Shown here: in pieces, positions 1-64,000 of the stretch
Layout: each line of letters starts with the position of its first letter
Position numbering within the stretch: the stretch's first letter is position 1
Assembly: GCA_903843965.1 (NCBI GenBank)
Contig: CAIMRY010000034.1
Location: 1 to 64,000 of the forward strand
DNA: 64,000 bases
Direction of reading: 5' to 3'
Origin: an uncultured delta proteobacterium
GTDB lineage: Bacteria; Desulfobacterota; Desulfovibrionia; Desulfovibrionales; Desulfovibrionaceae
Translations under genes and position numbers: made by a program
Notes under the pieces: model-generated
What the model was told of the DNA's origin: nothing
The model's input: the letters and a program-made list of their open reading frames with translations, nothing else
Databases searched by the model: none

Positions 1-229
1 CCGCGCCGCCGTCCAAGAGCGACTCCCCGGCCAGTGTCCCTGCAGGCGGCTGCCAGCCTGCGGGCTTCGTCACGGCGAACCAGTCGCCGTACTCTTTGGG
101 GAAATGGTCACGCGGCGCGCCCCAAGGGTCGGGAGTTCTGCGCCACTGGCCCGATTCTTCAAAGAACGCCCAGCCCTGTTTGGGCTGCTCGGCCACAAAA
201 TTGGTATTCGATTTCCTGCGAACCGGCAT
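1..229 (-). CDS. Hypothetical protein, 3' end cut by window edge
   Basis: A reading frame enters from an ATG at 229 and runs off the left edge without a stop, giving 76 visible residues that begin MPVRRKSNTNFVAEQPKQGW. The ATG is preceded by GGAGG with a 5-nt gap, a convincing ribosome binding site. The protein is rich in Trp and Pro (WRRTPDPWGAPRDHF, KEYGDWFAV) and third codon positions are mostly G or C, so it looks like real coding sequence. I do not recognise the family. A 9-bp stem-loop at 255-275 lies just upstream of the start. The C-terminus and function are unknown. Confidence 0.65.
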   Translation of the reverse strand, partial: MPVRRKSNTNFVAEQPKQGWAFFEESGQWRRTPDPWGAPRDHFPKEYGDWFAVTKPAGWQPPAGTLAGESLLDGGA

Positions 230-254
230 ACATGCCTCCGATGTTGTTGGCAAC

Positions 255-275
255 GACCGGAGACGATCTCCGGTC
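255..275. promoter_or_regulatory. Perfect 9-bp inverted repeat upstream of the left-edge gene
   Basis: GACCGGAGA, a 3-nt centre, then TCTCCGGTC form a perfect inverted repeat 26 to 46 nt upstream of the minus-strand start at 229. It could be an operator for, or a leader hairpin of, the left-edge gene. No T-run follows on either strand, so a terminator is unlikely. Confidence 0.35.
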
Positions 276-647
276 CAGTTTGCCGCATAGGAGAGCACGT
301 ACTTTCGGGCGTAGACAAAAATCACCCGTTTTTGGCCGGGAAAAGGACAACAATACCCTGTTGACAGGGTTTGGGCAGGGACAGGGGAAAGGCCGGGAGG
401 GGTGAGGCGGCGGGCCGGGCTCCCGCTCAACGGCGGCGGCTGGATCGGGCGGGGTGCGCCCTCGAAGGCTGGGCGCGGGCGGGCGCGCCGGGCCGGGCGT
501 CGAGAGAAGTGGCGGCGCGCCGGGCTGGCCGCCGATGGGGGGTCGGCGAGTCGGACGGCGTGTTTCGCGGGCCGGGGATGCCGTGTGACGGAAGTGCCGT
601 GCCGGGCGAGGTCCTGGCCGGGGCGGAGAAGATCGAGCCGGGCGGCC
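276..647. other. Non-coding stretch upstream of the left-edge gene
   Basis: I see no convincing gene here. A short inverted repeat CCCTGT-TG-ACAGGG sits at 356-369. The part from about 380 onward is very G+C-rich without clear codon structure. Any promoter for the left-edge gene should lie here, but no clear -35/-10 pair stands out. Confidence 0.3.
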
Positions 648-821
648 CTAGCGGGCGCTGGTCTTGGGCTGCGCGCCGGAGACCGGGCGGTAGAGCACGC
701 GCTCGTACCCGGCGCAGAGGGTCCGGGCCACGGGGCCGGGCAGGCCCAGGTCGCGCAGGCGGCAATACACGTGCAGCGGGTTCAGGTAGTGCTGGGTGAC
801 GGAGGCCTTCTGGCTGTTCAT
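648..821 (-). CDS. Small conserved-looking protein (57 aa)
   Basis: A 57-residue frame starts MNSQKASVTQHYLNPLHVYC and stops at 648. An AGGAG lies 8 nt before the ATG at 821; an in-frame ATG at 827 is too close to the same ribosome binding site. Codon third positions are almost all G or C, as in neighbouring genes, and the protein has a plausible soluble composition with a Leu/Arg-rich core (CRLRDLGLPGPVARTLCAGY). There is no signal peptide or membrane segment. I do not recognise a named domain and the function is unknown. It is transcribed divergently from the nfeD-SPFH pair. Confidence 0.6.
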   Translation of the reverse strand: MNSQKASVTQHYLNPLHVYCRLRDLGLPGPVARTLCAGYERVLYRPVSGAQPKTSAR

Positions 822-1110
822 GATCATCGCTCCTGTTCCATCCCTTATCGGCGCAAGGGACGCGGTGCATTAGCCGATGGAGGGGCCAAAACGCAAGGGG
901 GGCGCAGCGAAATACGTAGCTGGGGGCGCAAAAACCGCAGGCCGACGCTGGCAGGCGTCCGGCCGCGCCATTGCCCGGCAGGGAGGCATCGCACTGAATA
1001 CTGCGCCGGGACCGCCGCGCAGGGGCCGTCACACAGGGGTCGCGCCCGCGCCCTTGCCGTGGGCCGAGCAATGGCGTATGGGATGCAGGATACGGTGGAG
1101 GGTGCCCGTC

Positions 1111-1572
1111 ATGAACTGGCTGTATTCCGCACATGTGCTCTGGTTTCTGGCGGGGGTGGGCTTCCTTTTGGCGGAGCTGGCCCTGCCGGGCTTCGTGCTG
1201 CTGTTCTTCGCCCTGGGGGCCTTTGCCGCCGCCCTTTCGGCCTGGGCCGGGGTCGGCGTGGGCTGGCAGTTCGTGGTCTTTCTGGCCGTTTCCCTGGCCG
1301 GGCTGGGGCTCTTGCGGCGCATGTTCCTGCGCGTGTTCCAGGGCCGCGTGCAGGCCGGGGCCAACACGCCGGAAGATGAGTCCGCAGGCAAGGCCGCCCT
1401 GGTCACAAAAGCCATCAGCCCTGCCGTGCCCGGCGAGATCAAGTTCCGGGGCAGCTTTTGGCGCGCAGAGGCGGCCACAGACATCGGCGAGGGCGAGAAC
1501 GTGGTCATCCTGGGCCTGACCAAACACGACACCGGCGCGTACACCGTGCGCCCGGCCACAGGGGAGAAATAA
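1111..1572 (+). CDS. NfeD-family membrane protein
   Basis: The 153-aa product begins MNWLYSAHVLWFLAGVGFLL. It has two or three hydrophobic helices in the first 75 residues, then a soluble C-terminal domain (about 85-150) typical of NfeD OB-fold domains, ending with a segment resembling VGxxVxVxG in these proteins. The ATG at 1111 has GGAGGG 8 nt upstream. NfeD proteins are partners of SPFH/stomatin proteins, and here the stop codon of this gene is directly followed by the ATG of the SPFH gene. The pair probably forms a membrane microdomain or membrane quality-control complex. This is the short, protease-lacking NfeD form. Confidence 0.9.
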   Translation: MNWLYSAHVLWFLAGVGFLLAELALPGFVLLFFALGAFAAALSAWAGVGVGWQFVVFLAVSLAGLGLLRRMFLRVFQGRVQAGANTPEDESAGKAALVTKAISPAVPGEIKFRGSFWRAEAATDIGEGENVVILGLTKHDTGAYTVRPATGEK

Positions 1573-2568
1573 ATGGACGCTGGCGTCTTCATTCTCATCA
1601 TCCTGGCGTTTCTCGTCATTATCGTCTTTGCCAAGACCGCCGTGGTGGTGCCCCAGAAATCGGAGTTCATCGTCGAGCGCCTGGGCAAGTACTCCAACAC
1701 CCTGGGCGCGGGCTTCCACATCCTCATCCCCTTCATCGACCGCGTGGCCTACAAGCGCAGCATGAAGGAAGAGGTGCTGGAGATTCCGCCCCAGGTCTGC
1801 ATCACCCGCGACAACGTCTCGGTCAGCATCGACGGCGTGGTCTATCTTGAGGTGCGCGACTCCAAGCTCTCCTGCTACGGCATCGTGGACTACTACCAGG
1901 CCTCCATCCAGCTTTCGCAGACGAGCCTGCGCTCGGCCATCGGCAAGATCGACCTGGACAAGACCTTTGAAACCCGCGAGACCATCAACCACCAGGTCAT
2001 CACCGCCGTGGACGAGGCCGCGCTCAACTGGGGCATCAAGGTCCTGCGCTACGAGATCAAGGACATCAACCCGCCTCCGGGCATCATGGCGGCCATGGAG
2101 CTGCAGGTGAAGGCCGAGCGCGAGAAGCGCGCGGAGATCGCCCGCAGCGAAGGCGAGCGCCAGGCCCGCATCAACATGGCCGAGGGCCAGCGCCAGCAGG
2201 CCATCAACGTGTCCGAGGGCGAGAAGCAGAAGCGCGTCAACGAGGCCGAGGGACGCGGCAGCGAAATCGAGATCGTGGCGAGCGCCACGGCCGAGGGCAT
2301 CCGCCGCGTGGCCGAGGCGCTGAACGGCCCCGGCGGCATGGACGCGGCCCGCGTGCGCCTGGCCGAGAAGTACATCGCCGAATTCGGCAACCTGGCCAAG
2401 CAGAACAACACGCTCATTCTTCCGGCCAATGTGGCCGATGTCGCCTCCCTGGTCGCCCAGGCCCTGGCCGTGGTCGACGGAGTGCGCGGCGGCAAGGCCT
2501 TCGCCCACGCGGAACACCACGCGGAACAGGGCGCGCAGCCTGCGGCCCCCAAGGGCTTCGGCGGCTAG
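1573..2568 (+). CDS. SPFH/stomatin-like (slipin, QmcA-type) protein
   Basis: The 331-aa protein has an N-terminal membrane anchor (residues 3-22, hydrophobic Ile/Leu/Val/Phe) and then an SPFH domain (about 25-200; VVVPQKSEFIVERLGKY, ITRDNVSVSIDGVVYLEV). A long charged coiled coil follows (about 175-235; KAEREKRAEIARSEGERQA), then an Ala-rich tail. Length and order match QmcA/stomatin proteins, which oligomerise on the membrane. It follows the NfeD gene with no intergenic space and is certainly co-transcribed. The last ~60 codons exist as a second, decayed copy immediately downstream. Confidence 0.93.
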   Translation: MDAGVFILIILAFLVIIVFAKTAVVVPQKSEFIVERLGKYSNTLGAGFHILIPFIDRVAYKRSMKEEVLEIPPQVCITRDNVSVSIDGVVYLEVRDSKLSCYGIVDYYQASIQLSQTSLRSAIGKIDLDKTFETRETINHQVITAVDEAALNWGIKVLRYEIKDINPPPGIMAAMELQVKAEREKRAEIARSEGERQARINMAEGQRQQAINVSEGEKQKRVNEAEGRGSEIEIVASATAEGIRRVAEALNGPGGMDAARVRLAEKYIAEFGNLAKQNNTLILPANVADVASLVAQALAVVDGVRGGKAFAHAEHHAEQGAQPAAPKGFGG

Positions 2569-2588
2569 CGGCAGGAGACAGACCCCAG

Positions 2589-2825
2589 ATGACTTTGGCC
2601 CAGTTGACCCTGACCCAGCTGACCTTGACAGGGACGACTCTGGCCAGGCGGAACAACACGCTCACCCTTCCGGCCACTGTGGCCGGTGCCGCCTCCCCCG
2701 CCGCCCCGACCCCGGCCTTGGCCTTATGCGGCGGAATGCGCGGCGGCGAAACTTTCGCACACATGGAACAAGGCGCGCAGCCAGCGGCCCCCAGGGGCAA
2801 CGGCGGCAAGCGCGCAGGAGAATGA
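2589..2825 (+). pseudogene. Decayed tandem copy of the SPFH gene 3' end
   Basis: The 78-codon frame beginning at 2589 aligns with the end of the upstream SPFH protein. SPFH has NNTLILPANVADVAS and the copy has NNTLTLPATVAGAAS; SPFH ends EQGAQPAAPKGFGG and the copy has EQGAQPAAPRGNGG. The duplicated unit also carries the ribosome-binding region: a caggaga...ccccagatga motif occurs before this ATG and again before the helicase ATG at 2832. It is best explained as a tandem duplication of about 250 bp that has since drifted. A short Leu/Thr repeat (TLAQLTLTQLTLT) forms its N-terminus. Whether it is translated is unknown. Confidence 0.7.
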
Positions 2826-2831
2826 CCCCAG

Positions 2832-4673
2832 ATGATTGAAGACAAGACCGACGACATGAACAATTCCGGCAAAGACACCATTTCCGGCGAGACCAGCGAC
2901 ATTCAGCCCGCCAAACCCGCTGTGCAGGCCCCCGTCCAGACTTCTGGCCTGACCCAGGTCCAGAAGGCCCTGCTCTACGCCGAGCAGGCCGAGCAGGCCC
3001 CTCCGGTGGAGGCCGTGGGCGTCATCGCGCCCGAGGACGCCCTGCCCGAAGTGCAGCTGGCCGACCTGCCCGCCTCCATGCAGGAGGCCTGCGCCCGCGC
3101 TGGCTGGCCCAGCCTGATGCCCGTGCAGCAGCAGGCCCTGCCCTACATGCTCAAGGGCCGCGACATCATGGTCCAGGCGCGCACCGGCTCCGGCAAGACC
3201 GGGGCCTTCCTGCTGCCGCTGCTGGGACGCCTGAAGACCGGCCTGACCTCCTGCCAGGTGCTGATCCTGGTGCCCACGCGCGAGCTGGCCCAGCAGGTGG
3301 CGGCGGAGGCGACCATGGTCTTTGCCGGAACCGGCATCGAGACCGTGGCCGTGTACGGCGGCGTGGGCTACGGCGCACAGTTGGAGGCCTTTGCCCGGGG
3401 CGCGCAGATCGTGGTCGGCACCCCTGGCCGCATCCTCGACCACCTGCTCAAGCGCTCGCTCTCCCTGGCCGAACTGTCCACGCTGATCTTCGACGAGGCC
3501 GACCGCATGCTGTCCATCGGCTTCTACCCGGACATGAAGGACATCCAGCGCTACCTGCCCCCGCGCAAGCGCGGCGGACAACACATCCATGCGGCCATGT
3601 TCTCGGCCACCTTCCCGCAGCAGGTGCTGCGCCTGGCCCAGGAATTTTTGACCGATCCGGGGCGGCTGTCCCTGTCCGAGGGGCAGGTGCACATTGCGGA
3701 CATGACCCACGCCTTCTACGAGATCCCGGGCATGCAGAAGGACCGCGCGCTCATGCGCATCCTGGAGATGGAGTCCCCGGAATCGGCCATCATCTTCTGC
3801 AACACCAAGGCCGACGTGCACTACCTGACGGCGGTGCTGGGCCGCTTCGGCTACAATGCCGACGAACTCTGCGCCGACCTGACCCAGGCCCGGCGCGACC
3901 AGGTGCTGACCAGCGTGCGCCAGGGCCAGCTGCGCTTTTTGATCGCCACCGACGTGGCCGGGCGCGGCATCGACATCCCCGGCCTGTCCCACGTGATCCT
4001 GTACAGCCCGCCGGAAAATCCCGAGAGCTACATCCACCGCGCAGGCCGCACGGGCCGGGCCGGGGCCTCGGGCACGGTCATCTCGCTGGTCGACGTGATG
4101 CAGAAGATGGAGCTTTTGCGCATCGCCCGGCAGTACAGCATCCAGCTCCAGGAGCGCCCCCTGCCCACCGAGGCCGACATCGCGGCCCACGTGGGCCAGC
4201 GCCTGACCACGGTGCTGGAGGCCAGGCTGCGCGCCAAGGACAGCCTGGAGCGCGAGCGCATGCGCCGCTACACGGACATGGCCAAGGCCATGAGCCAGGA
4301 CGAGGACCAGGTGCTGCTCTTGGCCATGCTGCTGGACCAGAGCTACCAGCGGGCCATGCACACCCCCCCGCCCCTGCCTGATGGAAAAGCCGAGCCCCGC
4401 AGGGCCGAATCCCAGTCCGGCGGCTATTCCGGCGGCGGCGGACGTTCCGGCGGCGGCGGTCGCGGGTCGTCTCGCGGATCGGGCGGCGGCTCGGGCGGCG
4501 GCTCGGGCGGCGGCTCGGATGGCGGCTCGGATGGCGGAGGCCGTGGGTCCTTTGGCGGATCGGGCCGCGGCTCGGGCGACAGGCCGGGTGGCGGATCTTC
4601 TGGAGCAGCAGGCGGCGGCGACGGCGGAGGCCAGCCCGGAGCGCCCGGCCAGGGCCGCCGCCGCAGGCGCTAG
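2832..4673 (+). CDS. DEAD-box ATP-dependent RNA helicase
   Basis: The 613-aa protein carries the whole superfamily-2 motif set: Q-motif region MPVQQQALPYM, motif I ARTGSGKT, Ia PTRELA, Ib TPGR, II DEAD, III SAT, V TDVAGRGID and VI HRAGRTGRAG. A ~75-residue acidic extension precedes the core. The last ~85 residues are a Gly/Ser/Arg tail made of GGGS-type repeats with RGS motifs, a likely RNA-binding tail as in other bacterial RNA-remodelling helicases. ATP-dependent RNA unwinding in ribosome assembly or mRNA decay is the family role. ATG 2832 is preceded by AGGAG; an in-frame ATG at 2865 is an alternative. It sits directly upstream of an rRNA methyltransferase gene. Confidence 0.94.
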   Translation: MIEDKTDDMNNSGKDTISGETSDIQPAKPAVQAPVQTSGLTQVQKALLYAEQAEQAPPVEAVGVIAPEDALPEVQLADLPASMQEACARAGWPSLMPVQQQALPYMLKGRDIMVQARTGSGKTGAFLLPLLGRLKTGLTSCQVLILVPTRELAQQVAAEATMVFAGTGIETVAVYGGVGYGAQLEAFARGAQIVVGTPGRILDHLLKRSLSLAELSTLIFDEADRMLSIGFYPDMKDIQRYLPPRKRGGQHIHAAMFSATFPQQVLRLAQEFLTDPGRLSLSEGQVHIADMTHAFYEIPGMQKDRALMRILEMESPESAIIFCNTKADVHYLTAVLGRFGYNADELCADLTQARRDQVLTSVRQGQLRFLIATDVAGRGIDIPGLSHVILYSPPENPESYIHRAGRTGRAGASGTVISLVDVMQKMELLRIARQYSIQLQERPLPTEADIAAHVGQRLTTVLEARLRAKDSLERERMRRYTDMAKAMSQDEDQVLLLAMLLDQSYQRAMHTPPPLPDGKAEPRRAESQSGGYSGGGGRSGGGGRGSSRGSGGGSGGGSGGGSDGGSDGGGRGSFGGSGRGSGDRPGGGSSGAAGGGDGGGQPGAPGQGRRRRR

Positions 4674-4682
4674 GGGCGCTAC

Positions 4683-6035
4683 ATGGCCGCCCTGCCTCCG
4701 GCCCGCGCCGTCGCCCTGGACTGCCTGGCCTCCTGCCTGCTTGAGGGCCGCGACCTCCAGGCCGCGCTGGACACGGCCCTCATGGCCGACCCCCTGTCCG
4801 ACCGCGACGCCGGGCTGGTGACCGAGCTCGTGTACGGCTACTGCCGCCTCAAGGGCCGGGCCGAGGCGCTGCTCTCGCGCTTCCTCGACCCCAAGCGCGT
4901 CCTGCCGACGGAGGCCATGCTGGCGCTGGGCCTGGCCACCTACGAAATCATCCACCTGGACCGCGTGCCCGCCTATGCCAGCGTGAACTGGGCCGTGGAC
5001 TGGGCCAAGGGCTACACCCGCGCCCACCTCTCCGGCCTGTTCAACGCCGTGCTGCGGAAAGTGGCCGACATGGCCCCGGCGGCGCGCACCATCACCCCCT
5101 ACCGCGAAAACGCCCGGGACGAGATCGAGGCGCTCTCGCGCTTCTACTCCTGCCCGGAGTGGATCGTCAGCCTGTGGCTCACGCACTACCCGCGCGAGGA
5201 CGCGGCCCGCTTCCTCAAGGCCCAGGCCAGGCCGCCCGCCGTGGGCCTGGCCGTGGACGCCACGGCCCTGGACTCGACCCCGGCCGCCGCCGATCTTGTC
5301 GACCGTATGGCCGCGCACCCGGCCTGCCTGGGCCGCGCGGGCCTGGGCCTGGCCTTTGAGTCCGGCACCTCGCTTTCCGCCCTGGCGGCGGACCTGGCCC
5401 TGACCCCCCAGGAGCTCTCGGCCCTGTACCGCCAGGGCTTCGCCGCGCGCGAGGCATTGGCCGCGCTTGCGCCCGCAGGCTGGCAGACCCCGGTCTGGGA
5501 CGCCTGCGCTGGTCGCGGCGGCAAGACCCGGCTTTTGCTGGAGGCCGGGCTCGCGCCCGTGCTCGCCAGCGACACGCACCAGGGCAGGCTCAAGGCGCTC
5601 TCGCGGGAGCTGGAAAACTATGCCCAGGACGGACGGCTGGTGGTCTTCCGCGCCAGGGCCGACGAACCGCTGCCCTTTCCCGAGGGCCTGTTGCCCGGCG
5701 GCCTGCGGCCCGCCAGCATCCTGCTCGACGCGCCGTGCACGGGCCTGGGCACCCTCTCGCGCCGACCGGACAGCAAGTGGAAGCGCACGCCCGACGACGC
5801 CGCCAACCTCGTCCGGACCCAGGCGGCCCTGCTGCGCCAGTGCTTCGCCACGCTGGCCCCGGGCGGCGCGCTGTTCTACCTCACCTGCACCATGAACCCG
5901 GACGAGAACCAGCGCCAGGTGGCGCGCTTTTTGGACTCCGAGCCCGATGCGCGCCTGGCCGCAACCTGGGCCACCGGGGCGGAGGTTCCCACAGGCGAGT
6001 TCTTCTATGCGGCCACCCTGCACAAGGCCGGGTAA
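4683..6035 (+). CDS. rsmB: RsmB/NOP-family rRNA cytosine-C5 methyltransferase
   Basis: The 450-aa protein has an N-terminal NusB-like RNA-binding domain (about 5-140) and a C-terminal SAM-dependent methyltransferase domain (about 240-445). Visible motifs are the SAM-binding loop DACAGRGGKTRLLLEAG, the motif IV Cys region DAPCTGLGTLSRRPD, and the catalytic motif VI region TCTMNPDEN, where most family members have TCS. This arrangement matches RsmB, which makes m5C967 in 16S rRNA, though the exact target is inference. It begins 9 nt after the helicase stop, consistent with a ribosome-assembly operon. Confidence 0.88.
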   Translation: MAALPPARAVALDCLASCLLEGRDLQAALDTALMADPLSDRDAGLVTELVYGYCRLKGRAEALLSRFLDPKRVLPTEAMLALGLATYEIIHLDRVPAYASVNWAVDWAKGYTRAHLSGLFNAVLRKVADMAPAARTITPYRENARDEIEALSRFYSCPEWIVSLWLTHYPREDAARFLKAQARPPAVGLAVDATALDSTPAAADLVDRMAAHPACLGRAGLGLAFESGTSLSALAADLALTPQELSALYRQGFAAREALAALAPAGWQTPVWDACAGRGGKTRLLLEAGLAPVLASDTHQGRLKALSRELENYAQDGRLVVFRARADEPLPFPEGLLPGGLRPASILLDAPCTGLGTLSRRPDSKWKRTPDDAANLVRTQAALLRQCFATLAPGGALFYLTCTMNPDENQRQVARFLDSEPDARLAATWATGAEVPTGEFFYAATLHKAG

Positions 6036-6104
6036 GCAGGCAAAAACGCGCACGCCCCTTTACAGAACGCCGCCCGGCGGGTATCGGAAAGCTTGGAGCA
6101 CTCC

Positions 6105-8345
6105 ATGAGCACGCAAACGCGCCCAGAGCAATGCCAAGAAGCGACCCAGCCCGCCGCGCCGGACCTGGACCTGACCAGGGGCCAGGTCTTCCAGTCGGCC
6201 TTTGAGGCCAGCCTGGCGGTCATGTATCTGCTCGACCCGGAGTCCGGGACCATCCTCGACGCCAACCCTGCGGCCTGCGCCTTTTACGGCTACCCGCGCG
6301 CGGAGCTGGCCGGACTGCCCATCCTGGTTTTGTCGACCCTGGGCCAGGCCAAGAACAAGGCCATCCTGGCCGACATCCGCAAGCACAAGGGCGGGCACTT
6401 CGTCAGCCGCCACCGCCTGAAAAGCGGCGCCGAGCGCGACGTGGAGATCCATGCCACGCCCATGGTCCTGCCCCAAGGCCGGGAGTGCGTGTTCGTCATC
6501 GTCCACGACATCAGCGCGCGCATCCATGCCGAGCACACCCTGCGCGAACGGGAGAGCCTGCTGCGGGCCATCCTGGATTCCGCAGGCGACGGCATCGGCT
6601 TCAAGGACACGAGCCACATCTACCGCGAGGCCAATCCGGCCTTCTGCCAGCTTCTGGGCCTGGCCTGCAAGGACGTGCTGGGACGCACCAGCGCGGACTT
6701 CACCCACCGCCGCAAGAACAACCCGATCATCGACGAGTCCGACACACAGGTGGTGCGCACGCGCGAGTCCCTGGTCTACGAGAGCCTGTACGACACCCCC
6801 ACGGGCCAGCGCACCTTAAGCGTGCACAAGGCCCCGGTGCTCGACGGCCAGAACGACTGCCTGGGCGTGGTCTTCATCGCCCACGACATCACCGAGCAGC
6901 GCGCGGCCGAGGCCGCCCTGCGCCAGTCCGAGGGCCTTTTGCGGGCCATACTCCAATCCGCCCAGGACGGCATTTACGTCACCGACGAAAAGGGGCTGCT
7001 GCGCGAGGTCAACCCGGCCTTCTGCGAGCTGGTGGACAGGCCGCGCCAGGCCCTGCTGGGCCATCCGCTGGCGGCGGCCTTCGAGCCCGACGAGCTGAAC
7101 ATCCAGCAGTCCACCACCCTTTTGGCCATGGAGACCCAGGGCCCGGTGAACTTCACCCAGCGCATCGCGCGGCCCGGGCGCGACGCCTGGGTCAACGTGG
7201 TCAAGACCCCGGTCATCGACGATCAGGGCGACTGCCTCGGCGTGGTCAGCATGGGCCGCGACATCACCAGCCAGAAAACCGGGGAGCTGCTCCTGCGCGA
7301 GAGCGAGCGGCGCTATTCCGTGCTGGTGCACCAGTCCCCGGTGGGCGTGTTCGAAACCGACACCAAGGGCCTTTTGACCTTTGCCAACGAGCGCATGCTG
7401 CGCCAGACCGGCAGGCCTCTGGAACAGCTGTTGGGCACGGACTGGCTGGCCGCCATCCACCCGGACGACCGCCACGGGTTCGTGCGCGACTGGCACGCGG
7501 CCCTGTCCTCGCGGCGCGAGTTTTCGGCCGAGGTGCGCCTGCGCGCCCAGCGCACGGCGATCATGTGGGCCTCGGTGCTCATGCGGCCCATGCGCGACGC
7601 CGCCAGCCGCGTCATCGGCTATCTGGGCGCGCTGGCGGACATCAGCGAGCGCAAGAAGGCCGAGTCCATGCGCGAGGACGTGGAGAAGGTCATCCGCCAC
7701 GACCTGAAAAGCCCCCTGGGGGCCATGGCCAACGCTGCGGAGCTGCTGGAGATGCTCGGGCCGCTCAACCCCGAGCAGACCCACGTGCTGGCCGAGCTGC
7801 GCGCCCTGGTCACCCGCATGTACGGGCTCATCAGCCTGTCCCTGGACCTGCGGGCCATGGAGAACGGCCAGTACACCCTTGCGCCCGTGGCCCTGGACCT
7901 GGGCGCGGTGCTGGAGAGCCTGCGCACCGAGCTGCGGCCCCTGACCGACGGCAAAGAGCTCTCCCTGCGCGTGGAGCCGGAGGACGCAGGGCCCATCCTG
8001 GTGCTGGGCGAGCGCAGGCTCGTGGACACGGTGTTCATCAACCTGCTCAAAAACGCGGCCGAGGCCTCGCCCGATGGCGGGGAGATCCTGGTGCGGCTGC
8101 AGCGTGAAGGGGACTTTGGCGTTGTCCAGGTGCGCAACAGCGGGGCCGTGCCGCTGGACATCCGCGAGCGCTTCTTCGAAAAATACGCCACCTCGGGCAA
8201 GATCCACGGCACAGGCCTGGGCACCTATTCGGCGCGGCTCATGGTGCGCGCCCAGAGCGGCGGCATCGAACTCGACACCACGGAGCCCGACGCCACCACC
8301 CTGACAGTGCGCCTGCCTGCGGCCCCTGCCACCCCCGCAACGTAA
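6105..8345 (+). CDS. Multi-PAS sensor histidine kinase (soluble)
   Basis: The 746-aa product has four PAS/PAC units (about 30-140, 150-265, 270-390 and 400-525), then a short phosphoacceptor domain with RHDLKSPL (His about residue 532) and a HATPase domain containing NLLKNAAEAS and GLGTYSARLM. No membrane segment is seen, so it is probably cytoplasmic. ATG 6105 is chosen because GGAG lies 6 nt upstream; a TTG at 6093 is in frame. The H-box and GxGTYSARL G-box closely resemble those of the kinase at 25342-29421, so the two are paralogs. No response regulator gene is adjacent. Confidence 0.9.
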   Translation: MSTQTRPEQCQEATQPAAPDLDLTRGQVFQSAFEASLAVMYLLDPESGTILDANPAACAFYGYPRAELAGLPILVLSTLGQAKNKAILADIRKHKGGHFVSRHRLKSGAERDVEIHATPMVLPQGRECVFVIVHDISARIHAEHTLRERESLLRAILDSAGDGIGFKDTSHIYREANPAFCQLLGLACKDVLGRTSADFTHRRKNNPIIDESDTQVVRTRESLVYESLYDTPTGQRTLSVHKAPVLDGQNDCLGVVFIAHDITEQRAAEAALRQSEGLLRAILQSAQDGIYVTDEKGLLREVNPAFCELVDRPRQALLGHPLAAAFEPDELNIQQSTTLLAMETQGPVNFTQRIARPGRDAWVNVVKTPVIDDQGDCLGVVSMGRDITSQKTGELLLRESERRYSVLVHQSPVGVFETDTKGLLTFANERMLRQTGRPLEQLLGTDWLAAIHPDDRHGFVRDWHAALSSRREFSAEVRLRAQRTAIMWASVLMRPMRDAASRVIGYLGALADISERKKAESMREDVEKVIRHDLKSPLGAMANAAELLEMLGPLNPEQTHVLAELRALVTRMYGLISLSLDLRAMENGQYTLAPVALDLGAVLESLRTELRPLTDGKELSLRVEPEDAGPILVLGERRLVDTVFINLLKNAAEASPDGGEILVRLQREGDFGVVQVRNSGAVPLDIRERFFEKYATSGKIHGTGLGTYSARLMVRAQSGGIELDTTEPDATTLTVRLPAAPATPAT

Positions 8346-8396
8346 CCCCGCGCTCCGGCCCGCAACATTCGCCCCGTCGCCCGGTCTCCGGCAACG

Positions 8397-8416
8397 CCGG
8401 GCCTCGCCAGGCCCGG
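8397..8416 (+). terminator. Possible terminator hairpin after the PAS kinase
   Basis: CCGGGCCT-cgcc-AGGCCCGG forms a perfect 8-bp stem 52 nt after the kinase stop, in the gap between convergent genes. It lacks a T-run, so it is only a weak candidate. Confidence 0.3.
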
Positions 8417-8499
8417 GGCCCTCGTGAATACGCCAGAGGAATCAGACAGAATAGCCGCAGGAAAGAAGCAGCGGCAACGCGGCCGCACCTTCCCTGCGG

Positions 8500-8555
8500 G
8501 CGCGGGCCCAGGCCTGCCCAGGCCCTCTGCCCAGGCCCTCTGCCTGCACCCTCTG
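8500..8555. repeat. Short tandem repeat, 14-bp unit
   Basis: Imperfect copies of a unit resembling ctgcccaggccctc run through the gap immediately 3' of the GGDEF-EAL stop codon. It is one of several short tandem repeats in the window. Confidence 0.5.
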
Positions 8556-8556
8556 T

Positions 8557-11500
8557 CTAAACCCTGGCCGCGTTCGCCCGCACCAGCGGCAGAACCTCGT
8601 CCAGGGGCATGGGCCAGGCGAAGAAATGCCCCTGCCCCAGGGTGCAGCCCAGGGCCAAAAGCTGGTCGCGCAGGGCGGCGGTCTCCACGCCCTCGGCCAC
8701 CACACCCATGCCCAGCCCGGACGCCAGCGACACCACGGCCTGCACGATGCGCAGGCCCTGCTGCCCCTGCTCCGTTCCGACCACGAAGCGCATGTCCACC
8801 TTGAGCGCGTCGATGGGGTACTGCTGCAGGGAGAACAACGAGGAGTAGCCGGTGCCGAAGTCGTCGAGCGCCACGCGCACCCCGTTCTCCCGCAGTTGCC
8901 ACAGCCTGCGCGCGGCCACGCGCGGGTCGTTCATCAGCTCGGTCTCGGTGAGCTCCACCAGCACGCCGCCCGGGGCCACACCGGCCTGGGCCATGGCCTG
9001 GGCCAGGGACTCGGCCAGGTCGCCCTGGCTGAACTGCCGCCCGGAGACATTGATGTGCAGGGGCACGGCCAGGCCTGCGACGGCGGTGCCGGGAGCCAGC
9101 TTCTGCCATCTGGCGGCGTCCTCGCAGGCCTGGTGCAGCACCCACTGGCCCAGGGGCAACATCAGCCCGCATTCCTCGGCCGCAGCCAAAAACTCCACCG
9201 GAGGCAGCAGCCCGCGCACCGGGTGCCGCCAGCGCAGCAGGGCCTCCAGCCCGGCCAGCGCGCCGCTGCGCATGTCCACAATGGGCTGGTAGTGGAGCTC
9301 AAAACGCCGCTCATCCACGGCCAGGCGCAGCTCGGTCTCCAGGGTCATGTGGCGCATGGCCTTTTCGCGCAGGCCGGAGTGGAAGACCTTGTAGCGGCCA
9401 CGGCCCAGGTCCTTGGCGCGGTACATGGCGATGTCCGCGTCGCGCAGCAGGTCGTCGATGTTCGCATACTCCCCGGCGGAGAAGACGATGCCGATGGAGG
9501 CCGAGGTGTGGATCTCTCGTCCGCCCACCTGCACCGGGTGGCGCACATCCTCCAGGATGCGCCCGGCGATGTGGATGGCGTCGCGCGGGGCGGCGATGCC
9601 GTCGAGCAGGACCACGAACTCGTCGCCGCCCAGGCGGGCCACGGTGTCCACGTCGCGCACCATGGCCTCCAGCCTGCGGGCCACGGTGGTCAAGAGCGCG
9701 TCGCCCACCAGGTGGCCCAGGGTGTCGTTGATGCGCTTGAAGCGGTCCAGGTCGAGCAGCAGAATGGCCAGACGGTGCTCCGGGCTGCGCAGGGAGCGCT
9801 TGAGCGCATGCTCCAGGCGGTTGCCGAACAGGGCGCGGTTGGCCAGGCCGGTCAGGGTGTCGTGCAAGGCGTGGTGCGAGAGCTTCTTCTGGGTCTTCAC
9901 CCGTTCGGTGACGTCGCGGATGCTCTCGATGGCGCCGATGATCTCCCCCTCGGCGTTGAACAGGGGCGTGGCGATGGTCGAAAGGTGCACGGGGCTGCCG
10001 CGCAGATTGTGCAGGGCCAGCTCCGCGCGCAGGGTGTCGCCCACGCGCACTGCGTCCGGGTAGAGCCGCTCCAGGTCGGCGCTGTGCGCGTCCGCGTCCA
10101 GGACCATGTCGATGAGCACGGGCCGGGGCTCACCATAGAAGGGCACGGCGTAGGCGTAGCCATCGTGGCCGACCATCTGCTCCGCGCCGACGCCGGTGAT
10201 CTCCACGATGGCCCGGTTCCAGGCGATGACCCGGCCCTCGCGGTCGATGACAAAGGTGGCGTCGGGCAGAAAGTTCAGGATGTCCATGAAGCGCTGCTCG
10301 GATTCCTTGAGCAGGCGTTCGGCCAGGTGGCGCTCCTCTATCTCACGCGTCAGGGAGAGGTTGCGCTGGGTCAGCTCCGCCGTGCGCCGGGCCACGACGC
10401 CTTCCAGCTCCTGGTTGAAGCGCGCCAGCTTCTCGTAGCTGGCCTCCAGCTCAAGCGCGTAGGACTCCTTGATCTCAAGCGCGCTGATGATGCCGCCGCG
10501 CGCGGCCTCCATGTGCCCGGCCATTTCATTGAAGCCGACGGCCAGGGCTCCCAGCTCGTCCTCCCGAGCCACGCGCACCCGGGTGTTCAGCCGCCCCTCG
10601 GCCAGGGCCTGGATGCCCTCGCGCAGGGCGTGGATGGGCCGGGTGAAGGAATTGGCCACCACAAAGCCTAGGGCCAGGGCCAAAAGCAGGGCCAGCGCCA
10701 CGGAGAACAGCACCAGCCGGGTGGTGTCGCGGATGCCCTGGCGGATGACCGTGTCGCTCATCAGCGCCATGAGCGTGGCCACGGGCCGCCCCTGGTTGTC
10801 CAGCAGGGGGGCCGCAGCCATGGCGTACGAGCCGCCGGGGCCGGGCCGCAGGCCCAGGGAGGTGCTTCGGGAAAGCTCGCCCGGCGCGGGCACGGCCAGG
10901 TCCGTGGCGTTGGTCCCGTCCCGCGCGTCGACCAATGTGCTGTCAGGCAGGGTGCTGTCAGACAAGGTGCTGGCCACCCGGCCGGAATCGTCCCAGCGCA
11001 GGGCGAAGTCCGCGCGCACCTGCTCCTTGAAGGCGGCCAGCTGCGCGCCGCTCACGTGATAGGTCACCACCACCACGCCCAGGACGCGCATGGTTCCGGG
11101 CGCGAGCACCGGGGCAAAAGACTTGACGCAGAGCCCCTGGGCGCTGGCGTAATAGTCCGTGCTCTCGCGCAGGTCCAGGGCGCTTTTCAGGGCCGGGGTG
11201 TCCGGGTCCGTGGCGAAGCGCAGGGCCTGGGCGTCGCCGGGTTGGGAGGCGGCCAGCCGCCGCCCCTGCGCGTCGAAGACCTCCACCAGGCCCATGGACC
11301 ACAGGGCGCGGGCATCGTCCATGAGCCCGGTCAGGGCCGGGGAGCTGATGTCCGCGCGGATCTCGTACAGACCCGCCAGGTGCCGGGCCGTGGCCATGGC
11401 CTGGCGCGAGCGGCGCAGCAGGATGTTCTGGGCCTCAAGCAGGGCGGCCGTGGTCTCGGACTTCAGGTCGCCCTCCATGCACCGCAGGTGGATGTACATG

Positions 11501-11613
11501 TTGGCCACGGTGGACAGGGACACAGCCGCCAGGATGACCAGCAGAAACGTGGCCACGAGCCGGTTGCGCACGGAGCGGCGCAGGCTTAAGGGGAGGCTCG
11601 GCTTCAGGCCCAC
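8557..11613 (-). CDS. Membrane GGDEF-EAL protein with periplasmic sensor, HAMP and PAS
   Basis: The ~1018-aa protein has a TM helix near residues 15-38, a periplasmic region to about 290, a second TM, a HAMP (VANSFTRPIHALREGI), a coiled coil, a PAS domain, GGDEF (RLGGDEFVVLLDG) and EAL. The EAL catalytic residues are present: LEALLRW, INVSGRQF, ELTETEL, ALDDFGTGYSS, LKVDMRFV, AEGVET and GQGHFF. Both c-di-GMP synthesis and hydrolysis are therefore possible. The start is GTG 11613 (GGGAG 8 nt upstream) or TTG 11616, just past the stop of the solute-binding protein gene, implying translational coupling and a sensor pair. The periplasmic part contains a DSTL microrepeat. Confidence 0.9.
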   Translation of the reverse strand: MGLKPSLPLSLRRSVRNRLVATFLLVILAAVSLSTVANMYIHLRCMEGDLKSETTAALLEAQNILLRRSRQAMATARHLAGLYEIRADISSPALTGLMDDARALWSMGLVEVFDAQGRRLAASQPGDAQALRFATDPDTPALKSALDLRESTDYYASAQGLCVKSFAPVLAPGTMRVLGVVVVTYHVSGAQLAAFKEQVRADFALRWDDSGRVASTLSDSTLPDSTLVDARDGTNATDLAVPAPGELSRSTSLGLRPGPGGSYAMAAAPLLDNQGRPVATLMALMSDTVIRQGIRDTTRLVLFSVALALLLALALGFVVANSFTRPIHALREGIQALAEGRLNTRVRVAREDELGALAVGFNEMAGHMEAARGGIISALEIKESYALELEASYEKLARFNQELEGVVARRTAELTQRNLSLTREIEERHLAERLLKESEQRFMDILNFLPDATFVIDREGRVIAWNRAIVEITGVGAEQMVGHDGYAYAVPFYGEPRPVLIDMVLDADAHSADLERLYPDAVRVGDTLRAELALHNLRGSPVHLSTIATPLFNAEGEIIGAIESIRDVTERVKTQKKLSHHALHDTLTGLANRALFGNRLEHALKRSLRSPEHRLAILLLDLDRFKRINDTLGHLVGDALLTTVARRLEAMVRDVDTVARLGGDEFVVLLDGIAAPRDAIHIAGRILEDVRHPVQVGGREIHTSASIGIVFSAGEYANIDDLLRDADIAMYRAKDLGRGRYKVFHSGLREKAMRHMTLETELRLAVDERRFELHYQPIVDMRSGALAGLEALLRWRHPVRGLLPPVEFLAAAEECGLMLPLGQWVLHQACEDAARWQKLAPGTAVAGLAVPLHINVSGRQFSQGDLAESLAQAMAQAGVAPGGVLVELTETELMNDPRVAARRLWQLRENGVRVALDDFGTGYSSLFSLQQYPIDALKVDMRFVVGTEQGQQGLRIVQAVVSLASGLGMGVVAEGVETAALRDQLLALGCTLGQGHFFAWPMPLDEVLPLVRANAARV
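10934..10972. repeat. In-frame 12-bp microrepeat (DSTL)
   Basis: Repeats of a gtgctgtca-containing unit encode STLSDSTLPDSTL within the periplasmic region of the GGDEF-EAL protein. The unit is a multiple of three, so copy-number change keeps the frame. Confidence 0.6.
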
Positions 11614-11618
11614 CAAGG

Positions 11619-13199
11619 CTACTCCCAGTGGCCCTTGGCAAAACGGATGGCCGCGCCCATGGGCTGCAGCACCACGCCCTGGAGGCCCTGGCGCAGGGCC
11701 ACGGTGTCGCGCACGTGGACCAGGGGCACGACCGGAGCCTCCGCCGCCACAAGGTGCAGGGCCTGGCGGAGCAGGCCGTTGCGCTCGCCCTGGTCGCGGC
11801 TGGCCTCGGCGCGGTTGACCAGGCTCTGGAAGGCCTCGTTCTCCCAGTGGGAGAAGTTTCCGCGCGAATCCCAGCCAAGCTTGTAGCGCAGGAACTCGTG
11901 CGGGTTGGGCGAGTCGAAGGTCCAGCCGGACAGGCACAGGTCGTACTCGCCCCTGGCGGCCACGGCCACGTAGTCGGCCCAGGGCACAATGACGATGCGC
12001 ACCCGGATGCCCACGCCGACCAGGGCCTGGCGGATGGCCTGGGCCATGCGCCAGGGCTCGGGCAGGTAGGGCCGGGGGATGTCCATGACCTGCAGGACCA
12101 CCTCAAAGCCCTTGGCCAGGCCCTCGCGGGCCAGGAGCCTGCGGGCCTGGGCCGCGTCGCCCCTTTGGTGCGCGGTCTCATGCGGGTGGCCGGTGGACAG
12201 CAGCGCGGGCGGCAGCACGCTGGCCGCAGCCAGCCCCGCAAAACCGAAGACCAGCCGGGTCAGGGCCTCGCGGTCCAGGGCCAGGAGCACGGCCCGGCGC
12301 ACGCCGACCTTGCGCATGTGCCCATGCCGCGTGTTGATGGCCAGGTAGGCGATGTTCAGCCCGTCCGCGCGCAGCACCTGCACCCCGTCCATCTTCTCCA
12401 AGAGCGGCAGGTCAGAGGGCGGGATGCCGGTGACGGCGTCGGCGCGGCGGGACTGGAGCTCCAGAAAGCGCGCCCCGGCGTCCGGGGTGGTGCGGACCAC
12501 CAGCCGCTCCAGGCCCGGCGCGCCGCCCCAGTAGTCCGGGTTGCGCAAGAGGGTGATGGCTTCGCCCCGGCGCCACTCGGCAAAGATGAACGGGCCGGTG
12601 CCCACGGGGTGGCTGCCGATGTCCGCGCCCCACCGGACCAGGGCCAGGGGGCTCAGGATGGTCGCCTGGGACGCGGCCAGGGAATACAAAAACGAGGCCG
12701 AGGCCTGTTTCAGGCGGACGCGCAGGGTGCTGTCGTCCAGGGCCTCTGCCCCGGCCACGTGCTCGAACAGGGACCGGGCCGTGAACATGCCAGCCGCGCG
12801 GTAGGGGTTGGCCGGGTCCACCTGGCGCATGATGGCCAGGGCCGCAGCCTGGGCGTTCATGGGGCTGCCGTCGTGGAAGCGCACGCCCCGGCGGATGCGG
12901 AAGGTCCACTCCCGGCCGTTGGGCGAAACGGTCCAGGACTCGGCCAGGGTGGGCTCCACCTGGATTCCCCCGTCCTTCAGGCGCACCAGGCCCTCGCAGA
13001 TCTGACCGGCCACCAGGGTCGACTCGGAGTCCGTGGCGCGGGCCGGGTCCAGGGTCAGGGAATCGCCGCCGCGCACCAGGGTCAGGCTGTTGTCATGCTC
13101 CGCAGCCAGGGCCGGGACTACGGGCAGGGCCAGCAGCAGCAGGACCGGAAGCAGCAGGACCGGAAGCAGCAGCGCGCCGGTGCGGCGGGCGTCAGCCAT
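11619..13199 (-). CDS. ABC-type peptide/nickel solute-binding protein (family 5)
   Basis: The 526-aa protein has a signal peptide (MADARRTGALLLPVLLLPVL, cleavage probably near PALAAEH) followed by a complete SBP_bac_5 fold: LTLDPARATDSESTLVAGQI, GLVRLKDG, LAESWTVSPNGREWTFRIRR, GVRFHDGSPM and GTGPFIFAEW. These proteins bind oligopeptides, dipeptides, nickel or haem in the periplasm. No permease or ATPase gene accompanies it. Instead its stop codon lies within a few bases of the start of a membrane GGDEF-EAL gene, so a sensory role is likely. The ATG at 13199 overlaps the end of an upstream 85-codon ORF. Confidence 0.92.
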   Translation of the reverse strand: MADARRTGALLLPVLLLPVLLLLALPVVPALAAEHDNSLTLVRGGDSLTLDPARATDSESTLVAGQICEGLVRLKDGGIQVEPTLAESWTVSPNGREWTFRIRRGVRFHDGSPMNAQAAALAIMRQVDPANPYRAAGMFTARSLFEHVAGAEALDDSTLRVRLKQASASFLYSLAASQATILSPLALVRWGADIGSHPVGTGPFIFAEWRRGEAITLLRNPDYWGGAPGLERLVVRTTPDAGARFLELQSRRADAVTGIPPSDLPLLEKMDGVQVLRADGLNIAYLAINTRHGHMRKVGVRRAVLLALDREALTRLVFGFAGLAAASVLPPALLSTGHPHETAHQRGDAAQARRLLAREGLAKGFEVVLQVMDIPRPYLPEPWRMAQAIRQALVGVGIRVRIVIVPWADYVAVAARGEYDLCLSGWTFDSPNPHEFLRYKLGWDSRGNFSHWENEAFQSLVNRAEASRDQGERNGLLRQALHLVAAEAPVVPLVHVRDTVALRQGLQGVVLQPMGAAIRFAKGHWE

Positions 13200-13449
13200 T
13201 GGCGGCCTGCCTGGGCGGGCCGGTGTCAGATTGACCGGGGTCAGGAAGGCCGGGGTCAGGGTAGTCGAAATCAGGGGACGCACCGGCCAGGCCCCAGCCC
13301 AAGGGCCAAAACGCACGCTGCCCGCAGCCGGGGGCCAGGGACTTGGCCGGGTCGGGATCGGGGAAGGCGGTCGGGCCGGGGAAGGTGGCCGGGTGGCCGC
13401 CGGGAGCGCGCAGCATCCGCAAGACCGAATGGATGGTGGTGGGGCGCAT
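13192..13449 (-). CDS. Hypothetical small Pro-rich protein (85 aa)
   Basis: An ATG at 13449 has a strong AGGGAG 6-7 nt upstream and opens an 85-codon frame starting MRPTTIHSVLRMLRAPGGHP. Third positions are strongly G/C. The C-terminal half is Pro/Asp/Gly-rich with repeated PDPG-like units. Its stop overlaps the ATG of the solute-binding protein gene (ATGGCTGA), an arrangement typical of translational coupling. No domain is recognised. It could be a real small protein or a translated leader. Confidence 0.5.
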   Translation of the reverse strand: MRPTTIHSVLRMLRAPGGHPATFPGPTAFPDPDPAKSLAPGCGQRAFWPLGWGLAGASPDFDYPDPGLPDPGQSDTGPPRQAANG

Positions 13450-13615
13450 GCGTTTCTCCCTGTAAGACCAGACCGGACCCTGCAAAGGCGCGAGGATGAT
13501 CTCTTCCTATTCTGCCCCAGTTCGGGGGAAAAATCCAGGGGCTGCGCGCAGGGCTGTGCCAACCCTTTCATAGAAGGACCATATTTGACAAATAGAAATA
13601 TCACACATAGGCCAT

Positions 13616-13672
13616 CGTTGATCAACGCAGTTTTCTTATGTTTTTTTGTTGCAGATCCACAACTGATCAACG
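13616..13672. promoter_or_regulatory. Repeated TGATCAACG palindromic motif upstream of yedE
   Basis: A perfect 12-bp palindrome CGTTGATCAACG lies at 13616-13627, and a second TGATCAACG half occurs at 13664-13672, 45 bp downstream and 17 bp before the yedE start codon. A TTGACA hexamer at 13585-13590 could be the -35 element, though the -10 is unclear. The surrounding 130 bp are clearly A+T-richer than the coding sequence. A dimeric transcription factor operator is likely; the regulator is unknown. Confidence 0.45.
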
Positions 13673-13688
13673 ACTTGGGGGGGGAATC

Positions 13689-14780
13689 ATGGAGGCGAAA
13701 CAGAGCCTGTTTGGGGGCAAGGGCGAGATCCTGATCGCCGGGGCTATCATCGGCCTGGCGGCCGTGCTGCTGCAATATGCCGGGAACCCGGCCAACATGG
13801 GCGTATGCGTGGCCTGTTTCCTGCGCGACATCGCAGGCGCGCTGGGCCTGCACCGGGCCGCGCCCGTGCAGTACCTGCGCCCGGAGATTCCGGCCTTTGT
13901 GCTCGGCTCCGTGGCTGCGGCCATGGTCGGGGGCGAATTCCGCGCCCGCGCCGGGTCTGCGCCCGTGCTGCGCTTTTTTCTGGGCATGGCCGCCATGGCC
14001 GGGGCCCTGATCTTTCTGGGCTGCCCCTGGCGCGTGCTGCTGCGCCTGGCCGGGGGCGACGGCAACGCCCTGTTCGGCATGGCCGGGCTTTTGACCGGCA
14101 TCTTCATGGGCCACCGCTTCTACAAGGCCGGGTTCGCCCTGCCCGCCAGCCAGACCCAGTCCACACTCTCCGGCCTGGCCATGCCGCTGGCCGCCCTGGG
14201 CTTTCTGGTCATGCGCTTTCTGCTCTCCCCGGACCCGGAAACCGGCTCGCTGGGCTGGCTCTGGGCCTCGGCCAAGGGCCCAGGCGCGGCCCATGCCCCG
14301 CTCTTGGCCTCTGTGGGCGTGGGGCTCTTGATCGGCGTGCTGGCCCAGCGCAGCCGCTTCTGCACCGTGGGCTCCCTGCGCGAGCTGTTCACCCTGCGCC
14401 AGATGCACCTGATCTACGGCGTGGCCACCTTCCTTTTGGCCGCCTTCATCGGCAACCTGGTGCTGGGGCAGTTCCACCCCGGCTTTGAGGGCCAGCCCGT
14501 GGCGCACACGGCCTCGCTGTGGAACTTCCTGGGCATGGTCGTGGCGGGCCTGGCCTTTTCCCTGGCCGGGGGCTGCCCTGGCCGACAGCTGATCCTCTCG
14601 GGCGAGGGCAGCAACGACGCCGGGGTCTTTGTGCTGGGCATGCTCACCGCCGGAGCCATGGCCCACAACATGGGCTGGGCCAGCTCCCCTGCCGGGCCGG
14701 GTCCCAACGCCCTGGCCGTGGTGGTGGTGTCCTTAAGCTTCTGCATCGCCGTGGGCTTCTTCAACCGCAAGACCGCCTAG
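13689..14780 (+). CDS. yedE: YedE-family putative selenium transporter
   Basis: The 363-aa integral membrane protein has about ten hydrophobic helices. It shows the conserved Cys motifs of the YedE/YeeE family: LGCPWRVLL, RSRFCTVGSLRE and GGCPGRQLILSGEG. This subfamily is linked to selenium metabolism in selenoprotein-making bacteria and usually travels with yedF and selD, neither of which is seen here. ATG 13689 follows a poly-G Shine-Dalgarno run; an upstream in-frame ATG at 13638 would lie within the palindrome-containing promoter region. A strong terminator follows the stop. Confidence 0.85.
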   Translation: MEAKQSLFGGKGEILIAGAIIGLAAVLLQYAGNPANMGVCVACFLRDIAGALGLHRAAPVQYLRPEIPAFVLGSVAAAMVGGEFRARAGSAPVLRFFLGMAAMAGALIFLGCPWRVLLRLAGGDGNALFGMAGLLTGIFMGHRFYKAGFALPASQTQSTLSGLAMPLAALGFLVMRFLLSPDPETGSLGWLWASAKGPGAAHAPLLASVGVGLLIGVLAQRSRFCTVGSLRELFTLRQMHLIYGVATFLLAAFIGNLVLGQFHPGFEGQPVAHTASLWNFLGMVVAGLAFSLAGGCPGRQLILSGEGSNDAGVFVLGMLTAGAMAHNMGWASSPAGPGPNALAVVVVSLSFCIAVGFFNRKTA

Positions 14781-14802
14781 CGCTCCATCCATTATAATGA
14801 CA

Positions 14803-14849
14803 ACGGCCCGGCGGGATGCGCTCCTGCCGGGCCGTCTTTCGTTTGTTTC
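14803..14849 (+). terminator. Rho-independent terminator after yedE
   Basis: ACGGCCCGGCGGGA and TCCTGCCGGGCCGT form a 14-bp stem with one G-U pair and a 5-nt loop, followed by a T-rich tract (TCTTTCGTTTGTTT). It ends yedE transcription 23 nt after the stop. Confidence 0.9.
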
Positions 14850-14890
14850 AGGCGGTATAGGTCGAGCAGGACCGCTGCCCGCCGGCTGGC

Positions 14891-15220
14891 CTACAGCCGG
14901 ACCACCCGCAAGATGCCGAGCACCAGGCCGATGGACCCCAGGTCCACGTTGTAGTTGCACAGGGCCATGGCCGTGAGCAGGCTCCAGACATAGACCAGGG
15001 CCCGGCCGCCCAGGAACAGGGCCAACAGGCCCGAGGCCAGGCTGGCCATGCCCCAGAGGTCGTACAATTGGCCGAAGAGCACGCCCTGGCGCACGGCGGT
15101 CAAAAAGACCCCGCTGTCGCCCGCGCCCACGGGCGTGTCGACCACGTAGATGCGGAAGTAGAAGCAGCCCACGTAGGTCAGCAGGAAGATGCAGGCGGCC
15201 AGCAAGGTGTTTCGCGACAC
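14891..15220 (-). CDS. Hypothetical integral membrane protein (109 aa)
   Basis: The protein starts with GTG at 15220 (GAGG 5 nt upstream). It contains an N-terminal hydrophobic helix (NTLLAACIFLLTYVGCFYF), a polar loop with VDTPVGAGDSG, and two further hydrophobic segments before a basic C-terminus. The same frame continues upstream for about 18 codons with protein-like sequence but without a usual start codon, so a non-standard earlier start is possible. It faces yedE convergently across a terminator. The family is not recognised; three transmembrane helices are predicted by eye. Confidence 0.7.
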   Translation of the reverse strand: MSRNTLLAACIFLLTYVGCFYFRIYVVDTPVGAGDSGVFLTAVRQGVLFGQLYDLWGMASLASGLLALFLGGRALVYVWSLLTAMALCNYNVDLGSIGLVLGILRVVRL

Positions 15221-15348
15221 GTGGACCTCAAGGATGAACGGATTGGGAAGCCCTGTCTCTGCCGTCCGACCGCAGCCTTGTCAAGGTCTGGCCGGGCCGT
15301 CTTGCCCTTGAACCGGATTGCGCCTATTTTGCCGCGCAGAGGTGCCAC

Positions 15349-16278
15349 ATGCCCATGCGTTCCGCCGCCCTGGCCCAAGCCGCCGCCCTTGCGGCCCTGC
15401 TCGCCTGCTCCTGCGCCCCGGCCACGACGCCGACCCCGGCCACGACGCCGACCGCATCGCTGGTCGCCTCGTCGGTCGCCGCGCTGGTCGCCCCGGCTTC
15501 CGGCATGCAGGCTGGGGTCGCCGCGCCTGCGTCTGCCCGCAGCCGCCGCCTGGCCCTGGCCGCCTTCCATTTGCGCGACGAGCGCGGGGGCGGGCCTGCG
15601 GAGGCCCTGAAGATTTTGGACGAGCCGGACTTGCCCGCAGCCGGGGCTGACCCCAATGATCCGGCCCAGCGGGCCGAGGCCAATAACGCGACCCTGCGGG
15701 TCGACTCAAACGAGCTGGCCCTGCGGGCCTTGGCCCTAAGCCAGCTGGGCCGCTATCCCGAGGCCGTGGACGCGCTAAACCGGCTGCTGCTGGCCCGGCG
15801 CGACCTGCCGCCCGCCGCCCTGGCCGACGCCTTTGTGGAGCGCGGCCTGGCCCTGGCCGCCATGGACCACCAGGACCGCGCCGCAGAGGACTATGCAGCG
15901 GCCCTGGCCCTGGTCCCGCGGCACATCCCGGCGCTCCTGGCCCGGGCCGACCAGTTGTTCGCCCTGGGCCAGACGGCCGAGGCCGAGGCAGGGTACTCCC
16001 GGGTCATCGAAATCGCGCCGGAGAACGTGCTGGCGCGCATCAACCGGGGCGTGACGCGCGACGAGCAGGGCCGCTTCGCCGAAGCCATCGCTGACTTCAC
16101 CCAGGCGGGGGCGCTTGATCCGCTCTCGCCCGTGGCGCTGGTGAACCGTGGGGTTTCGCGCTCCCAGGCCGGAGACATGGCCGGGATGTGCGCGGATTAT
16201 TTTGCCGCCTGCCGCCTGGGCGCGTGCCGCAGGCTCGGCTCCGCCCGGGCCATGGGCTACTGCCAGCCCGGGCAATAG
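15349..16278 (+). CDS. TPR-repeat lipoprotein
   Basis: The 309-aa product has a signal peptide ending in a lipobox (LAALLACSC; Cys at about residue 20). A low-complexity Ala/Thr/Pro/Val linker with PTPATTPTAS repeats follows, to about residue 60. At least four TPR-like helix pairs occupy about 70-300 (for example AEAEAGYSRVIEIAPENVLA and RFAEAIADFTQAGALDP). It is probably anchored in the outer membrane or periplasm as a scaffold. ATG 15349 has GAGG 6 nt upstream. It is convergent with the REC-TPR gene, with only a 14-nt gap. Confidence 0.85.
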   Translation: MPMRSAALAQAAALAALLACSCAPATTPTPATTPTASLVASSVAALVAPASGMQAGVAAPASARSRRLALAAFHLRDERGGGPAEALKILDEPDLPAAGADPNDPAQRAEANNATLRVDSNELALRALALSQLGRYPEAVDALNRLLLARRDLPPAALADAFVERGLALAAMDHQDRAAEDYAAALALVPRHIPALLARADQLFALGQTAEAEAGYSRVIEIAPENVLARINRGVTRDEQGRFAEAIADFTQAGALDPLSPVALVNRGVSRSQAGDMAGMCADYFAACRLGACRRLGSARAMGYCQPGQ

Positions 16279-16292
16279 CGGCCAGGGCGGGC

Positions 16293-17636
16293 CTAGCCGC
16301 CGCCGAGCTTGGCCATGAGCTTCTTGGAGTTGACATGGCCCGGGTCGATCTCCAGCGCGGCCTCCACGTACTTCCTGGCGTAATCGTCCTGCTTGGCCAG
16401 GTGATAGCCGTAGGCGATGTTGAAGGCGACCACGGCGGCCGTGCGGTGGAACTCCGGGTCGGCGCGCAGCACCTGCTCGTAGCAGCTAACGGCCATGTGG
16501 TACTGCTGGCCGTCGGCGTAGGCCAGGCCCATGTTGTACAGCACGCGCTCGTCGCCCTCGACCACGGTGAGGGCCTTCTTGTAATTATCGATGGCCTCCT
16601 TCCACTTGCCCTGCTTGCGCAGCGCGATGCCTAGGCGGTTGAAGGTGACCATGTCCTCCTTGGTCAGGTTTTCGCCCTTCATCTCCAGAATCTTGAAATA
16701 ATACTTTTCGGCCAGGGCCGGGGAGGCCTCGCTCACGCTCTCGGCTATGTTGGCCACGATGCGGTCCAGGTAGCCCGTGGCCTCGCGCTGGGCGTTGACG
16801 ATGGCCTCGCCGAAGTAGACATCGGCCCGGTCCATGTCGTTCTTGCGCACGTAGACCTTGCCGATCTCGCACTTGCGCTCGGTGTTCAACGGGCTGATGA
16901 CATCCAGCTTCTTCAAGTACAGCAGATAGTTGTCGTCATCCTCGCCCTGGTGGACGGATGCCAGCTTCTTCAAGGGCTCCAGGTACAGGGTGGCGCCGTC
17001 GTGGGCCCCCTCATAGGCCTTGATGGCCTCCTCGCGCTTGCCCTCGATGAGCAGGGCGTCGCCCATGAGCATGAGCGCCACCGGGCTGTTCCCCTTCACC
17101 TTCAGGATGGCCTGGCTGATCTGCTTGACCTTGGCCGTCTCGCCCAGTTCAAGCAGGCGGCGGGCCTCCTGCACCAGCTGGCTGATCTTGCCCTGGGGCT
17201 TGATGGCCCCGGCGATCTTCTCGATCAGGGTGTCCACGCTCACGGGCTTGGTCAGCACGCAGTCCACGCCGATCTCGTACAGCTGCGACAGGGACTCCTT
17301 GCTGGTCTCCTGGGTCATGACCAGGATCTTGACCTCGGGGAAGGCGCCCTTGAGCCCGCGGATGAAGTCCAGGGTGGGCATGCCGCGCAGCAGGCTGTCG
17401 ACCATGACCAGCACCGGGGACTTGTGCCCCAGGTGGTCGCGCACGCCCCGCAACGCCAGCCCGGAGTCCTGGTAGACCTCCAGACAGTCGGCCTTGATTC
17501 CCAAGATCTTGAGCACGGTCGTGCGCAGGGTGCGCACAAAGAGGGGGTCGTCCGAGAGCATGACCAGAAAGCCGTGCTGGTTCTCCAAAAATTCACGGAG
17601 GTCCTGGTCATACTTTGGGGCGGGTGCTTGCGCCAT
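16293..17636 (-). CDS. Response-regulator receiver domain fused to TPR repeats
   Basis: The 447-aa protein has a CheY-like receiver domain at about 20-135 with an SDD acidic pair, phosphoacceptor Asp in LVMVDSLLRGMP and Lys in VLTKPVS. It is followed by a helical linker and five or six TPR motifs (about 160-445), including KWKEAIDNYKKALTVVEGDE and QYHMAVSCYEQVLRADPEF. No DNA-binding or enzymatic output is present, so it should act by phosphorylation-dependent protein interaction. AGGAGG precedes the ATG at 17636. It is divergent from flagellin, and a motility or chemotaxis adaptor role is possible but unproven. Confidence 0.9.
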   Translation of the reverse strand: MAQAPAPKYDQDLREFLENQHGFLVMLSDDPLFVRTLRTTVLKILGIKADCLEVYQDSGLALRGVRDHLGHKSPVLVMVDSLLRGMPTLDFIRGLKGAFPEVKILVMTQETSKESLSQLYEIGVDCVLTKPVSVDTLIEKIAGAIKPQGKISQLVQEARRLLELGETAKVKQISQAILKVKGNSPVALMLMGDALLIEGKREEAIKAYEGAHDGATLYLEPLKKLASVHQGEDDDNYLLYLKKLDVISPLNTERKCEIGKVYVRKNDMDRADVYFGEAIVNAQREATGYLDRIVANIAESVSEASPALAEKYYFKILEMKGENLTKEDMVTFNRLGIALRKQGKWKEAIDNYKKALTVVEGDERVLYNMGLAYADGQQYHMAVSCYEQVLRADPEFHRTAAVVAFNIAYGYHLAKQDDYARKYVEAALEIDPGHVNSKKLMAKLGGG

Positions 17637-17957
17637 GCTTCAAATCCTCCTGAACCGAGCTGCCTATCCTAATCCGGAGATCCATTCGCTACAATAATCT
17701 CGTATTACAATTTACACATACTGACTCCTCTTGTCGAGACCCGATACGTACAAAACAGACTGCTGTCTCTTCAAGCCCCCATGACAGCGCCCTGACAGGG
17801 CGGCAGGTTTTTCTGTCCCGGCCCTGCCTTCGCACGCATGTCTAGACTTTCTCGTTATCGTCAACACCCCGCATTTACGACTTATTTGCACTGTGGCACG
17901 GCCAGTGCATTTCACGCCGCAAAAGGGAATGTTTTTTCGAACAAGGAGGTTTACGTC
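17637..17957. other. Divergent promoter region between REC-TPR gene and flagellin
   Basis: This 321-bp gap is A+T-richer than the coding sequence. It contains the sigma-54-type flagellin promoter (17894-17909) and the flagellin leader. The minus-strand REC-TPR promoter must also lie here; no clear hexamer pair was identified for it. Confidence 0.6.
17894..17909 (+). promoter_or_regulatory. Sigma-54 (RpoN) promoter of flagellin
   Basis: TGGCACGGCCAGTGCA matches the sigma-54 consensus, with GG and GC dinucleotides separated by exactly 10 bp. Transcription would begin near 17920, leaving a ~38-nt leader that includes the AGGAGG ribosome binding site before the ATG at 17958. Confidence 0.8.
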
Positions 17958-18929
17958 ATGTCTTTGGTGATCAATCACAACTTGATGGCGATGAACGCCG
18001 CACGCAACTTACAGACTTCCTACGGAGCACTGGCGACCTCGACCAGACGCCTATCCTCTGGACTGCGCGTCGGCAACGCCGCAGACGACGCGGCCGGTCT
18101 GGCCATCCGCGAGCTCATGCGCGCGGACATCAAGAGCATGAACCAGGGCATCCGCAACGCCAATGACGGCATTTCGATGATCCAGGTCACCGACGGCGCG
18201 CTCCAGGTCGTCGACGAGAAGCTCATCCGCCTGAAGGAACTGGCCATGCAGGCCTCCACAGGCACGTACTCCTCGGACCAGCGCCTGATGATCGACTCCG
18301 AATACCAGGCCATGTGCTCTGAAATCACGCGTATCTCAAACGCCACCGATTTCAACGGCATCCACATGCTCAACGGGCACCTCTCCGGCGACTCCACCAC
18401 GCACAACGGAACCGGCATCGACTCCGTCGGCGCGCTGAAGATCCACTTCGGAACCGGCAACGACTCCGCCGAGGACTACTACTACGTTTCCATGGGCTGC
18501 TCCACCGCCTCGGCCTTGGGTCTGGGGCACCTTGCCGCCGGCAAGAACGCGTACAGCGACGCTGCGATCGATGCAGAGACCGACCCGACCAAGAAGGCCT
18601 CCATGATCACCGCGAACAACGCCGGCCAGTCCATCTCCACCCAGGAGCTGGCACAGCAGTCGCTGGCGGCCATCAACAACGCCATCATCTCCAAGGACAA
18701 GATCCGCGCCAGCCTGGGCGCCCTGCAAAACCGCCTGCAGAACACCATCACCAACCTCTCCATCCAGGCGGAAAACATGCAGGCCTCGGAGTCGCGCATC
18801 TCTGACGTGGACGTGGCCGAGGAAATGACCGAGTTCACCCGCGAGCAAATCCTGAGCCAGTCCGCAGTAGCCATGCTGGCCCAGGCAAACTCCCTGCCCA
18901 AGATGGCCATGCAGCTCATCCAGGGCTAG
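17958..18929 (+). CDS. fliC: Flagellin
   Basis: The 323-aa protein has the conserved D0/D1 N-terminus (SLVINHNLMAMNAARNLQTS, RLSSGLRVGNAADDAAGLAI) and C-terminus (SRISDVDVAEEMTEFTREQI, AVAMLAQANSLPKMAMQLIQ). These flank a modest variable region (about 155-245). This is the short flagellin type, secreted by the flagellar type III system to build the filament. ATG 17958 has AAGGAGG 10 nt upstream. It has its own sigma-54-type promoter and a strong terminator, so it is a monocistronic, highly expressed gene. Confidence 0.97.
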   Translation: MSLVINHNLMAMNAARNLQTSYGALATSTRRLSSGLRVGNAADDAAGLAIRELMRADIKSMNQGIRNANDGISMIQVTDGALQVVDEKLIRLKELAMQASTGTYSSDQRLMIDSEYQAMCSEITRISNATDFNGIHMLNGHLSGDSTTHNGTGIDSVGALKIHFGTGNDSAEDYYYVSMGCSTASALGLGHLAAGKNAYSDAAIDAETDPTKKASMITANNAGQSISTQELAQQSLAAINNAIISKDKIRASLGALQNRLQNTITNLSIQAENMQASESRISDVDVAEEMTEFTREQILSQSAVAMLAQANSLPKMAMQLIQG

Positions 18930-18956
18930 GCCTAAAGCGACGACACATTCGGCTTC

Positions 18957-18989
18957 AAGGCCGGGAGGGGCGACCCTTCCGGCCTTTTT
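18957..18989 (+). terminator. Rho-independent terminator after flagellin
   Basis: AAGGCCGGGAGGG-GCGA-CCCTTCCGGCCTT forms a 13-bp stem with one G-U pair and a tetraloop, followed by TTTTTC. Confidence 0.95.
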
Positions 18990-19061
18990 CGCGCTTTTCC
19001 CGCCCCAAAGGCCGTGCTACACAACGCGCAAGGGCCGCCCGAGGGCCCGGAAGGAGGCCCC

Positions 19062-19907
19062 ATGCGCGGGCTGCCCGCCCTTGTCCTGCTGGTTCTGCTC
19101 GCCCCGGCCCTTGCCCTGGCCCAGGCCCCGCCGACTCAAGCCCCGCCGACTCAAGACAGTCTGGCCCAAGACCGTCTGGCGCCGGACGCACTGGTCCGCT
19201 TCGACACCCGGCCCGGAATGGTCCTGCCCGTGTACCGCATGCGCGCGCCCGGCGCGCCCGCCACGCTGCTGCTGCTCTCCGGCGGCGCGGGCGGCATGGG
19301 CCGCATGGACCACATTGGGGACGGGCAGCCGACCAGCAGAAATTTCCTGGTGCGCAGCCGGGGCTTCTTCGTCCAGGCCGGGTTCGATGTGGCGGTGCTC
19401 GGCCTTCCCTCAGACAAGAAGAGCGGCTGGAGCGCCACGGACCGGCTGGGGGCCGAGCACATGGAGGACATCAAAAGCGTTGTCCGGCAGCTCAAAGCCG
19501 ACACGGGCCTGCCGGTGTGGCTGGTGGGCACGAGCATGGGCACGGTGTCGGCCACGGCCGCAGCCATCGCCTTTGGGCGCGAGGAACTGGCCGGGGTGGT
19601 GCTGACCTCAAGCATCACCGGGCGGCAGAAGACCGGCGCAGCGCCCACCCAGGACCTCTCGGCCATCCGCATCCCGGTGCTGGTCATGCACCATGCCAGG
19701 GACGGCTGCACATTCTGCTCGCCTGCGGAGGCCGCGAGCATCGTGGGCTGGCTGACCAACGCCCCGGTGCGGAAATTTCTGCTGGTGGACGGCGGCGCGG
19801 GCGCCTCGGGCAACCCCTGCGAGGCGCTGCACCATCACGGCTACATCGGCATGGAGCAGGAGGCGGTCAGGCTCATCACGGACTGGATCAGAAACCCGGC
19901 CCCGTAA
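19062..19907 (+). CDS. Secreted alpha/beta-hydrolase
   Basis: The 281-aa protein has a signal peptide (MRGLPALVLLVLLAPALALA, cleavage after ALAQA) and a short Gln/Pro repeat (PPTQAPPTQ). An alpha/beta-hydrolase domain follows with nucleophile elbow GTSMGTVSA, a probable acid in HHARDGCTF and a catalytic His in LHHHGYIGME. The substrate is unknown; the family includes esterases and dienelactone-hydrolase-like enzymes. AAGGAGG lies upstream of ATG 19062. It is convergent with rnc with a 12-nt gap. Confidence 0.85.
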   Translation: MRGLPALVLLVLLAPALALAQAPPTQAPPTQDSLAQDRLAPDALVRFDTRPGMVLPVYRMRAPGAPATLLLLSGGAGGMGRMDHIGDGQPTSRNFLVRSRGFFVQAGFDVAVLGLPSDKKSGWSATDRLGAEHMEDIKSVVRQLKADTGLPVWLVGTSMGTVSATAAAIAFGREELAGVVLTSSITGRQKTGAAPTQDLSAIRIPVLVMHHARDGCTFCSPAEAASIVGWLTNAPVRKFLLVDGGAGASGNPCEALHHHGYIGMEQEAVRLITDWIRNPAP

Positions 19908-19919
19908 GGCCGCGCCGCG

Positions 19920-20621
19920 CTAATCCCCGCTTCTGGGACGCAACGTGGACAGGGCCAGGGCTGCAGCGGCCTGCTCGGCCTTTTTCAGGCTGCCGCCCTC
20001 GCCCCGGAAGCGCGCGCCGCCGGGCAGCACGACCTCCACGGCAAAGACCTTGCTGTGCTCCGGCCCGCTGGATTCCGCCAGAACATACTGGGGCCGCTCG
20101 CGGTGGGTCTCCTGGGTGACCTCCTGCAGGCGGGTCTTGTAGTCCTTGGCCGGGGGCGAGCTGGCGCTTTCCGGAAAGCGCGGACCCAGCAGCCGCAGCA
20201 CCAGCTCGCGCGCGGCCTCAAACCCGCCGTCCAGAAACACCGCGCCGAAGAGCGCCTCCAGCGAATCGGCCAAAAGCCCGTCGCGCCCGCGCCCGCCCTG
20301 GCTCTCCTCGCCCCGGCCCAGGCACAGGGAGCGCTCCAGCTTGAGCTGGCGCGCCACCTCGGCCAGGGTTCCCGTCTTCACCAACCGCGAGCGCACCTTG
20401 GTCAGCAGGCCCTCGTCCGCCGCCTCGTAGCGCCGGTACACCTCCTGGGTCACACACAGCTCCAGCACGGCGTCGCCCAGAAACTCCAGGCGCTCGTTGC
20501 TCTCGCCCGGGCAGCCGCGCTCGTTGGCCCAGGAGCTGTGCGACAGCGCCAGCGTGAGCAGCTTGACTTGCCGGAAACGATAGTGGATGTCTTCCTGTAC
20601 GGTCGCGAGAATATTGTCCAT
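19920..20621 (-). CDS. rnc: Ribonuclease III
   Basis: The 233-aa enzyme carries the RNase III signature NERLEFLGDAVLEL (catalytic Glu/Asp) and DSLEALFGAVFLDGG with the second acidic cluster. A C-terminal double-stranded RNA-binding domain follows (DYKTRLQEVTQE, FRGEGGSLKKAEQAAA). It cleaves dsRNA in rRNA maturation and mRNA turnover. ATG 20621 is chosen because GGGAG lies 5 nt upstream; an in-frame TTG is 12 nt earlier. It is divergent from the acyl-CoA synthetase gene, with only 23 nt between the starts, so the promoters overlap. Confidence 0.96.
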   Translation of the reverse strand: MDNILATVQEDIHYRFRQVKLLTLALSHSSWANERGCPGESNERLEFLGDAVLELCVTQEVYRRYEAADEGLLTKVRSRLVKTGTLAEVARQLKLERSLCLGRGEESQGGRGRDGLLADSLEALFGAVFLDGGFEAARELVLRLLGPRFPESASSPPAKDYKTRLQEVTQETHRERPQYVLAESSGPEHSKVFAVEVVLPGGARFRGEGGSLKKAEQAAAALALSTLRPRSGD

Positions 20622-20644
20622 GAACACTCCCAAAAGGCCCGAAA

Positions 20645-22888
20645 ATGCCCCAGCAGCCCAGAGACCTCAAACCGCTCTTCGAGCCCGCCGCCGTGGCCGT
20701 GGTGGGGGCTTCGCGCAGCCAGGCCAAGGTCGGGGGGCTGGTGCTTTCAAACCTGCTTGAAGCAGGGTACAGGGGCCGCGTCTATCCCGTCAATCCCGCC
20801 GCCGCCCTGCAAGGCAAAGACATCATGGACCTGCCCGCCGTGGCCTCCGTGGCGGAGCTGCCCGACGGCCTGGACCTGGCCGTGGTCTGCCTCCCGCGCG
20901 AGCAGGTTTTGGCTGAGATGCGCATCCTGGCCGCCAAGGGCGTGCGCGCAGCCATCGTGCTGGCCGCAGGCTTCCGCGAGACCGGGCGGCTGGGCTTCGA
21001 GGCCGAGATGGAGCTCAAGCGCATCGCCCAGGACGCGGGCATGGTCCTGCTCGGACCGAACTCGCTGGGGCTCATCAGCACCGGCTGCGCGCTGAACGCC
21101 AGCTTCGCCATCGGCCAGCCGAAACCGGGCGGGGTGGCATTTTTTTCCCAGTCCGGGGCCATGTGCGTGGCCGTGCTGGACTGGGCCATGAGCCTGAACA
21201 TGGGCTTTTCGCGCTTCGTCAGCCTGGGCAACAAGGCCCTGATCGACGAGTCCGCCGTGCTGCGCTACCTGGGCGCAGACCCCGAGACCAGGGTCATCGT
21301 GGGCTACTGCGAAAGCGTGGAGGACGGCGGCGAGTTCATGGCCGCAGCGGCCGAGGTCTCCACCCGCAAGCCCGTGCTGATGCTCAAGGCCGGGAGCACC
21401 GCTGCCGGGGCGCGCGCCGTTTCCGCGCACACCGGAGCCATCTCCGGCTCGCCCGCGGCCTACCGCGCGGCCTTCCGCCAGTCCGGCGTGCTCCAGGTGG
21501 ACGAGGCGGAGCAACTTTTCGGCCTGGCCCAGGCCTTCGCCACCCAGCCCCTGCCTGCCGGGCCGGGCCTGGCCATCCTGACCAATTCCGGCGGGCCGGG
21601 CATCCTGGCTGCGGACGCCTGCGCCCGCAGCGCGCTCACCCTGCCGCGCCCGTCGACTGCTACCTTAAGCCGCCTGACGGAGATCCTGCCCGGATTCGCC
21701 TCGGCCTACAACCCCGTGGACATCATGGGCGACGCCGGGCCGCAGCGCTACCGCGAGGCCCTGGCCGCGCTCTTGGCCGACAGCCAGACCCACGCCGTGC
21801 TGGTGCTTTTGACGCCAACCGCCCTGGCCCAGGCCGAGGCCACGGCCCGCACCGTCATCGAGGCCGCAAACGGGGAGGAAAACCCCGGCAAGAAGCCCGT
21901 GGCCGCCTGCTTCATGGGCCGCGAGGCCGTGCGCGCCGGGCGCGAGCTGCTCCAGGCGGCGGGCATTCCCTGCTACGATTTTCCCGAGGCCGCCGTGGAG
22001 GCCCTGGACGCCCTGTACCTGCACTTCCGGCGCACCCAGAAGCAGCAGCCGCCCGCCACCTCCTGCGACGGCGAGCTGAGCCGGGGCGCCTGCGACGCGC
22101 CCTGGGACGAGGAGGCGCGCTACATCGTGGAGGCGGCCAAAACGCGCGGGCTCATCGAGATCTCCGGGGTCGAGGCCCTGGAGGCGGCCCACGCCGCCGG
22201 GCTGCCGGTCTTGACCACGGGCCTGGCGCGCACCAGCGCCGAGGCCGTGCGCCTGGCCGAGGAGATCGGCCTGCCCGTGTCGCTGCACCTGGCCACGCCC
22301 GAGCCCGGCCCGGCAGCCGGGGCCTGGACGGGCGGCGGGATCGGTTTCGGCGGGGGCGGCGCTGGCGGCGGCTTTGGCGGCGGTGGAGATCCAGAGGCCC
22401 TGGGACGCTTCGCCCGCCTGCGCGACGAGGCCGGGGTGCGCCACGCCTTTTTGGCGCTGACCAGCCGCGCCGCGCGCCTGCGGCCCGAGGCCTACGTCAC
22501 CGGCTGCCTGGTGCAGGCGGCCACCGGCCTGCCGGGCCAGGGCGGCTTTGAGCTGGTGGCGGGCTTCACCCGCGACCCGCAGTTCGGCCCGCTGTTGTCC
22601 TTTGGCCTGGCCGGGGTGAGCAGCGAGCTGTTGGGCGACGTTTCGCACCGGCTGGCCCCGCTGACCCCGGAGGACGCGCGCGAGATGCTGCGCGAGGTGC
22701 GCTTCTACCCGCTGCTGCGCGGGGCGCGGGGGGGCTCGGTGGTCTCGCTGGCCGCGCTGGAGCGGCTGCTTTTGTCCGTTTCGAGGCTGGCCCAGCGCCT
22801 GCCCATGCTTGTGGGTGCGGAATTCTCGCCGGTGCTGGCCGGGCCGGACGGCGTGTTCATCGCCGGGGCGCGCCTGACCCTGGGCTGA
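20645..22888 (+). CDS. NDP-forming acyl-CoA synthetase (fused alpha-beta), ATP-grasp part altered
   Basis: The 747-aa protein has a CoA-binding domain (VAVVGASRSQAKVGG, RVYPVNP), a ligase-CoA domain (SQSGAMCVAVLDWA) with the phosphorylated His in AHTGAISG, and a C-terminal ATP-grasp-type region (TRDPQFGPLLSFG, RLAPLTPEDAREMLRE, PLLRGARGG). The family makes ATP and free acid from acyl-CoA. In the beta part the usual LK...HKSD segment is replaced by LHLATPEPGP and a Gly-rich stretch near residue 565, so nucleotide binding may be weakened. The DRTGG phosphotransacetylase-like gene follows 124 nt downstream. Confidence 0.88.
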   Translation: MPQQPRDLKPLFEPAAVAVVGASRSQAKVGGLVLSNLLEAGYRGRVYPVNPAAALQGKDIMDLPAVASVAELPDGLDLAVVCLPREQVLAEMRILAAKGVRAAIVLAAGFRETGRLGFEAEMELKRIAQDAGMVLLGPNSLGLISTGCALNASFAIGQPKPGGVAFFSQSGAMCVAVLDWAMSLNMGFSRFVSLGNKALIDESAVLRYLGADPETRVIVGYCESVEDGGEFMAAAAEVSTRKPVLMLKAGSTAAGARAVSAHTGAISGSPAAYRAAFRQSGVLQVDEAEQLFGLAQAFATQPLPAGPGLAILTNSGGPGILAADACARSALTLPRPSTATLSRLTEILPGFASAYNPVDIMGDAGPQRYREALAALLADSQTHAVLVLLTPTALAQAEATARTVIEAANGEENPGKKPVAACFMGREAVRAGRELLQAAGIPCYDFPEAAVEALDALYLHFRRTQKQQPPATSCDGELSRGACDAPWDEEARYIVEAAKTRGLIEISGVEALEAAHAAGLPVLTTGLARTSAEAVRLAEEIGLPVSLHLATPEPGPAAGAWTGGGIGFGGGGAGGGFGGGGDPEALGRFARLRDEAGVRHAFLALTSRAARLRPEAYVTGCLVQAATGLPGQGGFELVAGFTRDPQFGPLLSFGLAGVSSELLGDVSHRLAPLTPEDAREMLREVRFYPLLRGARGGSVVSLAALERLLLSVSRLAQRLPMLVGAEFSPVLAGPDGVFIAGARLTLG

Positions 22889-22923
22889 CATTGTGGCGAA
22901 CCTGCGCTGAACCGGGGCTTAAG

Positions 22924-22950
22924 CCCGCGTTCGCGCAGGAGGAACGCGGG
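22924..22950 (+). other. Stem-loop between acyl-CoA synthetase and DRTGG genes
   Basis: CCCGCGTTC and GAACGCGGG form a perfect 9-bp stem with a 9-nt loop in the 124-nt intergenic region. There is no T-run, so it may be an mRNA-processing or stability element rather than a terminator. Confidence 0.4.
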
Positions 22951-23012
22951 GGCCGCCCCTGGAGTTTTGCGATTCTACTCGACATCCATCGACATCAATC
23001 AAGGAGGGCGTC

Positions 23013-24125
23013 ATGCCCGGACTCTACATCGGCTCCACCTCCGGCTATTCCGGCAAGAACACCATCACTGTGGGCCTGGGCCTGGCCTTCCAGAAGGCGG
23101 GGCTCAAGATCGGCTACATGAAGCCCGTGGGGGCCATGCCCGTGGAGACGGACACCGGCCTGGCCGACGAGGACGCGCTCTTCGTGCGGGCGGCCCTTGG
23201 TCTGGAAGACGACCCAGCGCACACGTCCACAGCCATGACCCCGGTGGTGGTGACCCACGACTTCAAGATGGACGCCTTTGAGGGGCGGCTTGCAGGCATG
23301 AGCGGCGAAGGGGGCGGCGGGCTGGCGGCCCAGGTCGCCACGGCCTACCAGGGCCTGGAAAAGGGCCGCGACATCATGCTCGTGGCTGGCAGCGGCAGCA
23401 TGTACTCGGGCAAGTATTCCGGCCTGGACGCCGTGAGCCTGGTCAAGACCCTGGCCGCCAGCGGCGGGACCTTCAAGGCCCTGGTCATCGACCGCTTCGA
23501 GAAGGAGCTGAACTACGACCTGTTGCTCATGCTCAGCGAGCAGATGCAGGGCAACCTCGCGGGCGTGGTCCTAAACGACGTGCCGCCGACCTTCCTGGAG
23601 GAGGTCAGCGGACACCTGGCCCCGTTTCTGGAAAGCCGGGGCATCCCGGTGCTCGGCATCCTCCCGCGCGACCCGCTCATGGGCTCCATCACCGTGGGCG
23701 ACCTGGCCACGCGCCTGGGCGGCAAGGTCATCAGCGCGCACCACAGGACCGACCGGGTGGTCTCGCAGTTTTTGATCGGCACCATGCAGGTGGAGAACTT
23801 CATGCTGCACTTCCGCAAGAAGAAGAACGCTGCGGTCATCGTCGGCGGCGACCGGTCGGACGTTCAGCTGGTGGCCCTTGAAGGCGACTGCCCCTGTCTG
23901 GTGCTCACCGGCAACCTGTACCCCAACGACGTGATTCTGACGCGCTCCGAGGTGCTGGAGACGAGCATCATCATCGTGCGCGAGGACACCTTCACCGTGG
24001 CCAAGAAGATGGAGAACCTGCTCATGCGCCACAAAATGCGCGATGCTGTCAAGGTGCGCCAAGGCGCGGACCTGGTGGCCAAGCACCTGCGCCTGGACAC
24101 CCTGCGGGCCAGCCTGGGGATCTGA
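23013..24125 (+). CDS. Phosphotransacetylase-like P-loop/DRTGG protein
   Basis: The 370-aa protein begins with a BioD-like P-loop ATPase domain (LYIGSTSGYSGKNTITVGLG, a Walker-A-like GYSGKNT). It continues with a DRTGG domain (about 215-325; VGDLATRLGGKVIS, NAAVIVGGDRSDVQ). This is the regulatory N-terminal architecture of long Pta enzymes without the PTA_PTB catalytic domain, so phosphotransacetylase activity should not be assumed. The pairing with an NDP-forming acyl-CoA synthetase suggests control of acetate/acetyl-CoA interconversion. AAGGAGG precedes ATG 23013. Confidence 0.87.
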   Translation: MPGLYIGSTSGYSGKNTITVGLGLAFQKAGLKIGYMKPVGAMPVETDTGLADEDALFVRAALGLEDDPAHTSTAMTPVVVTHDFKMDAFEGRLAGMSGEGGGGLAAQVATAYQGLEKGRDIMLVAGSGSMYSGKYSGLDAVSLVKTLAASGGTFKALVIDRFEKELNYDLLLMLSEQMQGNLAGVVLNDVPPTFLEEVSGHLAPFLESRGIPVLGILPRDPLMGSITVGDLATRLGGKVISAHHRTDRVVSQFLIGTMQVENFMLHFRKKKNAAVIVGGDRSDVQLVALEGDCPCLVLTGNLYPNDVILTRSEVLETSIIIVREDTFTVAKKMENLLMRHKMRDAVKVRQGADLVAKHLRLDTLRASLGI

Positions 24126-24239
24126 CGGCCCGGCGCAGGCGGGCGCAGCCGCAACACATTTTTGGCGGGCCGGAGCCGGGCCTGCGCGCCCCCGCGCTGC
24201 CCACACAATCCCGCCCGCGCAAACCGTAAGGAGACCTCC

Positions 24240-24830
24240 ATGAAACGCATATCCCTGCTGGCCCTGGCCGCCGTGACGCTGCTCGCCGCCTTGGCGTGCG
24301 CCGATTTGGCGGGCCTGGTCGGCCTGTCCCCCGTGGCCCAGGCCCAGGCCGCCAAATCATCGCAGACCAAAGCCAAGAAGACCGAGCCCGCAGCGCCCAA
24401 GGTCACCGGCGTCAAGATTCTGGAGTTCGGCATCTACACCTCCACGGTGGTGCAGCGCATACACGCGGCCAGCGTGGCCGACGGCATCAAGGACCGCGCC
24501 ACGGACTTCAAGCTGGTGCGCAAGTCCACCCTGGTCGACGCCCGGCTGGGCACCAGCATCGGCATGAAATACATTCTGCGCGGCACGCCCAAGGACGGCC
24601 ACGTGACCATCGAGGTGGGCGTGGTCCACCCGCCCATGGTCAACCCGCAGACCCACGAGACAATGACCCGCAGCAGCGCCAATTTTGAGCGCGTCATCGG
24701 CCAACCGGAGCATGCGGTGTGGAGCTTCGACACGCAGGCCGACCTGGTGCCCGGCGACTACACCATCGAGATCGTGAGCGAGGGCAAGGTGCTGGCCCAG
24801 AAGGTCTTCCGGGTGCGCATCCGGGACTAG
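24240..24830 (+). CDS. Secreted DUF3859-type protein
   Basis: The 196-aa product has a signal peptide (MKRISLLALAAVTLLAALAC) and a Lys/Ala linker. A single beta-rich domain follows (VKILEFGIYTS, RKSTLVDARLGTSIGMKYIL, VWSFDTQADLVPGDYTIEIV), which I associate with DUF3859. A Cys sits at the end of the hydrophobic core (LAC), so a lipoprotein is possible, but AQAQA also gives a signal peptidase I site. The role is unknown. AAGGAG lies 7 nt before ATG 24240. It is convergent with the Cys-cluster gene, with 13 nt between stops. Confidence 0.75.
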   Translation: MKRISLLALAAVTLLAALACADLAGLVGLSPVAQAQAAKSSQTKAKKTEPAAPKVTGVKILEFGIYTSTVVQRIHAASVADGIKDRATDFKLVRKSTLVDARLGTSIGMKYILRGTPKDGHVTIEVGVVHPPMVNPQTHETMTRSSANFERVIGQPEHAVWSFDTQADLVPGDYTIEIVSEGKVLAQKVFRVRIRD

Positions 24831-24843
24831 GGCGGGGGGCGCC

Positions 24844-25161
24844 TCAGCCGCGCCGCCTGACCTCACCGCGCCAGGGGTTGTGCCGGGCGCAGCAGCCCTG
24901 GCCCACGAACAGCGGCGTCAGGTCCACGCCCTGTTGCGGGCGCAGCACCAGGGCGCACACGTAGCGCGCGCCGGTCCACTCCAGCGCCGGGCAGCGCGGG
25001 GTGTAGCCGTAGACCGTGTGCGAAACCTCGCAGGGGTTGTCCAGGCAGCACCAGCCGCAGCCCAGGCAGTCGAGCTCCGGCAAGCCGGGCTCGCGAGGCG
25101 AGAAAAATTCGTCGGAGCCGTTGTCGTAATCACTGCCATTATTATTGTCAGTATCGCACAT
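24844..25161 (-). CDS. YkgJ-like cysteine-cluster protein
   Basis: The 105-aa protein has nine Cys, most in LDCLGCGWCCLDNPC, with others at RCPAL, YVCAL and QGCCARH, a pattern of the Zn/Fe-binding YkgJ family. A polar Asn/Asp/Ser-rich N-terminus (DTDNNNGSDYDNGSD) is encoded by noticeably A+T-richer sequence. The ribosome binding site before ATG 25161 is weak, so the true start may differ. The function is unknown; metal or Fe-S binding is likely. It is divergent from the large PAS kinase. Confidence 0.7.
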   Translation of the reverse strand: MCDTDNNNGSDYDNGSDEFFSPREPGLPELDCLGCGWCCLDNPCEVSHTVYGYTPRCPALEWTGARYVCALVLRPQQGVDLTPLFVGQGCCARHNPWRGEVRRRG

Positions 25162-25341
25162 GGGGCCGAGAATAGGCCAGGCCACTGGCGAAGGCAACCG
25201 CTGGGCGCCGCAGGATTGATACTCATTTCCAGCGCGCTTGCCTTTATTCGCTAACGTGGAGTATACGACGAAACGAGTATGGATTTCCGCCCGCCCGTGG
25301 AGGCTGGCGGCACCTTGGCGCAGAAGGGGGGGAGGCTGGAC

Positions 25342-28300
25342 ATGGGCATGAACCTGCCGGTGCGCGGACCAGCGCAGCGCGTCCTGGTGGCCCTTTTGGC
25401 CGTGGCCGGGGGGGTGCTGCTGCGCCTGGCCATGCTGGGCGTGGTGGGGCCGCGCACCCCCTTTCTGACCTTCTACCCCGCTGTCATGCTCGCCGCGCTT
25501 CTGGGCGGGCTCCTCTCCGGCAGCCTGGCCACGCTGCTGCTGGCCCTGCTGGCCTACCTCTGGGTGCTGCCGCAACTGGCCCCGTTCATCCCCACCGAGG
25601 CGTCGTGGCTGGCCCTGGGCCTGTTCCTGGTCAGCGGCGCGCTCATCTCCGGCATTGCCGAGTCGTTGCACCGCGCCCGGGCCCGCGCCTTCGAAGCCTC
25701 GGTCCTGGCCGCCCGGGCCGAGGAACGCTGCGCGGTGAACGCCGACCTCCAGCGTCTGGCCGCCATTGTCGAGGCCTCGGACGACGCCATTTTCAGCGTG
25801 GCCCAAAACGGCGCCATCATGAGCTGGAACCCCGGCTGCGAGCGCGTGTACGGCTACACGGCGGAGGAGGCCATCGGCATGTCCGCTGCCCTGCTCTGCC
25901 CGCCCGACCGCAGGAACGAGATACCGGACCTGCTGGTGCGCTTCGCCGCCGGGCTGAACGCGGCGCGCTTTGAAACCGTGCGCCTGCGCCAGGACGGCTC
26001 CCTGGTCGACGTGTCCGTGGCCGTCTCGGCCATCCGCCGCGACGACGGCAGCCTGGACGGCGTTGCGGCCGTGGTGCGCGACATAACCGAGCGCAGGCAG
26101 ACCGAGCGCGCCCTGGCCCGCCACCGGCTCCTGCTGGAGGCCATGAGCAGCATCGGGCGCATCGGCGGCTGGGAGTTCGACACCACGACCCTGGAGATGC
26201 AATGGACGGACGAGACCTACCGCATTCACGGCCTGGAGCCGGGGCAACCTGTCAGCGTGGACCAGGCCATCGCCTTCTACGCGCCGGAGCACCGGCCCGC
26301 CATCCAGCAGGCCGTGCAGCTGGCCCTGGCGCAGGGGCAGTCGTACGATGTGGAGCTGGAGATCATCACCGCCACGGGCGAACGGCGCTGGGTCCACTGC
26401 GTGGGCAGGCGCTCCACGGCCATAGGCAGGGTCTACGGCACCATCCAGGACATCCAGCAGCGCAAGCAGGTGGAGGCCGCCCTGCGCAAGAGCGAGACGC
26501 GCTTCCGCGAGGTGGTGGAGGGCACGGACAACCTCGTCACCCAGGTCGACGCGGACGGGCTGTTCCTCTACGTCAACCCCGTGGCCCGCAGCATCTTCGG
26601 GCTGGAGCCGCAGGAGCTTCTCGGCCGCGCGGCCTTTGACTTCGTCCATCCCGACGACCGCGAGCCCACCCGCCAGGAGTTCCAGCGCTGGGCGGCGGAG
26701 AAGCGCGCCCACGCGAGCCTTGAAAATCGCCAGGTCTCGCGCAGCGGCGAGGTGCGCCACCTGTCCTGGACCATCGACCTGCACTACGCCGAGGACGGAA
26801 GCGTGGCCAGCATCGACAGCATCGCCCAGGACATCACCGAGCGCAAGCAGGCCGAAAAAAAACTGCGGCAAAGCGAAGAGCGCTACCGCAGCATCTTTGA
26901 CAACGTGGGCGACGCCATCTTCATCGGCGATGCGGACGGACGGTTTCTGGCCGTAAACCGCGTGGCCCGCCAGCGCCTGGGCTACAGCGTGGCCGAACTG
27001 CTCGCCATGGGCATTTCCGACGTGGACGCCAACGAGGCCCCGGAGCAGGTGCGCCAGCGCATCGACGAGGTGTTCGAGAACCGGGAATGCATCTTCGAGG
27101 TGACCCACAAGGCCAAGGACGGCACCTTGATCCCCGTGGAGATCAACTGCCGACCCATCACCTACGACGGCCAGCCCGCGTTCATCAGTCTGGTGCGCGA
27201 CATCCGCGAACGCAAACAGGCCGAGGCCGCCCTGCGCGAGAGCCAGCAGCGCCTGCTCTTCTCCCAGGAGATGGCCCAGCTGGGGCAATGGGACGTGAAC
27301 CACGCCACGGACACCCTGTTCTGGGGCCCTGGCGTGTACAGCATCCTTGAAATCGAACCCGGCTCCTGTGCGCCCTCCTACGCGGCATTTCTCGCCCTGG
27401 TGCACCTGGACGACCGCGAGGACGTGGACACGGCCTTCAGCGATTCGCTGGCGGAAAAGGCCCCGTTTTCCGTGGTCCACCGCCTGCTTCTGCCGAGCGG
27501 GCGCGTCAAATGGGTCAAGCAGGCCTGCCACCACGAGTTCGACGCCCTGGGCCAGCCGTTGCGCTCGCTGGGCATCGTGCAGGACATCACCGAACTCAAA
27601 CAGGCCGAGGAAGCCCTGCGCGAGAGCGAGGCCTTCGCGCGCACCATCATCGACAACAGCCCGGACTGCATCAAGATCCTGAACAAAAGCGGCGAGCTGA
27701 CCTACATGAGCCCCAGCGGCCCGCGCCTGCTGGAGCTGGACAACGTGGAGCAGCTCTACGGCAAGCCCTACCTGGCGTTCTGGAAGGGCTCGGACTACGA
27801 ACTCGCCGCCGACGCCTTCCACGAGGCCCAGGCCGGGCACGTGGGCCGCTTTGAAGGCTTTTGCCCCACGGCCGGCGGCACGCCCAAGTGGTGGGATGTC
27901 TCCATTGCGCCGCTTTCCGGCGGGGCCGCCGGACCCGAGCGCTTCCTGGTGGTCTCCCGCGACGACACCGAGCGCAAGCGCACGGCCGACGCCCTGCGCA
28001 TCGAGCGTGAGCGTCTGGCGGCCATCATCGACACCTCCCAGGACCTGATGTTCCTGAAGGACCCGGAACTGCGCTACCTGATGGCCAACTCCGCCCACGA
28101 GGCCCTGCTGGGCCTGGCCCCGCGCGACATGATCGGCAAAACGGACTTTGAGCTGATGGCCGAGGACATGGCCAAGGGCTGCCAGGAGAGCGACCTGGCC
28201 GCCCTGCGCCACGGCGCGGTCATCGTGGACCAGAAGGTGGGCGACACCTGGTACCGCGTGAGCAAGCGCCGCGTGGATGACGCCTGGGGCGCCCCGCTGG

Positions 28301-29421
28301 GCGTGGCCGCGCTCATCACCGACATCACCGCCAGCCGCAGCATGTACGAGGCCCTGCGCGAGAGCGAGGAGATCTTCCGCAATCTGGTGGAAAGCGCGCC
28401 CAAGGCCATCTTCGTGCAGACCAGGGGCTGCTTCGCCTACGTCAATGCTGCCTGCCTGAAGCTCTACGGCGCGGCCTGCCCCGAGGACCTGCTGGGCAGC
28501 TCGGTGCTCGCGCGCTTCCACCCGGACTACCACGCCCTGGCCACCGAGCGCATGCGCCGGGTCAACCAGGAGCGCCAGTCGGCCCCGGCCCTGGAGATGC
28601 GGCACCTGCGCCTGGACGGCAGGCCCCTGGACGTGGAGGTCTCCGCCGTGCCCCTGCTCTACGCTGGCGAAAACGGGGCCCTGGTCTTCGTACACGACAT
28701 CACCGAGCGCAAGCGCGAGGAAGCCCTGCGCGCGGACATGGAGCGCATCGCCAAGCACGACCTGAAGGGCCCGCTGAACGCGGTGATCAACCTGCCTCTT
28801 TTGTACCAGAACGACCCGAACCTGACCCCCGACCAGGTGGAGGGCATGGAGCTCATCCACCGGGCCGGGCTGTCCATGCTGGAGCTCATCGACCAGTCCC
28901 TGACCCTGTACCGCATCGAAACCGGCAGCTTCGAGCTTTCGCCCCTGCCCGTAGACCTGCTGGCCCTGACCCGGCAGGTGGCCAACGAGCTGGAATCCCT
29001 GGCGAAGACCCTTGGCGTGGAGCTCCTGCTGGAGGTCCGGGACGACCTTGCGCCCATCTGCGGCGACGGGCTGCTCTGCCGGACCATGCTCTCCAACCTG
29101 CTCAAGAACGCGGTGGAGGCCTCGCCCCAGGGCGGCGAGGTCCAGGTGCGGCTCTGCGCGGCGGACGGCCAGGCCGAGTGGTCCACGCACAACGCCGGAA
29201 CCGTGCCCGACTCCCTGCGGGCCACCTTCTTCGACAAGTACTCCACCCAGGGCAAGCGCCACGGCGCGGGTCTGGGCACCTATTCCGCGCGCCTCTCGGC
29301 CGAGGCCCAGGGAGGCTCCGTGGCGATGCATAGCGCAGACGGCGAGGGCACCACAGTCACGGTGCGGCTGCCGCTGTGGGCGGCGGAGGCGCAGAAGGCC
29401 GGAGCCAACGCTGGGGTTTGA
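25342..29421 (+). CDS. Giant multi-PAS membrane histidine kinase
   Basis: The 1359-aa protein has an N-terminal membrane domain resembling DUF4118 (about 10-110, several helices, FLTFYPAVMLAALLGGLLSG). About eight PAS/PAC domains fill residues 130-1120, each ending with a DITERK-like linker (RDITERRQTE, QDITERKQAE, RDIRERKQAE). Next come a phosphoacceptor segment KHDLKGPL (His about 1139) and a HATPase domain (NLLKNAVEAS, GLGTYSARLS). ATG 25342 has GGGGGAGG upstream and is preferred over an ATG at 25279. It is a paralog of the kinase at 6105. No cognate regulator is adjacent; the next gene is a diguanylate cyclase. Confidence 0.92.
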   Translation: MGMNLPVRGPAQRVLVALLAVAGGVLLRLAMLGVVGPRTPFLTFYPAVMLAALLGGLLSGSLATLLLALLAYLWVLPQLAPFIPTEASWLALGLFLVSGALISGIAESLHRARARAFEASVLAARAEERCAVNADLQRLAAIVEASDDAIFSVAQNGAIMSWNPGCERVYGYTAEEAIGMSAALLCPPDRRNEIPDLLVRFAAGLNAARFETVRLRQDGSLVDVSVAVSAIRRDDGSLDGVAAVVRDITERRQTERALARHRLLLEAMSSIGRIGGWEFDTTTLEMQWTDETYRIHGLEPGQPVSVDQAIAFYAPEHRPAIQQAVQLALAQGQSYDVELEIITATGERRWVHCVGRRSTAIGRVYGTIQDIQQRKQVEAALRKSETRFREVVEGTDNLVTQVDADGLFLYVNPVARSIFGLEPQELLGRAAFDFVHPDDREPTRQEFQRWAAEKRAHASLENRQVSRSGEVRHLSWTIDLHYAEDGSVASIDSIAQDITERKQAEKKLRQSEERYRSIFDNVGDAIFIGDADGRFLAVNRVARQRLGYSVAELLAMGISDVDANEAPEQVRQRIDEVFENRECIFEVTHKAKDGTLIPVEINCRPITYDGQPAFISLVRDIRERKQAEAALRESQQRLLFSQEMAQLGQWDVNHATDTLFWGPGVYSILEIEPGSCAPSYAAFLALVHLDDREDVDTAFSDSLAEKAPFSVVHRLLLPSGRVKWVKQACHHEFDALGQPLRSLGIVQDITELKQAEEALRESEAFARTIIDNSPDCIKILNKSGELTYMSPSGPRLLELDNVEQLYGKPYLAFWKGSDYELAADAFHEAQAGHVGRFEGFCPTAGGTPKWWDVSIAPLSGGAAGPERFLVVSRDDTERKRTADALRIERERLAAIIDTSQDLMFLKDPELRYLMANSAHEALLGLAPRDMIGKTDFELMAEDMAKGCQESDLAALRHGAVIVDQKVGDTWYRVSKRRVDDAWGAPLGVAALITDITASRSMYEALRESEEIFRNLVESAPKAIFVQTRGCFAYVNAACLKLYGAACPEDLLGSSVLARFHPDYHALATERMRRVNQERQSAPALEMRHLRLDGRPLDVEVSAVPLLYAGENGALVFVHDITERKREEALRADMERIAKHDLKGPLNAVINLPLLYQNDPNLTPDQVEGMELIHRAGLSMLELIDQSLTLYRIETGSFELSPLPVDLLALTRQVANELESLAKTLGVELLLEVRDDLAPICGDGLLCRTMLSNLLKNAVEASPQGGEVQVRLCAADGQAEWSTHNAGTVPDSLRATFFDKYSTQGKRHGAGLGTYSARLSAEAQGGSVAMHSADGEGTTVTVRLPLWAAEAQKAGANAGV

Positions 29422-29759
29422 CGGGGGGGGGAGAGGCTGGCGCGACAGCCGCAGGTCTTAGCGCACGGCGTGCCCGCGCCCCGGCCCGGCCATGGCAAAG
29501 CCCCCTGCCCGCTCGCCCCGGCCGCCCCGCCTTGGGACCTCGCGCCCGCCCCGGTTCCGGGTCGATTCTGGCGTTGACGCCCGCTCTGTCCAAGGGTAAA
29601 TGAACAAAGGTGCAATCCGTTGCAGCGCATTGTCTTGGGCGCGCAACTCCCCGGAATCGGCCCGGAACCGGCCCTGACCAGTCGGGGCCAGGCGGGTTGC
29701 CGCAGCACGTTTGTTTCCTTAAGGTTCCGGCCATGGGCCCCATTGTCGGCGAGGTGTTG
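29422..29759. other. Intergenic region upstream of the diguanylate cyclase
   Basis: No gene is supported in this 338-bp gap. The first half is very G+C-rich. A possible promoter is TTGACG at 29574-29579 with a 17-nt spacer to TAAATG at 29597-29602. A small hairpin TGCAA-tccg-TTGCA follows in the leader. Confidence 0.4.
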
Positions 29760-30842
29760 ATGACTCCGGATCAGAGCAAGAATCACTGCCATGACCTGGA
29801 AAAGGTCCAGCAGGTCCTGGAGCGCTTCGGCGTGGCCGAGGACGCCGACTGGATGGCCGTGGTGCTCTTCGTGCGCAACCTCGTGGCCGAAATGAACCTG
29901 TTCACCAAAAGCCAGAAGTGCGCCATCCAGGCCGCCGTCTTTGAGCAGATGGCCGCCAGGCCCCTGGACCGCAAGAGCTTCCGGCAGGTCATCGCCACCA
30001 TCCAGGGTTTTCTGCTGGACAACTCCAAGGTGGCCGACCTGCGCGACCAGCTCAAGGCCGAACGCGACGGGGCAAACGCCCTGTACGCCGAGATGAGCCG
30101 CGTGGTGCAGGACATCCAGGCCAGCAGCCAGACCCGCGAAACCAGCCTTGAGCGCATGGGCCGGGACACAGAGAAGCTCATCTGCGCCGAGGAAGACAAG
30201 ACCGAGGTGGTGCGCCGCTTTCGCGGCATGATCACCGAGATGGTGGCCCAGGCCAGGGAGGAAGCCCGCACCTGGGAGGAGCACGCCAGGCAGGTGGAGC
30301 GCACGGCCAACTTCGACCCGCTTTTGAGCGAGCTGTATAGCCGCCGCGCCCTGGACGTCCAAATCGACGGGGCCATGGAGCGCGCCAGGCGAAACAACAG
30401 CCCGCTGTCGCTGATGTTTCTCGACGTGGACCACTTTAAAACCGTCAACGACACCTACGGCCACCTTGTGGGCGACGGGGTGCTGCGGGTGCTGGCGGCC
30501 GTCGTCTCGGCCCATGCCATGCTGTTCAAGGGCTATGCCGCCCGCTTCGGCGGGGAGGAGCTGGTGGTTCTCTGCGAGGACATGGACGAGGCCGCCGCCG
30601 TGACCCGGGCCGAGGCCATCCGCCTGGACGTGGCCAACTGCCCCTACGAGCCCCAGTACGACGGCCCGGTGCAGACCGAAATCGTCTGCGTCACCGTGAG
30701 CATCGGCGTGGCCCAGCTGCAGACCGGGCAGACCTCGACCGACCTGACCCTGGCCGCAGACCAGGCCATGTATGCCGCCAAGACCAGGGGGCGCAACATG
30801 GTCGTGGCCTACAGCAGCCTCCAGGCCGGACCAAAGGCCTGA
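29760..30842 (+). CDS. Diguanylate cyclase (GGDEF)
   Basis: The 360-aa soluble protein has an all-helical N-terminal domain (about 1-95), a coiled coil (about 95-180) and a C-terminal GGDEF domain (about 185-355). Motifs are FDPLLSELYSRRAL, MFLDVDHFKTVNDTYGH, the active loop RFGGEELVVL and SIGVAQLQ. The loop is GGEEL, compatible with activity; no RxxD inhibitory site is visible upstream of it. ATG 29760 has GAGG 5 nt upstream; an in-frame ATG at 29733 (AAGG 8 nt upstream) is an alternative. Its last four codons including the stop are tandemly repeated downstream. Confidence 0.9.
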   Translation: MTPDQSKNHCHDLEKVQQVLERFGVAEDADWMAVVLFVRNLVAEMNLFTKSQKCAIQAAVFEQMAARPLDRKSFRQVIATIQGFLLDNSKVADLRDQLKAERDGANALYAEMSRVVQDIQASSQTRETSLERMGRDTEKLICAEEDKTEVVRRFRGMITEMVAQAREEARTWEEHARQVERTANFDPLLSELYSRRALDVQIDGAMERARRNNSPLSLMFLDVDHFKTVNDTYGHLVGDGVLRVLAAVVSAHAMLFKGYAARFGGEELVVLCEDMDEAAAVTRAEAIRLDVANCPYEPQYDGPVQTEIVCVTVSIGVAQLQTGQTSTDLTLAADQAMYAAKTRGRNMVVAYSSLQAGPKA

Positions 30843-30890
30843 ACAAAGGCCTGACCAAGGGCCTGACCAAAGGCCTGAACAACGGCCCTG
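30831..30890 (+). repeat. 12-bp tandem repeat containing the stop codon of the diguanylate cyclase
   Basis: Five 12-bp units run from 30831. The first four read CCA AAG GCC TGA, ACA AAG GCC TGA, CCA AGG GCC TGA and CCA AAG GCC TGA, and the fifth has lost the stop. The first unit is the authentic C-terminus (PKA-stop), so the terminal codons have been duplicated together with the stop. Confidence 0.9.
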
Positions 30891-30948
30891 GCGACAGGGC
30901 CAAAAGCATGCGGTCCGCTTGCGGCCGGACCAACGCAAAGGATCGTTC

Positions 30949-32739
30949 ATGCCCAAAGTCCAATCCATCCAGATGCGTGTTTTGCTGTGGGGCTGGGGCG
31001 TGCTCATCGTCGGCCTGGCCCTGGCCTTCTGGCGCTACAGCGCCACCCTGGACGACGAGACCGCACGCGACTTCGAGAGCGACACCCTGGCCCGCCTGGA
31101 CACCGTGCAATGGCTGTTGGACAAGAGCGGCCCCTTCAAGGAGCCGCGCGACCGCCAGGACTTTCTGCACACCCTGGCCGCGAACATGGGCATGCGCATC
31201 ACCCTCATCCAGGGCGCAAAGGTCCTGGCCGACTCCTCGCGCGCCTTTGCCGACCTAGCGGCCATGGACGACCACTCCACCCGGCCCGAGGTGGCCGCCG
31301 CCCTGGGCGGCGAGGTGGGCCAATCCTCCCGCCACAGCATCACGCTCGACCGCGACATGATCTACATGGCGCGCAAGCTGCCGGACCAGCCGGACCAGCC
31401 TGAAACCGTGCTGCGCCTGGCCGCGCCCGTCAGCCAGGTGCGCATGCACATCAAGCGCATGCGCTGGGCGCTTTTGGCCGCCGTCATCCCGCTGATGCTC
31501 GGCTCGGGCATTCTGCTGTACCTGCTTTCGCGCACCATCACCGCAGGCATCGCCCAATTCACGGAGGCCGCCCAGGCCATCGGCGAGGGCGACTACCGAC
31601 GCAGAATCATCTTCTACCCTGCGGCGGAGTTCCAACCCCTGGCCGAGGCCATCAACCGCATGGCCAAGAAGATCAAGAAGAACGTCAAGGTCATCGAGAA
31701 CCAGCGCGGCGAGCTCTGGGCCATGTTCGAGGGCATGACCGAGGGCGTCATGGTGCTCGACTCCTCCGGGCGCATCCTGCACGTGAACCCGGCCCTTTCG
31801 GCCATCTTCCCGCGCTCGCACGAGTTCATCGGCCGCGCCCCGCTGGAGGCCACCATGAGCCTGGAGATCCAGAACCTGGTGGACACCCTCATGGCCGGGG
31901 AAACCACCGAGCCCGTGAGCAGGCAGATTGAGCTGAAAAGCCGCCACTGCGCGGAGATGACCGTGGTGCCCTTCCGCGACCACAAGTTCCGGCCCAGGGT
32001 CATCCTCATCTTCCACGACACCAGTGAGCAGAAGCGCGTGGAGCGCGTGCTGCGCGACTTCGTGGCCAATGCCTCGCACCAGCTGCGCACGCCGCTGACC
32101 AGCATCCGGGGCTATGCCGAGACCCTGCTCGACGCGCCCCCGGCGGACGAGTCCAAGCGCCGCGAGTTTTTGGACATCATCCGCGCCAACGCCGTGCACA
32201 TGACCAAGGTCATCGCGGGCATGTTCGCCCTGGCCAAGAGCGAGCGCGGCGGCAAGCGCCCCAAGGACCTGAACGCCAGCGTGCCCCAGGCCCTGGAGCA
32301 CGCCCTCATGAACTCCGCCTTTGCCGCGCAGGAAAAAGCCATCAGCGTGGTCGTGGAGGAATTGCCCGAGCACCTGCCCAACGTGGCCGCCGACCCCGAC
32401 GGCTTGCTCCAGGTGGCGGACAACCTGCTGGACAACGCCATCAAGTACTCCCCGCAGGGCACGAGCGTCCGCATCAGCGCCGCCACAGACGGCCAGAGCG
32501 TGACCCTGCGCTTCCTGGACCAGGGGCCCGGCATCAGCCCGGAGGACCAGAAGCGCGTGTTCGAGCGTTTTTTCCGCGCCGACAACAACGACGTGGACGG
32601 CGCGGGCAGCGCCGGCCTGGGCCTGGCGATCTGCCGCCACATCGCCCGCAACTATGGCGGCGAGGTCTGGGTGGACTCCCCTGCGGACCAGGACACCGGC
32701 AACGGCAGCGTCTTTTGCGTGCGCCTGCCCGTGGCCTGA
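30949..32739 (+). CDS. PhoR-like sensor histidine kinase
   Basis: The 596-aa protein has a TM helix (about 12-27), a periplasmic region with EVGQSSRHSITLDRDMIYMA, a second TM (about 165-187), and a HAMP (LLSRTITAGIAQFTEAAQAI). A PAS domain follows (about 245-355), then HisKA with NASHQLRTPLTSIRGYAETL (His about 377) and HATPase (NLLDNAIKYS, DQGPGI, ERFFRAD, GLGLAIC). This layout is that of PhoR-type phosphate sensors, but no phoB, phoU or pst genes lie in the window, so the signal is uncertain. AAGGA lies 7 nt before ATG 30949. Confidence 0.92.
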   Translation: MPKVQSIQMRVLLWGWGVLIVGLALAFWRYSATLDDETARDFESDTLARLDTVQWLLDKSGPFKEPRDRQDFLHTLAANMGMRITLIQGAKVLADSSRAFADLAAMDDHSTRPEVAAALGGEVGQSSRHSITLDRDMIYMARKLPDQPDQPETVLRLAAPVSQVRMHIKRMRWALLAAVIPLMLGSGILLYLLSRTITAGIAQFTEAAQAIGEGDYRRRIIFYPAAEFQPLAEAINRMAKKIKKNVKVIENQRGELWAMFEGMTEGVMVLDSSGRILHVNPALSAIFPRSHEFIGRAPLEATMSLEIQNLVDTLMAGETTEPVSRQIELKSRHCAEMTVVPFRDHKFRPRVILIFHDTSEQKRVERVLRDFVANASHQLRTPLTSIRGYAETLLDAPPADESKRREFLDIIRANAVHMTKVIAGMFALAKSERGGKRPKDLNASVPQALEHALMNSAFAAQEKAISVVVEELPEHLPNVAADPDGLLQVADNLLDNAIKYSPQGTSVRISAATDGQSVTLRFLDQGPGISPEDQKRVFERFFRADNNDVDGAGSAGLGLAICRHIARNYGGEVWVDSPADQDTGNGSVFCVRLPVA

Positions 32740-32884
32740 GCGTGCGCGGCGGACTGCGGCCCTGCCAGGAAAACGTAGTCGGCGTTATTGCAAAACAATG
32801 GGCTGCGTGTACAAGGGACAATAGCCTGCATTCTCCAGTGCCCCCTGGACGCTGGTGGTGAACCTGGAACACGGGCGGACGCTG

Positions 32885-35800
32885 ATGGCCGGAACCGAGC
32901 ACCCGAAACTGCCGCGCGCGCTGGCCTGGCCGCGCCCTGGCTGCGCCGCCCTGGCTGCAGCCGTTGCCCTGGCCGTGATCCTGTGCGCCGCTGGGGCCAG
33001 CCAGGCCAGGCCCGTGCAGCAGGTGCTGGTGCTGCACTCCTACCACCAGGGCTACCAGTGGACGGACAGCATCCAGTCCGGCCTGACTGAGACCCTGGCG
33101 CGCCTGGCCCCGGAGGCCGTCGTCCATGTGGAGTACATGGACACCAAGCGCCAGCTGCCGGAATCCATCTTCGGCCTGCTGGCCAGGTTCTACGCCAAGA
33201 AATACGCCGGGTTCCACCCGGACGTCATCCTCGCCAGCGACGACAACGCCCTGGACTTCCTGCTGGCCCACCGCGACAGCCTGTTTCCCGGCGCGCCCGT
33301 GGTCTTCTGCGGCGTCAACGACTACCGGCCCGACCGCCTGGGCAAGGCCCGGGGCTACACCGGCGTGTCCGAGCAGGCGGACATCGCCGGGACCATCGAG
33401 GTGGCGCTGAGGCTCATGCCGTCCATGCGGCGGCTGGTGATCATCACCGACTCGACCGAGACCGGCCGCTACAACAGCGCCAACGCCATGGAGGCGGTGC
33501 GCCCCCTCCTGGGCCGCATCGAGGTGCAGGAGCTGGCCGGGCTGCCCTTTGGCGAGGCGGCCTCGGCCCTGTCCACCCTGTCGCCGGACGCGGGCATCCT
33601 CTACCTGGGCCTGCTGCGCGACCCGGACAACCAGTCCATGGACGTGGCCGAGTCCCTGGACTTCATCCGCAGGCACACCCCCCAACCCATCTTCGGGGTC
33701 TGGGACTTTTTGCTGGGGCACCACACCGTGGGCGGGGTGGTGGTCAGCGGCGCGCACCAGGGCCGGACCATGGCCGGGCTGGCCGCGCGCATCCTGGCCG
33801 GGGAGCGCGCGGACGACATCCCCGTGGTGGCCGAAAGTCCCAACGTGGCCATGTTCGACTACAACGAGCTCAAACTCCAGGGATTTTCCGCCAGCAAGCT
33901 GCCCAGCGGCAGCATCATCCTGAACCAGCCCGTGGGGCTGTGGCGGCGCTACTTCGTCTGGCTGGCGCTGGCCGGGTCGGTGTTCACCATCATGGCTGCG
34001 GTCATCGGGCTCTTGTGGGTCAACATCCTGCGCCGCCGCCGGGCCGAGGCCCAGCGCAGGGCCTCGGATCGCCGCTACGGGGAGTTCGTGGAGGTGCTGT
34101 CCATCGGCGTCCTGGAGCTTAATCTCTCCGGGCGCATCGTCTATGCCAATCCCGGCAGCTACGCCATCTGCGGCGGCGCCCCGGGAACGCTGCCGGGCCG
34201 GAACATCCTGGACCTGGCCGGGTCGGACCAGTCGCGCCAGGCCATCAGCTCCATGCTTTCCCTCGCCAGCGAGGGCCCGCTGCCGCCGGGCTCGGCCCTG
34301 GTGCGGCTGGACCGCTTCGACGGCGGCCTGGCCGACCTCAAGGTGGACTGGATCTGCCTGCGCGACGCCGAGGGCCGCGTCACCGGCTTTCTGGCCGCAG
34401 CCACGGACCTGACCAGCCTGCGGCAGTCCGAGCGCGAACGCGAGTCCCAGCACCGCTTCACCACCGCCCTTCTGGACGCCAACCCCACGCCCATCTATGC
34501 CAAGGACAGGCAAGGGCGCTACGTGCGCGTAAACCGCGCCATGTGCGAGTTCGTCGGCCTGCCGGAGCAAGAGATCCTGGGCCGCCGCCTGGAAGACATC
34601 AGCACGCAGGACTTCGCCCTGCGCATAGCCGATCTGGATGCCCTGCTCAATGCCCACCAGGGCCAGCAGGTCTTTGAGGCCCAGGCCCCGGACAGCCGCG
34701 GCCAGCAGCGCGACCTGCTCTTCAACCGCTCCCTGTACTACGACGCCAAGGGCCGGGCCGAGGGCATCGTGGGCACCATGACGGACATCACCGCGCGCAA
34801 GAAGGCCGAGTCCGACCTGCGCGAAAGCCGCGAGAAGTACCGCGTCCTGTTCGAGAGCCTGCCCCTGGCCCTTGCCGTCACCGACATCGCGGGCCGCTTC
34901 CTGGAGATCAACCGCGCGGCCGAGGAGCTGTTCGGCTGCCCACGCCAGCGGCTGCTTGGCGTGCTGCCCGAAGAGCGCGAGTTCGCGGTGCTGGACGAAT
35001 GCGGCGCGCGGCTCAAGACCGACGGATTCCCGAGCGTGCGCGCCGTGCGGCAGCAGCAGCTGATCCGGGCCGAGCTGCAGATCGTCCGGGCCGACCAGAC
35101 CCTGCGCCACGTCTCGTCCCTGGCGGCCCCCCTGCCCCTGCAAGGCTTCGGGGCCATGCTGGCGCTCACGGACATCACCGAGCGCAAGCGCCTGGAGCAG
35201 ATTATCCAGAGTCGGCTCACGGCGGTCACCACCCCCCCGGGCGAGACCGTTGACCTCTCCTTCACCGACCTCTTCGACCTGAAGGACATCCAGGCCGTGC
35301 AGGACGCCTTTGCCCAGGCCGTGGGCGTGGCCTCGGTCATCACCACGCCCGAGGGCGTGGCCCTGACCCGGCCCAGCAACCCCAGCAGCCTGTGCGGGCT
35401 CATCCAAAGCTCCATCGGCGGCACTGCCGCCTGCGAATCCGCCAGCCGGGCCCTCATCGGGCCAGGGGCCACGCCCGGTCCCCACCTTTGCCCCTCCAGC
35501 GGGCTGTTCACCGGCGTCGCGTCCATTCGCCAAGGAGGCCGCCAAGGGGGCCGCGGCCCAGACCCCGGCGGCGACAGGGTGCTGGCCCAGTGGTTTGTCT
35601 GCCAGGTGCGGCCCGCTGATTCCGACCTGGACGGGCTCGTGGCGGCGGCGACCGGCCTGGGGTTCGACCCCGACGAGTACCGAAAGAGCCTGGAGGCCGT
35701 GCCGGTCATGGACCGCAGGCGCTTCGAGGAGGTCAACACCGCGCTGAACCGCATTGCCGAGCAGTTTTCCGAGCTGGCCCTGCGCAACATGCAGCAAGCC

Positions 35801-37006
35801 CGCCACATCGGCGAGCAGGCCCGCGCCGAGGAGGCCCTGAGCAGGGCCAAGGAGGCGGCCGAGGCGGGCAGCCTGGCCAAAAGCGAGTTCATGGCCAACG
35901 TGAGCCACGAGATACGCACGCCCCTGCACGGGGTGCTCGGCATGCTCCAGCTGCTGCAAACCACGCAGCTTGACTACGACCAGACCGAGTACCTGGACAA
36001 GGCCACGTATTCCGCGCGCAGCCTGCTCTCGGTCATCAACGACATCCTGGACTTCTCCAAGATCGAGTCCGGCACGCTGGAGCTGGCCCAGGAGGTCTTT
36101 GACCCGGCGCAGCTGGTGCGCTCCTGCGCGGCCGTGTTCGACGACCAGGCCCGGCGCAAGGGGCTCATCCTCACCCTGCGCACGGCCCCGGACCTGGCGA
36201 AGCGCCTTTTGGGCGATCCGGGAAAGATCCGCCAGATCCTGTTCAACCTGCTGGGCAACGCCATGAAGTTCACCGACCAGGGCGGGGTGACCATCGAGGT
36301 GGACAGCCTGGCCCAGGCCGGAAACAGGAGCGTGCTTTTGCTGACCGTGGCCGATACCGGGGTGGGCATTCCCGAAGAACGCCAGGGCAGCGTGTTTGAG
36401 CCCTTCACCCAGGCCGAGCCCGCCTTCACCAAGCGCTTTCCGGGCACGGGCCTGGGCCTGGCCATCGTGCACAAGCTCACGGCCTTCATGGACGGCGGCA
36501 TCACCCTGGACAGCGCCCCGGGCCAGGGCACGCGCATCAGCCTGGCCTTGCGCCTGAACCAGGCCGCCAACGGTCCGTCTGGCCTGCACGGCCTGGCCCA
36601 ACGCAAGCCCCAGCCCACACTGCGTCCCCTGCGCCTGCTGCTGGCCGAGGACAATCCCATCAGCCAGCTGGGCACCAAGAGCCTGCTGCAACGCGCCGGG
36701 CACGCCGTGCTCACCGCAAACAACGGCCTGGAGGCCATGGCGCTCATGGAGACCGAGGCCTTCGACGCCGTGCTCATGGACATCCAGATGCCCGAGATGG
36801 ACGGGGTGGAGGCCACCCGGCGCATCCGCAGCCACACAGGCGGCCGCTTCGACCCGCAGATCCCCATCATCGCGCTCACCGCCTATGCCCAGACCAGCGA
36901 GCACAAGACCTTTCTTGAGGCCGGGATGAACGCGACCATCTCCAAGCCCCTGGAGCTGGCGGACATCCTGGAGGCCCTGGCCCAGGCGCTGCCCGCCCGT
37001 GGCTGA
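32885..37006 (+). CDS. Hybrid histidine kinase with ABC-type periplasmic sensor, PAS and PocR domains
   Basis: The ~1373-aa protein has a signal anchor (about 20-40) and an ABC_sub_bind-like periplasmic domain (about 45-345; VLVLHSYHQGYQWT, VIITDSTETGRYN, AHQGRTMAGLAARIL). Then come a TM (about 355-378), three PAS domains, a PocR-like domain (about 790-930; DLFDLKDIQAVQDAFAQA, SLCGLIQSS, ACESASRALI), HisKA (VSHEIRTPLHGV, His about 1008), HATPase (NLLGNAMKFT, GTGLGLAIV) and a receiver (LLLAEDNPIS, MDIQMPEMDG, Asp about 1299). An in-frame GTG at 32855 is an alternative start; neither start has a strong ribosome binding site. The phosphotransfer target is not nearby. Confidence 0.9.
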   Translation: MAGTEHPKLPRALAWPRPGCAALAAAVALAVILCAAGASQARPVQQVLVLHSYHQGYQWTDSIQSGLTETLARLAPEAVVHVEYMDTKRQLPESIFGLLARFYAKKYAGFHPDVILASDDNALDFLLAHRDSLFPGAPVVFCGVNDYRPDRLGKARGYTGVSEQADIAGTIEVALRLMPSMRRLVIITDSTETGRYNSANAMEAVRPLLGRIEVQELAGLPFGEAASALSTLSPDAGILYLGLLRDPDNQSMDVAESLDFIRRHTPQPIFGVWDFLLGHHTVGGVVVSGAHQGRTMAGLAARILAGERADDIPVVAESPNVAMFDYNELKLQGFSASKLPSGSIILNQPVGLWRRYFVWLALAGSVFTIMAAVIGLLWVNILRRRRAEAQRRASDRRYGEFVEVLSIGVLELNLSGRIVYANPGSYAICGGAPGTLPGRNILDLAGSDQSRQAISSMLSLASEGPLPPGSALVRLDRFDGGLADLKVDWICLRDAEGRVTGFLAAATDLTSLRQSERERESQHRFTTALLDANPTPIYAKDRQGRYVRVNRAMCEFVGLPEQEILGRRLEDISTQDFALRIADLDALLNAHQGQQVFEAQAPDSRGQQRDLLFNRSLYYDAKGRAEGIVGTMTDITARKKAESDLRESREKYRVLFESLPLALAVTDIAGRFLEINRAAEELFGCPRQRLLGVLPEEREFAVLDECGARLKTDGFPSVRAVRQQQLIRAELQIVRADQTLRHVSSLAAPLPLQGFGAMLALTDITERKRLEQIIQSRLTAVTTPPGETVDLSFTDLFDLKDIQAVQDAFAQAVGVASVITTPEGVALTRPSNPSSLCGLIQSSIGGTAACESASRALIGPGATPGPHLCPSSGLFTGVASIRQGGRQGGRGPDPGGDRVLAQWFVCQVRPADSDLDGLVAAATGLGFDPDEYRKSLEAVPVMDRRRFEEVNTALNRIAEQFSELALRNMQQARHIGEQARAEEALSRAKEAAEAGSLAKSEFMANVSHEIRTPLHGVLGMLQLLQTTQLDYDQTEYLDKATYSARSLLSVINDILDFSKIESGTLELAQEVFDPAQLVRSCAAVFDDQARRKGLILTLRTAPDLAKRLLGDPGKIRQILFNLLGNAMKFTDQGGVTIEVDSLAQAGNRSVLLLTVADTGVGIPEERQGSVFEPFTQAEPAFTKRFPGTGLGLAIVHKLTAFMDGGITLDSAPGQGTRISLALRLNQAANGPSGLHGLAQRKPQPTLRPLRLLLAEDNPISQLGTKSLLQRAGHAVLTANNGLEAMALMETEAFDAVLMDIQMPEMDGVEATRRIRSHTGGRFDPQIPIIALTAYAQTSEHKTFLEAGMNATISKPLELADILEALAQALPARG

Positions 37007-37338
37007 GGCGGACGGCGCGGGAACCAGAGGCCAGGCCCCGTCATTGATGCCATTGAAACATTGAAGCGCTGAGACATTGAAGCTCGAAGACATTAATGCG
37101 CGGAGACATTGAAGCGTGGTGACATTGGGGCGGAGCCAGGGCAAGGCCGGGACGCCGCTTCAAAAATCGCCTGCGCACGCTGGCCCCCAGGGCTTTCCGG
37201 GCCGCAACCAGGGCCCAGGCACAGCGCTTTTGACCGGATGCCGGGGCGCCCCCCCAATCCAGACAACCAGACGCCCAGACGAGCAGATGACCGGGCGGCC
37301 CCAGGCCGCAGGCCCCAACCCAAAGGAACCACGCGCCC
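37007..37338. other. Intergenic region with tandem repeats upstream of MFS gene
   Basis: No gene is supported in this 332-bp gap. Its first part contains a 16-bp tandem repeat (37058-37130). The rest is G+C-rich with no clear promoter hexamers. Confidence 0.5.
37058..37130. repeat. 16-bp tandem repeat, 4.5 copies
   Basis: Units acattgaagcgctgag, acattgaagctcgaag, acattaatgcgcggag and acattgaagcgtggtg, then a partial acattgggg, follow one another without gaps. The period is 16 bp, not a multiple of three, and the repeat lies between genes. It is A+T-richer than its surroundings. Confidence 0.9.
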
Positions 37339-38526
37339 ATGCCAGCTCCCGCCCACAACGCGCTCACCGGGGCCCCGGCCCGGCGCATGCTCTATTTCCT
37401 CTTGGTGCTCACCGCCGCCTCCCAGATCGGCATGCAGGGCTGGATCACCCTGTTCAACAACTTCGCGGTGGAGCGCGCGGGCTTCGGCGGCTTCGAGGTC
37501 GGGCTCGTGCAGTCCGTGCGCGAGATTCCGGGCTTTTTGTCGCTTCTGGTGGTCTATGTGCTGCTGGTGCTGCCGGAGCACCGCATCGTGGCCTTGGCCA
37601 TCGCCACCCTGGGGATCGGCGTGGGGCTCACCGGCTTTCTGCCCAGCTTCTGGGGCCTGACCATGACCACGCTGATCATGAGCTTCGGCTTCCACTACTA
37701 CGAGACCCTGAATATGTCGCTGACCCTGCAGTACTTCGACCGCTCAGAGGCCCCGCTGGTCTTCGGCCGACTGCGCAGCGTCACCGGCATGAGCAACATC
37801 GCCGTGGGCCTGACCGTGCTTTTGGCCTCCCGGTACCTCGACTTCACCGGGATCTACCTGATCCTGGGCTGCGTGGTGATGCTGGCCGGGCTCTGGGGGC
37901 TGACCCAGGACCCCTCCCACGCGGGCGCGCCCGTGCAGCGCAAGAAGATGATCCTGCGCAGGAAGTACACGCTGTACTACATCCTGACCTTCCTGGCCGG
38001 GTCCAGGCGGCAGGTGTTTCTGGCCTTCGCCATCTTCCTTTTGGTCAAGAAGTTCAACATGGGCCTGACAGAAATCACGGGCCTGTTCATTTTGAACAAC
38101 GCCATCAACGTCTTCGCCAACCCGCTCATCGGCCGCGCCATCAACCGCTTTGGCGAACGCGCCCTGCTGACCTTCGAGTACATCATCGTGGCCGGAGTCT
38201 GCATGGCCTACGCCTTCTCCGACTCCAAGCTTCTGGTCTGCAGCCTGTACGTGCTGGACCAGCTGGTCATCAACTTCGCCATGTGCATCACCACCTATTT
38301 CCAGAAGATCAGCGAGCCTGCGGACATCGCACCGACCATGGCCGCGGGCTTCACCATCAACCACATCGCTGCCGTGGTCATCCCGGTCATCGGCGGCGCG
38401 CTGTGGCTGTGGGACGCGCGCCTGGTCTTCCTCTGCGGCGCGGGCCTGGGCCTGTGCTCGCTCACGGCCACGCAGTTCATCCGCACCCCGCAGCGGGGGC
38501 AGGAGGCGCGCATTGCCCAAGGCTAG
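37339..38526 (+). CDS. MFS transporter
   Basis: The 395-aa protein has about twelve hydrophobic segments and the symmetrical layout of the major facilitator superfamily, with a basic central loop (PVQRKKMILRRKYTLY) between the halves. The substrate cannot be told from sequence. The N-terminal ATG at 37339 is the first in frame. The gene overlaps the downstream glycosyltransferase gene by 14 nt, so the two are co-translated; an exporter linked to a glycoconjugate or metabolite is a possible inference. Confidence 0.85.
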   Translation: MPAPAHNALTGAPARRMLYFLLVLTAASQIGMQGWITLFNNFAVERAGFGGFEVGLVQSVREIPGFLSLLVVYVLLVLPEHRIVALAIATLGIGVGLTGFLPSFWGLTMTTLIMSFGFHYYETLNMSLTLQYFDRSEAPLVFGRLRSVTGMSNIAVGLTVLLASRYLDFTGIYLILGCVVMLAGLWGLTQDPSHAGAPVQRKKMILRRKYTLYYILTFLAGSRRQVFLAFAIFLLVKKFNMGLTEITGLFILNNAINVFANPLIGRAINRFGERALLTFEYIIVAGVCMAYAFSDSKLLVCSLYVLDQLVINFAMCITTYFQKISEPADIAPTMAAGFTINHIAAVVIPVIGGALWLWDARLVFLCGAGLGLCSLTATQFIRTPQRGQEARIAQG

Positions 38527-39256
38527 GCCGGAGCTTCTGTTCAGCATCATCACACCCAGCACCGGCGCCCGGCCTCGCGCCCTGGCCCTGGCCATCCAGA
38601 GCGTGGAGGCCGCCGTGGAGTTCGCCCGGGCGCACGCGGGCCTCGACCCCGCGCTGGTGGAGATGCTGGTGGGCTTTGACGGCGTGGACGGGCTGCGCCC
38701 TGCAAGCGCGCTTCCCGGCCTGCGCTTCTTTGTCCTGCCCAGGGAGCCGGGCCGCGCCAGCGGCTTCGGCAACCACATCCGCGACGCGCTGATGTGGGGC
38801 GCGCGCGGGCGGTTCCTGCTGTTTCTCGACGACGACAACGCCCTGACCGAGAACGCCCTGGCCAGCCACGCCCTGCACCTGGCCGGGGACGAGCCCCCGG
38901 AGATGCTCATCGGCTGCGTGGACACCAGCCGGGCCTTTGGCGTGCCCTTTCTGCCGCGCCCCGTGCCCGCAGGGGCGACCATGGCCGAAGCCGTGGCCGA
39001 AGCCGTGCGGCCGGGCAACATCGACCCGCTGTGCCTGTGCCTGGCACGCGAGCTGGTCGTGCGGCGGGGCCGGGGCTGGGCCGACGAGGGCGGGTATGAG
39101 TCGGACTTCCTAAACATCCGGCGCTACCACCGCCGGGCGCGCCTGGCCCTGCGCCACGACGAGGTGGTCGGCGTGTACGACGCCGGGCGCGGGCTTGACC
39201 CCGAGGGCCAAAACGAGCGCCAAAGACGCGCACAACAGCCGGACCCTGCGCAGTAA
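38513..39256 (+). CDS. GT-A type (family 2-like) glycosyltransferase
   Basis: The 247-aa protein begins with a TTG at 38513 (AGGAGG 7 nt upstream), inside the end of the MFS gene. It shows a GT-A nucleotide-sugar fold: LFSIITPSTGARPRALALAI at the N-terminus and the metal-binding DXD-like FLLFLDDDNALTENAL at about residue 105. The acceptor and donor are unknown. It lacks membrane segments and the ~300-residue length of typical GT2 enzymes is shortened at the C-terminus. It ends about 90 nt before a sigma-54 promoter. Confidence 0.75.
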   Translation: MPKARPELLFSIITPSTGARPRALALAIQSVEAAVEFARAHAGLDPALVEMLVGFDGVDGLRPASALPGLRFFVLPREPGRASGFGNHIRDALMWGARGRFLLFLDDDNALTENALASHALHLAGDEPPEMLIGCVDTSRAFGVPFLPRPVPAGATMAEAVAEAVRPGNIDPLCLCLARELVVRRGRGWADEGGYESDFLNIRRYHRRARLALRHDEVVGVYDAGRGLDPEGQNERQRRAQQPDPAQ

Positions 39257-39345
39257 TCCTGCTCCTACAGCGCAATCTTTGCGCGTGCGCAGCGCAGCCC
39301 CTGCGGACCTGAAAAAAATCTATCGAAAAACCAGCATGTTCTGCT

Positions 39346-39362
39346 TTGGCACGGGCTATGCT
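39346..39362 (+). promoter_or_regulatory. Sigma-54 (RpoN) promoter of the small secreted protein cluster
   Basis: TTGGCACGGGCTATGCT is a near-perfect sigma-54 consensus with a 10-bp interval between GG and GC. It lies about 100 nt upstream of the first small secreted protein gene at 39463 in an otherwise non-coding stretch. Confidence 0.85.
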
Positions 39363-39462
39363 TCAGTGTCTCCGTCGCCGCGAGGCGCACGGGATACAGA
39401 AGACCCTGGCCAAAGCAGAGACAACACGCAACGTCTGAAACAAACCTGTAAGGAGCCTGATC

Positions 39463-39795
39463 ATGCTGAAGAAATTCGCCGCCGCCGCCCTGATGCTCAC
39501 CCTGGCCGTGCCCGCCTTTGCCCAGGGCCCCTCGGGCGAGACTCCGGGCCTGGACAAGCGCGAGGCCAAGATGCAGAGGCGCATCGACCAGGGCAAGGAC
39601 TCCGGCGCGCTGACCGACAAGGAAGCCGCCCGCCTGGAGAAGCGCGAAGCCAATCTCAAGAGGGCCGAGGAGCGCGCCAAGGCCGACGGCAAGGTGACCC
39701 CCGAGGAGCGCGCGCGCCTGAACAAGAAGGCCGACCGCCTGGACAAGGACATCTACCGCGAGAAGCACGACAAGCAGACCGCACCCAAGCAGTAG
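39463..39795 (+). CDS. Small secreted Lys/Arg-rich protein (110 aa)
   Basis: The signal peptide MLKKFAAAALMLTLAVPAFA is followed by a charged helical domain (KREAKMQRRIDQGKDSGALT, DKEAARLEKREANLKRAEER, VTPEERARLNKKADRLDKDI). The mature domain belongs to a widespread class of small periplasmic proteins of unknown role with RRI..G..SG.LT and TP.ERARL motifs. GTAAGGAGCC precedes the ATG. It is first of three genes whose signal peptides are near-identical and which share the upstream sigma-54-type promoter. Confidence 0.85.
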   Translation: MLKKFAAAALMLTLAVPAFAQGPSGETPGLDKREAKMQRRIDQGKDSGALTDKEAARLEKREANLKRAEERAKADGKVTPEERARLNKKADRLDKDIYREKHDKQTAPKQ

Positions 39796-39897
39796 CCAAG
39801 CCACAGCCACGGCGGCCAGGCACACCCGCCGCCACGGCACGCGTTCGAAGCTGAATTTCGACCTGCAAACCCTCAACTGTTCACGAGGAGCCGAATC

Positions 39898-40140
39898 ATG
39901 AAAAAGCTTATCATCGCCGCCCTGATGCTGTCCCTGGCCGTGCCCGCCTTTGCTGCCGCCCCCGCTGCCCCGGCTGCCGACGCCGCTGCCCCGAAGGCCG
40001 AGATGAAGGCCGAAAAGGCCGAGAAGCCCGCCAAGGCTGTGAAGGCCAAGGCCCCCAAGGCTGAGAAGGCCCCCAAGGTCAAGGCTGAAAAGCCCGCCAA
40101 GGCCGAGAAGGCCCCCAAGGCTGAGAAGAAGGCCGAGTAG
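39898..40140 (+). CDS. Small secreted Lys/Ala/Glu-repeat protein (80 aa)
   Basis: The signal peptide MKKLIIAALMLSLAVPAFA is followed by a mature part that is almost entirely Ala, Lys, Pro and Glu in repeats such as KAEKPAKA and KAEKAPKA. It resembles the low-complexity tails of histone-H1-like proteins but carries an export signal, so it should be periplasmic or extracellular. ACGAGGAGCC lies upstream of the ATG. The signal-peptide coding sequence is nearly identical to that of the next gene, showing recent duplication. Confidence 0.85.
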   Translation: MKKLIIAALMLSLAVPAFAAAPAAPAADAAAPKAEMKAEKAEKPAKAVKAKAPKAEKAPKVKAEKPAKAEKAPKAEKKAE

Positions 40141-40176
40141 CTCCTGACGCACCGCCAACAAAAAGGAACACATACC

Positions 40177-40434
40177 ATGAAAAAGCTCATTGTCGCCGCC
40201 CTGATGCTGTCCCTGGCCGTTCCCGCCTTTGCCGCCGCGCCCGCTGCCGACGCCGCCGCCCCGGCCCCGGCCAAGGCCGAGATGAAAGCCGAGAAGGCTG
40301 ACAAGAAGGCCGTGAAGGCCGAAGTGAAGGCTGAAAAGGCCGAGAAGAAGGCCGTCGTCACCAAGAAGGCCGCCAAAAAGGCCGTGAAGAAGGCCGACAA
40401 GGCCGACGCCAAGGCCGACGAAGCCGCCAAGTAG
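40177..40434 (+). CDS. Small secreted Lys/Ala/Glu-repeat protein, paralog (85 aa)
   Basis: The signal peptide MKKLIVAALMLSLAVPAFA differs by one residue from the previous gene's. The mature part is repeats of the type KAEMKAEKADKKAVKAEVKA with a KKAAKKAVKKADKAD end. It lies 36 nt after the previous stop, has its own AAGGAA ribosome binding site, and a hairpin terminator follows. Function is unknown; highly charged periplasmic proteins may bind polyanions, metals or envelope polymers, but this is speculation. Confidence 0.85.
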   Translation: MKKLIVAALMLSLAVPAFAAAPAADAAAPAPAKAEMKAEKADKKAVKAEVKAEKAEKKAVVTKKAAKKAVKKADKADAKADEAAK

Positions 40435-40459
40435 TTTTCACGTCCCATTCCCCCTCCTC

Positions 40460-40493
40460 GGGCGGCGCGGTTTCCTCCGGAATCGCGCCGCCC
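40460..40493 (+). terminator. Hairpin terminator after the small secreted protein cluster
   Basis: GGGCGGCGCG and CGCGCCGCCC form a 10-bp stem whose loop contains a further TTCC/GGAA pairing. A short T-containing tail (tgcttt) follows. Confidence 0.65.
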
Positions 40494-40557
40494 TGCTTTG
40501 CGCTCTGGGCTCTGCCCGGACCATGCCCGGAACGGGTTTGGACTCGCGCGAACGGGC

Positions 40558-40632
40558 CCCTGTCCGTCCCCGCCAGCCAGCCCCTTTCCGCCCCTTTCCG
40601 CCCCTGTCCGGCCCTGTCCGGCCCTGTCCGAC
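40558..40632. repeat. 10-bp tandem repeat
   Basis: Consecutive copies of a ccctgtccgc-like unit (variants cccctttccg and gccctgtccg) fill most of this stretch in the gap between the secreted-protein cluster and the convergent unknown gene. No coding function is evident. Confidence 0.65.
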
Positions 40633-40729
40633 CGGAATCGGCAAGAAATACGACGGGAATGGGCAGTGGTTCGAGAAAGGACGCGCTGAGGGGGCGCAGA
40701 GGATTCGACAGCGACGCGCCAGACTGGCC

Positions 40730-41932
40730 CTAGGCCTCCGGTTCCGACAGCAGGCGCAGCAGGTCCTGGGCGTCGTCGGCCTGGCCCAGGTCGCGCACGT
40801 GCACCCCATCCAGGGCCGCGCCCAGCTCCGCGCCCGACAAGCCCAGCACCAGCAGCCCCGCGCGCTCCAGAAGCGCAAGCTCGGCCCGCGCATCCGGCCC
40901 GTGCACGTGCGCAAAACGCACGCCCTGGGCCAGCAGGGTCTCGTAATTGCCACGCGCCATGGCCTCGTCCAGGAACTCCGCCTGGCGCAGCTGGGCCAGG
41001 AGCGCCTGCCTGCGCCCGGCCAGGGCGCGCCGGAGGTCGAAGCCCCGCTGCCCCGCAGTCCGGAGACCGGAAGTCTGGCCGCAGGTGTCCAGAAAGCCCA
41101 CGGCCCAGGCCAGCAGCCCGGCGATGTCGTCGCGCTCCGTCCCGGGGTTGCGTTCCGGTTCGCCCTGTGCCTGCCGGGCGTCGTCCATCAGGGCGTCATC
41201 CAGCCGGGCGCGGTCCAGCAGGGTTCCGATGAACAGCCGCCGCTCCGGCGTCCAGTCCAGGCGGCAGTGCCGCAGCAGCACGGCCAGGTCCAGCCCCAGC
41301 TCCGTTCCGCAGCGCCGGGCGATGACCGCGCGCAGCTCCGCCGGGGCCGTGGCCTGAGGCCGCAGGCGGCGCACAAAGGAGCGCAGGCCGTCCGTCGGGG
41401 CGGCCAGCTCCGCCTGGTCACCGTCCGGCAACAGCGCCAGCACCCGGCCCGCGCCGCCGGACCGACCCTTGGTCCGACCCTTGGTCCGACCCTTGGTCCG
41501 ACCCTTGGTCCGACCCTTGGTCCGGCCCTTGGACCGGCCCTGGGCCCTGCGCGCGACAAGCCGCTTTGCCAGCTCTTCGGCCTGGGCCTGGTCCAGGTCC
41601 GCCGCCTCCAGCGCGGGCTCCAGCCAGCGCAGCACCTGCGGGTCGGGGCTGAGCAGCAGCGCCACCAGCGGGGCGTGCTCGGCGTCCTCCGGGTCCGCAG
41701 CCAGGCGCGCCAGGGCCGCGTGCGGGTCCGCCTCGCCCAGAGCGGCCAGCACCGTGTCCAGGCTGGCCTGGTCCTGGGGCAGCCCGGCGGCCAGAAGCGC
41801 CTCGATGCGCTCCAACACCATCTGCACAGGGGCCGACCGCCGCGCCGACACCGGTTCTGATCCCGGCTCCGGCTCGCCCGGCTCCGGCTCGCCCGGCTGC
41901 GCCGTCGTGTGCGTTGTCTTGCGCGTTGTCAT
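40730..41932 (-). CDS. Unknown protein with GRTK tandem repeats (400 aa)
   Basis: I do not recognise this family. The protein is soluble, Ala/Leu/Arg-rich and mostly helical. It starts with a repeated acidic segment (GEPEPGEPEPG). It has a helical domain (about 35-130; VLERIEALLAAGLP), a basic linker of GRTK repeats (about 132-158) and a larger C-terminal domain (about 165-400) with RRCGTELGLDLAVLLRHC and DDIAGLLAWAVGFLDTCG. It starts 8 nt after the O-methyltransferase stop and is surely in the same operon. The start-proximal GGGAG is only 1 nt from ATG 41932, so the true start could lie slightly downstream. Confidence 0.65.
   Translation of the reverse strand: MTTRKTTHTTAQPGEPEPGEPEPGSEPVSARRSAPVQMVLERIEALLAAGLPQDQASLDTVLAALGEADPHAALARLAADPEDAEHAPLVALLLSPDPQVLRWLEPALEAADLDQAQAEELAKRLVARRAQGRSKGRTKGRTKGRTKGRTKGRTKGRSGGAGRVLALLPDGDQAELAAPTDGLRSFVRRLRPQATAPAELRAVIARRCGTELGLDLAVLLRHCRLDWTPERRLFIGTLLDRARLDDALMDDARQAQGEPERNPGTERDDIAGLLAWAVGFLDTCGQTSGLRTAGQRGFDLRRALAGRRQALLAQLRQAEFLDEAMARGNYETLLAQGVRFAHVHGPDARAELALLERAGLLVLGLSGAELGAALDGVHVRDLGQADDAQDLLRLLSEPEA
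41457..41540. repeat. 12-bp in-frame tandem repeat (GRTK)
   Basis: About six copies of ttggtccgaccc, the last two degenerate, encode GRTK repeats on the minus strand. Four are identical, which suggests recent slippage. Confidence 0.95.
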
Positions 41933-41940
41933 GCTCCCGC

Positions 41941-43095
41941 TCAGCCCTGGCCCGGTCCCGGCTTGACTTGACCCCGGCCTGGCTTGACCCCGGCGATGAT
42001 GCCGGAATCGTTGGGCCCGACGAAGTCCAGCCGCTGGACCAGAGTCAGGCCCACGTCCTCGAACATCCGGCGCACCTCGCCCTCGGCGTAGGCCTGCCCG
42101 CCAGCCGTGCCCAGCAGCATGTTCAGCGAGAACAGCGCCGCAAAGGCCGGCCCGTCCTGCGTGCCGTCCGCCTGGCCGTCGTCCTTCTGGTCATCAAGCA
42201 GGAACTCGTGCACCAGCAGCACCCCGCCCGGCGCCAGCGCAGCCGCCGCGCGGCGCACCAAGTCCGTTGCCGTGGCCGGGTCCTCGCCGTGCAGGATCTG
42301 CGACAGCCAGGCCAGGTCGAACCCGCCGGGCAGTTCGTCCGTGGTGTAGTCGCCGGGGTGGAAGGCCACGCGCCCGGTAACGCCGAAGCGCGCCACCGTG
42401 GCCTCGGCAACGGGCCGGGTGCCGGGCAGGTCGTAGATGACTGCCGCAAGGCCCGGATTGGCCAGGCAGAACTGGATGGCGTACGTGCCGGGCCCGCCGC
42501 CCAGGTCGAGCATGCGCGCACGCTCCGGCAATTTCGGCAGGCCAGCCGCCGCCAGCAGGCCGTCCAGTTGCGCGGCCAGCCCCGGCGCAATGCCCATGGC
42601 CAGGTTGAACATGCCGAGCAGGAAGTCCTCGCGCGCGGTTTCGCCCGCGCCCACGCCGGAGCGGTTGGCCCGGCCAGAGCGCACGGATTCGTCCATGCGG
42701 GCAAAGGACTGCACCAGGTGGTGGTGGTGGCGGATGATGTGGCACACGCTGCGCGGGCTGGCGGGCAGCAGGAACTCCCGCGCGGCCTCAGTCAGGCCGT
42801 AGACGCCGCCGCTGCGCAGCAAAATGCCCAGGGAGCACAGGGCGCGCAGCAGCATGGCCAGGGCGCGCGCATCGCAGCCCAGGCGCGGGGCCAGGTCCTG
42901 CGGGGTGGCCGGGCCCTCGGCCAGGGGGGTGAAGACATCAAGCACGACCCCGGCGTGCAGGGTGCAGCCGCTCCAGTAGGACCCGGACATGGCCAGGAGC
43001 GGGCCGGGAGAGATCGACTCGAAGGAGGGCGCGGAGATCGGCGCGGAGGTCGGCGCGGCAAAAGCGCCGGAATTGGGGATGCTGGCTGCGGTCAT
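41941..43095 (-). CDS. SAM-dependent O-methyltransferase (HIOMT/ASMT-like family)
   Basis: The 384-aa protein has an N-terminal winged-helix dimerisation domain (about 35-125; LRALCSLGILLRSGGVYGLT) and a class I methyltransferase domain (about 130-370). The latter shows MLDLGGGPGTYAIQ (SAM motif I), IYDLPGTRPVAE, RVAFHPGDYTTDELP and APGGVLLVHEFLLDD. Related enzymes methylate small aromatic or tetrapyrrole-like hydroxyls; the substrate here is unknown. The start at 43095 has AGGAGG 4 nt upstream. The first ~30 residues are a low-complexity Ala/Pro/Ser segment with repeated APTSAPISAPS. Confidence 0.87.
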   Translation of the reverse strand: MTAASIPNSGAFAAPTSAPISAPSFESISPGPLLAMSGSYWSGCTLHAGVVLDVFTPLAEGPATPQDLAPRLGCDARALAMLLRALCSLGILLRSGGVYGLTEAAREFLLPASPRSVCHIIRHHHHLVQSFARMDESVRSGRANRSGVGAGETAREDFLLGMFNLAMGIAPGLAAQLDGLLAAAGLPKLPERARMLDLGGGPGTYAIQFCLANPGLAAVIYDLPGTRPVAEATVARFGVTGRVAFHPGDYTTDELPGGFDLAWLSQILHGEDPATATDLVRRAAAALAPGGVLLVHEFLLDDQKDDGQADGTQDGPAFAALFSLNMLLGTAGGQAYAEGEVRRMFEDVGLTLVQRLDFVGPNDSGIIAGVKPGRGQVKPGPGQG

Positions 43096-43184
43096 GGGGC
43101 CTCCTGATGCGGGGGGTTGCTGTTGCCGGAACATACCCCGCCGAGGCTGACCGGGGCAAGCACCGCGTCCTGCGCACTGCCGCC

Positions 43185-43236
43185 GCGAAATATTCGCCTT
43201 TAACTCCCTGTATTTGATGCACGGCAAAATATTCCG
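43185..43236. promoter_or_regulatory. Repeated AAATATTC palindromic motifs in a divergent promoter region
   Basis: GCGAAATATTCGC (43185-43197) and GGCAAAATATTCCG (43223-43236) are near-palindromic and spaced about 38 bp apart in the A+T-rich region between the O-methyltransferase and the 84-aa gene. A related GAGAAATTTTCAC follows near 43249. They are candidate operators for a shared regulator. Confidence 0.4.
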
Positions 43237-43370
43237 TACGTATCCACGAGAAATTTTCACGCACCCCCTGGACCCAAACCGATATGTGCGCTATGGTCAA
43301 AGCAGCCTTCAACAGACTCTTCCAGTGATCTTGAGTCACGTGTCAACTGCTGCAAATCCGGGGGCTTGCC

Positions 43371-43625
43371 ATGGATACGAAGCGCAAGAGAATGTACACG
43401 GGCAAGGTTGAGCTGCACAACGGCTGGGAGCTGCGGCCCTACGCCTACCAGACCGGCGAGGGCACGTACGTGCCGGAGTTGTCCACGCGCAAACACCACC
43501 CCGGCAGCGCCATCGACATCGTGACCATCGACATGGCCTGCTGCAGCAAGGACGACGCCATCATGGCGGCCTTGAAACACGGCCTGTGCCTGGTGACGGC
43601 CCTGGCGCTCAGCACGCGGGTCTGA
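43371..43625 (+). CDS. Hypothetical small protein (84 aa)
   Basis: The frame begins [20 protein letters not shown], with a GGGGG ribosome binding site 6 nt upstream of ATG 43371. It is soluble, with adjacent Cys ([20 protein letters not shown]) and a compact mixed composition. Codon use is like the neighbours'. No domain is recognised. It is divergent from the O-methyltransferase and 199 nt upstream of the chemoreceptor. Confidence 0.7.
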
Positions 43626-43824
43626 CCACTGCGCCGCCGCGCAGCGTGGCATGAGCCCCTGCGCCCTGCCCCCCGCAGGCCGGGCCGCACCCATCACCGC
43701 ATCCGTCACCACACCGTCACCAACATTTCACCAGCCAGCCACCCAGTGCGCACGGCTCCGGGGTATGCGGGGTCTCCAGGCGGGGCGCCACCCGCCGGAA
43801 ACTCCCACCCCGGAGCAGCACACC

Positions 43825-45678
43825 ATGCGCAACCTCCCTGTCTGGGGCAAGATCGCCCTCGGGCTCGCCGCAGCCTCCATCCTCACCCTGGCCATCACCG
43901 CCGGGGGCTATCTGGGCCTCTTGCGCACAGAGGCGGCCCTCACCGAAACCGGAAAACGCCGCATGCCCGCCGAAGAGGCCCTGGGCACCCTGCGCAATGC
44001 GCTGACCGCCATCCAGCGTGCCGAGCGCACCCTGCTCATCGAGGAGACCTCGCAAAACCCGACGGAAACCACGCGCCAACACGCGAACATGGAGAAATTC
44101 CAGACCCAGGCCCAGGCCGCCTTTTCCGCGTACGAGGCCCTGCCCGACGCGCCCGTGACCGACCCGGCCTGGGTGGAGCTGAAGAACGCCTGGGAGGCTT
44201 GGCTCACGCGGCACCGCAAGGTGCTCCAGCTGCTGGCCGCAGACATGCGCTTCGGCGCCATGGCCCTGAGCATGCGCGAGGCGCGGGAGGCGCAAATGCG
44301 CGTGGAGGCCGCCTTGGACGCCATGCAGGGGCGCGAGCGCGCCCAGGCCCAGGCCTTTGTGGCCAAGGCCCTGCCCCAGGCCCGGCACGACCGGCTGCTG
44401 CTTTTGGCGGCCTCGGCCCTGGCGCTGTTGACCTCGCTGGGGTTCGGCCTGCACATCACGCGCAACATCAGCCGCCCGCTGGGCAAGGCCCTGGCCTTTG
44501 CCCAGCGCGTGGCCGCAGGCGACCTCACGGCTTCGCTTACGGTCAACCGCCGCGACGAGCTGGGCAAAATGGCCGACGCCCTGCGCGTCATGGTCCAGGA
44601 GCTGCAAAAAGAGATAGCCCTGGCCGACGAGCGCGGCGAGGAAGCCGCCAGCGAGGCCGAGCGCGCCCGCCAGGCCGTGGAGGAGGCCCGCCAGGCCGGC
44701 CTGCGCGCGGAGCTTTCCCGGCGCGAGGGCATGCGCCAGGCGGCCTCGCGCATGGGGCTCGTGGTGGAGCGGCTGGGCTCGGCCTCGCAGGAGCTGGCCG
44801 CCCAGGTGGAGCAGAGCGCGCGCGGGGCCGAGGAGCAGTCGCGCCTGTCCATGCGCACGGCCGACGACATGGAGCGGCTCATCGCCTCCATCACCGGCAC
44901 GGACGCCGGGGCGGCGAGCGCGGCGGACACGGCTGGCGCCGCCCGCCAGAAGGCCCTGCACGGGGCCGAGGCCGTGGAGCTTGTGACCCGCGACGTGGCC
45001 GCCGTGCACCAGCGGGCCCAGGCCCTGCGCCTGGGCATGGACGCCCTGCGCGCCAAGAGTGAGGACATTGGGCGCATCATTTCCGTCATCGACGACATTG
45101 CCGACCAGACCAACCTGCTGGCCCTGAACGCGGCCATTGAGGCCGCCAGGGCGGGCGACGCCGGGCGCGGCTTCGCCGTGGTGGCCGACGAGGTGCGCAA
45201 GCTGGCCGAAAAGACCCAGGCCGCCACCAAACAGGTGGACGCCGCCATCCGGGGCATCCAGACCGAGATCGGCGGCAGCCTGGAGCAGGTGGACCTGGCG
45301 GGCCGGGCCGTGGACGAGGCCACGCAGCAGTCCGGGGCCTCGGCCAGCGCTTTGGCCGAGATCGTGGACCTGGCCTCCCGCGCGGCGGGCGAGGTGCGCG
45401 CCATCGCCCTGGACGCGCGCAGCCAGGCCGAGGCCGGGCGCGTGGTCAGCCAGTCCGTGGCCGACATGCGGCGCATCAGCGAGGAGACCAGCCGGGCCAT
45501 GGAGGAGAGCGCCCGCGCCGTGAGCGAGTTGGCGCACCAGGCCCACAACCTCTCGGGCCTGGTGGACGAGATCCGCCTCGACGCCGGGGGGGATGCCGGG
45601 GTGGACGCGGGAGACGGAAGCGCCGGGGACGGAGGCGGCGACGCACACGGCCTCGCGCTGCTGCGGCCTGCGGCCTGA
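43825..45678 (+). CDS. Methyl-accepting chemotaxis protein
   Basis: The 617-aa receptor has a TM helix (about 8-30), a periplasmic four-helix-bundle sensor (about 32-185), a second TM (about 190-213) and a HAMP ([20 protein letters not shown]). A cytoplasmic signalling domain carries the conserved hairpin tip [47 protein letters not shown] (positions 45075-45215). The C-terminal ~25 residues are a Gly/Asp repeat tail ([13 protein letters not shown]) with no CheR/CheB-docking pentapeptide. ATG 43825 is preceded by GGAG at 10 nt. Confidence 0.95.
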
Positions 45679-45701
45679 TCCCACCCTCGCCAAAATGAAC
45701 C

Positions 45702-45733
45702 GGGCGGCCCCTCCAGTGCAGGAGAGGCCGCCC
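45702..45733. terminator. Hairpin between convergent chemoreceptor and PEP carboxykinase genes
   Basis: GGGCGGCC and GGCCGCCC pair, with a further CCTCC/GGAG pairing inside the loop, followed by gttgtcattatt. It can serve both convergent genes; the T-tract is weak. Confidence 0.6.
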
Positions 45734-45843
45734 GTTGTCATTATTGCTTGCGCTTCCGGCTGACGGCGCTTCGCCTGGGCCGCGCGCCCGTGACGCCGCC
45801 GTTGCGGGGCCGGGGTTGCGGCTCCGCTTTCCCGGCTCCTCTT

Positions 45844-47589
45844 CTACTCTTCCTCGCCGCCGTTCACGCGCAGGGAATTAATGAGCGAGAGCAGAAGCCC
45901 CGGCTTGTCGTGCAGATCGCTGGACTGCAGGTACATCATGCGCTGGCGGAAGCGGTTCTTCAGCGTGGCCAGGTAGGCCGGGCGGTTCTCCACATTGTCC
46001 GGGTGGTACGTGTCGTAGTAGCCGGGCAGCAGGGCCTCCACGCTTTCGCGGGTGGGAATCTGCGCGCCGGGCAAGAGGCTCAGCTGCTCCCACTTGAGCT
46101 GGTCCAGCAATAGCGCCGTCTGGAGCTTCAGCGAAGTCTTGAGCGGAATGGCCCGCAGGTCCACGTCCGAGGCCTTCCAGAAGCCGCTGGAGTTGAAGCA
46201 GTAGCCCACCGCCCCCTGGCTGAAGACCTTGGTGAAGGCCTGCACGTCGCGCCACAGCTCGTACACGCGAAACGGGTTGGCATAGGGCACGAAGACCAGC
46301 TTCTGCAGCTCCTCTTCGGGCACGTTCTCGGCCCGGTTGCGCCGGGTCATCAGGCTGGCGCCCATGGCCACGGCCAGGGCCGGGTCGTTGAAGCGCATCA
46401 AGGGCGGCAGGCAGGAGTCCTTCATCAGCCAGCAGATGATGTCCGGGAAGCCGCAGCGGTTCACGTACGCGCCCAGCAGGTCGCGGTCGAACAGGGCGCG
46501 GCCGTTGGAGTTGCGCAGGTCCTGGCCCAGGGGCAGCACCTTGCCGTCCACCTCGATGAGCCCGTGGTTCATGACCGAGATGATGTAGCGCCAGTCGTCA
46601 TGGCCCAGCGGGCGGGAGTCGGTCTTGTCGAAGAGCGTGGGCTCCCACACGCGGCAGACCTTTTCCGCGCAGTCGATCTGGAAGGCGTCGTCGTGCAGGA
46701 CCACCTTCTTGATCCCGGCGGGCAGGGTGCCGCCGTTGTCCGGGCTGTTGGTGTGCGAGCTTTTGCCCGTGCCGGACAGGCCGAAAAAGGCGATGCTGCG
46801 CTTGCCCGCGCTTTTGTGCGCCGGGTCGGCGCAGGCGGAGAAGTCGATCTCCTTGATGCCGCCGTGGCAGGCGGCCATGCCGAGGCGCATGCCGGATGTC
46901 CAGGCCAGGGTGAGCGTGCCCTTCTTGCGCTCGCCAAAGTAGCGCATTCCGAGGTTGAATATGACGTTGGCCGTCTCGTCCACCAGGGCCAGCTGCGGGC
47001 CTCCGTGGTTGTTGTAGAACGGGTCGGGGTTGCTCCACAGGTTGTCGCCGATGATCAGGATGTCCTGGATGGGCAGCTTGGGGCTCCCCGCGTACTGCTT
47101 GGCCAGCTCGTCAAAGGGCGTAAAGTTGGCCAGCCAGTTGAAGACGTTCACCGCGTCGTCCGCGCCGGCCACCAGGGTGGCCCGGATCATCAGGTCGCGG
47201 TCCAGGCCGAGCACGGCGTGGGCCTTGATGAGCGGGCGCTTCTGGAAGTCGAACATGGCCTCGCGCACGTCGCCCAGGATTTTCTGCTGCTCGCTCAGGG
47301 TCAGCGCGTTGTAGAAACGCCGCGCATTGGCCGAGCGGCCCACGATGCGGCCGTGGCAGTTGTTCAGCACGCGCGCGCCCTTGGGCAAGCCCAGGCGCTT
47401 GGCCGCCGGGGGGTACACGGGCATGTCGGTCAGGGCCACGTCGTGCTGGTCCTGGGCCAGCTCGTAGGCCTCGGCCGCATTGACCAAGAGCACGCGCGGG
47501 TCCAAAATCAGGGTTTCGGCCAGGGCGCGCAGGGGGGGCATCTGGGACAGGTCTGGACCGTAGAACTCGTAGCTCGACTGGCTGGACAT
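45844..47589 (-). CDS. pckA: Phosphoenolpyruvate carboxykinase (ATP-type)
   Basis: The 581-aa enzyme shows the PEPCK P-loop GLSGTGKSSH and metal/nucleotide region VLHDDAFQIDCAEKVC. Upstream core elements include IGDNLWSNPDPFYNNHGGPQ and MRYFGERKKGTLTLAW. It would interconvert oxaloacetate and PEP with ATP/ADP in the cytoplasm. It is slightly longer than classic ATP-PEPCK and has a divergent N-terminal domain, so it belongs to a divergent subgroup. ATG 47589 has GGAGG 7 nt upstream, and a TTGACC-N18-TATTCT promoter lies ~100 nt further up. Confidence 0.88.
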   Translation of the reverse strand: MSSQSSYEFYGPDLSQMPPLRALAETLILDPRVLLVNAAEAYELAQDQHDVALTDMPVYPPAAKRLGLPKGARVLNNCHGRIVGRSANARRFYNALTLSEQQKILGDVREAMFDFQKRPLIKAHAVLGLDRDLMIRATLVAGADDAVNVFNWLANFTPFDELAKQYAGSPKLPIQDILIIGDNLWSNPDPFYNNHGGPQLALVDETANVIFNLGMRYFGERKKGTLTLAWTSGMRLGMAACHGGIKEIDFSACADPAHKSAGKRSIAFFGLSGTGKSSHTNSPDNGGTLPAGIKKVVLHDDAFQIDCAEKVCRVWEPTLFDKTDSRPLGHDDWRYIISVMNHGLIEVDGKVLPLGQDLRNSNGRALFDRDLLGAYVNRCGFPDIICWLMKDSCLPPLMRFNDPALAVAMGASLMTRRNRAENVPEEELQKLVFVPYANPFRVYELWRDVQAFTKVFSQGAVGYCFNSSGFWKASDVDLRAIPLKTSLKLQTALLLDQLKWEQLSLLPGAQIPTRESVEALLPGYYDTYHPDNVENRPAYLATLKNRFRQRMMYLQSSDLHDKPGLLLSLINSLRVNGGEEE

Positions 47590-47690
47590 CCGGGGGGCCT
47601 CCAAAAAATACCGCGCCGGGCGCGGAGAGTGTACGAGCGGGGCGAGCCCCCGCTTTTTTCCGTGCGCTGGGGTGTCCGCCGTCAGGCACC

Positions 47691-47720
47691 AGAATAGGGC
47701 ATCAAGGGGGCAGTGGTCAA
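47691..47720 (-). promoter_or_regulatory. Probable sigma-70 promoter of pckA
   Basis: On the minus strand TTGACC (47720-47715) and TATTCT (47696-47691) are separated by 18 bp, giving a start near 47684 and a ~95-nt leader before the pckA ATG. Confidence 0.5.
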
Positions 47721-47770
47721 CGGGGGGTGTCAATAGCGCTGCCGATGGGCACGCGCCAGGGTATAAGCTA

Positions 47771-47965
47771 CTACTCAGTGGCGAAGTTGAAGTATGCGGC
47801 AGAAGGCGGAAAAGTCCGCACGTTGACGGACCGGGCCTGTTGGCCCTGCTTACCGTAAACAAAACGGAAGGAGACGACGTTTGGTGCCACTGTTCTCACT
47901 GCTTCGATAGTGCACTGCGCGGCAGCTGCCACGACAGCCGTGCGAAACTCTTTGGGCTTGCTCAT
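47771..47965 (-). CDS. Small protein of the AT-rich island (64 aa)
   Basis: The frame starts MSKPKEFRTAVVAAAAQCTI and its ATG overlaps the stop of the upstream 2TM-GAF gene (ATGA), with GGAG just upstream, so the two are translationally coupled. It is a basic, compact protein with a beta-like second half (VVSFRFVYGKQGQQARSVNV). No signal peptide or known domain is seen. The base composition is less G+C-rich than the chromosome. The tight coupling suggests a partner or inhibitor of the membrane GAF protein. Confidence 0.7.
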   Translation of the reverse strand: MSKPKEFRTAVVAAAAQCTIEAVRTVAPNVVSFRFVYGKQGQQARSVNVRTFPPSAAYFNFATE

Positions 47966-48885
47966 TCGTTTTCTCCAAACTGGCTGATGATGTCGGAGTA
48001 CAGCCTCAAGGGGTGGTAAAGGGAGTCGGCAATACCCGCGCCGATTTCGAAATCCCACGAAGGCAAAAACACATTAGTGCAGGGACTGTCAACCGCCAAA
48101 AAACCGATGCACTGGTCATCTGGGATACCGGTTGCGCCGCGCCGCTGCTGGATGGGCCAGACGACGGCGCTTTTATACGGAAGTTTCCGCGCATCTTCAT
48201 CGGCAGGGTAGCGCTGTGCAAAGGCCGCGTCGCTGGAGGAAAAATATTTCCGCTTTTTACGCAGCTCATCCAGATTGTTTGATAAAAAGCAGCGATTCCC
48301 GGCGTTGTAGTTGGAATACAAATTAACAAAATCGGAGTTATGTTCCAGCCTGTCGGCATTGTGCTCCTGTCGCCAGCGGTCCATCTCATGGCAGAGCGCA
48401 GCGGAGTTCTTATCACGAGCAAGCGCCTGAACATAAAAATTCTCGCCCTGCTCGTAGATGGTCTTTACGCAGGCTCGGCAGGCAGTGCCCGTGAGCATAG
48501 CGAAGAGCCGCTGCACTTCGTTGAGAATATCAGTCAGCATCCTGTTGGCGGTCCCCATGGCCAAGTCCTTATTAACGGGCTCTCCGATCTGCTGCTTGCG
48601 TAAGATATCCAGCAGCATGGAGTGCAGATCGCGGCAGTAGTGTTGGCACATGTGAATGTGCACAGTGATGTCCGCGTAACGCTCCTTGCGAGCGATGGAC
48701 CATTCTCTGAGCAAGGTGCCCAAAAACAACAGGAGAAGGATAAGGCACACTGTCCCGTTGGTTATTAATGCGAGGGCGGATTTGTCAATGGTCAAGAAGG
48801 TCGCCATTAGTGGGAGCAACCCAATGATGCTCGCGCAGGACGCCAGGAGGGTTAGGTGGTTGCCAACGCTGCGAAGATCTCTCAT
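47962..48885 (-). CDS. Two-TM membrane protein with cytoplasmic GAF-like domain
   Basis: The ~307-aa protein starts at ATG 48885 (GAGG 9 nt upstream; TTG 48900 also in frame). Two hydrophobic helices occupy about residues 10-30 and 38-58 (HLTLLASCASIIGLLPLMA, GTVCLILLLLFLGTLL). A helical stretch follows, then a GAF-like domain (about 125-300) with ACRACVKTIYEQGENFYVQA, PYKSAVVWPIQ, CIGFLAVDSP and IGAGIADSLYHPL. Composition and codon choice are clearly A+T-richer than the flanks, implying recent transfer. It probably senses a small ligand at the inner membrane. No enzymatic domain is visible. Confidence 0.8.
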   Translation of the reverse strand: MRDLRSVGNHLTLLASCASIIGLLPLMATFLTIDKSALALITNGTVCLILLLLFLGTLLREWSIARKERYADITVHIHMCQHYCRDLHSMLLDILRKQQIGEPVNKDLAMGTANRMLTDILNEVQRLFAMLTGTACRACVKTIYEQGENFYVQALARDKNSAALCHEMDRWRQEHNADRLEHNSDFVNLYSNYNAGNRCFLSNNLDELRKKRKYFSSSDAAFAQRYPADEDARKLPYKSAVVWPIQQRRGATGIPDDQCIGFLAVDSPCTNVFLPSWDFEIGAGIADSLYHPLRLYSDIISQFGENE

Positions 48886-48937
48886 CGGGCGGTGCCTCAA
48901 GATCAGGTTGGACTATGGGCAGTAACGATACCGCATG

Positions 48938-48955
48938 TAGAATATCAACATTCTA
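48938..48955. promoter_or_regulatory. Operator-like palindrome in the island promoter
   Basis: TAGAAT-atcaac-ATTCTA is a perfect 6-6-6 inverted repeat covering the -10 side of the spacer of the island promoter. A TCAACATT motif is also directly repeated at 48946-48953 and 48963-48970. A repressor bound here would block RNA polymerase. Confidence 0.6.
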
Positions 48956-48966
48956 GACTATGTCAA
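48939..48966 (-). promoter_or_regulatory. Sigma-70 promoter of the AT-rich island
   Basis: TTGACA (48966-48961) and TATTCT (48944-48939) on the minus strand are separated by 16 bp, placing the start near 48931, about 46 nt before the 2TM-GAF ATG. The -35 is a perfect consensus. Confidence 0.7.
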
Positions 48967-49029
48967 CATTATTCTTTGCGTTTGCGCCTCGCAAGCGGCT
49001 AGAGTAGCCGACACGAGTCTCACCCGCCT

Positions 49030-50061
49030 CTACCCCAACCCAAATTCCGCCTCGCCCCACGCCGCCGCCCGCAGCCCCAGCCCGGCGTATTCGGCCCGCA
49101 GCGCATTGCCCTGCCCCAGCACCTCGCCCTGCCAGCGCTTCGGGACATAGAGCGTAGACGCGGGCGCCGGGAGCGCGGCGAGGAGGCCGCGCACGTGCAG
49201 CAAAAGCGCCCTGGCCCGGGCCATCTGGCCAATCGCCGGGTGCCGGGGTCCGGCCAGCACGGCCAGCCCCGCCTGCTCGGCCAAGCCCAGGCGCGCGGCG
49301 GGGATTCCGGCCGCCCACAGGCTGCGCAGGGCGCGGGCCAGGGCGTCCACCGTGTCGGGAAGGGTCCAGGGCGTGAACGACCCGGCCCGCCACAGCCCGG
49401 CCAGCTCCGTGCCCTCCAGCACCAGGCAGGGGTACAGCCGGACGAGCTCCGGCGCACTTTCCGGCGCAAGCCCGGTCACGGTCGCGATGTCCCGGGCAAA
49501 GGCCTTTAGTCCCTGCGGCCCTTCCATGCCGGGCATCCCCGGCAGCAGCTGCACGCCCAGGCCCAGGCCCGCCGCGCGCACCATGCGGCAGGCGGCCAGG
49601 GCCGTGGCCCCGTCGTAACCGCGCCTGCTGGCGGCCAGGGCCGCGTCTGAAAAGCTCTGCACGCCCAGCTCGATGAGATCCAGCCCGCGCGCGCGCAAGG
49701 AGGCCAAGAGGGCCGGGGTCACGGCGTCGGGCCTGGTCGAGCAGCGCACGCGGCACACGCGCCCCAAGGTCCGCAGCTCCGCCGCGAGGTCGAGGAAGCG
49801 CTCGGGCCAAGGCGAAGGCAGAGCGGTGAAGGTGCCGCCATAATAGGCCAGCTCCACCGGGCCGTCGGCCTCTGGCCGGGCCAGGATGTCCGCGCGGGCG
49901 CGGGCCAGCACGTCGGCCAGCGCCACGGGGGCCTGGCCGGTCTGGGCGGGCTGATTGCAGTAAAGGCAGCGGCCTGGGCACCCGGCCAGGGGCAGAAACA
50001 CCGGGAAGACCTTTGGCCGCGCGGGGCGCACGGGCTCAGGGTGGGGGAAGCGCACAGGCAT
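49030..50061 (-). CDS. Elp3/HemN-like radical SAM protein
   Basis: The ~343-aa enzyme has a radical SAM 4Fe-4S motif CPGRCLYC within FLPLAGCPGRCLYCNQPAQT. Typical downstream elements are AYYGGTFTALP, STRPDAVTPALLASLRARGL and LIELGVQSFSDAALAASRRG. This belongs to the Elp3-like B12-independent group; there is no C-terminal acetyltransferase domain. The chemistry and substrate are unknown; tRNA or porphyrin-related targets are only guesses. The start at 50061 (MPVRFPHPEP) has a weak ribosome binding site; an in-frame ATG lies 9 nt upstream. Confidence 0.85.
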   Translation of the reverse strand: MPVRFPHPEPVRPARPKVFPVFLPLAGCPGRCLYCNQPAQTGQAPVALADVLARARADILARPEADGPVELAYYGGTFTALPSPWPERFLDLAAELRTLGRVCRVRCSTRPDAVTPALLASLRARGLDLIELGVQSFSDAALAASRRGYDGATALAACRMVRAAGLGLGVQLLPGMPGMEGPQGLKAFARDIATVTGLAPESAPELVRLYPCLVLEGTELAGLWRAGSFTPWTLPDTVDALARALRSLWAAGIPAARLGLAEQAGLAVLAGPRHPAIGQMARARALLLHVRGLLAALPAPASTLYVPKRWQGEVLGQGNALRAEYAGLGLRAAAWGEAEFGLG

Positions 50062-50120
50062 GGCCGGGCAGTAGGCCCAAGCCCGGCGCGGTGTCAAATG
50101 CGCCGGGCCGGGTTCACACG

Positions 50121-52634
50121 CTAGTACGAGTCCTGCTGCCACATCTCGGGCTCGAAGCGCAGCACCTTGTTGCGGCCCGCGTCCTTAGCCGCGTAGAGGG
50201 CCACGTCCGCGTACTTGATGACCTTGTACAGCGTGTCGCCGTGCTCCGGATACTCGGCCAGACCCAGGCTCATGGTCTTGGTGATCTGCTGGCCGTCGGG
50301 CAGGTGGAAGGCCGTGCCCTCCACGGCGGCGCGGATCTTCTCGGCCGCGAACAGGGCGCCGCCCTCTGTGGGCTCGTGCAGCAGGATCAGGAACTCCTCC
50401 CCGCCGTAGCGCACGAGCAGGTCGCTTTCGCGCAGGCTGCGGCGGATGATCTGGGCCACCTGGCGCAGCACCGCGTCCCCGGCCTGGTGCCCGTACTGGT
50501 CGTTGACCTGCTTGAAAAAGTCCAGGTCGGCCATGAGGATGGCCACCTTGCGGCACTCGCGCTTGCTCAAGGACTCCAGGTTCGGCAGGTACTCGTCCAG
50601 GTAGCGCCGGTTGTAGCAGTCAGTCAGGGCGTCGCGCAGGGACTGCTCCTTGCTGGCCTCCAGCAGGCGCAGGGAGGACAGCACCGGGGCCGACTCGTCC
50701 AGGTACTTGCGCAGCATCACCAGGCGCTTGCGGTTGGGGTCCCACTCGGCCTTGGGGAACAGGAAGGAGAACACGGCGCCCACGCGTCCGCCCATGACCA
50801 TGGGCAGGCAGCAGCGCACGTGCTTGTCCGTGTCGATGTTGAAGTAGGGGCAGAGCACGGGGTTGGGGTGGCTGGCCACCTCCTCGGCCCCGCGCCGGGC
50901 CCGGCACAGGCTGCTGTTGTGCAGCACGTCAGGGCTCATGTGCTGGCAGAAGCCGCCCCTGTCGAGCACCAGCTCCATGCGGTTCTGGCCGGGCACCACC
51001 TCGACCACGGCATAGGCAGAGAGCCGGAAGTGCGTATGAAACACGTGGTCCAACTGGTGGTAGACCTCGGCGATGTTGTTCACGCCCTGCAGGTCATGGC
51101 TGAAGGCGGTGAGCCGGGCCATCTCCTCCAGGTAGCCGGAGACCTGGTCCAGCGAGGGCATGGCCTGCTGGTGCCCCTGCTGGTGGCGCAACACCTCATT
51201 GAGCAGCCCGCCCACCCGGCCCAGGAACACCCCCCAGATGCGCATCATGGTGTTGACCAGGTTCTTCATCTCGGCCAGCTCGTCGCCGCAGCGGGCGATG
51301 TAGACCGGGCAGCTGGTGCACGTGCCGTACTTGTTCAGGAACAGGCAGGTGCCGCGCAAGGTGGGCGACACGGCCTCGGTGCCGGTCTCCAGGTAGCAGA
51401 CCAGATTGGGGTTCTTGTGGACCACGCACTCCTTGTTCGGGCAGCGCAGCACCTCCAGGCAGTGCACATGGTCGGAGTCGAAGCGCTCCACGAAGTCGCT
51501 GCCGTGGGAGGCCAGGATGATCTTCTTCAGCCGCTCCAGGAACTTCATGACGCGCCGCACGTTCATATACAGCACGAGCCACATGGACAGCGCACCGACC
51601 ACGGCCAACAGCCCGAACCAGAAGGTCTTCATGGCGTTCTGCTGAACCACGGCCCCGGCGTTGTAGGTCAGCACCAGGGAGCCCACCTGGCGGCCCTGGA
51701 AGTCGTCCACGGGGATGATGCGGAACAGGAAGTTGTCCACCCGACCGGTGGCGGGGCCTGCTTCCAGCGCCTTGTCGGCCAGGTGGGCGTCGGCGTCGCC
51801 CAGGCTCTTGACCATGATCCAGTTGTCGAAGGCGGCCCGCTCGATGCCGCCGTCCCACAGCCCCTTGAACTTCTTGTCGATGACGAAGACGATGCCGTAA
51901 TCCTGGGGCAGGGTGAGCCTCTGCAGGGCGTCGACGATGTTCATGGCCGCCTCCACGCTGCCCACGTGGCGGCCCTGGTGGAACACCGGGGCTATGCTGC
52001 GGATCACCGTGCCGCCCTGGCCCAGCTCCAGGCCGGAGAAGGGGGCCAGCTCACGGTTCACGCGCACCACCATGAAGCGGGTCTTGGAGAGGTCGTCGCC
52101 GTAGCGGTGGATGTCCCAGGTGCGCAAGAGCGAGACCGAGGCCGGGGTGTGGAAGTGGAAGTACAGGCTGGTGTTGCCCGTGGCCACGCGCAGCTTGTCC
52201 GCATAGGGCAGGATGAAGGTCTTCAGGGCCTCGCGGTCCTTTTTTTCCATGGCCTCGGTGATTTCCGGCAGGTTCACCAGGGAGCTCACCGAGGCCGTGA
52301 GGCCGTCCATGCGGGTGCGGATCTCATCGTGCATCCAGTGCTCCAGGAGCTTCAGCCGCTCCTGCACGCCACGCTCCATGGAGCTGCTGAGCTGCCAGGC
52401 CTCGAAGCCGATGAGGCTCAGCATGCCGACGGAGAGGAGCACGCCCGCCACCAGCAGGATGCGCAGCCGCAGGCCCCACTGGGAGGGCTTGAGCAGGTGC
52501 GGCAGGTCGAAGTGAGGCAGGGTCTTGCCACGGCGCGGTACGCCGTTCGCTGCGGGTTCGCGGCTCTCCGGGGCGGGAGCGGAGGAGACGGCGGCTGGGG
52601 CGTCTGGCGTGGCGGCTGGGGTCGCGTCTGGCAT
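50121..52634 (-). CDS. dCache-GGDEF membrane diguanylate cyclase with Cys-rich linker
   Basis: The 837-aa protein has a TM (about 57-80), a double-Cache periplasmic domain (about 85-320; TWDIHRYGDDLSKTRFMVVR) and a second TM (about 335-355). A Cys-rich segment follows (HCLEVLRCPNKEC, NPNLVCYLETG, GTCTSCPVYIARC), then a GAF-like region and a C-terminal GGDEF (DALTDCYNRRYL, LMADLDFFKQVNDQYGH, RYGGEEFLILL). The Cys cluster, seen in deltaproteobacterial sensors, may bind metal or an Fe-S cluster. GGGAG precedes ATG 52634 at 7 nt. It should make c-di-GMP in response to a periplasmic ligand. Confidence 0.92.
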   Translation of the reverse strand: MPDATPAATPDAPAAVSSAPAPESREPAANGVPRRGKTLPHFDLPHLLKPSQWGLRLRILLVAGVLLSVGMLSLIGFEAWQLSSSMERGVQERLKLLEHWMHDEIRTRMDGLTASVSSLVNLPEITEAMEKKDREALKTFILPYADKLRVATGNTSLYFHFHTPASVSLLRTWDIHRYGDDLSKTRFMVVRVNRELAPFSGLELGQGGTVIRSIAPVFHQGRHVGSVEAAMNIVDALQRLTLPQDYGIVFVIDKKFKGLWDGGIERAAFDNWIMVKSLGDADAHLADKALEAGPATGRVDNFLFRIIPVDDFQGRQVGSLVLTYNAGAVVQQNAMKTFWFGLLAVVGALSMWLVLYMNVRRVMKFLERLKKIILASHGSDFVERFDSDHVHCLEVLRCPNKECVVHKNPNLVCYLETGTEAVSPTLRGTCLFLNKYGTCTSCPVYIARCGDELAEMKNLVNTMMRIWGVFLGRVGGLLNEVLRHQQGHQQAMPSLDQVSGYLEEMARLTAFSHDLQGVNNIAEVYHQLDHVFHTHFRLSAYAVVEVVPGQNRMELVLDRGGFCQHMSPDVLHNSSLCRARRGAEEVASHPNPVLCPYFNIDTDKHVRCCLPMVMGGRVGAVFSFLFPKAEWDPNRKRLVMLRKYLDESAPVLSSLRLLEASKEQSLRDALTDCYNRRYLDEYLPNLESLSKRECRKVAILMADLDFFKQVNDQYGHQAGDAVLRQVAQIIRRSLRESDLLVRYGGEEFLILLHEPTEGGALFAAEKIRAAVEGTAFHLPDGQQITKTMSLGLAEYPEHGDTLYKVIKYADVALYAAKDAGRNKVLRFEPEMWQQDSY

Positions 52635-52798
52635 CAGGGCACTCCCTTCAACTGGGGCGGCTGGGGCGGCGCGGACACCTTGCCCCGATTACGTTTTTCT
52701 TGCCAGGAATGCTTACGCATGTCAACGAGATGTGCGTAGTTGGGCGGCCTCTTTGGACAGGGCGGCCAGTGCCGGGCCGCAGGGACGGGCGGGGACGC

Positions 52799-53779
52799 TC
52801 AGGCGGGGACGGAGTCGCCCTGGGCGCGGTCGGCGGCGTTGGTGCTGGCGGCAATGCGGTCATCAGAGAGGATGCGCCCGTCGGCCAGGCGGATGACGCG
52901 CCCGGCCTGGCGCGCCACGGCCTCGTCGTGGGTCACCAGCACGATGCTGGTGCCGGTCTGGTTGACCTGGGCGAACAGGCGCATGATCTCCTGGCTGGTG
53001 GCGCTGTCCAGCTGGCCCGTGGGCTCGTCGGCCAGGATGAGCCCAGGCTCGTTCAGCAGGGCCCGGGCCATGGCCACGCGCTGCTGCTGCCCGCCGGAAA
53101 GATTGGCGGGCTTGAAGTGCACACGGTCGGCCAAGCCCACGCGGTCAAGGAGCTCAAGGGCGCGCTGGCGCAACGCGGCCTGGGGCCGGTCCGAGTACAT
53201 GCCCGGCAAAAGGACGTTTTCCAGGGCCGTGGCGTAGGGCACCAGGTAGAAGCTTTGGAACACGAAGCCGAGCGCCATGTTGCGCAGGTGCGAGAGCTCG
53301 TCGTCGTCCAGGCCGGACACGTCGCGCCCGAGCAGGCGGTACGTCCCGGCCGTGGGCCTGTCGAGCAGGCCCAGCAGGTGCAGCAGCGTGCTCTTGCCCG
53401 AGCCCGAGGTGCCTTGCAGGGCCACGAACTCGCCCCGGGCGATGGTCAGGTTGATGTCCGAAAGGACCTCAACTCCCTCGGCCGCTACGCTGGACGACCC
53501 GTTGTCCAGCCCATTGTCCAGCCCGTTGTCCAGCCCGTTGGGCGTGACGTTTTTCGCGTCAGCAGGCCTGACATTGGGCACACCGTTCGGCGTGACGTTC
53601 GGCGTGACGTTCGGCGTGACGTTCGGCGTGACGTTCCGTCCCCCCGGCGCAGCACCCCCGCGCGGGAACAGCCGCGCCAGCAGCCCGCGCCCCTGCTGCG
53701 GCGCCAGCACCTGGCGGAAGACCTTGCGGATGCCGCGCAGTTCGACCACGTTGGGCTGGGGGGCGGTCGGCGCGCTCAT
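52799..53779 (-). CDS. MacB/LolD-type ABC transporter ATPase with repeat insertion
   Basis: The 326-aa protein is a complete nucleotide-binding domain: Walker A GTSGSGKST, Q-loop FVFQSFYLVPYA, signature LSGGQQQRVAMARAL, Walker B LILADEPTGQLD and H-loop LVTHDEA. Between the first strand (VVELRGIRKVFRQVL) and the rest lies an ~80-residue insertion made largely of NVTP and GLDN repeats. No permease domain or permease gene accompanies it. The start at 53779 overlaps the membrane-fusion protein stop by 4 nt. Confidence 0.9.
   Translation of the reverse strand: MSAPTAPQPNVVELRGIRKVFRQVLAPQQGRGLLARLFPRGGAAPGGRNVTPNVTPNVTPNVTPNGVPNVRPADAKNVTPNGLDNGLDNGLDNGSSSVAAEGVEVLSDINLTIARGEFVALQGTSGSGKSTLLHLLGLLDRPTAGTYRLLGRDVSGLDDDELSHLRNMALGFVFQSFYLVPYATALENVLLPGMYSDRPQAALRQRALELLDRVGLADRVHFKPANLSGGQQQRVAMARALLNEPGLILADEPTGQLDSATSQEIMRLFAQVNQTGTSIVLVTHDEAVARQAGRVIRLADGRILSDDRIAASTNAADRAQGDSVPA
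53501..53636. repeat. Two 12-bp in-frame tandem repeats inside the ABC ATPase gene
   Basis: Three copies of a gttgtccagccc unit (53501-53536) encode GLDN repeats, and four identical copies of ggcgtgacgttc (53589-53636) encode NVTP repeats. Both keep the reading frame whatever their copy number. Confidence 0.95.
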
Positions 53780-54924
53780 GGACCCTTCTTGCCGGGCTTG
53801 CCCGGCTTGTCGGGCTTGGCTGCGGCGGGCGCGGGCTCGGCAGGCTGCTCCTGACCGGAGAGCACGATCTGCGTGGCCACAAGGTCGCCCTCGGCCAGGC
53901 CGGAAAGCACTTCGCTCTGCTCCAGGCCCGGCAGCCCCAGCCGGGGCGCCACCGGGCGCACGCCGCCGGGAGCCGTTTTGTCCACCACGAACACGGTCTG
54001 GCCGCCGCCCACCCACTTCAGGGCCTGGTTGGGCACGGTGAGCACGTTCTCGCGCGTGTCGACCACCACGCTGCACTGGGTGGTCATCTCGGGCCGCAAG
54101 AGCAGGGCCTGCTCGCGGTCAACGGTGACCAGGGCCTTGTAGTAGACGATGTTGTCGCGGATCTCAGGCTCGGGGTACACGCGGTCGAGCACGCCGTGGA
54201 AGGTCCTGTCCGGCTGGGAGTCCACGCGGAACTCCACGGGCAGGCCGGTCTTGACGCGGCCCACGTCGGTCTCGTCCACGTAGATCCACATCTCCAGGCG
54301 CGCGGGGTCGAGCACGGTGACCAGATTGGCCACCTGCAGCCCGGCCACGATGGTCTCGCCCTCCTGGGCCGTGACCTGGGAGACCACGCCGTCGATGGGG
54401 CTGACGATGCGCGTGTAGGAGATGCGCACGTCCAGCTGGGCCAGGGCGGCGCGCTCGGCCGCAGCCTCGGCCTTGGCCACGGTGTAGTTCTGCCTGGTTT
54501 CGTCGAGGATGCTCTGGGCCTGCATGCCCTGTTTGGTCAGGGCCTCGTTGCGGGGCAGGGTCTGGCCTGCGTAGCGGGCCTTGGCCTCGGCCACGCGCAG
54601 GCGGGCGGCGGCCTCCTGGCGCTGGGCCAAAAGCTCGCGGGCGTCGATCTCGGCCACCACCTGGCCCTTTTTCACCGCGTCGCCCACGCGCACGTAGATG
54701 CGCGAGATGGCCCCCGTGGCCCGCGCGCCGATCTTCACGCTGGCGCCCACCTGGGCCTTGATGATGCCCGTGGCCTCCAGCACGCGCCGCACCTGGCCGC
54801 GCGTCACCGTGGCCGTGGCCAGCACCCTGGTCGCGGCCTGGGCGCGGCCCTTCCTGTAATAGTAGCCGCCGCCAGCAGCCAGCAGCAGGGCCAGGGCCAC
54901 GTACACCAGTCGTTTTCGCGTCAT
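53776..54924 (-). CDS. MacA/HlyD-type periplasmic membrane-fusion protein
   Basis: The 382-aa protein has an N-terminal signal anchor (MTRKRLVYVALALLLAAGGG) and a biotinyl-lipoyl-like half motif (GIIKAQVGASVKIGARATGA, VGDAVKKGQVVAEID). An alpha-hairpin (about 85-160), the second lipoyl half (SPIDGVVSQVTAQEGETIVA) and a beta-barrel domain follow. The C-terminus is a Pro/Ala/Lys tail (KPDKPGKPGKKGP). It overlaps the ATPase gene by ATGA, forming an export pair. In MacAB systems it would bridge to an outer-membrane TolC-like channel. Confidence 0.9.
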   Translation of the reverse strand: MTRKRLVYVALALLLAAGGGYYYRKGRAQAATRVLATATVTRGQVRRVLEATGIIKAQVGASVKIGARATGAISRIYVRVGDAVKKGQVVAEIDARELLAQRQEAAARLRVAEAKARYAGQTLPRNEALTKQGMQAQSILDETRQNYTVAKAEAAAERAALAQLDVRISYTRIVSPIDGVVSQVTAQEGETIVAGLQVANLVTVLDPARLEMWIYVDETDVGRVKTGLPVEFRVDSQPDRTFHGVLDRVYPEPEIRDNIVYYKALVTVDREQALLLRPEMTTQCSVVVDTRENVLTVPNQALKWVGGGQTVFVVDKTAPGGVRPVAPRLGLPGLEQSEVLSGLAEGDLVATQIVLSGQEQPAEPAPAAAKPDKPGKPGKKGP

Positions 54925-54941
54925 GTTGCTCGCTCTTGTAT

Positions 54942-55075
54942 GCCTCCGGCGGCAAGGGGCGCTGCCCCTTGACCCCGCCAAAGGACTTGAGGCCCTTTGG
55001 ACTCCCCATTTGGCTGCGAACTCCGCAGCGAGCGAATGAGAAGGTCCAGGGGCGGAGCTCCTGGCCGCCGGAGGC
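54942..55075. repeat. Intergenic palindromic element with 12-bp terminal inverted repeats
   Basis: The element starts with GCCTCCGGCGGC and ends with its exact reverse complement GCCGCCGGAGGC. Inside are further hairpins: AAGGGGC-GCT-GCCCCTT type pairing near 54954-54970 and AAAGG...CCTTT near 54980-54999. It fills the gap between the membrane-fusion gene and the phosphohexomutase gene. A diverged relative of the internal part lies at 59694-59770. It is probably a REP/MITE-like repeat. Confidence 0.75.
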
Positions 55076-55086
55076 TATTCTTCTTT

Positions 55087-56454
55087 TTATCCGCCCAGTT
55101 CCTTAATCCACCGGGCCAGGGGTTCTTCCACAAGTTTGCGGATTTCCGCCAGGCGGGCCTCGCTCTCGGCCTCGAAGCGCAGCACCAGCGAGGGCGAGGT
55201 GTTGGAGGCGCGCACCAGCGCCCAACCATCGGGAAAGACCAGCCGCGCTCCGTCGTCGCCCTCCAGGGTGTAGAGCTTGGCGAACTCGGCCCGCGCGCGC
55301 TCGGCCACCTGGAACTTGGCGTGCTCGGCGCAGTCCACGCGCAGCTCCGGGGTGACGAAGGTTTTGGGCCAGTCGGACAGCAGCGTGGACAGCGCCCCCG
55401 TGGCCCGGGACACGATCTCCACCAGGCGCAGGGCCGCGTACGGCGCGTCGTCAAAGCCGAAGTAGCGGTCGGCGAAGAACATGTGCCCGCTCATTTCTCC
55501 GGCCAGGGCCGCCTTTTCGTTCAGCAGGCGGTCCTTGATGAGCGAGTGCCCGGTGGCGGACATGATGGGCCGTCCGCCGTGTTTGGCGATGTCGGCAAAG
55601 AGCAGGTGCGAGCATTTGACGTCGCCGATGATGGCGCTGCCGGGCTTTTCGGCCAGCACCTGCCGGGCGAAGAGGGCCAGCAGCCGGTCGCCGTGGATGA
55701 CCTGGGCCTTTTCGTCAACCGCGCCGATGCGGTCGCCGTCGCCGTCGAGCCCGATGCCCAGCTCGGCCCCATGTTGCAACACCGCAGCCTTGAGCGCCAC
55801 AAGGTTCTTCTCCTCCACCGGGTCCGGGTGGTGGTTGGGAAAGCGGCCGTCGGGCTCGCAGTAAAGCGCAATGACCTCGGCCCCGGCGCGCTCCAGCAGC
55901 GCCTTGGTCACCAGCCCGGCCGCGCCGTTGCCGCCGTCGAGCACCACCTTGACCCGGCGGGAGACCCGCGCCAGGCCGCTTAAGGTCTCCAGGTAGCTGG
56001 GCTCGATGTCATGGGCCGTGGCCAGGCCCCGGCCCGCCGGGAAATCGCGCGCGGCCAACAGGCGGGCCACCTCCTGGATCTCGCCGGAGTGGATGGTGCT
56101 TCTGCCCGCCCAGATCTTGAAACCGTTGTACTGGGCCGGGTTGTGGCTGGCGGTGATCATGACCCCGGCGTCGTAGTCCAGGTGCCGGATGGCGAAATAG
56201 CACACCGGAGTGGGCACCATGCCCAGGAACAGCACATCCACGCCGGTGCTTGTCAGCCCGGCCACCAGGCGCTCCTGGAAGTCCGGGGAGGTCAGGCGGC
56301 AGTCGCGCCCGACCACGGCCCGGCGCGACCCGCGCGCCAAAAAATACGCTCCGCAGGCGCGGCCCAGCTCCTCCACCCAGTCGGCATCGAAATCCTGGTC
56401 CACAATGCCCCGGATGTCATAGGCGCGGAAAACGCGCTGCGTGTCCTGGTCCAT
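55087..56454 (-). CDS. Phosphomannomutase/phosphoglucomutase
   Basis: The 455-aa enzyme has all alpha-D-phosphohexomutase motifs: FRAYDIRG at the N-terminus, phosphoserine loop ITASHNPAQYNGFK, Mg-binding LDGDGDRIGAVDE, sugar-binding GEMSGHMFF and phosphate-binding RASNTSPSLVLRF. It interconverts hexose 6- and 1-phosphates for polysaccharide, LPS or glycogen synthesis. Length fits the AlgC/ManB group. A short GAGAGG motif lies before the ATG at 56454. It is divergent from the CI-like repressor across a ~520-bp A+T-rich gap. Confidence 0.95.
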   Translation of the reverse strand: MDQDTQRVFRAYDIRGIVDQDFDADWVEELGRACGAYFLARGSRRAVVGRDCRLTSPDFQERLVAGLTSTGVDVLFLGMVPTPVCYFAIRHLDYDAGVMITASHNPAQYNGFKIWAGRSTIHSGEIQEVARLLAARDFPAGRGLATAHDIEPSYLETLSGLARVSRRVKVVLDGGNGAAGLVTKALLERAGAEVIALYCEPDGRFPNHHPDPVEEKNLVALKAAVLQHGAELGIGLDGDGDRIGAVDEKAQVIHGDRLLALFARQVLAEKPGSAIIGDVKCSHLLFADIAKHGGRPIMSATGHSLIKDRLLNEKAALAGEMSGHMFFADRYFGFDDAPYAALRLVEIVSRATGALSTLLSDWPKTFVTPELRVDCAEHAKFQVAERARAEFAKLYTLEGDDGARLVFPDGWALVRASNTSPSLVLRFEAESEARLAEIRKLVEEPLARWIKELGG

Positions 56455-56977
56455 GATCCTCTCTGCTGGCTTGAACCCGCGCAGGGCGGCGGGCCGTTGT
56501 GTTTCCTGCCATGCATGCGTTTTGCCGCACGCTGTGGTTTACAGGTCGCAATGGTAACACAACACGTCCCAGTGGGGAAGACGCCCACAACCACCCGCAA
56601 CCCGGCCCCCCCTGGTTTCTCGCATCTTGCAGCATTTGCTGATGAATACGGCCAGAAACCCTGGCGTAGCCAGAGTCGATTGGTGAAGGCTACTGCACAA
56701 CCGGCCTACTTAGTTTTGAATACCACGTATTGACAGGAAGGCAGAATGATATAAATGACCTCCACCATTCTAACCGTTCAAACATACACTACGAATATGC
56801 AGCAGAACAGTCTTATTAGCACTCGCCAGGCATAAGAATTTGTTTCTACGTTTATGCTTGACGCCGACGACGGCTTGTACTTATTATTAGCTCAGCAAGT
56901 TTCGTGGTTGCACGTATTACTAAAGCAATCTGATTTACTGCCAAACGATATCGGCAGAACAATATGGAGGTTTTACG
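56455..56977. other. A+T-rich regulatory gap upstream of the CI-like repressor
   Basis: No gene is supported in this ~520-bp region. From about 56690 onward it becomes markedly A+T-rich. It contains a promoter-like TTGACG-N18-TATTAT (56858-56887) on the plus strand and a TTGACA at 56730-56735 without a well-spaced -10. No clear repeated operator for the repressor was identified. Confidence 0.5.
56858..56887 (+). promoter_or_regulatory. Probable sigma-70 promoter of the CI-like repressor
   Basis: TTGACG at 56858-56863 and TATTAT at 56882-56887 are separated by 18 bp. The leader to ATG 56978 would be about 84 nt. Confidence 0.45.
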
Positions 56978-57703
56978 ATGGCAAAGCTCAAGAAAAAATG
57001 CGATGAGCGCCTTGAACAGTGGTTCGAGGAGGCGATGGATCGCATCAAGAAAGCCACTGGCGCACGGACCCAGGTTCAGCTCGCTGATGTCCTGGAGGTC
57101 CGCCAGTCCAGCATTTCAGACGCCAAGAGGCGCTGCTCCGTCCCGTCCGACTGGTTTTTGAAGCTGTACCGCAGCCATGGCTTGAACCCCAACTGGCTTT
57201 CCGACGGCCACGAACCTGTGTACCTGAATGCGGCCAAGGGCCAGGTCAGCGCCGAGAATCTCCTGCGGGAGACCCCGGCGGCCTATGGCCGCACCCACGC
57301 GCGCGGCCGCGTCGTCCCTGTCTCATCCATGGCCGGCGCCGGGACCGACCCCGCCACCTGGCAGCCCCTGCCGGTGGAGGACCTGACCATCCCGGAGACC
57401 TTCTTCCGCCCGAACATGCAGGTCTTGCGCGTGGACTCCGCAGGCATGGAGCCCATTGTCCTGCGCGGCGCCTTTGTCGGCGTGGACCAGGACCAGCGCC
57501 AGCACCCGGACGGCGACCTGTGCGCGGTGCACTTCCCGCACCAGGGTCTGCTCATCCGCCGCGTGTACTACCAGGACGGCCAGTTCGTGCTCAAGGCCGA
57601 GGACAAGGCCCACGCCGACCTGCACGTGCCCGCCGCCGAGATGTCCGCCCGCACCATCGGTCGCGTCATCTGGGTCATCCAGAGCCTGTCCCAGCAGATC
57701 TAG
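56978..57703 (+). CDS. CI-like repressor with S24/LexA-type C-terminal fold
   Basis: The 241-aa protein has a phage CI-type helix-turn-helix domain (about 10-75; TQVQLADVLEVRQSSISDAK) and a C-terminal S24-like domain (about 105-235; VPVSSMAGAG, LRVDSAGMEPIVLRGAFVGV). In cleavable relatives the residue before MEP is the catalytic Ser and the later segment carries a Lys; here they read Gly (GMEP) and Arg (LIRRVYY). Autocleavage is therefore doubtful. GGAGG lies 7 nt before ATG 56978. A strong terminator follows. No phage structural genes are nearby, so it is a domesticated or orphan regulator. Confidence 0.85.
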   Translation: MAKLKKKCDERLEQWFEEAMDRIKKATGARTQVQLADVLEVRQSSISDAKRRCSVPSDWFLKLYRSHGLNPNWLSDGHEPVYLNAAKGQVSAENLLRETPAAYGRTHARGRVVPVSSMAGAGTDPATWQPLPVEDLTIPETFFRPNMQVLRVDSAGMEPIVLRGAFVGVDQDQRQHPDGDLCAVHFPHQGLLIRRVYYQDGQFVLKAEDKAHADLHVPAAEMSARTIGRVIWVIQSLSQQI

Positions 57704-57727
57704 CACACCCTTTATCGACCCGCATGG

Positions 57728-57758
57728 CCCCCTGGAGCAGTCCAGGGGGTCTTTTTTT
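57728..57758 (+). terminator. Rho-independent terminator after the CI-like repressor
   Basis: CCCCCTGGA-gcag-TCCAGGGGG forms a 9-bp stem followed by TCTTTTTTT. Confidence 0.95.
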
Positions 57759-57869
57759 GCGCACGTTATCCGGCGCATTGTCCCCGCCCGCGCGGCAACC
57801 AACCGCCGCGCCAACACTTCAGCCCACGGGCACAGAAATTGCTGCATTCTCTCCATCAAGGAGCACGCC

Positions 57870-58109
57870 ATGAACGTCCAGCTCGCCCCCCAGCCCCAAC
57901 ACACGCTGCCCACCGAGATGTACCGCGTCTACGAGGCCACAGACCCCTTCCATCCGCGCCCCTACCGGCTGGCCCTGTGCCTGGCGCGGGAAAAGCGCCT
58001 GTTGGAGGACATCAGCTCTGGCCGCAGGCTGATGCACCTGGGCCGCATGCTCATGGAAACCCGCGAGGCGGCCCTGGCCTGCACCGGGGCAGAGGCCCTG
58101 TACCTCTGA
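57870..58109 (+). CDS. Hypothetical small protein (79 aa)
   Basis: The frame starts MNVQLAPQPQHTLPTEMYRV with AAGGAG 7 nt upstream of ATG 57870. It is soluble and helical (RLALCLAREKRLLEDISSGR, MHLGRMLMETREAALACTGA) with strong G/C third positions. No known domain is recognised. Confidence 0.7.
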   Translation: MNVQLAPQPQHTLPTEMYRVYEATDPFHPRPYRLALCLAREKRLLEDISSGRRLMHLGRMLMETREAALACTGAEALYL

Positions 58110-58236
58110 CCCCACGCCTCTGACCCACGCAGCCGCGCGGAAGGCGACGGGGCAAATAGTGTGCTGTCAGGTCTTGATTTCCCGGCCCAGTCGGGACAAG
58201 ATGGTGGACAGATGCACACCTTTGCCTGGAGGCTCC

Positions 58237-58881
58237 ATGCGCTGCGCCCTGGCCGTCCCCCCCTTGACGGTGATTTTCGTCCTTGTCCTCGCCGCTGTCG
58301 GCTTTGCCCAGCCGTCCCAGACCCCTGCCCTGGACCCCGGCGTGGACCCTGCCGTGGTCGGCCAGGCCCCGGCCGACCTGCCCGCGCAGGCGCCCGCCAT
58401 CCCCGAGCCCCCGGCCGGGACCAAGGCCCCGGCCAACATGGACACCCCGCCCGCCTTCACCCAGCGGCCCGTAATCAGGCAACGGACCGCACGGCCCGAC
58501 CTGACCTTCGCCCAAAGGCCCGCGCCCGTGGACTTCCGGGGCATGGCCTGGGGCGCGGACCTGTCCAACCAGAGCGGGCTTTTGCCCGTGACCAAACCCG
58601 TGACCCTGCCCGGAACCTACTTCCGCTCCGACGAGCTCCTGCGCCTGGGCCAGGCCGAGCTGCGCTCCGTGGCCTACTACTTCCCCAAGGGCAAGCTCGC
58701 GGGCGTGGGCATCGTCTTCGAGGGCCAGGACAACTTCTTCCTGCTCAAGGACCACCTGATCGAACTCTACGGACCGGGCCGACAGATGGGCGACCGCTAC
58801 GGCTGGACCTGGAACAACTTCTTCATCGAGCTGCGCATGCGCGACAATCAGGGCGAGCTGCGCTACGCGACCCAACCCTGA
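58237..58881 (+). CDS. Secreted hypothetical protein (214 aa)
   Basis: The signal peptide MRCALAVPPLTVIFVLVLAA (cleavage near GFAQP) is followed by a Pro/Ala-rich linker (about 25-95). A C-terminal domain follows (about 105-214) with MAWGADLSNQSGLL, LGQAELRSVAYYFPKGKLAG, VGIVFEGQDNFFLLKDHLIE and NNFFIELRMRDNQGEL. The domain resembles small periplasmic beta-rich domains of unknown role. GGAGG lies 4 nt before ATG 58237. It is 19 nt upstream of a degenerate GGDEF gene, probably one operon. Confidence 0.75.
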   Translation: MRCALAVPPLTVIFVLVLAAVGFAQPSQTPALDPGVDPAVVGQAPADLPAQAPAIPEPPAGTKAPANMDTPPAFTQRPVIRQRTARPDLTFAQRPAPVDFRGMAWGADLSNQSGLLPVTKPVTLPGTYFRSDELLRLGQAELRSVAYYFPKGKLAGVGIVFEGQDNFFLLKDHLIELYGPGRQMGDRYGWTWNNFFIELRMRDNQGELRYATQP

Positions 58882-58900
58882 GCAGACACGAGGGGCAGCC

Positions 58901-59686
58901 ATGGATGAAAAGGATGAACAGCCCGAAGCGCGCCGGACGCGCAGGTCACTGCCCGGCAGGGCCATAGCCCTGCTCTACTCCGCCAGCCTGGCGGCCATCT
59001 TCGGCGTGCTTCTGTGCGAGTTCTTCGTGTCCTACCAGCTCTTGACCGACCACCCCACCCACGCCCCCGGCCTCATCAAGGAGACATACGGGGCCATGCT
59101 CCTTGGCGTGGTCCTGCTGGCGGCCCAGGCCGTGCTGGTCTTCGCCGGGCTGCTCAAGCCCGTGCGCGACAACTCCCTGGAGATCGCCCAGCTCAAGGAA
59201 TCCCTGGACCAGCACTGCCACCTCGACGAGCTGACCAAGGTGCTGAACCGCATGGCCTTTGACCACATGATCGTGCGCGAGCTGGAGGGCCTGAAGCGCT
59301 ACGGCAACAGCTTCTCGGGCATCATGGTCGACGTGGACGGCTTCCGCGCCGTGAACGAGTCCCTGGGCTACGAGCTGGGCGACCAGGTGCTCTACGAGCT
59401 GGCCCAGCTGCTCAAGCAGCACATCCGCAAGGCCGACTGCATCTTCCGCTGGCGCAGCGGGCGCTTCCTCATCCTGGCCGAAGGCATCGGCGCGGACAAG
59501 GCCGGAATCTTCGCCGTCAAGCTGCGCGAGCTGGTGGCCCGGCACGCCTTCAGCCATGGGGCGCGCATCGGCGTGACCGTGGGCGCGGCCCAGGCCGAGA
59601 CCCTGGACACGCCGGAGAGCTTCAGCGCACGCGTCAAGACCGCCCTCTCCCTGGCCAAGGAAGCGGCCGTCGCCACCGGCACCTGA
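58901..59686 (+). CDS. Membrane protein with degenerate GGDEF domain
   Basis: The 261-aa protein has two TM helices (about 24-44 and 64-86) and a C-terminal GGDEF-fold domain (about 100-255) with LDELTKVLNRMAFDHMIVRE and MVDVDGFRAVNESLGYELGD. The active loop reads FRWRSGRFLIL, so the GG(D/E)EF signature is lost. It should not make c-di-GMP; it may bind GTP or c-di-GMP, or act by protein contact. It follows a secreted protein gene by 19 nt, suggesting a periplasmic-membrane signalling pair. Confidence 0.85.
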   Translation: MDEKDEQPEARRTRRSLPGRAIALLYSASLAAIFGVLLCEFFVSYQLLTDHPTHAPGLIKETYGAMLLGVVLLAAQAVLVFAGLLKPVRDNSLEIAQLKESLDQHCHLDELTKVLNRMAFDHMIVRELEGLKRYGNSFSGIMVDVDGFRAVNESLGYELGDQVLYELAQLLKQHIRKADCIFRWRSGRFLILAEGIGADKAGIFAVKLRELVARHAFSHGARIGVTVGAAQAETLDTPESFSARVKTALSLAKEAAVATGT

Positions 59687-59693
59687 TGAGCAC

Positions 59694-59770
59694 AGGGGCC
59701 TTGCCCCCGCACCCCGCCCAGAGGCCTCTTCAAGGCACATGACGGCCCCGTGGACTCCCCATCGGGCCGG
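59694..59770. repeat. Diverged relative of the 54942-55075 element
   Basis: The motif order AGGGGC...TTGCCCCC...ACCCCGCC...TGGACTCCCCAT is shared with the internal part of the element at 54942-55075, but no terminal inverted repeats are preserved here. Confidence 0.45.
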
Positions 59771-59834
59771 AAGGGCTGTTTCAGCAGGTGCTGGAGCAGC
59801 CCGTTCGGCTTGTGCGAAAGCATGAGCGACCTGA

Positions 59835-60045
59835 GCTGGGTTCTTGGCCCGGCGCAAGCACTACCTGATCCTCTGCAGTCAGAACGGAACGCCGCTGGCC
59901 CTTGCCACTGCGGACGGGCGTATTGTACAGGCCACGCAATACGCCCCCTTCGCCCCCTTCAGGGGTTTCAAGGGGTGTTGCGCCACGCCACGCTCGGCTT
60001 CGCGGGCGGCCTGAACAGCCCCACCACCGGGCCGGGGCTTTTTCC
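59835..60045 (+). pseudogene. Frameshifted remnant of an RHS-repeat core protein
   Basis: Frame 1 (from 59835) reads LARRKHYLILCSQNGTPLAL followed by ATADGRIVQATQYAPF, matching the RHS core pattern xGTPLALxxxxGRVVxxxxYxPF. After a frameshift, the next frame reads ATLGFAGGLNSPTTGPGLF, matching the core motif LGFAGGLYDPDTGLVRFG. The two halves lie in correct order and spacing but in different frames and with no start or tail, so this is a decayed piece of an RHS/polymorphic toxin gene. Confidence 0.6.
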
Positions 60046-60184
60046 TGGCGCGACGCCGCCGCCCCGGACGCTTTCTCCCCTTCGCCTGCCCCAAGCCCCC
60101 CCTGTACGCGCCCGCGCATCCCGGCTATGCTCGCCAAGGGGCCCGCAGCCAGCCCCGACCGCGCGCACCATCAGGAGGCCAGCC

Positions 60185-61264
60185 ATGTTCGAATCCCTGC
60201 ACCGCCGCATCAGCAAAAAGGACCAGCCCCCCGGCACCGTCACCTACGTGGGCCGGAAGCAGACCAAACCCGTGACCATGGAGGTCATCCACGCAGGCGA
60301 GGACGGCGTGCGCCAGACAAGACCGGCCAGCGCCGAGGCCTGCGCCGCTTTTGTGGACGCGCCGGGCCTGACCTGGCTCAACATGGACGGTCTGCACGAC
60401 CCGGAATACCTGACGCGGCTGGGGGAGATCTTCCGGCTGCACCCGCTGGTGCTGGAGGACATCGCCCACACCGGCCAGCGGCCCAAGCTGGACGAACTGG
60501 ACGGAGCGCTCTTCGTGGTGCTCAAGATGCTGCGCTACAACGAGGACGAGCGCACCATCGAGGACGAGCAGGTCTGCTTCGTACTCATGGAGAATACCTT
60601 GCTGACCTTCCAGGAAAAGGGCGGCGGCGACGTGTTCGGCGAGGTGCGCAAACGCCTCTTGGCCGGCAACGGCAAGCTGGCCAGGAGCGGGCCGGACTAC
60701 CTCATGTACGCCCTCATCGACGCCGTGGTGGACAACTACTTCGTGGTGCTGGAGCGCATGGGCGAAGACATCGAGGAGGTGGAGGAGGCGCTTCTGGCTG
60801 CGCCCACCCCGGAAGAGCTGGAGACCATCCACGGCCTGCGGCGCGAGGCCCTGTTCCTGCGCCGCTTCATCTGGCCCCTGCGCGAGGTGCTGGCCCGGCT
60901 GGACAAGAACGGCCCGCCCCTTATCGAGGACTCCACCATCGTCTACCTGCGCGACCTCTACGACCACACCATCCAGGTCATGGACACGGTGGAGACCTTC
61001 CGCGACATGCTCTCGGGCATGATCGAGCTGTACCTCTCAAACGTGAGCCTGAAGCTCAACGAGACCATGAAGGTGCTGACCATGATCTCCACCATCTTCA
61101 TTCCCTTGAGCTTTCTGGCCTCGCTCTACGGCATGAACTTCCGCCACATGCCGGAGCTGGAGACCCAGTACGGCTACTTCGTGGTGCTCGGGGTCATGGC
61201 CTGCACGGTGGCGGGCATGGTGCTGTTCTTCCGGCGCAAGGGCTGGCTGTCGAAGCAGCAGTGA
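60185..61264 (+). CDS. corA: CorA-family magnesium/cobalt transporter
   Basis: The 359-aa protein has the CorA soluble funnel (about 1-270; HPLVLEDIAHTGQRPKLDEL, EDEQVCFVLMENTLLTFQEK) and two C-terminal TM helices flanking the selectivity motif LYGMNFRHMPELE. A basic C-terminus follows (RRKGWLSKQQ). CorA pentamers carry Mg2+ and Co2+ across the inner membrane. AGGAGG lies 6 nt upstream of ATG 60185. It is preceded by the RHS remnant. Confidence 0.95.
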   Translation: MFESLHRRISKKDQPPGTVTYVGRKQTKPVTMEVIHAGEDGVRQTRPASAEACAAFVDAPGLTWLNMDGLHDPEYLTRLGEIFRLHPLVLEDIAHTGQRPKLDELDGALFVVLKMLRYNEDERTIEDEQVCFVLMENTLLTFQEKGGGDVFGEVRKRLLAGNGKLARSGPDYLMYALIDAVVDNYFVVLERMGEDIEEVEEALLAAPTPEELETIHGLRREALFLRRFIWPLREVLARLDKNGPPLIEDSTIVYLRDLYDHTIQVMDTVETFRDMLSGMIELYLSNVSLKLNETMKVLTMISTIFIPLSFLASLYGMNFRHMPELETQYGYFVVLGVMACTVAGMVLFFRRKGWLSKQQ

Positions 61265-61545
61265 GCCCGCGCCCTGCGCAGCAGCAGGAAGGTTGACGCT
61301 GGCCCTGGCCGGGCATATCCAGACCCATGCCGTTTACATCGACACTCCCGCGCACCGCCGCCTGTGGGCTCCCCGCCACCCCCGACGCCTATGCCGCGCC
61401 GCTATTCCTGTAGCCAAGGCCCCGACCCCCCAACCCTCCCCCAGAAACGCCGCCCGCCCAGGAACGCCGCCCATCCAGGAACATGAACACCCGCCCGGGA
61501 GATGGACGCCCGCCGGGTTTCCGGGTAAAGCAAACAGGCTTGACC
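61265..61545. other. Intergenic region between corA and mtgA
   Basis: No gene is supported. An imperfect repeat of aacgccgcccgcccaggaac/aacgccgcccatccaggaac lies at about 61444-61481. An in-frame ATG at 61483 is an alternative mtgA start with a poorly placed ribosome binding site. Confidence 0.5.
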
Positions 61546-62592
61546 ATGCCAACCAAGGAGTTCGCGGTGCGCACACTGCTCAAGTGGCTCGTGGCCCTGG
61601 CCCTGTTCGGGGCCGTGGCCTTTGTGGCCTTCTACTTTGTCTACCCCGACGTGGGCCAGTACGCCACGACAAACCCGGACAAGACCGCGTTCATGGAATG
61701 GCGCGAGGCCCAGTGGGCCGAAAAGGGGCTGAAAAAGCGCATCACCAAGCGCTTTGTGCCCATCGGCCAGGTCTCGCCCGCGCTGCTCAAGGCCGTGCTC
61801 ATCGGCGAGGACGACAAGTTCTACCAGCACGACGGCTTTGACTACGACGCCCTGGAGCAGGCCTTTGAAAAGAACATCAAGGCCGGGCGCTTCAAGGCCG
61901 GGGCCAGCACCATCAGCCAGCAGCTGACCAAGAACCTGTTCCTCTCTCCAGAAAAAAGCCTCACGCGCAAGCTCAAGGAGGCCATCCTGACCTGGCGCAT
62001 GGAGCGCACGCTGTCCAAGCGCCGCATTCTGGAGCTGTACGTCAACGTGGCCGAGTGGGGCGACGGCATCTTCGGCATCGAGGCTGCGGCGCGCCACTAC
62101 TACGGCAAGCCCGCCAGCCAGCTTTCGACCATGGAGGCCGCGCGCCTGGCCGCCGTGCTGCCCAACCCCATCCGCTTCAACCCCCTGTCCGACCAGAAGT
62201 ACGTAACCTTCCGGGCGAACCTCATCCACAGCATCATGGTGCGCCGGGGCTTCGCCATCGACGACTTCCAGGAGGTCATGGAGACCAAGGACGACCCCGG
62301 CCTGGACAACACGGACAAGGGGGCCGACAAGGCTGCGGCCGCAGGGGCCGAACCCCAGGCCGAGGCTGCCGGAGTCGGCCAGACCGGGGCCGCAGCCGGT
62401 CAGCCGGGCCAGGGCCAGCCGAGTCAGGATGCCGCCGCGCCCGCGCCGGAGCGCCTGGCCGGGCGCGTGCCCGCCCAGGGTCCGCCCGCCGCTGATCCCG
62501 GCCCGGAGCGCCTCGGCGGGCGCGTGGCGGCGCCCCCGGCCAGCCAGGCCAGCCCGGGCAAGGCCCCGCAGCCGACTCCGGCCCGGCCCTGA
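61546..62592 (+). CDS. mtgA: Monofunctional biosynthetic peptidoglycan transglycosylase
   Basis: The 348-aa protein has a TM anchor (about 10-32) and a GT51 domain (about 40-245). Motifs are GEDDKFYQHDGFDYDALEQA (catalytic Glu), GASTISQQLTKNLFL, RKLKEAILTWRMERTLSKRR and ILELYVNVAEWGDGIFGIEA. It polymerises lipid II glycan strands in the periplasm. A typical MtgA ends near residue 240; here an extra ~100 residues of Ala/Pro/Gly/Gln with a PERLAGRV/PERLGGRV repeat follow. ATG 61546 is chosen over an ATG at 61483 because of its AGG 7 nt upstream. Confidence 0.92.
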   Translation: MPTKEFAVRTLLKWLVALALFGAVAFVAFYFVYPDVGQYATTNPDKTAFMEWREAQWAEKGLKKRITKRFVPIGQVSPALLKAVLIGEDDKFYQHDGFDYDALEQAFEKNIKAGRFKAGASTISQQLTKNLFLSPEKSLTRKLKEAILTWRMERTLSKRRILELYVNVAEWGDGIFGIEAAARHYYGKPASQLSTMEAARLAAVLPNPIRFNPLSDQKYVTFRANLIHSIMVRRGFAIDDFQEVMETKDDPGLDNTDKGADKAAAAGAEPQAEAAGVGQTGAAAGQPGQGQPSQDAAAPAPERLAGRVPAQGPPAADPGPERLGGRVAAPPASQASPGKAPQPTPARP

Positions 62593-62637
62593 GGCGAACC
62601 CGGCCCAAGGCCACCGGTTGAAACAAAAGGAGGACCC

Positions 62638-63081
62638 ATGCGGCCGCTGATCATGCTCACCGCGCTTGTGGCCGGGGCGCTCATGCCCGTGCAGGCCGGC
62701 ATCAACGCGCGCCTGCGCGAGTTTCTGGGCGACCCGCTGGTGGCCTCCCTGGTCAGTTTCGTCGTGGGCAGCGTGGCGCTGTTGCTGTTCGTCCTGGCCA
62801 CACGCGTGCCCCTGCCCACCCTGGCCATGGCTGCGCAGGCCCCGGCCTGGACCTGGCTGGGCGGCATTCTGGGCGCCTTCTTCGTCACCGTCACCGTCAT
62901 CCTGGCCTACAAGCTGGGGGCCACGGGCCTCATGGCCTGGATCATCGCCGGGCAACTGGTGGGCTCGGTGCTGCTGGACCACACCGGGGCCATCGGCTTC
63001 GCCGTGCGCGAGGCCTCCTGGCAGCGCCTGGTCGGCGTGGCCCTGCTTTTCGGCGGGGCCCTGCTCGTCAACGAATACTAA
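62638..63081 (+). CDS. DMT-family (DUF606/YdcZ-like) membrane protein
   Basis: The 147-aa protein has five hydrophobic helices and the conserved pattern ALMPVQAGINARLREFLGDP and VSFVVGSVALLLF of the DUF606 group of small drug/metabolite transporter proteins. AAAGGAGG lies before ATG 62638. It is 15 nt upstream of a UbiA-family gene and probably in the same operon as mtgA. The substrate is unknown. Confidence 0.85.
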   Translation: MRPLIMLTALVAGALMPVQAGINARLREFLGDPLVASLVSFVVGSVALLLFVLATRVPLPTLAMAAQAPAWTWLGGILGAFFVTVTVILAYKLGATGLMAWIIAGQLVGSVLLDHTGAIGFAVREASWQRLVGVALLFGGALLVNEY

Positions 63082-63096
63082 CCGCAAGGACCGCCC

Positions 63097-64000
63097 GTGA
63101 CCCTGCTGCGCAACACCCTGGCCACCTTCCGCATGATCAAGATCGAGCACTCGGTGTTCGCCCTGCCCTTCGCCTTTTCCGGGGCCTTTCTGGCCGGACG
63201 CACAGTCTCGCCCATCACCGGCGTGGCCGAGTGGACCCGGCCCGGCTGGGACGTGCTTGTGCCGCTGAGCATCGCCATGATCGCCGTGCGCTCCTTCGCC
63301 ATGGCCTACAACCGCCTGGCCGACGTGGACATCGACAGCCTGAACCCGCGCACCAGAAACCGCCCGCTGGTCACCGGCGAGCTGTCCGTGGAGTTCACCA
63401 AGCGCTTCATCTTCGCCTGCATGCTCGTGTTCACCACGGCCTGCGCCTCCCTGAACACCACCTGCCTTTTGCTCTCGCCCGTGGCCCTGGCCTGGAGCGC
63501 CTTCTACAGCCACACCAAACGCTTCACGCCGTTGTGCCACTTAGTGCTGGGCAGCGTGCTGGGCCTGGCCCCAGTGGCCGGGTGGCTGGCTGTTTCGCCC
63601 TCGCACCTGGGCTACGCCGGGGTGCTGCTGTTCTTCGGCGTCACCTTCTGGGTGGCCGGGTTCGACATCCTCTACGCCTGCCAGGACGTGGACTTCGACC
63701 GCAGCCAGGGCCTGTTCTCCCTGCCCGCGTCCCAGGGCGTGCCGCGCGCGCTGTTCACCTCGTCCTGGACCCACGCCTCGGCCGCGCTTTTGTTTCCCAT
63801 GGCCGGGCTGTACGCGGGCCTGGGCCTGACCTACGCCGTGGTGTCGCTGTTCGTGGGCGGCATCCTGGTCTGGGAGCACCGGCTCATCAAGCCCGGCGAC
63901 CTGTCCAGGGTCAACGTGGCCTTCTTCACCCTGAACGGCGTGATCTCCGTGTTCGTGTTCCTGGGGATCTGGGCCGACCTGTACCTGGGTTCGCCCTGGA
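63097..64000 (+). CDS. UbiA-family polyprenyltransferase (cut by window end)
   Basis: A GTG at 63097 (AAGGA 6 nt upstream) opens a frame of 301 codons with no stop before the window end. It encodes a multi-helix membrane protein with both UbiA motifs: NRLADVDIDSLNPRTRNRPL and YACQDVDFDRSQGLFSLP. These bind Mg-prenyl diphosphate and attach the isoprenoid tail to an aromatic ring. In sulfate reducers using the futalosine route the homolog works in menaquinone synthesis, a reasonable inference. Typical length is about 290 aa, so only a short C-terminus should be missing. Confidence 0.92.
   Translation, partial: MTLLRNTLATFRMIKIEHSVFALPFAFSGAFLAGRTVSPITGVAEWTRPGWDVLVPLSIAMIAVRSFAMAYNRLADVDIDSLNPRTRNRPLVTGELSVEFTKRFIFACMLVFTTACASLNTTCLLLSPVALAWSAFYSHTKRFTPLCHLVLGSVLGLAPVAGWLAVSPSHLGYAGVLLFFGVTFWVAGFDILYACQDVDFDRSQGLFSLPASQGVPRALFTSSWTHASAALLFPMAGLYAGLGLTYAVVSLFVGGILVWEHRLIKPGDLSRVNVAFFTLNGVISVFVFLGIWADLYLGSPW

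What the first reader, a model, noticed from the sequence alone, without database searches (positions are those of the whole stretch)
47771..48966. AT-rich two-gene island: 2TM-GAF protein coupled to a 64-aa protein
Two genes overlapping by ATGA (a ~307-aa two-helix membrane protein with a cytoplasmic GAF-like domain and a 64-aa partner) sit in sequence clearly A+T-richer than the G+C-rich flanks, behind their own consensus promoter. Nothing enzymatic is visible. A membrane ligand sensor with a tiny coupled partner, recently acquired, is a plausible defence, toxin-antitoxin or stress module that I cannot assign to a named system.
Basis: partly seen in the sequence, partly recalled or inferred. 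Interest (0 to 1): 0.75.

Follow-up and report, generated by a model that had tools for sequence, protein, structure and literature searches.

The report
Mobile membrane-GAF gene plus small partner
A compact two-gene island, coding for a membrane-anchored GAF-domain protein and a tiny coupled protein, has been inserted between two conserved genes of this bacterium; relatives of the large protein, often with a small gene behind them, turn up sporadically in distant bacteria, and the pair looks like an undescribed toxin-antitoxin or antiviral-type module, although no activity has been tested.

Summary
A 307-aa two-TM protein (47962-48885, -) and a 64-aa protein (47771-47965, -) overlap by ATGA behind a good promoter in a 1.2-kb A+T-rich stretch (54% G+C against 69%). 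Sister genomes show acquisition: 0 of 5 sister loci holding both flanking genes carry it, and the insert is just these two genes. The cytoplasmic domain is GAF-like (profile hit E 9e-5). Relatives are rare and span Desulfobacterota, Actinomycetota and an Azospirillum plasmid. A small ORF follows in 15 of 17 loci (8.2 expected by chance). In four loci, two phyla, the small proteins are clearly homologous (a fifth marginally); one was found blind behind a transposase-like gene. The window's own 64-aa protein is a partner by position, overlap and ribosome site, not by detectable homology. Four of 14 loci lie near restriction or BREX genes (controls: at least 1 of 10): suggestive only; the window's neighbours were not scanned. 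Closest precedent: the membrane-helix plus GAF toxin toxFtsL-D9 (PMC10440598), whose Panacea antitoxin is absent here. Most likely a membrane toxin or effector restrained by a small partner; function untested. A new variant of a known kind.

The parts
47724..49029. inserted island of at most 1.3 kb between a long gene (45844-47589, PEP-carboxykinase-like by recall only; no PDB match) and a radical-SAM, ELP3-like gene
   Evidence: absent from 5 of 5 sister loci that hold both flanking genes; A+T-rich segment 47762-48983; boundaries read by eye against L073-L075
47962..48885 (-). 307-aa 2TM-GAF membrane protein
   Evidence: relatives
48793..48849 (-). TM segment 1 (residues 13-31)
   Evidence: hydropathy 2.11; helix 4-30 in the model
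48721..48777 (-). TM segment 2 (residues 37-55), continuing into a long helix (36-99)
   Evidence: hydropathy 2.48
47974..48570 (-). GAF-like cytoplasmic domain (about residues 106-304)
   Evidence: profile A7 hits a PDB sensor-kinase chain, E 9.4e-5; VIA-align top row a GAF domain, Z 10.9, rmsd 3.5, 133 aligned; much of the stretch 143-239 under pLDDT 50
47771..47965 (-). 64-aa small partner, predicted three strands (18-27, 30-37, 44-50)
   Evidence: (mean pLDDT 58.8, pTM 0.41, single sequence)
47973..47976 (-). GGAG ribosome-binding site of the small gene, inside the end of the GAF gene
48939..48966 (-). sigma-70-like promoter TTGACA-16-TATTCT, with a TAGAAT/ATTCTA palindrome over the -10
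   Evidence: the palindrome is not unusual in shuffles (0.23)

Best explanation
The island is a self-contained, horizontally moved two-protein conflict module. The 2TM-GAF protein is a membrane-anchored toxic effector: a TM hairpin and a signalling helix carried on a cytoplasmic GAF sensor. When active it damages the membrane or the division machinery. The small beta-rich protein, coupled to it in translation, holds it inactive, probably by binding the GAF domain or the helix. Stress or phage infection that removes or mimics the small protein, or changes a GAF ligand, releases the effector. Shown here: gene structure, overlap, acquisition as a unit, GAF-like domain, sporadic occurrence in distant bacteria with a small gene behind it in most loci, fast divergence at one slot. 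Inferred: toxicity, restraint by the small protein, trigger, defence role.
For: Acquired as two genes only. A downstream ORF of 50-110 aa starts within -40..+130 nt in 15 of 17 loci (8.2 expected, P 2e-4) and within -8..0 nt in 7 of 17 (0.83 expected, P 6e-6); the ORFs counted for L042 and L071 in the first test and for L026 in the second are not the assigned partners. Small proteins of L021, L027, L044 and L042 recover each other in leave-one-out searches (E 5e-10 to 1e-4, first in own locus), L043 marginally (E 0.6, first in own locus); a 3-sequence profile found the L042 partner behind a transposase-like gene, E 2e-4 among 2701 ORFs. In 14 whole genomes the matches of the small-protein profile under 1e-10 are only these five partners, which are also its training rows. 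At one slot (L025/L026) flanking proteins are 78% and 62% identical but the GAF proteins 26%. L027 has a broken GAF gene and an intact small gene, as when a toxin decays before its antitoxin. Precedent: Gelidibacter mesophilus toxFtsL-D9, a 281-aa membrane-helix plus GAF toxin that causes filamentation, with a collapse of the culture suggestive of lysis (PMC10440598, section 11 part 1). R-M or BREX genes near 4 of 14 loci.
Against: No toxicity or defence data exist. The window's 64-aa protein is not found by the small-protein profile (rank 385 of 1909), nor are the partners of L032 and L025 (E over 100) or, convincingly, L005 and L026 (E 42 and 22). L070 has an intact GAF gene with no partner, L071 only a 40-aa ORF, L029 none. 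Two TM segments are seen in 9 of 15 members, one in two, three in two, none in L071 and L029 (L029 and the L027 piece are partial). The larger gene comes first, unlike most type II TA operons (recalled). Defence genes were not sought by profile beside the window's island. The defence signal is not significant, and the test and control ORF sets were chosen differently. Homology to the D9 toxin could not be tested.
Confidence: 0.42

Rival explanations
1. Ligand-gated 2TM effector: the GAF domain binds a nucleotide or other small ligand made elsewhere in the cell (as in Panoptes or CBASS effectors), ligand binding or loss opens the TM hairpin, and the small protein is an accessory sensor or chaperone rather than an antitoxin.
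For: The 2TM plus soluble sensor layout resembles S-2TM-beta effectors (PMC12657218, passages); GAF domains are named among nucleotide-binding parts of conflict systems (PMC7159879, passages); SLATT_6 matches weakly in 2 of 13 members, best E 0.012; GAF genes without a clear partner exist (L070, L071).
Against: No nucleotide synthetase in the island; SLATT_6 below its cut-off; no ligand motif was tested.
Confidence: 0.25
2. Membrane-bound sensor or regulator without toxic action, for example an accessory signalling adaptor passing a redox or metabolite signal; the small protein is its output partner.
For: GAF is a common sensory domain (recalled); nothing enzymatic was recognised; by eye the window neighbourhood looks housekeeping, though it was not scanned for defence genes.
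Against: Sporadic distribution (about 1% of sampled genomes), small A+T-rich islands, fast divergence at a fixed slot and broken copies fit a conflict module better.
Confidence: 0.2
3. The 2TM-GAF gene is real cargo but the window's 64-aa frame is a chance or unrelated ORF.
For: Not recovered by the partner profile; an ORF of this length nearby is expected by chance in this sequence (0.70); single-sequence model with pLDDT 58.8.
Against: ATGA overlap (0.07 by chance), GGAG site, coding-like codon-position G+C, inside the inserted DNA, positional equivalents in most relatives, strands predicted as the motif of the other small proteins would suggest.
Confidence: 0.13

Closest known systems
toxFtsL-D9:PanA toxin-antitoxin (Gelidibacter mesophilus; NetFlax, PMC10440598)
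   Same: About 280-310 aa protein with a membrane helix and a GAF domain, in a two-gene pair with a dedicated partner
   Different: The partner there is a Panacea domain protein; here it is a 64-aa beta-rich protein with no Panacea match. Sequence homology to D9 could not be tested.
Panoptes OptE / Cap15 (S-2TM-beta effectors, PMC12657218)
   Same: Two TM helices joined to a cytoplasmic sensor domain, two-gene operon
   Different: Soluble domain is GAF-like, not a beta barrel; no nucleotide synthetase partner
SLATT 2TM effectors (PF18169)
   Same: Two TM helices, predicted pore-forming conflict effectors (PMC7159879, passages)
   Different: Matches only 2 of 13 members at E 0.012 or worse, under the cut-off
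Small beta-rich proteins with Pfam names
   Same: Short beta-rich protein
   Different: No Pfam family reaches its cut-off for any of 11 small proteins tried

Membership tests
GAF domain superfamily | GAF fold / profile similarity | tested here: met
   Profile A7 against PDB E 9.4e-5 to 6uv8, a sensor histidine kinase (its GAF nature recalled); 6 of the top 8 VIA rows are named GAF domains (the other two are DosP), Z 9.4-10.9, on a low-confidence model. Foldseek alone gave nothing under 0.001, and Pfam no family for the window protein.
toxFtsL-D9:PanA TA | Panacea (PF13274) antitoxin beside the toxin | tested here: not met
   No PF13274 match in the window's genome; 44 of 218 genomes have one. 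Among 208 ORFs of the 30 Panacea loci fetched the GAF profiles' best match is E 0.0018 (11.1 bits), to a frame that spans the Panacea match itself; the next is E 0.46
toxFtsL-D9:PanA TA | sequence homology to the D9 toxin | not testable with these tools
   D9 sequence not held; only the paper's description was read
type II toxin-antitoxin | toxic protein neutralised by its partner protein | not testable with these tools
   needs expression assays
type II toxin-antitoxin | two adjacent, coupled genes moving as a unit | tested here: met
   for the window:
Panoptes/CBASS | nucleotide second-messenger synthetase in the operon | tested here: not met
   the island holds only two genes
SLATT (PF18169) | Pfam gathering score 27.1 bits | tested here: not met
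   2 of 13 members, best E 0.012; 13.1 bits in the first member
known defence systems (PADLOC-DB 2.0.0) | match to a PADLOC model | tested here: not met
   0 families for both window proteins at E up to 5

The most novel reading that the evidence does not exclude
An undescribed family of minimal two-gene antiphage or toxin-antitoxin modules, spread across phyla as 1.1-1.8 kb islands without recognisable mobility genes, in which a membrane GAF effector is controlled by a dedicated, very fast evolving beta-rich mini-protein.
Probability: 0.45. Interest if true: 0.75.

Novelty: new variant of a known kind. Interest (0 to 1): 0.6.

Why it matters
If right, it adds a membrane-GAF effector with a new kind of small partner to toxin-antitoxin and defence modules, joins the one validated membrane-GAF toxin that I found in print to a wider cross-phylum theme, and gives a very small unit that can be tested directly. 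It is also a clean case of a two-gene cargo inserted without recognisable mobility genes, with empty sites in sister genomes.

Tried and rejected
Scans of genome contigs and viral contigs with the window protein alone found no relative, nor did viral scans with alignments. tblastn of phages: no match for the window protein and L032, four at E 3 for L044. Plasmids gave only the Azospirillum record and one match at E 0.4. PHROGs: one match at E 0.053 in 8 proteins. G033 (E 0.005) lies in a frame rich in CxxCH, cytochrome-like by eye, and was rejected. G362 and G025 (E about 0.0015) were not followed. TauE, LPG_synthase_TM and other single-member Pfam hits were not taken as kinship.

BFVD best match: Gordonia phage Finkle membrane protein (E 0.014, probability 0.92), not confirmed by sequence; a lead only.

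Defence-gene test: 74 of 201 listed neighbour ORFs, picked by eye from 14 loci, none from the window, were scanned (25 of 158 families shown); 20 proteins were scanned one by one. R-M/BREX hits under 1e-20: L021, L023, L032, L042, so at least 4 of 14. Control: 124 ORFs of 150 aa or more from 10 of 14 fetched regions (25 of 122 families shown): type II and IIG methyltransferase and DISARM models down to 3.6e-32, one member each, whether one protein or several not resolved, so at least 1 of 10; mad2, mad3, capP and MzaA also match there under 1e-20. L023 also has DUF3800- and RhuM-type PADLOC candidates, not counted; RtcR and PD-Lambda-2 rows were not counted either. Selection differed, so no significance is claimed.

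The palindrome over the -10 is not unusual in shuffles. The only tRNA in the window is at 40852-40940. No convincing target-site duplication or terminal repeat was seen. The tree is too divergent to date transfers: 1 of 9 inner branches is well supported, and one origin per group is not excluded. Four paper searches (listings of 20, 6, 12 and 12 papers) show no description of this pair; I read passages of three papers and one section part. PDB searches for gene labels: radical-SAM gene ELP3-like; none for the 45844-47589 gene or the L042 transposase-like frame, whose names are by eye; E 0.006 to a methyltransferase for the L077 frame. One search printed only the tail of its hit lists; one search shows the heads.

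Full report
What is there. On the minus strand a 307-aa gene (47962-48885) is followed, with an ATGA overlap, by a 64-aa gene (47771-47965). A TTGACA-16-TATTCT promoter lies at 48966-48939. The stretch is 53-54% G+C, against 64-75% in the windows next to it. The large protein has two hydrophobic segments near its N-terminus, a long helix and a GAF-like domain. Pfam, PADLOC, NCBIfam and PHROGs give neither protein a match over a cut-off or better than E 0.05.

It was acquired as a unit. The flanking radical-SAM gene (ELP3-like) has a match in 15 of 15 genomes of the genus. Of 12 loci read, the window's own included, 5 sister loci also hold the gene on the other side (45844-47589; PEP-carboxykinase-like by recall only) within the 1.5 kb fetched. 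In 3 of these (L073-L075) the two genes are about 150-200 bp apart; in 2 (L076, L077) the gap is about 880-900 bp and holds a methyltransferase-like frame; none of the 5 has the GAF island. By eye, left homology ends at about 47723 and right homology resumes near the radical-SAM stop at about 49030, so the insert is at most 1.3 kb: promoter plus the two genes. The GAF gene is in 1 of the 7 genus members listed in the class search.

Relatives are rare and scattered. Profile searches found it in 6 of 395 genomes of the phylum (two of these unverified, E about 0.0015), 2 of 63 and 4 of 18 in two clades, 4 of 394 in the class of Antrihabitans, 2 of 179 in the window's class and 2 of 296 in the phylum of Antrihabitans. 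These counts include already known positives. Named relatives are a Desulfomonile MAG and Antrihabitans stalactiti and the Azospirillum argentinense plasmid p1. The window's genome shares its phylum with the Desulfomonile genome; the name Desulfobacterota is recalled. In the 9 of 15 loci where the gene is at least 8 points poorer in G+C than its flanks, the A+T-rich segment is 1.1-1.8 kb, about the size of the module; in the other 6 the contrast is 1-6 points.

GAF domain. The 13-row profile hits a sensor-kinase chain in the PDB at E 9.4e-5. The AlphaFold model of the window protein is poor in the middle (mean pLDDT 57.7, pTM 0.55), and Foldseek gave no hit under 0.001. In the VIA-align second look, 6 of the top 8 rows are named GAF domains (3cit_B: Z 10.9, rmsd 3.5, 133 aligned), the other two are DosP, and helical proteins such as syntaxins follow from row 13. 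Two TM segments are seen in 9 of 15 members, one in two, three in two and none in L071 and L029.

The small partner. Of 17 loci, 15 have an ORF of 50-110 aa starting within -40..+130 nt of the GAF stop (8.2 expected from shuffles, P 2e-4), and 7 have one starting within -8..0 nt (0.83 expected, P 6e-6). The ORFs counted for L042 and L071 in the first test and L026 in the second are not the assigned partners. An earlier version with a 45-aa minimum gave 14 of 15 loci, 8.4 expected. Ten of 11 assigned starts shown have a purine-rich ribosome site close upstream; for L005 the position given was off (some starts were chosen with this in view). A profile from three small proteins (L021, L027, L044) picked the L042 partner blind, E 2e-4 among 2701 ORFs; it sits behind a transposase-like gene that separates it from its GAF gene. 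Leave-one-out searches recover L021, L027, L044 and L042 (E 5e-10 to 1e-4) and marginally L043 (E 0.6, first in its locus), but not L026 (E 22), L005 (42), L025, L032 or the window (over 100). The shared pattern is two strands around a glycine turn ending in an arginine, in four of the five behind an aromatic residue; the window protein is predicted, at low confidence, as three strands. The window partner is therefore supported by position, coupling and predicted shape, not by sequence.

Tempo and context. At one slot shared by two genomes the flanking proteins are 78% and 62% identical but the GAF proteins only 26%; L021 and L027 are 70% identical in the GAF C-part and 44% in the small protein. 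BrxA, BrxB and BrxC lie from about 3 kb upstream of L021's gene; a type II methyltransferase is divergent next to L042's; a restriction-enzyme match (E 4.5e-10) and a type II methyltransferase lie within about 5 kb of L032's, and a type I restriction-enzyme frame, cut by the end of the stretch, about 7.6 kb from L023's. That is at least 4 of 14 loci scanned, against at least 1 of 10 control regions: suggestive, not significant. The window's neighbours were not in that scan.

Mechanism. The best functional precedent is toxFtsL-D9 of Gelidibacter mesophilus, a 281-aa toxin with a membrane helix and a GAF domain whose expression in E. coli causes filamentation and a late collapse suggestive of lysis, neutralised by a Panacea protein (PMC10440598; section 11, part 1 read). 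I could not compare sequences. No Panacea match is in the window's genome, and the 30 Panacea loci fetched show no convincing member of this family, so this is not filed as a D9:PanA system. My reading is a membrane toxin or effector restrained by its small partner (0.42). A ligand-gated 2TM effector (0.25), a harmless sensor (0.20) and a spurious 64-aa frame (0.13) remain open.

Verdict. The finding is real and more than an annotation gap: an acquired, sporadic, fast-diverging two-gene module. Its function is inferred, not shown.

Noticed in passing
L076 and L077, gap between the two genes that flank the island in the window: Two sister genomes carry a methyltransferase-like frame (217-220 aa; weak PDB match, E 0.006) at the spot where the window has the island, with G+C of 0.67 over the gap.
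   Followed up: partly
L070:8487-9765: A distant 2TM-GAF relative in the same bacterial family (gene 41% G+C, locus 65%) is the only large frame of an A+T-rich segment between an isocitrate-dehydrogenase-like gene (by eye) and a tRNA-Asp, with no small partner.
   Followed up: partly
L042:9152-10711: A transposase-like gene (by eye; no PDB match) lies between the GAF gene and its small partner, both left open; the sequence around the GAF stop is repeated on both sides.
   Followed up: partly
window 48939-48966: A TAGAAT-6nt-ATTCTA palindrome overlaps the island promoter's -10; neither gene looks like a DNA-binding regulator. Shuffles reach it in 23%.
   Followed up: partly
window 17000-18500 and 56000-57500: Two other G+C dips (0.57-0.59); at the second lies a frame with a regulator-like N-terminus (56978-57703, by eye). 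Origin not worked out.
   Followed up: partly
BFVD entry A0A9E7NJ10: A Gordonia phage Finkle membrane protein is the best viral structural match to the low-confidence model (E 0.014); possibly a phage-borne relative, not confirmed by sequence.
   Followed up: partly
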